From IMG/VR virus record IMGVR_UViG_3300046007_002436, positions 1 through 34,840 of that record: DNA of 34,840 bases; one strand, written 5' to 3'. Of this stretch, positions 1-34,840 are shown piece by piece. The translations under genes and the position numbers were made by a program. The number at the start of each line of letters is the position of its first letter. Positions within the stretch are counted from its first letter, which is position 1. The stretch is from a virus. The notes under the pieces are model-generated. The model searched no databases. It saw nothing but the letters and a program-made list of their open reading frames with translations, and had not been told where the DNA came from.

Positions 1-63
1 CTCTTCGGTGACAATGCTGTGCAGTTGGTTGAACTGAGATTCAGTTGCTTTCTGTTGTGTCAT
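1..63 (-). CDS. Probable small terminase subunit (DNA maturase A), N-terminal fragment
   Basis: Only the first 21 codons lie in the window; the gene runs off the left edge. The visible start is MTQQKATESQFNQLHSIVTE. The ATG lies 7 bases after the stop of the adhesin-like gene upstream. In T7-like phages the small terminase follows the fibre and holin genes and precedes the large terminase, and short proteins beginning with a similar KATESQ-type helix are typical small terminases of cyanopodoviruses. The role (recognising concatemeric DNA for packaging) is inferred from position and from this short N-terminus, so confidence is moderate. Confidence 0.5.
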   Translation of the reverse strand, partial: MTQQKATESQFNQLHSIVTEE

Positions 64-70
64 GGGTGCT

Positions 71-922
71 TTACGGTATCGCCGCCGCGATGACGCTGAT
101 CAGGGTGGTCACGCGGGCGTCGAGTAGGGCGAGATCGAGGGATTCGCCGATGGAGTAGAACGCTAGGCGGGCGTTGGAAAGGGCGCCTGGGGTAAAACCA
201 GCACCTCGAAATACAAATATATTCGCGTTTAGAGGTGTCTCAGAATTTCTGGAAATAGTCTGAGACGCACCGCTTTGCCTGTAAACAAATTCGGTTGACA
301 AACTTCTATTCATGCCTATTAAAGAATTAGCCACGCCTCTTGCTAGCCCAATGTTTGCGGTGGCGCTTCTATTTCTAACTGCGGCATCTACTGTACGAGT
401 AAAGAAGTAAGTAGACCCAGTGTCATTTAGGCCCGCGCCCATGTAGACCCGATCTTGATCGAATGAGTTGACTGTAGTTGGAAATACTCCCATGTGCTGA
501 CTATCCTGCGGATCAGCATTGTTATTCCTATTGCTGTTGAGATATTTCGTGCTCCCATTGCCCACCAGTCCTGTCTTTCGGTTGTAATCCTCCGCCCCAA
601 AATTAAAGTTCGTCGGCGCCGCCCCCACCACCGGAACCAGCGCACCGGCCAGCGTGCGGGCGCCAGCCAAGATGCATAACGCCTTGATAGCGCCCCAGAT
701 CCCATCAGCTTTGCACCCCACCACGAACGCATTGATGGCTAATTTCACATCCTCTTCTAGTGCTTGACCATCTGTAGATTCCACTGCAGCAAGGTATGCG
801 GCTGCATCTGGATCATATTCAAACAGGCTTATTCGCCTCCTACGCAGGGGACCTGTGTATGTCTTTGCTACCCTCTTAATGTACCCTAGGCCAGCGCGTG
901 GGGTTAAGGTTACTGCAGTCAT
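71..922 (-). CDS. Adhesin-like tail-associated protein, 283 aa
   Basis: Not assigned to a named T7 gene. The protein has a short basic N-terminus, an EYDP motif near residue 35, a conserved-looking segment around residues 60-115, a polar Asn-rich middle (residues about 120-240) and a hydrophobic C-terminal helix. I recall similar proteins as frequent, variable, virion-associated or adhesin-like hypothetical proteins of cyanophages. The DNA for the two ends is GC-rich, whereas the middle (about 205-585) is clearly AT-rich, as expected if the binding part is exchanged by recombination. The start overlaps the upstream stop by 4 bases (ATGA). Its first six residues and EYDP motif recur in the upstream neighbour. 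Receptor or host-surface binding is an inference. Confidence 0.6.
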   Translation of the reverse strand: MTAVTLTPRAGLGYIKRVAKTYTGPLRRRRISLFEYDPDAAAYLAAVESTDGQALEEDVKLAINAFVVGCKADGIWGAIKALCILAGARTLAGALVPVVGAAPTNFNFGAEDYNRKTGLVGNGSTKYLNSNRNNNADPQDSQHMGVFPTTVNSFDQDRVYMGAGLNDTGSTYFFTRTVDAAVRNRSATANIGLARGVANSLIGMNRSLSTEFVYRQSGASQTISRNSETPLNANIFVFRGAGFTPGALSNARLAFYSIGESLDLALLDARVTTLISVIAAAIP

Positions 923-1374
923 AATCCATCTACAAAATCTTGGGGTATGTGGTAGGTGGCTGCCGACTCCTTGATCTCATTCGACAGGGACTCTGTGACC
1001 ATATTCAAGTATTTTGCTTGCCCCCAGATCATATTAAACGCCCCGTAAACCCCCTTTGAAGCTTCAATGATACTAGCTGGTAGTGTCAGAGCTATGGGAG
1101 CCGTTTCTTCAGAAGACAGAGCCTGAGAAAGCAGGTTTTTTACTCCATCTATCTGCAGGAGTTCCGCCCCAAAGGCTACCCAATCAGGAACAGGAGGGTA
1201 AGGTGCAGCAATGTAATCGTAGACAACCCCATCTACAGTGTAGGGATCTACCCTACTTAAATAGTGGGTAGCCGGATCATATTCAGGCTTATTGAGAATA
1301 GGATCAGGTGGAGGCTGAGGTGGAGGATTGACAGGCTTGAACCTATCAAAAGCGTTTAAGGTAACTGCTGTCAT
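919..1374 (-). CDS. Hypothetical protein, 151 aa, N-terminus related to the downstream adhesin-like protein
   Basis: No family recognised. The start MTAVTL is the same as that of the next gene, followed by a proline-rich stretch (residues 15-27) and an EYDP...YL..V...DG pattern (residues 31-50) also found in the neighbour. The rest is mixed alpha helical with no membrane segment or catalytic motif that I can see. The start is well supported by an AAGGAGAA ribosome-binding site 6-7 bases upstream in the 45-base gap after the lysin-like gene. It overlaps the downstream gene by 4 bases, so the two are probably translationally coupled. A shared N-terminal anchoring module, for instance to the virion, is an inference. 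Confidence 0.6.
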   Translation of the reverse strand: MTAVTLNAFDRFKPVNPPPQPPPDPILNKPEYDPATHYLSRVDPYTVDGVVYDYIAAPYPPVPDWVAFGAELLQIDGVKNLLSQALSSEETAPIALTLPASIIEASKGVYGAFNMIWGQAKYLNMVTESLSNEIKESAATYHIPQDFVDGL

Positions 1375-1419
1375 TTGTCGTTCTCCTTGATGAGGTCTAA
1401 TTGGGTCAGAGGTTTATCG

Positions 1420-2535
1420 TCAAGCTGCCTCTTGCAGTACCGACACCCAGATGCGACCTAGGCCTAGAAGAGGCAACACCCGATCCCTGAGATCCACATT
1501 GTGCAAGCGAATGCAGCCCAGGGTGGAATGCAGTGCTTGCCGTGGTGCCCATGCCCCTGGCCAGCCGCAAGCCGTGCCGCCACCATGAATCATGATTCCG
1601 TCCCTGCCGTAGCGGCTGCCTGGGCCTTCCTGCCCTTCCTGGCCCAACAGGTCGATTGAATACCAGCCATAGGCGCGGCGGATGGCGCTAAATGTTGCGG
1701 ATGGGTCCTGCTCATAGTCGCGGTAGACCTGGCCCACCAGGTACAGCCCTGGAGGTGTATCGCTGTTGGTTACCGTCCACTCCGATTCGCCCCTCTGCCC
1801 CCGGCACAGGCACGGCACAGACCACAGGCGTTTGCCGTCGTGGGTGAAGGCGGTGAGAGTTTCTAGGAGGTCATTGGCTAGAAGGTGATGGTCGCCAGGC
1901 TTGAGCGGTGGCCGCTTTTTAGGGCCGACCATCCCGGCTGGGACCGAGACGCCCTGCTGCTGAGCCGGTGGCCGTTGCTGTGTGGCTGACAGCCGCCCGG
2001 ACTGCACCAGCCCCCACACACGCTGCGCCTCGGCTTGGCGGCGGTCGAGATGCGGCACGCCGGGGCGGAAGTATCCGGTCCTGGTGGCAGCCGAACCGGT
2101 CCAGTATTCAGCGGCCTGTGCCGGTGTCATCCCCGCAGGCCGGTTCTCGAAGATCCGGGTCCAGCCGATCAGCGAACCCTGCGGTGGGTCGTGTAGGCCA
2201 GAGTACTCCTCAGCGAAATACTGCTGTTGCCAAGCATTGCTGTTCGGATCGACACCCCTGGCGACGGACGCAGATCGCGCCTTGTCGTAGGCGGTTCGCC
2301 GCACTCCGGTATATTGCATCGCTCCCCGGCCCGCACCGCTGCCTACTTCCACCACGTCGAGCTTGTCGAGCAGGGGGCGGCCCGTTTCGATGATGATGCA
2401 GCCGATGAATCCGCACGCCTCAGCTACGGTCAACGGGCTGATCTTGTTTCTACTGAGGCGCGGAACCTCCGGCCCCGTCAGGAATGTCAGCCATGACTGG
2501 ATATTAACCAGTTCATTTGTCTTTACTTCAGTCAT
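1420..2535 (-). CDS. Two-domain cell wall enzyme: lysozyme-like N-terminus plus L,D-transpeptidase (YkuD-type) C-terminus
   Basis: 371 residues. Residues about 30-180 resemble a lysozyme/chitinase-like glycosidase, with acidic candidates E50 and E63 in an ETG...EVGSGAGRGAMQYTG context. A Gln/Pro-rich linker (about 183-210) follows. Residues about 213-368 look like a YkuD catalytic domain: H317 in IMIHGGG, then S337-T-L-G-C341-I-R343, matching the His...Ser/Thr-x-GC-[IV]-R signature, with C341 as the nucleophile candidate. It lies directly after a small membrane protein and before the terminase, where T7-like phages carry lysis genes, so a role in host wall degradation at lysis is likely. A virion-borne enzyme is the alternative. 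No signal peptide is obvious, so export would need a holin. The gene is GC-rich compared with the next gene downstream. AAGGA lies 9 bases before the ATG. Confidence 0.75.
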   Translation of the reverse strand: MTEVKTNELVNIQSWLTFLTGPEVPRLSRNKISPLTVAEACGFIGCIIIETGRPLLDKLDVVEVGSGAGRGAMQYTGVRRTAYDKARSASVARGVDPNSNAWQQQYFAEEYSGLHDPPQGSLIGWTRIFENRPAGMTPAQAAEYWTGSAATRTGYFRPGVPHLDRRQAEAQRVWGLVQSGRLSATQQRPPAQQQGVSVPAGMVGPKKRPPLKPGDHHLLANDLLETLTAFTHDGKRLWSVPCLCRGQRGESEWTVTNSDTPPGLYLVGQVYRDYEQDPSATFSAIRRAYGWYSIDLLGQEGQEGPGSRYGRDGIMIHGGGTACGWPGAWAPRQALHSTLGCIRLHNVDLRDRVLPLLGLGRIWVSVLQEAA

Positions 2536-2788
2536 GATTTTGTTCCTTGGTAGTTTGAGTGGTCTGCTCGTCCCACTTGCGCATCAGCTGTAGAACCTCG
2601 TCAATCTTCTCACTATCCACTCTCTTTGCATCTCTCCCGAGCTTGCTTTTTTTGATCCCGAGAACAATGGCGTGGGTGATACCGTTGGCCTTTGTGGGAA
2701 GAAAGGGGAGAAGCTCATCAATGGCCAGTGCTGTGATTATGGCTACGATGGCTTCATAGGCAATAGTAATGCCAAATAGTTCAATCAT
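2528..2788 (-). CDS. Small membrane protein, holin candidate
   Basis: 86 residues with one N-terminal hydrophobic stretch (about residues 4-27), a second weaker hydrophobic part (about 35-44) and a strongly charged, hydrophilic C-terminal tail. No holin family is recognised by sequence. The call rests on size, topology and position: its 3' end overlaps by 8 bases the start of the cell wall enzyme gene, the usual holin-endolysin order, in the segment where T7 has its holin gene 17.5. The start has a GAGG ribosome-binding site about 7 bases upstream. It could instead be a membrane anchor unrelated to lysis. Confidence 0.5.
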   Translation of the reverse strand: MIELFGITIAYEAIVAIITALAIDELLPFLPTKANGITHAIVLGIKKSKLGRDAKRVDSEKIDEVLQLMRKWDEQTTQTTKEQNHD

Positions 2789-2811
2789 TTTGTTTTCCTC
2801 AAAGGTGCGAA

Positions 2812-3165
2812 TTATATCCAGGGCACGGGCATAGGCTCCACCGATGGCGTCCGCTTGGCAGCGAGCATCCCGGCCAGGCCGGTGCGCAGCTGGGCGACGG
2901 TGGGCTCTTTCTCCCCGGCACGGGCATTGATGGCGGCCTCCAGCCAGGTGATCACCGTGGCTTCTGTGAGGTTCTCGAACAGGGTGAAGTCCTCGGGGTT
3001 GACATCACCAAGGGGCACGTCTCCGTAGAGGTCGAGGGTGTTAGTGCCGTCGCTGCCGAACAGGCGCCAGTGGATCTTGTGGACGACGTTGGTGAGGGCA
3101 CCTTCGGTGGGTGCGGCATCAAGGCGCTCGATACGCCAGGTGTAGGTGACGGTGGGTTCAGTCAT
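2812..3165 (-). CDS. Hypothetical protein of the fibre/lysis region, 117 aa
   Basis: The N-terminal half (about residues 5-50) has alternating residues typical of beta strands (YTWRIERLD... and IHWRLFGSDG...). The C-terminal half is helical (TEATVITWLEAAINARAGE). Short proteins of this build are common among cyanophage tail-region genes, but I do not know a demonstrated function. The start overlaps the 3' end of the small upstream gene by 4 bases (ATGA), which argues for coupled expression. GC-rich like its upstream neighbour. No signal peptide or catalytic motif seen. Confidence 0.6.
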   Translation of the reverse strand: MTEPTVTYTWRIERLDAAPTEGALTNVVHKIHWRLFGSDGTNTLDLYGDVPLGDVNPEDFTLFENLTEATVITWLEAAINARAGEKEPTVAQLRTGLAGMLAAKRTPSVEPMPVPWI

Positions 3166-3332
3166 TGGTGGGGGGTCTCCTCAGGGGCGGGGTTGGCGTC
3201 GCCCTTGGGGACGATCTCGACAACTTCCAGGAAGGCGCCGAGCTGCTGAGCGGCAAACTGCTGCAGCACGGTGTCCCCGCTGGCCCGTGCTGCGGCGTAG
3301 GAGTTCACGAGGGTGATGAGTTGGTCTTGCAT
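3162..3332 (-). CDS. Small hypothetical protein, 56 aa
   Basis: A short open frame that fills the gap between the fibre-like gene and the 117-residue gene. It starts with ATG 14 bases after the upstream stop and ends in an ATGA overlap with the next start. The product begins MQDQLITLVNSYAAARASGD, is predicted to be helical through residue 40 and ends in a Pro/Glu-rich tail. GC-rich third positions match its neighbours, supporting a real gene. No family recognised. Its place after a fibre-like gene and its helical nature would fit a fibre chaperone or attachment factor, but this is speculation. Confidence 0.6.
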   Translation of the reverse strand: MQDQLITLVNSYAAARASGDTVLQQFAAQQLGAFLEVVEIVPKGDANPAPEETPHQ

Positions 3333-3346
3333 GGCAATTGGTGGTG

Positions 3347-4090
3347 TCAGGTCCCGATGAGGCCGTGGGAGGTGAGGTCGTCAATGAGCGCCTTGACGCG
3401 CTGGGCCAGGTCCGCAACGGCGACCGTGGCAGTGTCGAACGTGGTGCGTGTGGCCGTGCCGGTGGGGGCAGCCCAGCCGGTCTTGCGGGAGCCGACGACG
3501 TTGTTGGTGCCGACTCTGTAGCTGTTGGTGGTGTTAGTGAGTTGGATGTTGCCGGTGACGGAGAGCCTCTCAGTGCCGCTGGTGTTGTTGATCAGGACGT
3601 TGCCAGAGGAGGAGATGATTAGGCCAATCGGCAGATTTGGTAACGACCCAGCTAGAGCCAGCGGTCTGTACGAAAAACGCATAGCGGCCGAGATCGTATC
3701 CGGCGACGTAGGGGAATCGACGAATACATTTACCAAGCCACATTGAGCAATCAGCCCCGACTGATTGCGGGCCTCAAAGTTGATGCTCCCAATGTTGTCA
3801 CCAACTACAGCAAGGCTGGCGTCAGACCTCTGTTTCTCTAAAAAGATTGTCGCTGGTGTTGCATCGTTTCTGTCAAGCCTGATCAGCTGATTTCTGTTGC
3901 TCGTCCAGATTTGGCTCCAAGTGTAAAGGCCTGCTTCAGTAAAGACAGAGGCGTGCAGCCTGCCATTGCTGCCCAGCACTATCGCCCCAGGCATTGCAGC
4001 GGCGGAATATGGCACCGGCAGCTGTACTACCGCGAGGGCTGCAGTGCGCAGTTGTTTGCCAGAGCCGGTCTTCAGCTTGTCCATCGTCAT
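3347..4090 (-). CDS. Tail fibre-like / receptor-binding protein, 247 aa
   Basis: The C-terminus (residues about 205-247: SRKTGWAAPTGTATR..., then a helix AQRVKALIDDL) is a motif I know from the ends of many cyanophage fibre proteins, where it probably forms a trimerising helix. The middle is beta-rich with repeated strand-like segments (IGSINFEARN, NVLINNTSGTERLSVTGNI), as in fibre shafts. DNA for the C-terminal 90 residues is GC-rich, while about 3620-3905 is AT-rich, suggesting module exchange. It overlaps the upstream gene by 4 bases. A second start lies two codons downstream. A role in host attachment is inferred from architecture and position. Confidence 0.65.
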   Translation of the reverse strand: MTMDKLKTGSGKQLRTAALAVVQLPVPYSAAAMPGAIVLGSNGRLHASVFTEAGLYTWSQIWTSNRNQLIRLDRNDATPATIFLEKQRSDASLAVVGDNIGSINFEARNQSGLIAQCGLVNVFVDSPTSPDTISAAMRFSYRPLALAGSLPNLPIGLIISSSGNVLINNTSGTERLSVTGNIQLTNTTNSYRVGTNNVVGSRKTGWAAPTGTATRTTFDTATVAVADLAQRVKALIDDLTSHGLIGT

Positions 4091-4614
4091 GCCTCCGTAT
4101 CAGGTGCGTGGTCTGCCAGCTCCAGCTCGACGGCACTGCCCCAGAACTTGAGAGAGGCATCTGCTTCCGCCCTGCCCTGCAGCCTGTCGCCACGGGTTGA
4201 GGTGAAGTTCGTCTTGAACAGGCGGAACCCTTGGATTGGGAAAAACAGGGTCTCTTTGGGCGGGATCGAGATCCTTTGGGCGATCAGGATTTCCTGCAGT
4301 CCAGGAGTCTCATTGCCCCCCTGCTGAATCAGCCGTAGTTCAAACCAGCAAGGGACATCAACATAGCTCACGACTGCCAGAGGTGTCTCGAAAAACACTT
4401 CCCCTGGCCGCAACTCCCTGTCGTTGTTGTCAGGATCCGGCGTGACCCCACTACCGGCCAGGCCAGGGCGCGAAAAATCCTTCGCTTCAGCGATGTCCGA
4501 CCAGCCGGTTGTCAGGAAGCCGTTGTTGAGCCCCGGCGGCCTGAAGAGCTGGATCGGTTTGCCGCTTGAGGGCTGGTCGGTGTAGATGCGCCAGGCGCGA
4601 GTAACTCTAGACAT
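4087..4614 (-). CDS. Hypothetical tail-region protein, 175 aa
   Basis: No named family recognised. The protein is beta-rich and soluble, beginning MSRVTRAWRIYTDQP, with a central PGEVFFETPLAVVSYVDVPCWFELRL stretch (residues about 71-95; key features alternating hydrophobic residues) and a C-terminal strand-helix part. It sits 3 bases after the tail fibre stop and overlaps the next fibre-like gene by 4 bases, so it is probably a baseplate, fibre-connector or fibre accessory protein. The assignment rests on position only. Confidence 0.6.
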   Translation of the reverse strand: MSRVTRAWRIYTDQPSSGKPIQLFRPPGLNNGFLTTGWSDIAEAKDFSRPGLAGSGVTPDPDNNDRELRPGEVFFETPLAVVSYVDVPCWFELRLIQQGGNETPGLQEILIAQRISIPPKETLFFPIQGFRLFKTNFTSTRGDRLQGRAEADASLKFWGSAVELELADHAPDTEA

Positions 4615-4617
4615 GGA

Positions 4618-6558
4618 TCAGTAGCTCCTGGAAATAACAGAACGGGTGACTCGGTTCCTGATCGCCGTGTCGAACGGTGGGCCGCCCAGCTGGCCGCTGC
4701 GAGCGTCAATGGTGAGGCCACCTACAAAACAGGCGTTTCCGGCATCGTCTTGGCCGGATAAGATAATTCGCCCGCGGTTGCGTTGCACAATGCTGCGCTG
4801 GATGCTGCGGGCAGTTGGGGCCGGGGGTACACGGAAGAACTGCGTACCAGACCTGGCCGAAGTCCATTGGTGTGCAATGGCAGTCAACAGAGATCGCTCA
4901 ATCACTCTTACACGCTCTACCGGAGAGGGCGCAGGGCCAGATCCAACTTCAAAGAAGTAATTGTCTAAAGTTGCAACCAGTCGAGCAAACAAGGCGTCAA
5001 TAAAAGCATCGACTCCAGAGCTAAAGGACGTGTTGGTTTTGATGTAATCACGGATAAAGACCCAGCTCAATTTCCAGTCGGCCAGTTGGTTATATGGGAG
5101 CACTGGCAGACCATCAAACTTGAAGAAACCGTCAGCCACGTTAAGCATAGGTTCGTCGGTTCCGTACTCAAGGCAAACGCCAATAGCGTCCGCAATGAGT
5201 CCAGTATCCTTGGCAAACAGAGCTTGTTGAGTCGCGGTCCATGTCCTGAGGCCATTGATGTAGGACGAGGCTGCGGATACTAAAGCTGTCTTAATTCCGG
5301 CAATCGAAGCTTGTGCTCCGGTCGATGATGCAATTACCTCCGGCGCCACTTTCAGCGGCTCGATCCGGGGCACCGTGCCTTCGCTCCAGAGGGAGTAGTC
5401 CCCAAACTGGGAGGAGCATCCAGACAAAACCATGTTGCCGCCCGCCAGGCACATGAAGTGCTTATGCTGACCGACGCCAATGGCGTTCACGCAGTTAATG
5501 TGTGCTCGGTTCTTGGCTACATATCCAATACCATTCTTAGATGCAGGGGTAAAGCCCCACGTCATCATGTTGGGATAGACAGAGTATGCGGATAGCACGG
5601 ATCCATCGGCAATAGCGCAGCCACCACCTCTTGGTTGAGCTGGATTGCCGTTGGCTGCATCCCCTGGCAGGGGGGTAGGGACATCAGTGAGTGCCGCTGT
5701 AACGACACAATTCTGCCCGTATGGCACACCCCCTGGGAGAATGATCGCGCCAGGCCGGAAGGCCATAGCGAAGCCCGTAGAGGGGTTGGCAAAGTCGTTA
5801 ACTCTCCAACCGGTAAACTTCAGGCCATAGAGGTGGCATCCGTTTCCCATCAAGAAGACATTTTTCTGGGCATTGGCATCGCTATTGCTTACTGGTCTAA
5901 TTACAGCTCGGCGCTGCATGTTGGTGGAATCGACAGTGGTAAAGTCGGGAAGTGGTAGCTCGCCTTCGGTGACTGCATCGCCCAATAGCTTGATAGTCCA
6001 GCCAGCAGTATCTGCTTGATCTAAAATATACTCTATTGCCCTCTCGGGCGACAGAAACGGCCTATCGTCATTTCTACCGGTAGAGGTGTTGCTGCCTTCC
6101 GGGCTGACATACACTGTCTTGTAGACGGAATGGCTGGGTGCGGCCCGAACGGTGATGTTCTGGGTGCCGTTGAATGACACGCCGTTGATGGTGCGTGCCG
6201 TGGTCAATCTGTCTGCCCTGGATGCGGCTACCGCTGTATCAGCACTGTCAGCTTCTAGTGCCCTTTCAGTTATCTGTAGGGCTTGCCTGAAGTTCTCATT
6301 TAGTGCCTCATTCGTGATAATGGTGGTATTCGTAAAATCGTTTAGCGGACTATCAACTGGAGGTTTTCTCTCTAGAACAATAGAGGCGTCGTTCGCTGGT
6401 GCTACATCAAAACGGATAATAGTTTCAGAAAACCAAATATAGGCAGTGGTTAGAACCCCATTGATCCTAGCGGTTACATGTGACTTGCGGATGTAGTCTG
6501 CAGGAACAACAAAGTCACGTTGAGACCCGTTCCCGGTGTAGGTAAGTCTGTAGGCCAT
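4618..6558 (-). CDS. Tail fibre protein with T7 gp17-type N-terminus
   Basis: 646 residues. Residues 1-110 resemble the T7 fibre N-terminal domain that anchors the fibre to the tail: MAYRLTYTGNGSQRDFVVPA..., NGV..., then NDFTNTTIITNEALNENFRQALQ. Residues about 130-420 look like a beta-helix or pectate-lyase-like shaft (YVSPEGSNTSTGRNDDRPF, HINCVNAIGVGQH, MVLSGCSSQFGDYSLWSEG). Residues about 430-600 are largely helical and the C-terminal 45 residues look beta-rich again. It follows the large internal protein gene by 3 bases, as gene 17 follows gene 16 in T7. The N-terminus should bind the tail tube/nozzle and the rest the host surface. Composition changes along the gene fit domain shuffling. 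No depolymerase active site could be assigned. Confidence 0.85.
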   Translation of the reverse strand: MAYRLTYTGNGSQRDFVVPADYIRKSHVTARINGVLTTAYIWFSETIIRFDVAPANDASIVLERKPPVDSPLNDFTNTTIITNEALNENFRQALQITERALEADSADTAVAASRADRLTTARTINGVSFNGTQNITVRAAPSHSVYKTVYVSPEGSNTSTGRNDDRPFLSPERAIEYILDQADTAGWTIKLLGDAVTEGELPLPDFTTVDSTNMQRRAVIRPVSNSDANAQKNVFLMGNGCHLYGLKFTGWRVNDFANPSTGFAMAFRPGAIILPGGVPYGQNCVVTAALTDVPTPLPGDAANGNPAQPRGGGCAIADGSVLSAYSVYPNMMTWGFTPASKNGIGYVAKNRAHINCVNAIGVGQHKHFMCLAGGNMVLSGCSSQFGDYSLWSEGTVPRIEPLKVAPEVIASSTGAQASIAGIKTALVSAASSYINGLRTWTATQQALFAKDTGLIADAIGVCLEYGTDEPMLNVADGFFKFDGLPVLPYNQLADWKLSWVFIRDYIKTNTSFSSGVDAFIDALFARLVATLDNYFFEVGSGPAPSPVERVRVIERSLLTAIAHQWTSARSGTQFFRVPPAPTARSIQRSIVQRNRGRIILSGQDDAGNACFVGGLTIDARSGQLGGPPFDTAIRNRVTRSVISRSY

Positions 6559-6561
6559 CTA

Positions 6562-9500
6562 TCAATTCGGCATTGTTGTCAGTTTCTGCAAGACTGTTTC
6601 TCTGTTCCTCTTGCTGTATTCACCTTGACGGAAGTTACGCCGCATCTGAGCTGCTTCTTGCAGCCTCACACGGAAGTCCTCATTCTCTGAAGCCATAGCC
6701 ATCTGAGCTGCACGTCTCATGGAGTTGACCCGGCCTTGTATCAATTGAATGTGCGGGGGGGCGAGGCTAGGCTCATCCGGGTTGTATGGGCGCCTATCCC
6801 AGCTGTCACGAAGCTCCACGTACTCAGGGGTCTGGATCAACTCCTCCAGGGAGTCACGGAGGCCCATGTCGAACATGCGCTTGTGTAGCTCGTTCTTATC
6901 CTCAGGTGTCATCTCCATGCTCTGAGGGCCTCGATCAAAGTCCCTAAAGCCATAGCCATCATCAGACAGTGCCCACTTGAGGGGGTCCTCAGTTGGGGTG
7001 CTGATTCGGATGGGAGAGTTGGCGTTGAAGAATCCACCTGTAGCAGAGATGCCTGGCTCCCCGGTGAAGGGGTCAATTGAGAGGGCACCTGTGCTGACCA
7101 TACCAGCTGAAGCCTGCTCCCACACTCTATCTGACAGGCTCTTGTACTCCTTCCTGTAAGGACTGATCGTGTTAAAGATACCACGACGGAAGCCTGACAA
7201 GGGTAGGCTGTTGTTGATCAGGTTAGCCAACACTACTTCACGTTGTGATTCAGAGGTTCTAGGGTTGATCATCTCTGCAATGGCTTGCATACCAGCAAAG
7301 AACGATTTATCAGTCAAACCAGAGGCAATGGTAAATGCTGCGTATGCACCTAGATGGTGTCCAGCATCGTTGTACCCAAGCATGGCCAAGTTAACAGCAT
7401 CCGCTGTCATGCCAAGAATTGTGGCAGCAGGTTCAGATGAACTGAAGTCAATCAACTTTCCACCAACCTTCACTGTCAGGGGTCTGATTCCAGCTGCATC
7501 CCATGCAAGTTTTGCTCTGGATCCTGGAGGAGGGCCGTAGCCGTACAGGTTTCCACTGGCTGCGAGCATTGCTCCACCCATCACCATCATCATCCCTGTT
7601 CCAACTCGTCCCTCGTACACAGCTAGTTTGGCCTGTGCTTCTGGGTCTTTCGACTCCTTTGCAAGCCTAGCCACTTCAGCATAGTCTTTGGTGAATGCTT
7701 TGTTGAGGAATGGGGTGTGTTTACCAACGTACCTGAGAATCTCCGATGGTGTGTTCACAACAGGAACAAACCACTTAAGCACTGGAACAGCTTCAAGGAA
7801 CGAAGAGAACCTCTTAACTGCCTCAAATGGGTCACCCTGGAACGTACCCTGAGCAATCCACTCCTTGAGGTCATCATCCAGGATGCTCCCATCAGGTGCA
7901 ATCTTCTGGTTGAACTCACCTAGGGCCAGGTCAAACTTCTCTTTGAGGTTCCCACCATCCCGAGAGGCAACAAACATGCTCTCCTGATATGACCACTGAC
8001 GAAGCAGTAGATTTTGGAAAGCTTCATCCCCAGCAGTCAGTAAACGTGTAGGCCAACTGAACAACGGGTTAGCGGCAATGAACCTGTGCTGCAGCTTCAT
8101 GAAGTTAGCAGCCGCCTTTTCTGAGGGAGTCTTGGCTCGTGCAATCAGTTCAGCAATCTCGTCATCAGTCTTTGCATTGCTTACGTGATATTTACCATCT
8201 CCAGACAACTTGATGGATGCTGGGTCCTTCAGGGCCTTGGCTCCAGCCGTGAATGCCTCACCAAGTCCCATGACCAGGCCGTGCATCCCAGCCATGCTTG
8301 CTCGGATAGAGTGCTCATCGAGGTTGGTTACACCATAGATCATCGAAGACAAAGGCCGCTCAATGACGTTGTAGGCGTTACCGCTGATGTTCCTGAGCTG
8401 GGTGATAGGTCCACTGAAGATGCTGTTGATCATCACTGAGCCAGCATCCTTGATTCCCACCTTCCTGACAAGTTGCCAGAATGGGATGATCTTCTCAGGG
8501 TTACCTCCTGAAGCTCGGAGGGACGCAGCAATAGCCAAGATGTCCTGGCGTGCCTCTTCAACGTCTCCAGCCTTCCACTTGTCCTGGATGCTCTTCAGGG
8601 TCTGGAGGATGTCATCAAATCCATCCATGCCCTCATCACCTTTAGCCAGTAGGTTGATGTTTCCGGTCTGACGGTTGATGGGCAGGCCGAACATACGCAC
8701 CCTGCGACCAGCTCGTGAGGAGGTCTCCTTTGTGAGCCGGAGAGTGGCAGCCAGGTTGTCGATCATCCGATCCACAGTGTTGCCAAGTGGTTGACCTTCT
8801 TCGGTGAGTCGGATCACTTCATCAGCCAGTTTGGCGGCTTTCTCAGCTGTACTCTTGATGTAGGTCCTACCTACGATCACACCTGGATCATTGAATTGCT
8901 CAACCGTGATACCATCAGCTTGACGTACCTGCTCTACCAATCCACGCTTGCGGAAGGCTTCGATGGGCTTGTCAAGTGCAGACAGGTCGTCTCCGGTGAC
9001 TGACTCAAGGAGATCACGCTCAGCCTGCAAAGCGTCAGCCATGTTCTCTCGATCAGGCTTGAAGCGTGAGGCAGCGAACTCCTGGACCTCAGGACGGTTG
9101 ATGCCTGCATCGAGGATACGAGCAGCAGGGCCTTCCTGGAGCCCCAGGAGTTTGGTCTGAGCATCCGTCAGGACGGAGACAGTGCCAGTACGGGCCTTGA
9201 TGGCATCAGTGATGTCCACCGGCTCAAACGTGGCTGACCGTTCCTGAGGAAGCAGGTTGTAATCAGCGGGAGTGTACCCAGTGCTGATGTCTGCATCCAG
9301 GGAGCGGTTGAGGTTGATCAGGACTCTCTCTTGGGCATCGAGGTCTTCCTGCTTGCCAGGAGGTATAAGGTCTCCCATCTCCTCCAGTTCTTGACGCTGA
9401 ACAGCGATCTCATCGAGGCGTGCCTGGATGTCATCTTGGGAGCGAAGGGTAATATCAGCAAACAACTCGCTTTCACGGGTTGCGGCTTGTGCTACCTCAT

Positions 9501-10572
9501 CGGCAGCCTTGGTCATCTCCTCGTTGGCAGCCCTCAGGGCTTGCTGGAAAGCTTCAATTTTGTCCTGATTGCTTTTGGTTTTACCTCGCTTTCCAGGTAC
9601 AGGTGCGTCTGGGTCAGACTTGACTTCCCCTGTGGTTGACAGCGCGTAGGACTTCCTCGCAGCCTTGAGGCCACGAATTGCAACAGCTGCAGCCGCAGAG
9701 ATACCACTCCCCTCAAGGATAGCCTTGACTCGTGAACTCGCTGCCGTGTCGTCTTCGTCGCTGATCAAGTAGTCGATCAGTCCAAGGTTATCTTGGAGTT
9801 CCTCAGGAAGAAGCCCCTTGATCAGGCCAGTCAGGTTGGGGTCACCCTTTTTGGTGGTGATAATGTCTGCAATGCCGGATGACACTTCAGCCTTTATAGC
9901 CACACCTACCTTACCGGTGGCTTTAGGGAGTGCCCTCCAGGCGGTGCTCATTGTCGCCCCGAAGGTTACCAGATTCTGCGCAAACTTACCACCAGCAGTC
10001 TTAGGTACAAACACTCCTGTGTTCAGCCTAGGCTCCACATACTCTGGGTGGAATGGATTCTGAGAGGGATCGGTCTCAATCCCAACCGCATTCCTGCCTA
10101 CCATACGCACCACATCGGTGACCGCAGCCCCCGTGTCGATCACATTCTCCAGAGCACGCGCAGGGACACCACCAAGGACCCTCTTGGTCTCTGCAACCGC
10201 TGGGGTGGATGGACTGAGTGGCTGCGGTCCTCCTTGGGCCTTCCTGCGCCTCTGAGAGGCCTCTGCTTGCTGGACAGTGACAGGCTCCTTCCCGGCTGCG
10301 CCCCGGATCACGTTCCCAAGGGCATTACCGGCAGCCTTGGCACCCCACTCGACTTCGTTGGTCACCTTGTCGATGGCCTTGCCGATGGGCTCCAGGGGGT
10401 TGCTGGTCCTCTTGGCTCCGGGTTTCTTCTTGTTGGCTTCCTTCATCCGTTCTTCGGACGAGGGGCCTTTTGGACGAGGGGCTGGCCTCAGCTTCGCCTT
10501 CTCTTCCTCGGTCATTTCAGTAATGGGAGCCGGTTGGCCCCCAGTGATCTGAAGTGTCTTGTAGATAGACAT
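6562..10572 (-). CDS. Large internal virion (ejection) protein, gp16-like by position
   Basis: 1336 residues, the length expected of T7 gp16 (1318). A basic, Pro/Lys-rich N-terminus (residues 1-60) leads into Ala/Gly-rich helical segments, Glu/Gln-rich coiled-coil-like stretches (about 330-420) and hydrophobic segments in the C-terminal half (for example TGMMMVMGGAMLAASG, about residue 990). In T7 the corresponding protein is ejected into the cell and helps form the DNA channel. Unlike T7 gp16, I see no lytic transglycosylase motif in the N-terminal part; that activity appears to reside in the upstream ejection protein. Position between the 1162-residue protein (5-base gap) and the fibre gene supports the role. 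Confidence 0.75.
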   Translation of the reverse strand: MSIYKTLQITGGQPAPITEMTEEEKAKLRPAPRPKGPSSEERMKEANKKKPGAKRTSNPLEPIGKAIDKVTNEVEWGAKAAGNALGNVIRGAAGKEPVTVQQAEASQRRRKAQGGPQPLSPSTPAVAETKRVLGGVPARALENVIDTGAAVTDVVRMVGRNAVGIETDPSQNPFHPEYVEPRLNTGVFVPKTAGGKFAQNLVTFGATMSTAWRALPKATGKVGVAIKAEVSSGIADIITTKKGDPNLTGLIKGLLPEELQDNLGLIDYLISDEDDTAASSRVKAILEGSGISAAAAVAIRGLKAARKSYALSTTGEVKSDPDAPVPGKRGKTKSNQDKIEAFQQALRAANEEMTKAADEVAQAATRESELFADITLRSQDDIQARLDEIAVQRQELEEMGDLIPPGKQEDLDAQERVLINLNRSLDADISTGYTPADYNLLPQERSATFEPVDITDAIKARTGTVSVLTDAQTKLLGLQEGPAARILDAGINRPEVQEFAASRFKPDRENMADALQAERDLLESVTGDDLSALDKPIEAFRKRGLVEQVRQADGITVEQFNDPGVIVGRTYIKSTAEKAAKLADEVIRLTEEGQPLGNTVDRMIDNLAATLRLTKETSSRAGRRVRMFGLPINRQTGNINLLAKGDEGMDGFDDILQTLKSIQDKWKAGDVEEARQDILAIAASLRASGGNPEKIIPFWQLVRKVGIKDAGSVMINSIFSGPITQLRNISGNAYNVIERPLSSMIYGVTNLDEHSIRASMAGMHGLVMGLGEAFTAGAKALKDPASIKLSGDGKYHVSNAKTDDEIAELIARAKTPSEKAAANFMKLQHRFIAANPLFSWPTRLLTAGDEAFQNLLLRQWSYQESMFVASRDGGNLKEKFDLALGEFNQKIAPDGSILDDDLKEWIAQGTFQGDPFEAVKRFSSFLEAVPVLKWFVPVVNTPSEILRYVGKHTPFLNKAFTKDYAEVARLAKESKDPEAQAKLAVYEGRVGTGMMMVMGGAMLAASGNLYGYGPPPGSRAKLAWDAAGIRPLTVKVGGKLIDFSSSEPAATILGMTADAVNLAMLGYNDAGHHLGAYAAFTIASGLTDKSFFAGMQAIAEMINPRTSESQREVVLANLINNSLPLSGFRRGIFNTISPYRKEYKSLSDRVWEQASAGMVSTGALSIDPFTGEPGISATGGFFNANSPIRISTPTEDPLKWALSDDGYGFRDFDRGPQSMEMTPEDKNELHKRMFDMGLRDSLEELIQTPEYVELRDSWDRRPYNPDEPSLAPPHIQLIQGRVNSMRRAAQMAMASENEDFRVRLQEAAQMRRNFRQGEYSKRNRETVLQKLTTMPN

Positions 10573-10577
10573 TGTTT

Positions 10578-13500
10578 TTATCGAAGTGGATATTTCCTCA
10601 TCACACCATCGTATGCTCGCCGCAGCAAGCCGAGAATGTAACGGGGAACTGTACCGTTAGGGAATGCAAGGTGAATGTGCTCACCATGACCAGGATCACC
10701 TGGACCTAGAAGCTCTAGACCGTACTTGTTGGCAATAGGCATCCACGCATCCTTGAGGGCACGCTTCCTCTCTTGCCAGTAGCTCTTGGGCTCAGTCTTT
10801 GATCTCCAGTCTGTGATGTCGATGGCGCGATCGGAGTAGTGATGGGAGTTATCAGAGTGACCACCAACTTTGGCGTTACCCTTTCCGACATACCCACGCT
10901 GCTTGTCGAAGGCTGAATGCTCAGCAACACTTAGGCCTAGGCCGTGGAGCATCTTACCTACATCAACAATGGTGGCTAGAGTACCATCACCGGGATCTGG
11001 GCTGTTGCTTATGGCACGCTGATAACGCTCGCGTGCAAGCTTCAACATGGCTGCAGTTTGAGATGCAGGGATGGAGGCCCGATTACCGGCTAGGCCATTG
11101 TAACGGCTTCCTCCTGCTTTGTTCTTCAGAACTGCCCACTCATCTGATGCCTCATTGACAGCTCCAACCAGGTCGTTGCTCTGACCCTTGATGTATGCAG
11201 ACAGTGTGGGACGTTGACCATTGAGCAGTAGGGCAGCGCCGAGTCGATCTTGAACTTCAGGAGTCATCCTGTCATCCATAGACACACCAGATCCACGGAC
11301 AGCAAGCTCCATAGTTCCACCAATGATCTGGTAACGACCGAAGGCATTGATGATCCCCCTCTTTTGGAGGCTAATCACTTCACGCACTGTTAGCTGGTCT
11401 GCTGTCTTGCCGGTAATGGATTGGATGCCTCCTCGTGTGTCGTCAGAGACCCTACGGTTCACCGCATTGTATCCTTGGGCTCCAGCCTCGGGACCAGCGA
11501 TCATGTCAAGGATTGGACGAACAGCTTCAACCTCAAAGTCCCCACCACCTTCACTTCGATCAATCACCACCTCACCATTGACCAGTTGAACCTTACCCAT
11601 GTTGGCCAGTTTGGTCTGAGCTACAGCACCCTTGCTCTGCATTTCCAAGAACTGACGGGTCCGCATGAACCTCTCGTAGCCATAGGCACGCCTCTGCTCT
11701 GGGAGTCGTGGGAGTACCTGTAGCTGTGCTTCCTGTGGGTTGATGAGGCTCTGCTGTTGCATCTGAATAACAACTGGGAGCTGCTGTATGGGGGCTGTAT
11801 CCATGCCGTTGACTTTTGCTTGCTGTGTGAGTACGCTGTGTGCTGGAAGACCTGTGACATTGACGATGCCCTGAACTCGTGGAGTTGGCAGCTGACCTTG
11901 GGAGATACGCTGTATGTTCTCCTCCAGTTCAGTGGTAGCAACAGTCGCGTCTTGCCTCACATTGGGGAGTGTTAGGGCTTGTGGTACAATACCTCTCGCA
12001 TCGGAGGATCTACCGGTTGGGGAGTTGGGGTTACGAACAGTTGAAGTGATGCGATTACTGAAGTCAACAGGGAATCCATCAAACAGTATTTCTCGCTTAC
12101 CATCTGCTCCTATGGCCCCCTCCTTGGTCTTGACTTGGTATGCTGGATCCTTTAGTGCTGTCCCAATGTACTTGAGTGCCTCTGCCTGTATAGCTGATGC
12201 AGATGGTACAACCTTTTGACTGTTAATCCAGTTGGACAAATGCAGCATGGTCTCTGCTGTTAGGGTTTCAACCCTTGCACGTCCACCACCTCCAGTCTTC
12301 TGGATTGTATCTAAGCCTGCACCTTGGATAATGGCTCTTGTAAACTCGGCTGTTGCCAAACCTTTAATCGAGGATTCCTGAGCTTTGATTACCTCATTAC
12401 CGGCGTTGAGTGGACGCTTGCTTCTGAAGAAGTCTGCCTGGGCATTGGTCAGCTGACCATCAAGCATCATCTGCTCAAGGCGATCTTCCGATGGAATCTC
12501 TCCTGTCTTTTCCCAGGTATCGACAACCGCTTCAAAGGCATTCTCTGAGGCAGTAATAGGACGTGTGTTGAAGTCCTGCAGCTCTTGCTGTGCCCTAGGG
12601 CTGTTGGCTTCAGACAGTTTGCCCAGCTGAGTCTTGTACCACGTATTGGCTTCAACGATCTTGTTGGGATCGCTTCCTGCTGCTTTCAATCGCTCTTGAT
12701 GCTCAAGTTTGAGTTGAGGTACAAGGCTGTCGGCAGCTTCGATGGCCATCCGAACGTTGCTACGATCCTCTGCTTCAAGGCTATCGTAGGATTCACGGAA
12801 TGCAGCTTGATACCTGGGATGCTCTCCCCATGATCCGAGTCCAGGCTGCTCGTTGCTGACATTGGATCTCTCCAGTTGAGCCAATAACTCAGGGTCTCCC
12901 ACACGTACAGCATAGCTGAGTACAGCTGGTATAAGTACGTCATTGGCCTCCCTGTTACTTAGACCTGTGGCTCTCAATGCAGTGGTTTTGGAGTTGATCC
13001 ATTCAGTCATCCCATAGAAGTCATCCTTGCCTATGCCAGCCGCTTCTACACCAATACTGAGTGTGATGTCCTCCCTTTCCTGCTCTTGCTGTTGCTTCCT
13101 ATTCTCATTGATTACCCTTTCAGCCGTCTGGGCATTGACCTCAGTGGATCTAGGGTACAGGTGTTCAGCCAGGATTGCTGGGTTGACATTTTTTAGTCCA
13201 GCATTCTCAAGTAGGAATGCAGCCCCAGCATTGATTGCCGCAAACGTCTCCGCAGAGCCACGGGCAGCCAGCTCCTTGGGACTGATCATCTGACCAGGAT
13301 TCAGGGGATCTGGGATGATCTTCTCATCTGAGTTTATCCAGGTGTTGATGCCTACCTGCCACTCGGCAGCCATCTTTCTGGTGGCGCCAACAGCACGATA
13401 GTAGGCTCTCCAGCTTCTCCTGATAGGAGACTTCTTTCGCTGGTCTTCAGCCTGGATAGCATCAGTCTGAGCCAGCACCTCATTAGCCTGCCCTTCAGCC

Positions 13501-14066
13501 GCTGCAGCTGCCCCTAGGACTTTTCCAGCTTGGATGACAGTTTCCTGATCTTCAATTGGCATCCCCTCAGAAGCACCAAGGGCAAGACCTATGCCTTTCT
13601 CCTTGTTGATGTAGGCCAGCTCCTGGTCCCTGATGATACTAGCTGCAGTTTCAGAGATAGCAGCAAACGACTTGAGGTTCTGGTCACGTACCTCAGCATT
13701 GAGCCGTAGGGACCGTTGCCTGATGTCCTGATCTACAGCTCGTGTTTGTTCAGCCTGCCGAAGGCCAAGCTCTTGTCCCCTCAGGAACGTCTCGTTGCTG
13801 AATTGTTGGGCACGTTGGAAGTCATCCAGGCGAGAACGAAGGAACCTCTCATTGGCTGCATCGTTCTGCCTGAGTGATCTTGAGAATGTTTCTACCTGGA
13901 ACTCACCTGTAGAAGCGGCGGCAGCCTGGGAACTTTCAAGTGCCCGGTTGTCAGTCCGTTGTTGTACTTCTCCAGCTCGCTCCAGGCTTCTGTTGAAGTC
14001 AGCCTGTTGCTTGGCTGCAGCACCTGAACGGTCAACCGCAGCGACCGTGATTTTACCAGTTGCCAT
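10578..14066 (-). CDS. Internal virion protein (gp15-like position) with C-terminal muramidase-like and M15 peptidase-like domains
   Basis: 1162 residues. Residues 1-830 are mostly helical and Gln/Glu/Ala-rich, typical of podovirus ejection proteins. Residues about 845-990 resemble a phage muramidase/lysozyme domain: PEAG with E860, YNAVN, then NAFGRYQIIGGT and TPEVQDRLGAALLL. Residues about 1025-1150 match the zinc D,D-/L,D-peptidase M15 pattern: S1074-x-H1076-x6-D1083 in SHHYSDRAID and E1129-x2-H1132 in GEHIHL, the same spacing as VanX (H116-x6-D123, E181-x2-H184). The SxHxxGxAxD glycine is Asp here. The protein should be ejected and cut peptidoglycan locally for DNA entry. Ten bases separate it from the 456-residue protein gene upstream. 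Confidence 0.8.
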   Translation of the reverse strand: MATGKITVAAVDRSGAAAKQQADFNRSLERAGEVQQRTDNRALESSQAAAASTGEFQVETFSRSLRQNDAANERFLRSRLDDFQRAQQFSNETFLRGQELGLRQAEQTRAVDQDIRQRSLRLNAEVRDQNLKSFAAISETAASIIRDQELAYINKEKGIGLALGASEGMPIEDQETVIQAGKVLGAAAAAEGQANEVLAQTDAIQAEDQRKKSPIRRSWRAYYRAVGATRKMAAEWQVGINTWINSDEKIIPDPLNPGQMISPKELAARGSAETFAAINAGAAFLLENAGLKNVNPAILAEHLYPRSTEVNAQTAERVINENRKQQQEQEREDITLSIGVEAAGIGKDDFYGMTEWINSKTTALRATGLSNREANDVLIPAVLSYAVRVGDPELLAQLERSNVSNEQPGLGSWGEHPRYQAAFRESYDSLEAEDRSNVRMAIEAADSLVPQLKLEHQERLKAAGSDPNKIVEANTWYKTQLGKLSEANSPRAQQELQDFNTRPITASENAFEAVVDTWEKTGEIPSEDRLEQMMLDGQLTNAQADFFRSKRPLNAGNEVIKAQESSIKGLATAEFTRAIIQGAGLDTIQKTGGGGRARVETLTAETMLHLSNWINSQKVVPSASAIQAEALKYIGTALKDPAYQVKTKEGAIGADGKREILFDGFPVDFSNRITSTVRNPNSPTGRSSDARGIVPQALTLPNVRQDATVATTELEENIQRISQGQLPTPRVQGIVNVTGLPAHSVLTQQAKVNGMDTAPIQQLPVVIQMQQQSLINPQEAQLQVLPRLPEQRRAYGYERFMRTRQFLEMQSKGAVAQTKLANMGKVQLVNGEVVIDRSEGGGDFEVEAVRPILDMIAGPEAGAQGYNAVNRRVSDDTRGGIQSITGKTADQLTVREVISLQKRGIINAFGRYQIIGGTMELAVRGSGVSMDDRMTPEVQDRLGAALLLNGQRPTLSAYIKGQSNDLVGAVNEASDEWAVLKNKAGGSRYNGLAGNRASIPASQTAAMLKLARERYQRAISNSPDPGDGTLATIVDVGKMLHGLGLSVAEHSAFDKQRGYVGKGNAKVGGHSDNSHHYSDRAIDITDWRSKTEPKSYWQERKRALKDAWMPIANKYGLELLGPGDPGHGEHIHLAFPNGTVPRYILGLLRRAYDGVMRKYPLR

Positions 14067-14075
14067 GTTGTTCTA

Positions 14076-15446
14076 CTATGGAGGTGTTATGGGTGTTGCT
14101 GCGGGTGGTCTGGCGTTGTAGGCTTGTATGCCACTTTGAGCTGCACCTAAGATCCCCTGAAGGAGGAGACCACCAGATGCGCTGGCTGAGGTGAATCCTT
14201 GCTGACCAAGTACAGGCATAGGAGCCCGAATCGGCCTTGCTGGGATGATGGCCCGGTTCGCCCGTGTTGCAGCCAACGGAATCGGAGCCTGGAATGGCTG
14301 AGGCAAGAACGAGCGAGGAGTCTGAAGAGGATCCAAGATTTGAACCTGATCCAGTGGCCTCAGCACACGGTTCGATTCAGCTTGGTTCATCTGACTCATG
14401 GCCTGTAGCCTGGTGTCGGCCAAGTTGTTATTTGCTTCAAAGATTCCTTCACGTTCCCGCAGGTTGTTCTCGGTCAGTGAGAGGTTGGCCAGGGTAGCCT
14501 CAGATTGGAGCCGGATGTTCAGCTGCTCCCTCTCCGCATCCGTGAGGGTGCTCTGGAGGTTGGTTGCAGCAGCCAGTTTGAGCAACTCGGACTGTCTCTC
14601 CTCACCAAAGAACGCCAGCTCGATCCCCAGCACACCAAGGGCAAGGGAGGCCTGGTTAAGGGGGTCCTGTATGAGGCGGTTGGCGCTCTGCCCTTGACGG
14701 CCCGTAGCTGCCGCCTGGGCGCCCCTGGAAGAGGCCTCCCGCCGGGTCTGGTCCTGAGTGGCCGTGAACTGCTTCATTCGCTGCCTGACGGCCTTCTGGA
14801 GGTCTTCCCCGGAAAGGCCAGCCTGCTTCAGTTCGTTGGCGAAGCGTGCCTCCTGAGCCTTGGCCTGATTGATGGCCTGCTTCTTGCTCTGGTTGAAACC
14901 TTCTTGAACCTGACCACGTTGGATGGCTAATCCAGCTCTCTCAAACTTGAGCCTCTCCGTGATGTAGCTGTAAGACTGAGCTGCAGCTGCCGCAATGAGT
15001 TGGGTGTTCTGAGAGTAGGTCCTCTCCGATTGCTCAAACTGGCGAATCTGAGCCCGCTGATCAGCAGCTTGAAGAGTTCGCTGGAAGTCTACATCTCTCT
15101 GGTTCTGAGCATTGACGGAGAGGTTCTGGATGTCAAGATTGGTGCTGCGTATAATCCAATCAGCAGCGTCAACACCATTCTGAGATCGCCATGATTGTAA
15201 GGCTACAGCCCTTTCCAGGTCACGACTCATCCGAGCCGAAGCTACAGCAAAGTCGTAAGTGAGATCGGTTTGGGCCTCATTGAGTTGCCAGCTACCTACC
15301 TGGGTATTGAAACTTTCGATGCGCTGCTGATTTGCATTGCGGCGAGCATCCTCTTCCGCGTCCCTGGCTGAGTTAGCGCCGAAGATCCCACTTACTATAC
15401 TGCCAACAGCTTGCGCCCCAGCTATTGCCAAACTTACTGGTTCCAT
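14076..15446 (-). CDS. Internal virion protein, gp14-like position
   Basis: 456 residues. It starts with a hydrophobic, glycine/alanine-rich segment (residues 3-25, IAGAQAVGSIVSGIFG) often seen in gp14-type proteins that insert in the outer membrane during ejection. The remainder to about residue 360 is a long Gln/Arg/Glu/Ala-rich helical region with coiled-coil character, then a Pro-rich tail. T7 gp14 is 196 residues, so this one is more than twice as long. Position between tail tubular protein B and the two giant ejection proteins matches T7 gene 14. The function follows from position and the N-terminus, not from a catalytic motif. Confidence 0.7.
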   Translation of the reverse strand: MEPVSLAIAGAQAVGSIVSGIFGANSARDAEEDARRNANQQRIESFNTQVGSWQLNEAQTDLTYDFAVASARMSRDLERAVALQSWRSQNGVDAADWIIRSTNLDIQNLSVNAQNQRDVDFQRTLQAADQRAQIRQFEQSERTYSQNTQLIAAAAAQSYSYITERLKFERAGLAIQRGQVQEGFNQSKKQAINQAKAQEARFANELKQAGLSGEDLQKAVRQRMKQFTATQDQTRREASSRGAQAAATGRQGQSANRLIQDPLNQASLALGVLGIELAFFGEERQSELLKLAAATNLQSTLTDAEREQLNIRLQSEATLANLSLTENNLREREGIFEANNNLADTRLQAMSQMNQAESNRVLRPLDQVQILDPLQTPRSFLPQPFQAPIPLAATRANRAIIPARPIRAPMPVLGQQGFTSASASGGLLLQGILGAAQSGIQAYNARPPAATPITPP

Positions 15447-15452
15447 ATTGTC

Positions 15453-18146
15453 TTACCTAGGTGTAATTCCTCGTGTGGAGTATGTGCCTTGCCATGACAC
15501 TTCTTGGATGTTGGTGGGTAGAGAGTCAGGTGCAATCAGAGTCACCTCAGCTTTATCACCATCAGCCATGATTGGAGCAGATGCTTGTGCAACTCGGTAC
15601 ATGGCTACATCCCCAAGCAGGTAGTTGGTAGGGGTTTTGAGGTCACATCGTCTCGTGAAGTCAGGCCGTCCAGGGGACTGCACCTTTACCTCAAAGGCTC
15701 CACTTGTGTAGGCCCGTACAATGAGCCTGCGCACCTTGGGAGGAAATACCACTTCGGATCTATCCCCACGGACGTACATGTGAGGCAGCACTGCAGATGC
15801 CACGAATGGGAGGCCAATGATGATGTTGCCAGTCTTTGTGTCCTCTTCAATCTGGAGGATGCCAGACGTGATGGATCCATTCAGGAATACGCCTGTCTTC
15901 GGCCCGTCAACGATGAACACAGTCAGCTCTCCAGGGAAGTCATCATAGACCGTCCCATTGAGATCAACTGAGGTGATCCCTGTGATGACATTGAAGGTAG
16001 GGTTGACTGGATACAGTTGGAGATCGAGACGTGGGTTGAAGGTCTTCCCGTCGAACTCAATAAATCCACGAGGATCGGTTACCGACAACCTGAAGCGGCT
16101 GATGGCTGTGACACCGTTGAAGTCTCCAACAACATACATGTAGTCATCTAGCATGTAGATGTGTCGGATGGTGGACTCCAGGATGTACCGGAACCAGGCT
16201 GCTTGGATGCGTTGCCTCCCAGCTTCTGCCCATCGCCAGAGATAAACTGTGTTTTGCTCCTGCTCTGACACGCACGCCAGGATCCCAGCGTCAGCGTCCG
16301 CATCTGCCGTGAAGACAAAAGGCGGAATGTAGGTTGGAGCCTGGAGGTTCAATACCTCAGGTCTGCCAAGGTTGGGGTCCTCATCTGCTCCAGGGAACAT
16401 CTCGTAGAACCTTACACCACCAGGAGCCTCTTCAGTCACAAACCAGGAGAGTTGATTCCTGATGGGACGGATTGCGGTGGAAGTTCTGATCTTGGAGATC
16501 GAGGTCAGTTCGGCACTTCTTGGGCTGAATGCTTCATCCCTAGTCCTGAGAGCATACTGAGCATCTTCAGAAACAAGGACCAGCTGACGATTGTAGGGAA
16601 TGGCGTATCTGAAAGTTAACCTTGAAGATGCTCCTGCATTCAGGTCAACAGGATCATCATCTAACACCTGGATTGCTGAGGTAGGCCAGAAGTTGTAGTA
16701 GTCCCCTGCTTTGCTGGTTATCACGGTATCTTCACTCATTAGCACAAGTCTGTTGAGATAAAAGCCTATACCGGTGATGTAGGAGTCAACAAAGGTTGGC
16801 CAGGGTATCGTGGATAGCTCCCCTACTGAACGTCCTGTCCACTTCTCGTTGGCAAACACAGGATTGAATAGCGTCTGAGTGGCTACCGTCGAGATGGTAA
16901 AAGCGTCTCCATTTAGAGCGGTGACAGTTGAAGCAGCAGTGTAACCTTGGCCACCTGTGACCACCTCAGCAGCTGTAGGGGCTCCACTAGAGTTGGTGTT
17001 GGTGACGGTGATTTTGAGGCCCTTACCGCTGCCACCATAGAGGGGGATCGTCTGTCCGATTCCGTAGCGTCCCCTGTAGGTGCCTGTGGGGGCGACAGCG
17101 GTTACCACACCCCCCACACTTTGGGAGGCCGCCAAGGGGCTCACAGCGTCCAGTGAGCGCATGATCCAGGTGCCGTCAGCTCTTCGCACAAGGGCATGGG
17201 GCATGGTGGTGTAGTCCACCCGGAACTGCTCCCCAGGCTTGGCCGATTCAACCCAGACTCCTGTGCCGATGGTATCAGTTGGATTCTGGTCTCTTGATTC
17301 AAATGCCACCCAATAGCCTTGACCTACATCAGAGCTAGGGTTGACTTTAACGTGAGCACCTACTAGATACTGGGATGGTAGATCGGCAACGGACGCCACT
17401 GAGCCACTATATCCGCGTATAGCAGTTCCAGTGAATCCACCCCGTGCATCTATGATCAGGGGATCTTGAGTACTAGGCCATGCTCCACCACTCTGGATGA
17501 AGATTATGTTATTACCAGCTGCTAGAGAAGTCCATCTAGTAGAGGATGCAGCAGCTAGTGCTGAAGTAAATGCACTCCTAATCCCGGTGATGACTGTCTG
17601 GACATCCAGGCTTCCAGTTGAAGGCGTGGTATAGCTGAATGTCAAGTTAAGTACGCTGTCCTTAAGAGAGACCCTATACTCTGTGTTGTATGAGACTGCT
17701 TCTACAGAAACCCACGCATGGACTCTTTGAGCTGGAAGAGTAGCCGATGATTTATTTACACGCTTAGTTCTATTCAGGAGGAACACAAAGTCTCCAATCT
17801 GGAGAACCTCGATGTCCCCTTGCTTACCATGGGATGCGTAGCTTGTGACTTGAGTGGATACAGTCTGCTCAATACCAGATGCTGCATCCCAGATTTTGAC
17901 GTTCCCTGAGCGACCAACGAATAGTAGGAAATCCTCAGACTCACTCAAGGTGACGTTGAACCAGGAGCCCTTCTCAGTTATAGAGGTGGTACTGACAAGT
18001 TCAGATCCAGGCCTCTTGGCCAGCCCCCAAACAGGATCAGGAAGAAAGTTGTCACACCTACGAACAGTGCCGGGGGCCATAAGGGAATCAGGCTGCTGAC
18101 TGACTCCATTGATGAGGGGAGGTAGGGTCTGTTGAATTACAGCCAT
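15453..18146 (-). CDS. Tail tubular protein B (gp12-like nozzle protein)
   Basis: 897 residues from the ATG at 18146 (MAVIQQTLPPLINGVSQQPD), one base after the stop of tail tubular A; an in-frame start 8 codons upstream would overlap that gene and is less likely. The N-terminal motif INGVSQQ(P/A) followed by the R-x-C-x-N (RRCDNFLPDP) is characteristic of T7 gp12-type nozzle proteins. The remainder is beta-rich, including a block around residues 370-420 rich in Gly/Thr. In T7, gp12 forms the tail nozzle below the gp11 ring and carries the fibres. T7 gp12 is 794 residues, so the protein is somewhat long. Confidence 0.88.
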   Translation of the reverse strand: MAVIQQTLPPLINGVSQQPDSLMAPGTVRRCDNFLPDPVWGLAKRPGSELVSTTSITEKGSWFNVTLSESEDFLLFVGRSGNVKIWDAASGIEQTVSTQVTSYASHGKQGDIEVLQIGDFVFLLNRTKRVNKSSATLPAQRVHAWVSVEAVSYNTEYRVSLKDSVLNLTFSYTTPSTGSLDVQTVITGIRSAFTSALAAASSTRWTSLAAGNNIIFIQSGGAWPSTQDPLIIDARGGFTGTAIRGYSGSVASVADLPSQYLVGAHVKVNPSSDVGQGYWVAFESRDQNPTDTIGTGVWVESAKPGEQFRVDYTTMPHALVRRADGTWIMRSLDAVSPLAASQSVGGVVTAVAPTGTYRGRYGIGQTIPLYGGSGKGLKITVTNTNSSGAPTAAEVVTGGQGYTAASTVTALNGDAFTISTVATQTLFNPVFANEKWTGRSVGELSTIPWPTFVDSYITGIGFYLNRLVLMSEDTVITSKAGDYYNFWPTSAIQVLDDDPVDLNAGASSRLTFRYAIPYNRQLVLVSEDAQYALRTRDEAFSPRSAELTSISKIRTSTAIRPIRNQLSWFVTEEAPGGVRFYEMFPGADEDPNLGRPEVLNLQAPTYIPPFVFTADADADAGILACVSEQEQNTVYLWRWAEAGRQRIQAAWFRYILESTIRHIYMLDDYMYVVGDFNGVTAISRFRLSVTDPRGFIEFDGKTFNPRLDLQLYPVNPTFNVITGITSVDLNGTVYDDFPGELTVFIVDGPKTGVFLNGSITSGILQIEEDTKTGNIIIGLPFVASAVLPHMYVRGDRSEVVFPPKVRRLIVRAYTSGAFEVKVQSPGRPDFTRRCDLKTPTNYLLGDVAMYRVAQASAPIMADGDKAEVTLIAPDSLPTNIQEVSWQGTYSTRGITPR

Positions 18147-18147
18147 C

Positions 18148-18744
18148 TCAGAATCTCCAGACAGCATCAAATGGGCTGAAGGTGTTGTTGTATTGGTTTC
18201 GGTTCCTGTCTACTGCCATAGTCAGCTTCTGCTCGTCTGCATCATAGGCCACACAGTTAGCACGAAGCCTTTCTTCATCAATGTTGGCCAGCCTCACCAT
18301 CTCTTGGGATCCTTGGCTGCGGGATACAAACACCCGTGCAGCTCGTTGGGTGATGTAGAGCTTGAAGGGGAGTGGGATGTCATCAAAGGGGAAGGCCCAC
18401 ACCACATCCACCAGGATCTGCTCCGTGGTGAATTTGAAGGAGTGGCTCCTGCGATCATACAGCTTGCCTGCACGTACCGTCAGGTCGAACAGCACAGGGA
18501 AGCGATCCTTGTTGACTTGGATGAAGAGGACATTATCAGGTAGCACAAATTCCCCATCTACATTTGGTGTGAGGGAGTAGTTGTACTCACGGTTGAAGTG
18601 CCAACGTTCAGCTTGCACTTCCTTGTTGACTTGATTAAGAGTAGCAAGCGCAATGCCTAGCTCAGGGTTGTCTGTGTCGATCGTAGTGACCGGAGCTTCA
18701 CCCACAGCAGAAAGCATCTGATTGACAGCTTCTAGTGTGTTCAT
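18148..18744 (-). CDS. Tail tubular protein A (gp11-like adaptor)
   Basis: 198 residues, close to T7 gp11 (196). The start MNTLEAVNQMLSAVGEAPV is the typical beginning of gp11 proteins (helix followed by G-E-x-P-V). Frames upstream of this ATG run through the capsid gene terminator and overlap the capsid gene, so 18744 is chosen; AGGAT lies about 11 bases before it. Other features: NKEVQAERWHFNRE and the RAARVFVSRSQG...MVRLANIDEERLRA segment near the C-terminus. It forms the ring linking portal and nozzle in T7. It is the first gene after the capsid terminator. Confidence 0.9.
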   Translation of the reverse strand: MNTLEAVNQMLSAVGEAPVTTIDTDNPELGIALATLNQVNKEVQAERWHFNREYNYSLTPNVDGEFVLPDNVLFIQVNKDRFPVLFDLTVRAGKLYDRRSHSFKFTTEQILVDVVWAFPFDDIPLPFKLYITQRAARVFVSRSQGSQEMVRLANIDEERLRANCVAYDADEQKLTMAVDRNRNQYNNTFSPFDAVWRF

Positions 18745-18777
18745 GTTGATTAGTATCCTGTCTAGGTACTCATACGA

Positions 18778-18810
18778 AGAAAGCCCCCTCCCCAATAAAG
18801 AGGAGAGGGC
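18778..18810 (-). terminator. Intrinsic terminator after the capsid gene (T7 T-phi-like position)
   Basis: On the minus strand GCCCTCTCC, an 8-base loop and GGGGAGGGGGC form a stem of about nine pairs (one G-U), followed by TTTCTT. It lies 20 bases after the capsid stop and 34 bases before the tail tubular A start. T7 places its main phage-polymerase terminator at the same place, after gene 10. The tail of U residues is short and interrupted, so termination may be partial. Confidence 0.75.
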
Positions 18811-18829
18811 AGAATAGGAGCCACCAAAC

Positions 18830-19906
18830 TCAGGAGATGGTGGTGCGGTTGTCGAAGGAACCAGCCACGGACACGCGCACGGGCGCACAGCCCATAGCCA
18901 GCTTACCCACGATCAGGTCACCCTGATAAATCACTCGGGTGTCGCTGCCAGTGGTTTCCACGGAGGGACCCACAGCAGTAACAGCAGCAGCAGCTTCCCG
19001 GTGGTAGATCAGGCCACAGGTGTGGGCGAACGAGGCCGCCGTGCCGTAGGTGTTCCGCTCACCGAAGGAGCCGTTGGTGGGGTTCTGGCCAGCAGAGGTC
19101 ATACCAGTGGCAAGAGCGCCATCAGCAATCACGGGGCCAGTGGGGCTACCGAAGCGACCCAGGAAAGGTACGTTGTTGCTCTGACGGATCTTGATACCAG
19201 CGATCTGATACAGGCCATCACCAGTGTTCAGGCTACCACCTTGAGCACCATACTCCCGGTTGAGGATGTTGGTGTCAACCTGAGAGATCAGGGTGTAGTA
19301 TTGACGGGGAGACAGTACAGCATGTCGGCCATCCTTGGGAGCCGAGATTTCATCCAGACGGGCAGCAGCTTCAAAGAAGCCATCCACGAGGGCCTGGGCA
19401 TTATACTCGTTGTTGTCACCAAGGGCGATTCGGAAACCGCCAGGCTCACCAGTCACAGGAGCGGCAAGGGTGGAGGCACGAACCAGCACACGAGCCACAA
19501 TCCGGTCGTAACGCTCAGCCAGTGCTTGCCCGATCTGACGGGCGATGGGACCACGGGTGCTGTAGTGAGCCAGCACTTCATCCAGGTTGTAGATGAAGGC
19601 CTGGGAGGTCAGCAGGTCATCCACAGTCACGGTGGTTTCAGCAACCCGCAGCTGCTCGGCCTTGTCCAGGAGGGACGTACCAGGCACATGGTAGCTGGAG
19701 GTCATCCGGCCAGTGTGGATGAACTGATGCTCACGCCCATTGCGCAGCTCGTGGTTCATGATGGTCTCCTTGAAGATCAAGGAGTTAGTGAAAGCCTGAT
19801 AGACTTCACCTTTGAAGAGCTTGAGGTAAGTGGCACGCTCAGAGCCCGTATTGTTAATCTGACCCTGGAAGCCTACGACTCCAGGAGGTGCAAAAGTTCC
19901 AGCCAT
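18830..19906 (-). CDS. Major capsid protein (gp10-like)
   Basis: 358 residues, near the T7 gp10A length (345). T7-type HK97-fold features are visible: a lysine/phenylalanine-rich segment (YLKLFKGEVYQAFTNSLIF, residues 27-45) and MNHELRNGREHQFIHTGR, then the E-loop and spine region, and a P-domain pattern KDGRHAVLSPRQYYTLI around residue 190. The gene follows scaffold after the only sizeable intergenic gap and is followed by a hairpin terminator. The start has no good Shine-Dalgarno match (TAAGATAA before ATG), odd for the most highly expressed phage gene but not rare in cyanobacteria and their phages. No frameshifted second form is evident. Confidence 0.93.
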   Translation of the reverse strand: MAGTFAPPGVVGFQGQINNTGSERATYLKLFKGEVYQAFTNSLIFKETIMNHELRNGREHQFIHTGRMTSSYHVPGTSLLDKAEQLRVAETTVTVDDLLTSQAFIYNLDEVLAHYSTRGPIARQIGQALAERYDRIVARVLVRASTLAAPVTGEPGGFRIALGDNNEYNAQALVDGFFEAAARLDEISAPKDGRHAVLSPRQYYTLISQVDTNILNREYGAQGGSLNTGDGLYQIAGIKIRQSNNVPFLGRFGSPTGPVIADGALATGMTSAGQNPTNGSFGERNTYGTAASFAHTCGLIYHREAAAAVTAVGPSVETTGSDTRVIYQGDLIVGKLAMGCAPVRVSVAGSFDNRTTIS

Positions 19907-19927
19907 TTATCTTAGTAAGTAGAGTGT

Positions 19928-19968
19928 TTATGACGACGCCCATTCGCGAATAGACTTGAAGTATTCAA
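19928..19968 (-). promoter_or_regulatory. Candidate phage promoter/operator upstream of the capsid gene
   Basis: Within the 175-base gap before the capsid gene there are two short palindromes: TTGAAGTATTCAA (19956-19968) and the perfect ATTCGCGAAT (19942-19951). The second runs into AATGGGCGTCGTCATAA on the minus strand (19944-19928), which has loose resemblance to the published Syn5 polymerase promoter ATTGGGCACCCGTAA. T7-like phages place a strong promoter before gene 10. This is suggestive only: I found no second copy of the motif in the window. Confidence 0.3.
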
Positions 19969-20033
19969 TTTGACAGGCCTGCCGGGTATCCACTCACCAC
20001 GTATGTCCGCAGACACAGGTGTTGGGCCGACAA

Positions 20034-20080
20034 TAGGAAAGGAGGGGAATCGAACCCCTCACATAAAGCACCAGCTTCCA
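20034..20080 (-). other. tRNA 3'-half-like element (T-arm hairpin plus acceptor-like strand)
   Basis: Directly after the scaffold stop, the minus strand carries GAGGGG-TTCGATT-CCCCTC, a six-pair stem with a canonical T-psi-C loop (20042-20060), followed by the acceptor-like CCTTTCC and a U. No matching GGAAAGG 5' acceptor strand exists upstream and there is no encoded CCA, so it is not an intact tRNA. It could be a tRNA remnant, an att-like segment copied from a host tRNA, or simply a processing or termination hairpin. Confidence 0.4.
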
Positions 20081-20081
20081 A

Positions 20082-20783
20082 TCAGAGCAGATCGTCAGGG
20101 CTTACGGCCAAACGATCAGCTACATCATTTCGATAAGCAGGATCCCGATCATAGCGGGGATCACTGAGGGCAGTGTTTACTTCTTCTCGACTGCGATATG
20201 GCTTGACTCCAGGGTTGGCATCACCTCGTCCAGTGTAAGTCTTTCCTTGGAAGTCAGCCTGGGACTTATACCTTTGAACAAGTGCTTCAGCAGCGAACTT
20301 GATTGCGGCTGCATTTTGGGATTCAAGTACCTTGTTGAAGTCGGCTTGATCCTCTTTGCTGATGTTCTCGGCTGCCCATTCAATTGCCTTGTCGTAGGTG
20401 TCTTTGCCACCAACAGCTTCAAGGATAGCCTGGGTATCTTTATCAGAAAGAGTAGGTACTTCAGGCTCCTTTGCCTCTACGGACTTCTCCTTTTCCTCAG
20501 GCTCTTCAGCTTCCTGTTCTTCGGATTCCGCAGTCTCGGGCTCTTCTTCGCTGATCTCGTCTTCGGATGACTCTGTGGATTTGCCCCCAAGCTTCTTCTG
20601 AAGTTCCAGGTAACCCTTCTCCAGGTCTTCCGCCGTTCGGAACTTCCCCGCAAACTTCAGCTCAGATTCTGAGTCCTCCCGAGCCTTGGTGTACGTCTGC
20701 TGTTCCTGCTCACGTTCAGCGGCTTCAATTTCTTCACCCTTGGCAAGGGCAGCCTTTTCTGTATCAGTAAGTTCGATAGCCAT
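20082..20783 (-). CDS. Capsid assembly (scaffolding) protein, gp9-like
   Basis: 233 residues, very acidic. The N-terminal motif LKFAGKFRTAEDLEKGYLEL (residues about 42-61) is a signature of podovirus scaffolds; a low-complexity Glu/Ser run follows (residues 70-110), then a helical region and a C-terminal segment YRSREEVNTALSDPRYDRDP that probably binds the capsid protein. T7 gp9 is 307 residues. Placed between portal and capsid genes as in T7. It directs capsid assembly and leaves the shell before or during packaging. The stop is TGA at 20082-20084, next to the tRNA-like hairpin. Confidence 0.9.
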   Translation of the reverse strand: MAIELTDTEKAALAKGEEIEAAEREQEQQTYTKAREDSESELKFAGKFRTAEDLEKGYLELQKKLGGKSTESSEDEISEEEPETAESEEQEAEEPEEKEKSVEAKEPEVPTLSDKDTQAILEAVGGKDTYDKAIEWAAENISKEDQADFNKVLESQNAAAIKFAAEALVQRYKSQADFQGKTYTGRGDANPGVKPYRSREEVNTALSDPRYDRDPAYRNDVADRLAVSPDDLL

Positions 20784-20786
20784 GAA

Positions 20787-21080
20787 TTAGGATTGAGGGG
20801 AAACGCTGTAGACTTTGGTGGTGCCGAAGCCAATGCTGGTCACAGACTTTCGAGCAGCCTTGATGTATCCAGCCTTGGGCTTAGCTTCCGACTTGAGTAC
20901 ACCTTGAGTACCAGTAATCTGACGAGGAGGATCGTAAGCTTCGTTGACCTCAGGGGTGCTAGGGTCATCCCCTGCAAATTCACCCTCCTCATTACGTGCT
21001 CGCTGCTCTTCAACTTCCACCGGTTGAGGCTGTTGGCGTACTCTGGGCATTGGCTTGGTTCTGTTGTAGTTGTTGGGCAT
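20787..21080 (-). CDS. Small hypothetical protein overlapping the portal gene, 97 aa
   Basis: Starts inside the portal gene, with a 71-base out-of-frame overlap, and ends 3 bases before the scaffold start. It has a Pro/Gln/Arg-rich N-terminus, an acidic middle (EEQRARNEEGEFAGDD) and a basic Lys-containing segment (LKSEAKPKAGYIKAARKS) before a Ser-rich end. Low-complexity, probably largely disordered. T7 has a protein of similar size and composition (gp7.3, a virion-associated tail assembly protein) before the portal gene; similarity here is compositional only. A later in-frame ATG at codon 11 would shorten the overlap. Confidence 0.6.
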   Translation of the reverse strand: MPNNYNRTKPMPRVRQQPQPVEVEEQRARNEEGEFAGDDPSTPEVNEAYDPPRQITGTQGVLKSEAKPKAGYIKAARKSVTSIGFGTTKVYSVSPQS

Positions 21081-22626
21081 CTACTGCTACTTTAGCGAGT
21101 GCGGGTTCATTCTGCTTATCTTGGAGAGCGGCTTGTTGTTGGAAGGCCTGCTGCTTCTCTTGCTGCTTCTCTTCGTCCGTCTTGACAAGTCCAAGGGCAT
21201 CAATCCCGACAGACGCAGCTAGACGTTTGATCAGCTCCTCAGGTTTGAGGTATTGAGCCATAGCCTCAGGTCCAAGTGTTTCCTGAAGAGTTCTGGCAAA
21301 GATGATCAGGGCCTCTCGATCCTGACCACGACCAATGCCATCCATACCGGTGATGATCGTAGGGATCACCATATTCTCTGGGAGATCAGGAAGCATCCTC
21401 TTCTTGCGAAGGATGAACATCTTCCTAGCTAGGTATGGCTGTAAGAGGTCTACAGTCAGCACCCCGAGATTACCACCAAGCTGCTCGTTGAGTTCCTGCT
21501 GGGTAGCACGGATCTCTTCGGCTGTAGTCCTCTCAGATTGACGGGGGGTAAAAATAAGGAAGGCTTCAGATAGAGAAGCCGTGAGGGCCTCGATCCGATC
21601 CTTGGCCACTGCCAGGTCTGCCGCCTTGCCAGCCTGAACCACAGTGACTTCATCTTTCCGACCAACCTGGAACGAAAGGCTGGGGGCCTGGGCCAGCAGC
21701 TCAGGTGAGGAGGCACAGGCAGGGCTTACCAACCACACCATCCGAGCAGAGCCCGCAGCACCCTCTACGAGGCTTTGAGTGAGGCTCTCCAAGGATCTCA
21801 GGTCCCCAAGGTACTCCTCGATTCGGCCACGGCCATAGTCCTCCCCATCAACCACATTGAAGCGAAGAGCAAGCCACGGGCATACGTCTTCCTTGGCCTG
21901 ACCATCAGTGCCGGGGATCACCTTGTCGTCAGCTTCCTGGTGCCACTTGTATAGCTTCTTGGCGGGGTCGTACTTGACCCAGGTGAAGACCTCCACCTCA
22001 TTTTCATTGATGGGCGTGGAGGCGGCTGTAGAGGGGCCTGAGGGCCTATCGGATCCATCCCTGTCCTGGCTATGGAAGCTAGGGGGCAGGGTGTCCCGGT
22101 TGACCACCTCAACAGTCAAGGCCTCAAGGAGCTTCTCACCTCCGCTACGATCAACCACATATCGATTGATAGGGTACAGCTTGAGGTCAGCGTCATCCTG
22201 CATGTAGACAAGGACGTTACCTGTAGCTACAAGGTGCTTGAAGCAGCTGAACAACTTCGCCCGATCTTGGGTTTCGTTGATGTGCTGCAAGACGATCCTC
22301 TCTGTCCGTGACAGTACAAGGTCAATCTCAGACTTGATCTGAGCATTCGTCTGGGGGTCCCTAACAAACTCCCCATCGCTGATTTGGAGTTTGAAAAAGC
22401 TCGTAGTTGGAGGCATAATGGCAAGCAGAAGCTTTGAGGCCATCACACTTACACCCTTTGCCCCCACACTCTGCCAGGTCTCAGGTAGAGTTTGACTTTC
22501 GGCTGTACCGGATCGGGTGAGCAGGTATGGCAGTGTCAGCTCTGCGCAGCGGCGTGCCGTCTCCAGGACGTTTGAATCTCTACGTGCTGCAAGTTCTAGA
22601 TACCTGGTTTGTGCTGATTCTTTCAT
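21010..22626 (-). CDS. Portal (head-tail connector) protein, gp8-like
   Basis: 538 residues from ATG 22626 (a GTG lies one codon earlier), matching T7 gp8 (536). The N-terminal RYLELAARRDSNVLETARRCAEL..PYL, the DTLP..LGA-like segment (ETWQSVGAKGVSVMASKLLLA, residues about 50-70) and TTAEEIRATQQELNEQLGG (residues about 365-383) are typical of T7-type portals. The C-terminal 60 residues are Gln/Ala-rich. It forms the dodecameric ring at the packaging vertex and recruits scaffold and terminase. Coupled to the upstream gene by near-abutting stop and start; its 3' end overlaps the next gene. Confidence 0.92.
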   Translation of the reverse strand: MKESAQTRYLELAARRDSNVLETARRCAELTLPYLLTRSGTAESQTLPETWQSVGAKGVSVMASKLLLAIMPPTTSFFKLQISDGEFVRDPQTNAQIKSEIDLVLSRTERIVLQHINETQDRAKLFSCFKHLVATGNVLVYMQDDADLKLYPINRYVVDRSGGEKLLEALTVEVVNRDTLPPSFHSQDRDGSDRPSGPSTAASTPINENEVEVFTWVKYDPAKKLYKWHQEADDKVIPGTDGQAKEDVCPWLALRFNVVDGEDYGRGRIEEYLGDLRSLESLTQSLVEGAAGSARMVWLVSPACASSPELLAQAPSLSFQVGRKDEVTVVQAGKAADLAVAKDRIEALTASLSEAFLIFTPRQSERTTAEEIRATQQELNEQLGGNLGVLTVDLLQPYLARKMFILRKKRMLPDLPENMVIPTIITGMDGIGRGQDREALIIFARTLQETLGPEAMAQYLKPEELIKRLAASVGIDALGLVKTDEEKQQEKQQAFQQQAALQDKQNEPALAKVAVDAQQLQQNQANAQSTPTASTGGS

Positions 22627-22628
22627 CA

Positions 22629-23399
22629 CTACGCTGCCCTCCTACGGAAGCCTTGGATGCCTGTACGCTGCCTTGAAGAGCTAGCCATTTGTTCTGAACT
22701 GAATCCTGTCATTGCAGGAGTCCTTTGTATCGTTGCAGCTTGACGCTCAACACCAATTGGTTGAAGAGGGTTCCAACCGGAGACCTGCTCAGATTCTCCT
22801 CCAATCTGATCAATTGGGGTAAATCCAGGAAGGGAAGCAATCTGTGATTGATACTGACGGATAGCCTGCTCAGATGCCTGATTGGCCTCATCGAAGGCTG
22901 CTCGTTGCTGAGAGTTGATGGCTTGTGACTGAGACATAGCCATGTCCAACATTGACTGAAATCCTCCAAGAGACTGATCAGCTTGAGAGCGAATCATGTC
23001 TAGCTGAGAGGCAATGCTGCGGGAAGATTCACCCATAATAGAGCCAATCACCTCAGACTGCCGACTGGTAAATGCAGATAACCTATTGTTCTGTTTATCC
23101 AGGTAGTCACTGTACCTGGCTGCATCAATAGCGTTACGAGTAGAGCCTTGAGTAAGCCAGCGCTCGCTGTTGCTGAATCCAGGTAGTTTGGCAACCGAAG
23201 CAACTACTTCCTGCTGAGTTACCTTGCCATCCTTACTGAATCCCTTTAAGGTCTGCTTGACGCTCTTCCAGTCTTCAGGCCTGAACTCTTTGTCATTGGC
23301 TGCAAAGGTTTGAGGCAGACTCTCCTTTAGTGGGCGAAGTAAGTCACGCTTGAGGTTGACCTTACCTTGCCCTTCTATTTTTACTTGCTTCTTAGACAC
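22629..23399 (-). CDS. Hypothetical protein, 256 aa, upstream of portal
   Basis: No family recognised. It appears to start with GTG (MSKKQVKIEGQGKVNLKRDL). Residues 30-85 form a soluble alpha-helical part; residues 95-185 are Gln/Ser/Ala-rich helix (SQLDMIRSQADQSLGGFQSM), likely coiled coil; the end is Arg-rich (SSRQRTGIQGFRRRAA). The composition resembles the ejection proteins and the location next to the portal suggests a virion or head-assembly protein. It overlaps the preceding 61-residue gene by 8 bases. Confidence 0.65.
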   Translation of the reverse strand: MSKKQVKIEGQGKVNLKRDLLRPLKESLPQTFAANDKEFRPEDWKSVKQTLKGFSKDGKVTQQEVVASVAKLPGFSNSERWLTQGSTRNAIDAARYSDYLDKQNNRLSAFTSRQSEVIGSIMGESSRSIASQLDMIRSQADQSLGGFQSMLDMAMSQSQAINSQQRAAFDEANQASEQAIRQYQSQIASLPGFTPIDQIGGESEQVSGWNPLQPIGVERQAATIQRTPAMTGFSSEQMASSSRQRTGIQGFRRRAA

Positions 23400-23577
23400 T
23401 GCTGTACTCCTTTAGTCGTCGGATAACTTCAATGGCTCCAGCTTGATAGCCAAGCTCAAATTCACCCACTGATACACGAGGGTGCGTATCGGGGAAGCAG
23501 TTTTCAAGGGTCTTTACCATCGACTGGATGTCATGTGGCAGAGTCAGGTCAAGCACGGAGCCGGTGATGTTAGCCAT
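23392..23577 (-). CDS. Small hypothetical protein, 61 aa
   Basis: Starts at ATG 23577 (MANITGSVLDLTLPHDIQSM); an upstream TTG would enlarge the overlap with nrdB and is not favoured. The start overlaps the nrdB stop by 8 bases and the end overlaps the next gene by 8 bases, so it is embedded in the operon. The C-terminal half (VGEFELGYQAGAIEVIRRLKEY) is a helix resembling that of several small phage proteins. No function assigned. Its link to nrdB by overlap does not show it belongs to the reductase. Confidence 0.6.
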   Translation of the reverse strand: MANITGSVLDLTLPHDIQSMVKTLENCFPDTHPRVSVGEFELGYQAGAIEVIRRLKEYSSV

Positions 23578-24295
23578 ATTGGGGGAGGTCGGTGTTGGAA
23601 GCTTCAAAGAAGGCAGGCATTCTGGATCGTTTGGTGTCGCTCAATCCAGGAGCCTTGCCACGTTCATAGAGGGAATCTGACTGTGCAAGCCAGAAGTCTT
23701 TGTCCAGGTATTTGTTGGAGCTGGACTTGAGGCCATCAATCACCCATCCCACAGTCGCTCGGCGTAGTCGATTGAGACTTTGCGTCGATTTGAGTCCAAG
23801 CTCAGAGCAGACCATTGAGTGGACGGCAACGTGAACTTGCTCGTCTCGGCTGATGTCGGCTGCGGTTGTTCGGATTCCGATGTCACCGTTGAATCGGTAG
23901 AAGGGGAGAAGTACGAAGAAGACACTGCGCTCTAGGATTGCTGCTTTGAGGATTGGATGTTCAGGTGCCTCGATCCACGCCTTCAGGACATGAGCACCTT
24001 CACGCTCTGCTCGATCGTCTGTGCCGTGGGCCTCGATCACGAAGTCCAGGGCCTGGTCGTGTCGCTCCTCGTCTCTGACGTTGCTCTCTAGGGCCTCTAC
24101 AACACCCTTGGTGCCCGGTAGATCCTTGCGGAGAGCTTCCCTGAGGAAGTCAGCCACAGGCAGCTCCAGGCGCCTCAGAGCAAGGGCTCGGTACATGGAC
24201 TCTTCGGAGCCCTCAACCAGACGGCCACGTTGAACAGCAACAGGCGTCCACTTACGTTTACGACTAATGACTTGTAGGTATGGGGAATCGGCCAT
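23570..24295 (-). CDS. nrdB: Class I ribonucleotide reductase beta subunit, compact phage form
   Basis: 241 residues versus about 340-375 for cellular NrdB. All six di-metal ligand positions can be assigned with the family spacing: E44, E76-x2-H79, E122, E152-x2-H155 (E. coli D84, E115, H118, E204, E238, H241). The position four residues after H79, where E. coli has the radical Tyr122, is L83. A C-terminal tyrosine (Y240 in LPQYG) can serve as the inter-subunit radical relay like E. coli Tyr356. Small divergent beta subunits of this kind were reported as overlooked genes next to the alpha gene in P-SSP7-type cyanophages (Cyano SP class I). Two bases separate it from nrdA. It should generate the oxidant for nucleotide reduction; metal content and radical type are unknown. 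Confidence 0.85.
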   Translation of the reverse strand: MADSPYLQVISRKRKWTPVAVQRGRLVEGSEESMYRALALRRLELPVADFLREALRKDLPGTKGVVEALESNVRDEERHDQALDFVIEAHGTDDRAEREGAHVLKAWIEAPEHPILKAAILERSVFFVLLPFYRFNGDIGIRTTAADISRDEQVHVAVHSMVCSELGLKSTQSLNRLRRATVGWVIDGLKSSSNKYLDKDFWLAQSDSLYERGKAPGLSDTKRSRMPAFFEASNTDLPQYG

Positions 24296-24297
24296 GA

Positions 24298-25701
24298 CTA
24301 TTCACTGCAGGCTGAGCAGAAGTTATCGTTTTGATCAATAGAGCAGGACTCATCAAGATTGAAGAAATCCTTGTAGTCGTCATCAAGTGCAGCCAGAGCA
24401 TCGTCTTTCGACTGGGTATCTGGCATGACCTGGAGAGAGTAGTAGAGAGACGTTTGTGGGGAGTTGAGCCAGTCTTCTAGGAAGGCTTCGTCGTAAGTGA
24501 CGACATCACTCCAGCTGTTGTAGGAGTAACCGTGGAACAACCCAGTCTTCTGGAACAGCAGGACGATGCCATCTACGACCTTGTTGTACGTCCTCCAGCC
24601 TACCTCAGAAGCAATCTCGATGTCAGGAGGGTATGTGTAAGACAGAACACCAAAGGTGCCACTGTCTCGATCAACCTCTCGGCTGATAGGAGGTGCAATT
24701 TCTGGAGCAGTAGTGTAGCCCCGGAGATCCTTGTTTTGGTAAGAGCAGCTGGCTGTGGGAGCGATACAAAAGGCACGTTCCATTCCAGCATTGCGAGCTA
24801 CGCTGGCTGCACGATTGATACCAAGGGCAAGGTAAAAGACTGCAGCATTGGCGGGAGTGACTGTGGTGATTTCTCCTTCATGGTAGGCTTCAAGAGCTTC
24901 ACCAAACTGGTAGTAGCTGATCTTGTTCTGAGCCAGGAAGTTGGCTAGTCCTAGATTTCCCAATCCAACTTGACGATCCACATCAGGACTAAGGTACTCA
25001 CCAGTGCTGCCCACACCTGTCCTTGCGTGGAGAGCAACCAACTCCTCCATTGCTTTTGGGAAGACATAAGCGAGGCTGCCGGTTGTGCAGGCTCCAAGGT
25101 TGACATGCTGGAGGAGGCAGGTTCCACGAGATTGAAGGTAGACTTCAAGGCAGACGTTTCCATAGATTCTATCGCCTTCTTCGTTGTAACGGATTTTGTT
25201 AAGCCAAATGTCGCCACGCTTGATACCCTCAAGCAAAGCTGGAATGACTCCATATCTGGCATCTTCAAGTAAGTGCTCATCGACATCAACACACCTCTTC
25301 ACCCAAGGTAGCTGGGCACGAGGAGTATTGATAAACTCAAGTATGTCAGGGTGATCATAATCAAGGTGAAGCACCACTGCTCCATTCTTGTAGACACCAC
25401 CACGCCTAAGGGTCTCATTCAGGGACGAATAGATGCGAGCAAAAGAAACTGGCCCAGAAGAAACAAGACCACGGCCATTGTCAGCTCCAGCGGGGCGTAG
25501 CTTAGAAAGATGGACCGCGCAACCAGCACCATTGCGAAGAGCGTGGGAGACAAAACGCCAAGAAGCTTCAATACCGTTCGGACCCTCCATAGAGTCCTCG
25601 ACAACAAAGACCGTGCAGGAAACGGGGAGCCGTGATTCGGGGTTGTCGATCCAGGATTGAACACGGCCAGTGCGAGCAATAGGGTTTGCAGATTCGGTCA
25701 T
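24298..25701 (-). CDS. nrdA: Class I ribonucleotide reductase alpha subunit, compact Cyano-SP-like form
   Basis: 467 residues, far shorter than NrdA (about 760). Active-site features: C29 in PVSCTVFVVEDSMEG, N182-V-C184-L-E186 (thiyl radical cysteine and glutamate), C195 (CLLQHVNLG) pairing with C29, the phosphate-binding P315-TASCS, and a C-terminal C462-x2-C465 for re-reduction. A tyrosine pair Y420-Y421 in SLYYSLQ matches the radical-transfer Tyr730-Tyr731 of class I enzymes; class II enzymes lack it, so B12-dependent annotation would be wrong. No N-terminal ATP cone, so no dATP activity switch of that type is visible. It reduces ribonucleotides to deoxynucleotides for phage replication together with nrdB. 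The start overlaps the preceding gene by 4 bases. Confidence 0.9.
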   Translation of the reverse strand: MTESANPIARTGRVQSWIDNPESRLPVSCTVFVVEDSMEGPNGIEASWRFVSHALRNGAGCAVHLSKLRPAGADNGRGLVSSGPVSFARIYSSLNETLRRGGVYKNGAVVLHLDYDHPDILEFINTPRAQLPWVKRCVDVDEHLLEDARYGVIPALLEGIKRGDIWLNKIRYNEEGDRIYGNVCLEVYLQSRGTCLLQHVNLGACTTGSLAYVFPKAMEELVALHARTGVGSTGEYLSPDVDRQVGLGNLGLANFLAQNKISYYQFGEALEAYHEGEITTVTPANAAVFYLALGINRAASVARNAGMERAFCIAPTASCSYQNKDLRGYTTAPEIAPPISREVDRDSGTFGVLSYTYPPDIEIASEVGWRTYNKVVDGIVLLFQKTGLFHGYSYNSWSDVVTYDEAFLEDWLNSPQTSLYYSLQVMPDTQSKDDALAALDDDYKDFFNLDESCSIDQNDNFCSACSE

Positions 25702-25946
25702 AGGTGTGGATTCTCGATAAAGTGATCAATGTGCTCTACGTCTTCTAGTTCAAGCCACTCAAGGAACTCCCAAGAGTCTAGGTGGGGCTTGCCTCGTAAC
25801 TCTAGGAGCCTCTCGTTTTTCTTGTACCAGGCCCTGTAGCAATCTGGATGTGAGGACCATACTGGTCGGCCAGTGCGAACATCCACATCGATTAAATAGG
25901 CCCTGGTGTTTAGGTCAGGCTCTGTACCCAGAACTACAGGGCTCAT
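25698..25946 (-). CDS. Hypothetical protein, 82 aa
   Basis: No family recognised. A soluble protein with a beta-like N-terminal part (TRAYLIDVDVRTGRPVWSS, residues 14-32) and an acidic C-terminal helix (DSWEFLEWLELEDVEHIDHF). It lies between the MazG-like and nrdA genes with 2-base and overlapping junctions (ATGA), so it is expressed with the nucleotide metabolism genes. A regulatory or accessory role for these enzymes is only a possibility. Confidence 0.6.
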   Translation of the reverse strand: MSPVVLGTEPDLNTRAYLIDVDVRTGRPVWSSHPDCYRAWYKKNERLLELRGKPHLDSWEFLEWLELEDVEHIDHFIENPHL

Positions 25947-25948
25947 GG

Positions 25949-26308
25949 TTAGACGAGATCGTTGAGGAATGGAGGTATGTAGTCAGGACCCTTGAGTACC
26001 TTACCAGCTGAGTTCTTGAGGCACTTACCGTTAACCAGCTTGGTCATGTTGGACTGATGCACCCGCTCTAGGGCTTGATCAAGATCCCAACCACGAGCAG
26101 CTGCGAACTGGTAGCACACGTACACCAGGTCGGAAAGCTCCTTGAGCTGGTCTACCCTAGCACCGTTGGTCTCAACCTCACAGCAGAACTCATTGTACTC
26201 CTCAAAGATCAGATCAAGTTGACCTTGGATAAGTCTAGGGTCATCGCTATGGATAGGCTGCTCCATTGCGGAACGGAACTCGTAGGCTTCTTGGATACGT
26301 TGGGTCAT
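25949..26308 (-). CDS. MazG-like nucleotide pyrophosphohydrolase
   Basis: 119 residues, one MazG-type helical domain. The metal-binding signature EExxE...ExxD is present: E36-E37-x2-E40 (EEYNE) and E57-x2-D60 (ELSD), followed by the hydrophobic helix LVYVCYQFAA. The C-terminus has the NMTKLVNGKC...KVLKGPDYIPP motif common to phage MazG-like proteins. The enzyme would hydrolyse (d)NTPs to monophosphates; in cyanophages it was suggested to act on dGTP/dCTP or stress nucleotides. It overlaps the DUF6378-like gene by 4 bases and sits upstream of the reductase genes, fitting a role in nucleotide pool control. Confidence 0.85.
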   Translation of the reverse strand: MTQRIQEAYEFRSAMEQPIHSDDPRLIQGQLDLIFEEYNEFCCEVETNGARVDQLKELSDLVYVCYQFAAARGWDLDQALERVHQSNMTKLVNGKCLKNSAGKVLKGPDYIPPFLNDLV

Positions 26309-26799
26309 TGAGAAACTCCATCAAGTCGGTCAGCTACCAGCTTAGCATAGCCAGCAATGTCGTGCCAGGAATCCGAGTAGTTTGGATCCCCATTTACAAT
26401 TCTCCCGATTTTGTGGAAGATCATGTGGAGAGCCTCCTTTTGATCAGACTGCAGTTGCTTGTCACGACGCTCCAGTTCATCCCCAACAAACCCAAGAAGG
26501 GCTTGTGTGACAAAGGCATGATCAGTGAACTTGCCGTAGCGTCCACCTCGCTCCTTGAGGAGGTCTTCAGTGTTGATCTGAGTCACCGGTTGATTGTTGA
26601 TTGAATAGCTCACGGTAGGCTGGGTTGTTGCGGATTCGATAGAGTTGCCAGCTCGATACCAATCTTCCCAGGGGTCCTTTACGGTATCCGAGTCGGTCGA
26701 ACCAGAGTCGGATTCGGATACAGGTTCCAAGGTAGATTCGGTTGATTTGCTGAGCATACGCTCTGGATTGGAGGACAAGATAAGCCGGTAAGTTGCCAT
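26305..26799 (-). CDS. DUF6378-like phage protein
   Basis: 164 residues. The first 80 are a low-complexity Ser/Thr/Glu/Asp-rich region. The C-terminal 85 residues carry the pattern LLKERGGRYGKFTDHAFV...DQKEALHMIFHKIGRIVNGDP..DSWHDIAGYAKL, split here as motif keys (LLxERGxRYG; EALxMIxxKIxRIxNGDPxxxDSWxDIAGYAKL), which I know as a widespread phage domain (DUF6378, from memory) of unproven function. It is often encoded near MazG-like and nucleotide-modifying genes, as here. A shorter form from M15 is possible. Helical and conserved acidic/His residues make a nucleotide-related helical-bundle enzyme plausible, but this is inference. Confidence 0.7.
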   Translation of the reverse strand: MATYRLILSSNPERMLSKSTESTLEPVSESDSGSTDSDTVKDPWEDWYRAGNSIESATTQPTVSYSINNQPVTQINTEDLLKERGGRYGKFTDHAFVTQALLGFVGDELERRDKQLQSDQKEALHMIFHKIGRIVNGDPNYSDSWHDIAGYAKLVADRLDGVSQ

Positions 26800-26829
26800 A
26801 AATAGAACATAGAATGATGAAGATAGAGA

Positions 26830-27645
26830 TCAATTCAACCCAGGCAGTGGTGGAGGGGTCCATAGATGCACGTCGTTGTTTTCGTATTCGCCTGGGCGAA
26901 GGATTCGGGCTAGAGTGGCATTGCGGATAGCGTCCTCTTCAGTGAGACCAGCCTTTAGGTACTCCCCTAGGATAGCAGCCCACCACCGTTCCCTGGGGGT
27001 GTTGTCGAGAATCTTCTTGGCAGCTACCTCACCCTTACCGGGGATCCCCTTGTAACCATCTACCGGGTCTCCGGTGATGATCTGCTGGTAGAAGAAGTAG
27101 TCAGCCTCCTGTTCTGTGACAGTGAACTCTTGCTTCTCGTCATAGTGGCGACAAGCAATCTGCTTCATGTCCTTATCAGGTGAGACGAGGATGAAGTCAT
27201 TGTCATCGAGATGGCAGTCAATACCGAGGGAATCATCCGCTTCAATGTTTGGGTAGGTACGTGTAGGGTAGTTCTCGTCACACCACTGAAGAAGGCGTTT
27301 GTATCCTACAGGCTTCCTCTTGATACGCTGGCCCTTGTATTCAGGGTCAACCACCTTACGGAAGTTGGTGTGGTGTGAGAAGTAGAGGATCACATCGTCC
27401 GTCTCAAACTGCCTCCTGAGGCTGGTCAAGACTGACTCAAAGGATCTGACGACCTCCTTGAAGTTGGACGAAATGGTGATCAGGTCTTCTCCCCAATCTA
27501 GCTCCTCTTCATTTTGCTGACAAGCACGGTAAGCGTAAAAGTCAGCGTCGATGCGTAGCTGTGTCTCAGTGGCAGTCTGCCCAGCTTTCACCTTCTTTGG
27601 CTTCCGCTGCGAGGGGTACTTTGAGTTTGAAGTGTTTTCCGACAT
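26830..27645 (-). CDS. 5'-3' exonuclease, gp6-like (FEN/PIN-like fold)
   Basis: 271 residues (T7 gp6 is 300). Family motifs: RIDADFYAYRA (metal Asp, residues about 31-41), YFSHHTNFRKVVDPEYKGQR (residues about 89-108), IEADDSLGID and SPDKDMKQI (catalytic acids), then GDPVDGYKGIPGKGEVAAKKIL, the helix-hairpin-helix-like DNA-binding part. In T7 the enzyme removes RNA primers, degrades host DNA and shapes recombination ends. The ATG lies inside the 3' end of the DNA polymerase gene, giving an 80-base out-of-frame overlap; a later start would cut into a basic, Lys-rich N-terminal tail, so the longer form is retained. No strong ribosome-binding site is seen. Confidence 0.88.
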   Translation of the reverse strand: MSENTSNSKYPSQRKPKKVKAGQTATETQLRIDADFYAYRACQQNEEELDWGEDLITISSNFKEVVRSFESVLTSLRRQFETDDVILYFSHHTNFRKVVDPEYKGQRIKRKPVGYKRLLQWCDENYPTRTYPNIEADDSLGIDCHLDDNDFILVSPDKDMKQIACRHYDEKQEFTVTEQEADYFFYQQIITGDPVDGYKGIPGKGEVAAKKILDNTPRERWWAAILGEYLKAGLTEEDAIRNATLARILRPGEYENNDVHLWTPPPLPGLN

Positions 27646-29335
27646 TAGGCATGGTTGAGGTTAGGACTGTCTTCACAACTTCAGCTATGATTGGGGTGCA
27701 AGCAAGCTGTATTTCATCATGGATAAAGCCTAGAGGCTGGTAGTTAACCCCAGGGATTAGACCATAGCGTTCAAGGATTCCGTAGCTGTCTACCAGCCAC
27801 TTCTTGCACACAATCGCACCAGCTGACTGAAGCAGGTAGTTCAGGGCAGCGTGCTTCTTCCCTTGGAGCCTGATAGGTCTACCGTCAAGTCCCTTAAGAA
27901 TGTCACCATCAGCCTTCTTGGCTACAGCTTGAAGTAGTTGACCAAGACCTGGGATAGCTGCAGTGAACTTGGCTCGGATCTCCTTGCCTAGTTTGACTGC
28001 AGCCTTACCCTTAACGGTTGAGTCTGTTGTTACCCCAAGCTTCTCATCACCCGCACCGTAGATGAAGGCGTAGGTGATGCTCTTTACCTGCTTCCTTGAT
28101 ACTCCGATTGCATCAGCGTTGATTTGGTGGATGTCACCGTTCACCACGATGTCAGCGAAGCGCCCTCCATCGAAGAAGGCGAGGTAGTGGCCGAGCATCC
28201 GAAGCTCAAGACCAGAGGCGTCTGCCCCGATCTGAACCATCCCCTCTGGGGGCACGAAGAGAGCCCTGCAGCGGGGGTCTGAGGCCACCTGACCCAGGTT
28301 GGGGTTGGAGTGGGCATTGCGCCCCGTGTTGGTTGCCAGGACGCACCTGTGGTGGATCCTACCTTCAGGGGTGACCCGCTGGAGCCAGGAGTTCTTCCCA
28401 GAGGAGAGCTGGCCTAGGGCCTTCTGTAGATCGAGGAGGCGGGCAAAGGTCTTGGCCTCTTCCGTCCCAATCCCAAGAAGAACGGTTTCGTCAATCTTGG
28501 GTTTCCCGGTGTCAGTCTTCTCTTCAGGCTTCCACCCTCTCCAGGTTTGAAAGGCCCAGGCAATGTGGTCGCGGCTTGTGGGATTGAACTCCTTCAGCTT
28601 GGTACACACTGCCCCCTTGATGTAGCCCTTGGACTTATTGTCTCTGGCTGGAGTAAACTTGGATCCCTCGACGTAAGGGAATTTGTCACGCATGGCGTCT
28701 GCCAGCGAGCAGCTCTCCTGCTGTAGTTCAAGCTCAAGAGTCTGTGCAGCCTTCACATCAAAGGGCCACCCCAGGAACTCCTGCTGGGCCATAATGCGGG
28801 CACACTCATGCTCCAACTGAATGGAAGGGCCATGCTCCTCGATGAACTTACTGAATCTACCAAACAGTGTGGCAGATACAATAACATCTTGAGTACAGTA
28901 GTCCTCCATCTCTTGGGACCACTCCTTCCAGTCTGTGTTGTGGCAGAAGCCATCCTTGTACTCACCCAACCGGTAGCCCCAAGCTTCAAGGCTGTGGCGG
29001 CCATAGAGCTTGACTGGCATCCTGATAGGCTTCTGCCTGAAGTCCCGGTTGAGGATGTCAGGGAACCTCATCTGACTGAGGATCAAGGTGTCGATGACAT
29101 CTCGCTCATGGAAGTTATCAGGGAAGAACTGCTTCAGTACAGGGATGTCGAACGAGACGATGTTGTGGCCTACAAGAAGCTCAGCATCGGATAGTAATCG
29201 CACGCCATCAAGCAAGTAGCCTTCCCTGAATCTATGCACATGGCCGTGATCAAGATCCCGTGCAACAATGCAGTGGATCTTGGATAGCCCCTGGCGAGGA
29301 AGGCCATCCGTTTCAATGTCAAAGGCTAGGCGCAT
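27566..29335 (-). CDS. Family A DNA polymerase (gp5-like)
   Basis: 589 residues from ATG 29335 (MRLAFDIETDG). Exonuclease: D6/E8, D63 in SFDIP, D150 in YCTQD. Polymerase: motif A D372 (GADASGLELR), O-helix R414-x3-K418-x3-Y422 (YAFIYGAGDEKLG), motif C H539-D540-E541, and a conserved C-terminal SWADCH like T7 NWAICH. Y422 sits where E. coli Pol I has Phe762 and T7 has Tyr526. Between residues about 220 and 250 only some 30 residues replace the roughly 75-residue thioredoxin-binding loop of T7 gp5. Replicates phage DNA with the primase-helicase and SSB. Overlaps the nucleotidyltransferase gene by 17 bases upstream and the exonuclease gene by 80 bases downstream. Confidence 0.95.
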   Translation of the reverse strand: MRLAFDIETDGLPRQGLSKIHCIVARDLDHGHVHRFREGYLLDGVRLLSDAELLVGHNIVSFDIPVLKQFFPDNFHERDVIDTLILSQMRFPDILNRDFRQKPIRMPVKLYGRHSLEAWGYRLGEYKDGFCHNTDWKEWSQEMEDYCTQDVIVSATLFGRFSKFIEEHGPSIQLEHECARIMAQQEFLGWPFDVKAAQTLELELQQESCSLADAMRDKFPYVEGSKFTPARDNKSKGYIKGAVCTKLKEFNPTSRDHIAWAFQTWRGWKPEEKTDTGKPKIDETVLLGIGTEEAKTFARLLDLQKALGQLSSGKNSWLQRVTPEGRIHHRCVLATNTGRNAHSNPNLGQVASDPRCRALFVPPEGMVQIGADASGLELRMLGHYLAFFDGGRFADIVVNGDIHQINADAIGVSRKQVKSITYAFIYGAGDEKLGVTTDSTVKGKAAVKLGKEIRAKFTAAIPGLGQLLQAVAKKADGDILKGLDGRPIRLQGKKHAALNYLLQSAGAIVCKKWLVDSYGILERYGLIPGVNYQPLGFIHDEIQLACTPIIAEVVKTVLTSTMPNVGKHFKLKVPLAAEAKEGESWADCH

Positions 29336-29780
29336 TGAATTGTGATTTAGGGTTACTGAACTCAGACAAGAGACCCTCAAATAGCTTCACACGGGTAGCC
29401 TTGCGAGCTAGAAGTCCTGGCCCCGGATGTAGGCACTGAGCCAAACTACGCACAGCTACTGTGGCATTCCACCAAGCTGAGTACTCCAATTCAGAGTCCA
29501 CAACAACGGCGTTGTAAATAATCCCATTCTTCTCTATCTTGAAGCTGCTGTTAGGGAAGTAAGTTGATTCCTCCCAGAAACCTGTTTCTCCTGATCGGAG
29601 CCTATTAAAATGCTCCCGTCTGATTACAAAATCAATGTCCCCAGGATTTACGCCAGGCAAGCCGTAAGCAGCAGTGCCAGTGATAAAGAAGAAGTTTTGA
29701 ATCCCAGAAACAGGACTCCCGTTAATCAAGTCAGTAAAGACTAATGCTTCAGCAACCCTTTGATTGAGTGTCAGTTTCAT
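29319..29780 (-). CDS. Small nucleotidyltransferase-fold protein (MNT/pol beta-like)
   Basis: 153 residues. The N-terminal half carries the nucleotidyltransferase pattern: G35-T-x3-G40, then D48-I-D50 in GVNPGDIDFVI, with D95 at the end of a strand (NAVVVD) as a possible third acidic residue. The C-terminal half is helical (SAWWNATVAVRSLAQ, LLARKATRVKLFEGLLSEF). It is placed 3 bases after the primase-helicase gene and overlaps the DNA polymerase gene, so it is co-expressed with the replisome. Substrate unknown: tRNA, nucleotide, or protein AMPylation are all possible. No HEPN partner is encoded beside it. Confidence 0.65.
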   Translation of the reverse strand: MKLTLNQRVAEALVFTDLINGSPVSGIQNFFFITGTAAYGLPGVNPGDIDFVIRREHFNRLRSGETGFWEESTYFPNSSFKIEKNGIIYNAVVVDSELEYSAWWNATVAVRSLAQCLHPGPGLLARKATRVKLFEGLLSEFSNPKSQFNAPSL

Positions 29781-29783
29781 AGC

Positions 29784-31379
29784 TTAAAACGGTTCCTCCT
29801 CCGAAGAGTCAAGTGAGTTGAAGGTAGCAGCCAGGATCTCAGTCTGCCTGCCTGTCTCTGTATTGTAGCACAGAACCCCTGCAGGTCCGGTGCGTCCGTT
29901 GAAGCGGTTCTTGAGGACCACCAGGTTGGACTCATCATCCCCGGCTGAGAGGTTCCTCTCCAGGGCGATCACGATGTCAGACAGCTGTACGATGGCGTGT
30001 GAGCCCCGCAGCTGGCCTAGGGAGACCTTCCCCCCATCTTCGTGTCCCTTGTCCCCCTGAGGCCGCCTGAGGTGGCTGATGAGCAGCATCCCCACTCTGG
30101 TCTCCTCCACGAAGGAGCGGAGCTTGGTCATGGTCACATCAATCAGCTTGCGCTCGTCCCCTGTGTCATTACCACTGAGCAGGATCGAGAGGTGATCGAG
30201 GACAATCCACTTGACCCCGTGAGCCATAACTAGGAATCGGCAGTCAGCCAGGATTGCATCCGGGTCCACTGATCCGAAGCCGTCACGTAGAAACACCCGT
30301 CCTGTGCCAAGAGTAGCACTGAATGCTTCCTTGAGATCGCCGGAGTTGTCGATGTGGAGTGGTCGATCAGCTTTGACACTCATCAACCTAAGGGCTGTCC
30401 GTTGGATGGACTCCTCTAGGGCAATGTAGCCAATAGTATGACCCTCATCGACAAGGTGCTGAGCAACCTCACCGCAGAAGGTAGATTTGCCAACACCAGT
30501 ACCTGCTGTGACTGTGACCAGCTCACCCAAGCGCAAGCCCATCGTCACACTGTTAAGCCCAATGAAAGGCCATGAAGCATCTTTCCCGGTTAGTGGTTTC
30601 TGAACTAGATCAAACAGGGTGGACCCGTCGATGATTGTCTTCGGCTTCCAAGGCTCAGCATTGTAGATGGCCTGCAGTACCGCTGCTGTGTCTCCAGCTT
30701 GAATCGCCTCATTCGCATCCTTGTAAGGAGAAATGGTGGCGATCTTGCATCTGTTGTGGGGGAACAGTGGGGCACACTCTTGAGCAGCCTTTTGTCCTTC
30801 AGAGTCAGAGTCAAAGAATAGAATAATCTCCTCAAAGTTGAGCAACCACTTGAGCTGACGTTCAAGGCTTTTCCTGGCAGACTTCGCACCGTTCGGGATG
30901 CTTACAACTGGCCAGGTAGGTCGTACCTTGAACACGCTCAAAGCGTCGATCTCACCTTCAGTGATTGTGATGCTTTTCCCCTTACCCCACAGCTGCTGGC
31001 CAAAGAGTGTTTTGGAGTTGACACCAGAGTAGAAGAAGTCCTTCCCTGGTTGCCTCCCCTTGAATCCACACAGCTGACGCTCTTCGTCGTAGTACGGAAA
31101 CTTGATAGTTTGAGTCTCAGAGTCGTACCTGACGTTGAACTTCTTGCACTGCTCTTGGTTGATGTTGCGGGTCTTTAGGCGAATAATCTCGCCAGTGAAA
31201 TCCATAATTGCACGTCGATTTGGCTTTTGGATTGTGTCGCCTGTTGAACCTGTATGGTGGCCACAGGAGAAGCAATGAGTATGACCGTCAGTGTAGACAG
31301 CATTGGCATCGCTACTCCCGCAGCTTGGGCAGGGCTCATGGCAGACGAACTCCGAATCAGAGTCGTCTAGTTGAACCAT
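29784..31379 (-). CDS. DNA primase-helicase, gp4-like
   Basis: 531 residues (T7 gp4A 566). The zinc finger C17-x2-C20 and C36-x2-C39 has the same residue numbers as in T7. The TOPRIM domain shows E141 (ITEGEIDA) and D190/D192 (FFDSDSEG). The helicase domain has Walker A 293-300 (GTGVGKST), Walker B-like WIVLDHLSIL, the LISHLRRP segment, QLRGSHAIVQLSD (motif H4) and an arginine-finger region LKNRFNGRTG. The C-terminus SLDSSEEEPF is an acidic tail with terminal Phe, as in T7 gp4, where it binds the polymerase. It unwinds DNA and makes primers at the fork. Overlaps the endonuclease gene by 13 bases. Confidence 0.95.
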   Translation of the reverse strand: MVQLDDSDSEFVCHEPCPSCGSSDANAVYTDGHTHCFSCGHHTGSTGDTIQKPNRRAIMDFTGEIIRLKTRNINQEQCKKFNVRYDSETQTIKFPYYDEERQLCGFKGRQPGKDFFYSGVNSKTLFGQQLWGKGKSITITEGEIDALSVFKVRPTWPVVSIPNGAKSARKSLERQLKWLLNFEEIILFFDSDSEGQKAAQECAPLFPHNRCKIATISPYKDANEAIQAGDTAAVLQAIYNAEPWKPKTIIDGSTLFDLVQKPLTGKDASWPFIGLNSVTMGLRLGELVTVTAGTGVGKSTFCGEVAQHLVDEGHTIGYIALEESIQRTALRLMSVKADRPLHIDNSGDLKEAFSATLGTGRVFLRDGFGSVDPDAILADCRFLVMAHGVKWIVLDHLSILLSGNDTGDERKLIDVTMTKLRSFVEETRVGMLLISHLRRPQGDKGHEDGGKVSLGQLRGSHAIVQLSDIVIALERNLSAGDDESNLVVLKNRFNGRTGPAGVLCYNTETGRQTEILAATFNSLDSSEEEPF

Positions 31380-31723
31380 TCAATCGGTATCCTCATGTAG
31401 TGTGCCCACGGGAATCCATTCTTGTCACACCACATAGCGTAGGTGGTATTGGATCCCTTGTTGATTGGGTTTTGCGGGTTCTGGAACACCATCCGAATGT
31501 CAAGCTCTGGGTGAGCCTGTTTTATGGCAAGCATCTTGCGTCGGTCTTCTGGTTTGAACCAACCTTTAGCTTCTAGGATTACACCATTTGTTAGTACGAA
31601 ATCGGGTGTGTAGTTGGCTTCAATGATGTAAGGCAGCTTGGTAGGTTCGTACTCAAACTGCCTGTCATTCAGCTCCAGATACCGCGCCAGCTTCTCTTCA
31701 AGTTTGGAGCGGTACTTAGTCAT
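31367..31723 (-). CDS. Endonuclease I / Holliday junction resolvase, gp3-like
   Basis: 118 residues (T7 endonuclease I 149). Catalytic signature of the family: E9 or E10 (SKLEEKLARYL), D41 (YTPDFVL), E51-A-K53 (ILEAKGWF), followed by the RxMLAIKQAHPELDIRMVF helix-strand unit. In T7 it cleaves branched DNA, resolves replication intermediates and helps digest host DNA. The start overlaps the SSB stop by one base (ATGA-type junction). The C-terminal basic part is shorter than in T7. Confidence 0.93.
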   Translation of the reverse strand: MTKYRSKLEEKLARYLELNDRQFEYEPTKLPYIIEANYTPDFVLTNGVILEAKGWFKPEDRRKMLAIKQAHPELDIRMVFQNPQNPINKGSNTTYAMWCDKNGFPWAHYMRIPIEWFN

Positions 31724-32316
31724 CAGAAGGGCGCGTCGTCGTCTCTCTCTTCACCCACCTCTCCCTCATCTTCAGGAGGATTGAAGTTGGGGTCACTTTG
31801 GGAGAAGCCATCAACCTCACCGAAGAGGTTAGTCACTTCTTCATCAGAGAGATCTCCTGCATCAGAGCCACCACCGCTGGATACCAGCTTGAGGATCTGA
31901 GCACCACGTACCTTTAGGGAGCATCCAACCTTGTTGCCATAGATGTACGGCTTCAGATCAATGATGAGTCGGACAACCGTACCCTTCCAGATGCTGATAC
32001 CGAGATCAATGGGCTCACCCTTGGCATCTACCCAAGGGAACATGGGAGGATTATCGTCTCCAGCGTAGTTGTACTTGACAAGGCCGTTTTCTTCCCACTT
32101 AGGAGCGGCCTTCTCGATCTTGCGTTCAGATACCTTCTTGTCTTTGAGAGTCTTGACACCCCAGGCAATGCACTTCTCGAAGCACTCATCAAACTCCTGA
32201 AGTTCTGCAGGAGGAATCTTGAAGCTGATGGTACAGTTGTCGAACTTGCCACCAGGTCTGAGGGCGTTGATGAAGCCTTCAAGGGTGGCCGTGATGATGA
32301 AGCGGTTTTCAGACAT
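31723..32316 (-). CDS. Single-stranded DNA-binding protein, gp2.5-like
   Basis: 197 residues from ATG 32316 (MSENRFIITATLEGFINALR); the longer upstream frame crosses the previous gene and is rejected. T7 gp2.5 is 232 residues. The OB-fold-like body includes WVDAKGEPIDLGISIWKGTVVRLIIDLKPYIYG (motif keys: WKGTxVRLxxDLxPY), typical of gp2.5 proteins, and a C-terminus rich in Asp/Glu ending in EERDDDAPF. The terminal Phe after acidic residues matches T7, where it is needed for contacts with DNA polymerase and helicase. It coats single-stranded DNA and promotes annealing. It is overlapped by the 77-residue gene upstream. Confidence 0.9.
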   Translation of the reverse strand: MSENRFIITATLEGFINALRPGGKFDNCTISFKIPPAELQEFDECFEKCIAWGVKTLKDKKVSERKIEKAAPKWEENGLVKYNYAGDDNPPMFPWVDAKGEPIDLGISIWKGTVVRLIIDLKPYIYGNKVGCSLKVRGAQILKLVSSGGGSDAGDLSDEEVTNLFGEVDGFSQSDPNFNPPEDEGEVGEERDDDAPF

Positions 32317-32542
32317 TCTCTTCAGTAGCAAGTGAGGCAACAAGAACCTGGTGATCAGCGTAGCACTCAAGGTGATCCTCAAGTGTTTCGTTCAGGGTCT
32401 CATCGTAGGTTTGAGCGAACTGCTCCACGATCCCTTCATCCCATCCCAAACCTGGGTATTGCTGATTGAATTGCTCAGCGAGGGCTTTGTAGTTGGGAGC
32501 TGAACTCACCAAGGGCAAGGTGGATACTTTAGGTGCAGCCAT
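32309..32542 (-). CDS. Small hypothetical protein, 77 aa
   Basis: Begins MAAPKVSTLPLVSSAPNYKA at ATG 32542, which overlaps neither frame strongly; its stop overlaps the SSB start by 8 bases. The protein is acidic and mostly helical (residues 18-75: FNQQYPGLGWDEGIVEQFAQ and an acidic helix after it). No family recognised. In T7 the interval between genes 1 and 2.5 holds small host-takeover proteins such as gp2, so a host-directed role is possible but unsupported by sequence. Confidence 0.6.
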   Translation of the reverse strand: MAAPKVSTLPLVSSAPNYKALAEQFNQQYPGLGWDEGIVEQFAQTYDETLNETLEDHLECYADHQVLVASLATEENV

Positions 32543-32543
32543 T

Positions 32544-32714
32544 TCAGTAAACGTCGTTGGTGAGTCGGTCGTTGGGGCCGTAGTCTTCATCAGCCGCTGG
32601 TTCAATGTCCTCAGCTGCAATGTGGTAGGCAGTCTCAGCATCAGCTACAGAGCAACCAGCATCGAGGGCTTCACGGTAAGCAGAGGAGGCCACGGTGTCC
32701 TTAGTGAGAGGCAT
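32544..32714 (-). CDS. Small hypothetical protein, 56 aa
   Basis: Chosen start ATG 32714 (MPLTKDTVASSAYREALDAG), because the longer frame crosses a hairpin-containing gap. It ends just before the next gene, with TGA at 32544-32546 overlapping the next ATG by a few bases. It is acidic and helical with a polar, Asp/Asn-rich tail. No family recognised. No clear ribosome-binding site. Membership of the early-gene cluster is its only clue. Confidence 0.5.
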   Translation of the reverse strand: MPLTKDTVASSAYREALDAGCSVADAETAYHIAAEDIEPAADEDYGPNDRLTNDVY

Positions 32715-32741
32715 AGAAAAGAGGAGGCTTGTGAGAGGAAC

Positions 32742-32771
32742 GGTGGTGAGCCTCAGGGAAGACCCACCACC
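32742..32771 (-). other. Hairpin in the gap between two early genes
   Basis: GGTGGTG and CACCACC can pair (7 pairs, 16-base loop) in the 72-base gap between the AT-hook-like gene and the 56-residue gene. It is not followed by a run of U, so it is a poor terminator. T7 early mRNA carries RNase III-cut stems between genes; this could act in the same way, or be chance. Confidence 0.3.
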
Positions 32772-32786
32772 TGGGTATGGCTTCAC

Positions 32787-33140
32787 TCAGCCAGCAGCAG
32801 GGCGACGGCCACGGGGACGGCCAGTGGGGACGGCGATCACACCACACTCAGGGAAGACACCCTCTTCACCGGCATTGAGGCGCTTGACGATGGCCTTGGC
32901 GGTTTTGATGGCAACGTCGGTGGTGAACCGCTTGAAGCGGATAGAGCCAACACGGGCACTCTTCAGGGCATCGCCTTTGGCGTTCAGCACGAACTGGAAG
33001 ACCGAGATGGCACCCACAGCTTCAGGGTCATAGTCCTCAGCAGGAGCAGGCTCGTGGAAGCTGTAGGTGCCAAGCTTCTTCTGGTCGGCCTTGGAGAGGG
33101 TCACTTCGGTAGCAGGAGCGGTAGCGGTAGCGGTAGGCAT
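32787..33140 (-). CDS. Hypothetical early protein with AT-hook-like C-terminus
   Basis: 117 residues from ATG 33140 (MPTATATAPATEVTLSKADQ); it begins 4 bases after the RNA polymerase stop, so frames further upstream are shadows of that gene. The N-terminus is Thr/Ala-rich, the middle shows a compact folded part (AISVFQFVLNAKGDALKSAR and a basic Lys/Arg helix), and the C-terminus is TGRPRGRRPAAG, close to the AT-hook core (GRP with flanking basics). The position, immediately after the polymerase gene, is where T7-like phages carry host-takeover proteins (for example T7 gp2, which inhibits host polymerase), though no homology to gp2 is claimed. Binding to AT-rich DNA is an inference. Confidence 0.65.
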   Translation of the reverse strand: MPTATATAPATEVTLSKADQKKLGTYSFHEPAPAEDYDPEAVGAISVFQFVLNAKGDALKSARVGSIRFKRFTTDVAIKTAKAIVKRLNAGEEGVFPECGVIAVPTGRPRGRRPAAG

Positions 33141-33144
33141 TTGC

Positions 33145-34840
33145 TTAACAGAAAAGATAGGGTGAGTTGAGGGAGCAGTTGATGTCGAGATCACCGATGA
33201 TGATGCTCTCATCAAATTCTACTCCAAGTTGAGCAGCCCAATCCCTTAGGACAGGCTTTTGATACAATTCGACAAACTTGATCCTGATGTCCCTGGACAC
33301 CCTACCCATGTCGCAACTCCTAGCGAGGATGCAATCGTGGATCAAGGTGAAGGGATAGTCAGTCTCAGAGAATGCCAGGTGGAGCAGGGAGGCGTCCAAA
33401 CTGTGGACAAGGTTAGGAGCAGATGCCCCACGGTGATGGTTGAGATCAGGTTCCTCAGTGTCGAGACTCAGGGAGTAGCGTACACTGCTGCCAAGTAACT
33501 TGGTTTTGATCCTGATTGACTCACACTTCCTGAGATCCTGCTTAACAGGAAACCCAGAGGGAGTGACCCAACACACTGAAGAGCTTTCAGTCCTTTTGAC
33601 TGTTTCTACTACAGCATTCCTAATGAACTTCATGGCCCGTATAGGACCAGGTATGACAGAAGGAATAGCTTCAGTAAAAACAGCCTTGGTAACCAAACTC
33701 AATTCAACGGGGGACCCATCAGGAAATTCCCGTGGTAGCTCCTCCCTGATGTAACCACGAGCAGAGCTAGCAGTGACACCATAGGGTGTTGTCATGACCG
33801 TCCTCTTTGTAACCTTTCGATTCATCAGAGGATGATACTTCTCAGGCAAGAACTCTTTCGCTTTTTCAGCAACAGCTAAGTAAGCATCAGCGGGCTTGTC
33901 TGTGACAATCACATTGACCAGTGAAGCAGCTGACAAATCCTGAGTCAACGCAGCAAGATGCTGTAGACCAGAACAAGTAGCGTCAACACCAATGGGTAGG
34001 TTAGACCAGTCTCTTGATCTATCAATCACACAGTCGTTGTATTCGACACAAGATGCAAGGAAGCACCAAGGCTCACTTGTATCCGACCAGTCAGACAAAT
34101 TGCCTAACGGATCATTGGCGATTCTAGATATGAGATCGTGGTTCTCGCTGACCCACTGCTGTCTCTCCTCCATTGTAGACTTGTCGAGTCCGAACGTAGT
34201 GGCAACCTGGAAGGCTAACCAGTACTCCTCGATAGGACCAGGCTCAGCAAACAGGAGTAGACTCTTTTCAAAGTCTGTCCCCTGAGGATGTAGCACAGTA
34301 CAGAGTGGGTAGGCTCGACCCCTGTAGTCAAATGACCAGGGGATCCAGAACTCTTCTTCGTCTACAAACTTCTTGGCTACGAATAGTAGTTCATTGGTTC
34401 TGTAGTTCTTCTGACTCAACGTGTAGTTTGAGTCTTCGATTTGAGTCCTAGCCCTCCTATACTCCAACTTGGCTTCATCTGAGGCCGAGTCCCAGTCAGG
34501 TTTGACGGGAGGTTCTTGAGGCTGCATCTGGCAGAACTTACCAATGGTTAGTCCTCTCTCCTTACACTCCACGGCTACTTCATAGATCAGTCGATTCACC
34601 CTGTAGGGGACCTTCTGGATCTTGTTCAGCATCCTCAGTGCAGGGGTGCCATCAATCGTAGCCGGTACTAGTGGTCCCCCTCTTCGGCTGCGGATCATGG
34701 AGTGCCTCTCCCTGAGCGTGGAATCCAAGTAGCCACCACGCACCTTAGAGGTCCAGGGCATCGGCTCACACAGCATGGGCCACTGGCAGATGGCGATCTC
34801 CTCAGCACGCTCCAGGAGGGCCATACGGGCCTCGATGCCT
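33145..34840 (-). CDS. Single-subunit phage RNA polymerase (gp1-like), 5' end outside window
   Basis: The open frame continues past the first visible ATG (34824) to the window edge with G-I-E-A-R, so the N-terminal third (promoter-recognition and N-terminal domain) is missing. Numbering from that ATG: motif A D281 in GVDATCSGLQHLAALTQD, the R336-x3-K340-R341...Y348-G349 fingers motif (T7 R627, K631, Y639), H475 (VHSLDAS), and motif C H496-D497-C, where T7 has HDS (D812). Both catalytic Asp are present. It should transcribe phage middle and late genes from phage promoters. T7 enzyme is 883 residues, cyanophage enzymes are somewhat shorter. Followed 4 bases later by the small AT-hook-like gene. 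Confidence 0.95.
   Translation of the reverse strand, partial: GIEARMALLERAEEIAICQWPMLCEPMPWTSKVRGGYLDSTLRERHSMIRSRRGGPLVPATIDGTPALRMLNKIQKVPYRVNRLIYEVAVECKERGLTIGKFCQMQPQEPPVKPDWDSASDEAKLEYRRARTQIEDSNYTLSQKNYRTNELLFVAKKFVDEEEFWIPWSFDYRGRAYPLCTVLHPQGTDFEKSLLLFAEPGPIEEYWLAFQVATTFGLDKSTMEERQQWVSENHDLISRIANDPLGNLSDWSDTSEPWCFLASCVEYNDCVIDRSRDWSNLPIGVDATCSGLQHLAALTQDLSAASLVNVIVTDKPADAYLAVAEKAKEFLPEKYHPLMNRKVTKRTVMTTPYGVTASSARGYIREELPREFPDGSPVELSLVTKAVFTEAIPSVIPGPIRAMKFIRNAVVETVKRTESSSVCWVTPSGFPVKQDLRKCESIRIKTKLLGSSVRYSLSLDTEEPDLNHHRGASAPNLVHSLDASLLHLAFSETDYPFTLIHDCILARSCDMGRVSRDIRIKFVELYQKPVLRDWAAQLGVEFDESIIIGDLDINCSLNSPYLFC

Follow-up and report, generated by a model that had tools for sequence, protein, structure and literature searches.

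A phage-type YkuD domain joined to wall glycosidases in cyanophage lysins

What might a domain with an L,D-transpeptidase motif do when it shares one phage polypeptide with a lysozyme-like domain? The question is raised by a gene of IMG/VR record IMGVR_UViG_3300046007_002436, of which the whole 34,840-base stretch was examined and is called the window here. By gene content, the window virus is a T7-like podovirus: profile matches identified RNA polymerase, primase/helicase, DNA polymerase and ribonucleotide reductase genes, together with those for a head-tail adaptor, the major head protein, tail proteins and an internal virion protein, and the tail fibre has a T7-type N-terminus. The virus is a cyanophage, infecting cyanobacteria. 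The gene in question comes after the tail fibre region, and its features and those of its neighbour, all on the minus strand, are as follows.

1420-2535 (-): two-domain lysin, lysozyme2-linker-YkuD, 371 aa (ATG start, open frame; Pfam)
2014-2430 (-): lysozyme-like domain Phage_lysozyme2, residues 36-174 (Pfam, below the cut-off alone; relatives above it)
2386-2388 (-): E50 codon, likely acid, Glu of 'ETG'
2347-2349 (-): E63 codon, Glu of 'VVE'
1936-1989 (-): Gln/Pro-rich linker, residues about 183-200 (sequence; pLDDT)
1423-1935 (-): YkuD catalytic domain, residues 201-371 (Pfam PF03734; Foldseek)
1585-1587 (-): catalytic His317 (invariant in 53 distinct viral domains)
1525-1578 (-): family-specific loop, residues 320-337, GWPGAWxPxQ, between the His and Cys strands (invariant core)
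1507-1524 (-): catalytic motif T338-L-G-C341-I-R343 (fits (S/T)XGC-hydrophobic-R)
2528-2788 (-): 86-aa protein with a hydrophobic N-terminus, holin candidate (hydropathy; overlaps the lysin start by 8 bases)

The window lysin, its domains and its relatives

The sequence-only reading of the window had described a lysozyme-like region joined to a YkuD domain in one protein, and both domains are supported by Pfam and by homologs. A domain search for YkuD similarity, set beforehand as the refuting test, gave a match to PF03734 above the Pfam cut-off (residues 226-350, E 1.1e-5, 26.5 bits against 23.4), and scores in relatives reach 37.9 bits. The match to Phage_lysozyme2 (PF18013, residues 36-174, E 9.3e-5) lies below its cut-off, at 23.1 against 28.2 bits, but we take this half to be real because homologous domains pass that cut-off, namely those of S-CBP2_0051, S-CBP42_0023, P60 gp47 (51.0 bits) and the loci L017 (29.3) and L098 (29.7). 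The Glu residues corresponding to E50 and E63 are also present in S-CBP2, S-CBP42 and P60. PHROGs and NCBIfam gave no match to the window lysin, and phmmer and YkuD-profile searches of PDB sequences returned guanylate cyclase noise only, with no true match.

His317, Cys341, Arg343 and the S-T-L-G-C-I-R string were found at the residues that reading had assigned to them, and the motif agrees with the published L,D-transpeptidase consensus, (S/T)XGC-hydrophobic-R (PMC12729407). The proposed Gln/Pro linker likewise lies between the halves, and it is here that confidence in the AlphaFold model is low (pLDDT < 50 at residues 186-193). With 49 sequences as input, the model reached a pLDDT of only 70.7; a second one that also drew on genome and phage relatives reached 85.6. 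The PDB neighbours of the latter model, found using Foldseek, include B. subtilis YkuD, Pgp2, Bd1075, LdtMt2, Tlde1a and DpaA, and among the 50 PDB matches listed all are YkuD-type enzymes; the TM-scores are modest because the whole 371-aa two-domain chain was compared. His317, Thr338, Gly340, Cys341 and Arg343 are invariant in 53 distinct viral domains, and of 87 further copies 86 retain the T-x-G-C-x-R motif, the exception (L113) looking degenerate. Judged by the top Foldseek matches and this invariance, the predicted YkuD fold and its motif are far beyond chance. The same two results speak against the other refuting condition set beforehand, a Cys341 buried away from His317. The phage-type domain has a His-to-Cys spacing of 24, compared with 16-20 in three canonical host YkuD genes.

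A scan of IMG/VR viral contigs with the window protein gave 247 relatives, and scans with two phage relatives as queries gave 17 and 259, sets that may overlap. Identical (100%) copies of the lysin occur in two other IMG/VR contigs, and a dozen more contigs carry copies at about 75-88% identity. The cultured Synechococcus phages found by tblastn in 50,697 GenBank phage records to have a phage-type YkuD are only S-CRM01, S-CBS4 and B23. The earlier statement that YkuD enzymes are rarely part of phage lysis genes thus holds for isolates (three in 50,697 phage records), but not for related IMG/VR contigs, with some 250 relatives in each of two scans. The survey of cyanophage lysin loci which that reading had proposed shows that YkuD-glycosidase fusion or adjacency recurs, in hundreds of IMG/VR contigs and in the three Synechococcus phages.

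YkuD domains have been recorded before in phage lytic proteins. The part of the PhaLP report available to us lists YkuD in ten such proteins, in the peptidase group and without a tested function (PMC8310338), and the available part of a gut-phage survey lists one GH25-choline-binding-YkuD protein in the same manner (PMC13284279); in these lytic proteins, as in the window lysin, YkuD is one of the catalytic domains. Cyanophage Mic1 gp80 carries an L,D-transpeptidase annotation, is expressed late and has a proposed role in lysis (PMC11237433). Mic1 is absent from the tblastn matches of the window-type domain at E up to 5, so it represents at most a distant lineage, if it is in the collection. 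A close parallel is S-CBS4 gp063, a GH73-YkuD protein annotated as an endolysin / N-acetylmuramidase, in which the YkuD domain is approximately 57% identical and is likewise fused to a wall glycosidase; its partner, however, is a glucosaminidase, and the annotation omits the YkuD half. YkuD in phage lytic proteins is therefore already known, rarely and without function, and what is new here is a well-populated, widespread family with four glycosidase partners and informative domain swaps.

Exchange of glycosidase partners and of peptidase domains

Four unrelated wall glycosidases, lysozyme2, GH24, GH73 and GH19, occur either in fusion with phage-type YkuD domains or next to them, the partner counts among the fetched loci mirroring locus sampling rather than frequencies. 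Fusions to lysozyme2 occur with or without a helical module of 45 aa, and where the partner is GH19 the YkuD domain sits N-terminal to it. Split forms also exist, with adjoining genes for YkuD and then lysozyme2 (L067, L069 and eight genome loci), or for YkuD and then helical module-GH24 (L140-L143), and some relatives (L035, L065) encode YkuD in a frame that lacks a glycosidase. A tree of 126 YkuD domains, made by a quick method and with many open forks, places the window copy with other lysozyme2 fusions inside a GH24-dominated set, and the partner label needs 13 changes when partnerless copies are counted as one state. The nested position and these label changes argue that the domain has repeatedly acquired, lost or swapped its partners.

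In S-CRM01 (L080:2219-3528), g113 encodes one portion of GH24 and the beginning of g112, the gene that carries the YkuD domain, encodes the rest. The two frames overlap by one base; this is either a split GH24-YkuD or a sequencing frameshift. The helical module, of approximately 45 residues with the pattern PHQxAAWxxL...EF...YR (L022:5347-5511, L083:1345-1485, L082:3001-4263), is common to cyanophage lysins with GH24, GH19, lysozyme2, C39 and YkuD domains. It had no Pfam match in the proteins scanned, is a candidate wall-binding domain and is absent from the window lysin.

The partner of the module can be a C39 peptidase. S-CBP2_0045, annotated as a lysozyme/endolysin, consists of the helical module and C39, and has relatives in 111 phage records. 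Such C39 endolysins (PHROG 10051) share with the YkuD lysins the helical module, the GH24 and GH73 partners and the slot, but carry C39 instead of YkuD. IMG/VR contig G223 encodes helical module-GH24-C39 in a single frame of 393 aa, and the same module-GH24 frame carries YkuD in other contigs. In the profile of PHROG 10051 ('endolysin'), positions 82-227 match the GH73 half of the S-CBS4 protein, and positions 228-453 match module-C39 of S-CBP2. Of 29 records with a phage-type YkuD lysin, G223 was the only one in which a C39 lysin was found as well; the other 28 include the window and the complete S-CRM01, S-CBS4 and B23 genomes as well as IMG/VR records that may be fragments. YkuD and C39 are thus alternates in one lysin slot. 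This natural exchange on the same GH24/GH73 frame makes the question of a transpeptidase fold in lysis directly testable.

In two further loci (L016 and L017; L017:6559-7146), the same lysozyme2 N-terminus is followed by a C-terminal domain of another type in place of YkuD. That domain has no Pfam match, and its weak match to C39 (hhalign E 0.0016, probability 16%) was set aside as evidence.

Possible roles of the YkuD half

We consider it rather likely that the window protein is an endolysin with two catalytic domains, in which the YkuD half would target the L,D bond within stem peptides, and this half probably helps to burst the host. A lytic role is favoured because the catalytic partners, where present, are wall glycosidases, because YkuD alternates with C39 and because the GH73-YkuD protein of S-CBS4 is annotated as an endolysin. 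Of the options offered earlier from the sequence (cutting, remodelling of the wall on entry or a block to superinfection), the comparative evidence favours lytic cutting, whereas the other two gained no support here. Compared with the properties of an endolysin gene, the glycosidase domain and the position after the tail genes fit, and the adjacent holin is a candidate only. The 86-aa protein suggested for that function does have a hydrophobic N-terminus, but it matches PHROG 15106, of unknown function, and its homologs among the fetched loci are confined to near-identical contigs.

In the YkuD fold, the Cys-His pair attacks the carbonyl at the L-centre of mDAP and D-Ala leaves, after which the acyl-enzyme reacts with an acceptor amine or with water (PMC12729407). 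In the window lysin, a holin would let the protein, which has no evident signal peptide, through the inner membrane, and the lysozyme half would cut the glycan chains. The nucleophile of the YkuD half would be Cys341, activated by His317, and its target the L,D bond that joins meso-diaminopimelate to D-alanine in stem peptides, the donor stems of 4-3 cross-links among them, and resolution of the acyl-enzyme by water or a small amine would mean that cross-links are lost, not made. Both cuts together would collapse the wall, and the YkuD domains scattered among phage lytic proteins would gain a testable role.

Known activities of YkuD enzymes include those of the L,D-endopeptidase LdtCd2, the L,D-carboxypeptidases Pgp2 and Bd1075 and the toxin Tlde1a (PMC12729407, PMC8938487, PMC9638812). 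These enzymes and Csd6 have the predicted fold and Cys-His catalysis of the window domain in common with it but, unlike the lysin, are cellular or secretion-system proteins. Two positions after the catalytic Cys, most L,D-transpeptidases have Arg, whereas the hydrolases Csd6, Pgp2, YafK/DpaA and Bd1075 have Ala or Val (PMC8938487). The hydrolase-type Ala or Val is not what we found, Arg343 being invariant in the 53 distinct viral domains, and Csd6, Pgp2 and Bd1075 lack the Arg that window-type domains keep. By this residue the active site resembles those of transpeptidases, which counts against a plain hydrolase, and it is because of Arg343 that the lytic role is better supported than the exact chemistry. 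Also against the two-cut reading are the relatives that have YkuD without a glycosidase in frame and the candidate status of the holin. No activity data or functional study for phage-type YkuD members came up in the literature searched.

The same Arg, with the intact (S/T)XGC-R motif, also fits an unlikely explanation, that the YkuD half is a true L,D-transpeptidase during infection, adding 3-3 cross-links or swapping terminal residues. It would then keep the cell intact up to lysis, close the wall again once the phage has entered or impede other phages. Some viral contigs have standalone YkuD copies, and all six of the genomes checked that hold a phage-type domain also have YkuD genes of the canonical kind, which makes it probable that hosts have the substrate chemistry. 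However, the phage domain is fused to wall-cutting enzymes, in lysin genes, where it alternates with C39; making and cutting within one polypeptide would counteract each other, and early periplasmic action is difficult to reconcile with the lack of an evident signal peptide.

Still less probable is that the protein is a virion component that opens the wall when the phage enters. Its N-terminal Pfam family is named 'Phage tail lysozyme' and the tail genes lie upstream of its gene, but large internal virion proteins are already encoded at 6562-15446 of the window, this type of YkuD domain occurs elsewhere in fusion with GH24 and GH73 endolysin domains, and no tail-attachment domain was seen. That YkuD is a non-catalytic wall-binding module merely anchoring the glycosidase is very improbable, for although it lies C-terminal to the glycosidase, a frequent place of binding domains, and the possible wall binder of relatives is missing from the window protein, none of the catalytic residues His, Cys, Thr and Arg varies among 53 distinct viral copies, the helical module is already there as a separate unit in many relatives, and the slot is shared with a peptidase.

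Returning to the two-cut endolysin, a broader history can be proposed tentatively, and with less confidence than the lytic role itself: a transpeptidase-type YkuD, Arg included, may have become the peptide-cutting half of lysins across several tailed cyanophage groups, replacing C39, and host lineages may have kept lone GH24-YkuD copies in their chromosomes. If this is true, lysis would run by diverting cross-linking chemistry.

Phage-type YkuD genes in cyanobacterial genomes

Phage-type YkuD domains without an evident signal peptide also occur in freshwater Cyanobium, Vulcanococcus, Synechococcus and Acaryochloris genomes. Across 201 Cyanobiaceae genomes, 105 have YkuD and 96 do not, the negatives listed being mostly small genomes. 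The family also points to lysin-like genes kept in freshwater picocyanobacterial chromosomes. In the loci checked, a GH24-YkuD gene of 470 aa lies among ordinary chromosomal genes, such as those for a Na/Ca exchanger and a sulfate permease (L092:3083-4513; G001:C1:321000-360999), and the same protein is found in about a dozen freshwater picocyanobacterial genomes. No phage genes were recognised within approximately 20 kb of it at the one locus read, and it is possibly a domesticated lysin.

In many Cyanobium-type genomes, a conserved string of genes close to a GP7-type major head gene encodes YkuD and a one-helix membrane protein, together with lysozyme2 in some but not all cases (for example, L098:3794-5398, L121:1608-2510 and G002:C9:127773-144860). 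The string is a prophage-like or gene-transfer-agent-like cluster, and because it accompanies a phage-type major head gene we assign this genomic form of YkuD to a prophage-like cluster. Two of the IMG/VR contigs, L067 and L069, have the YkuD-lysozyme2 string and neighbouring frames in common with these loci of Cyanobium-type genomes. Both may be host or prophage-like DNA that was classified as viral.
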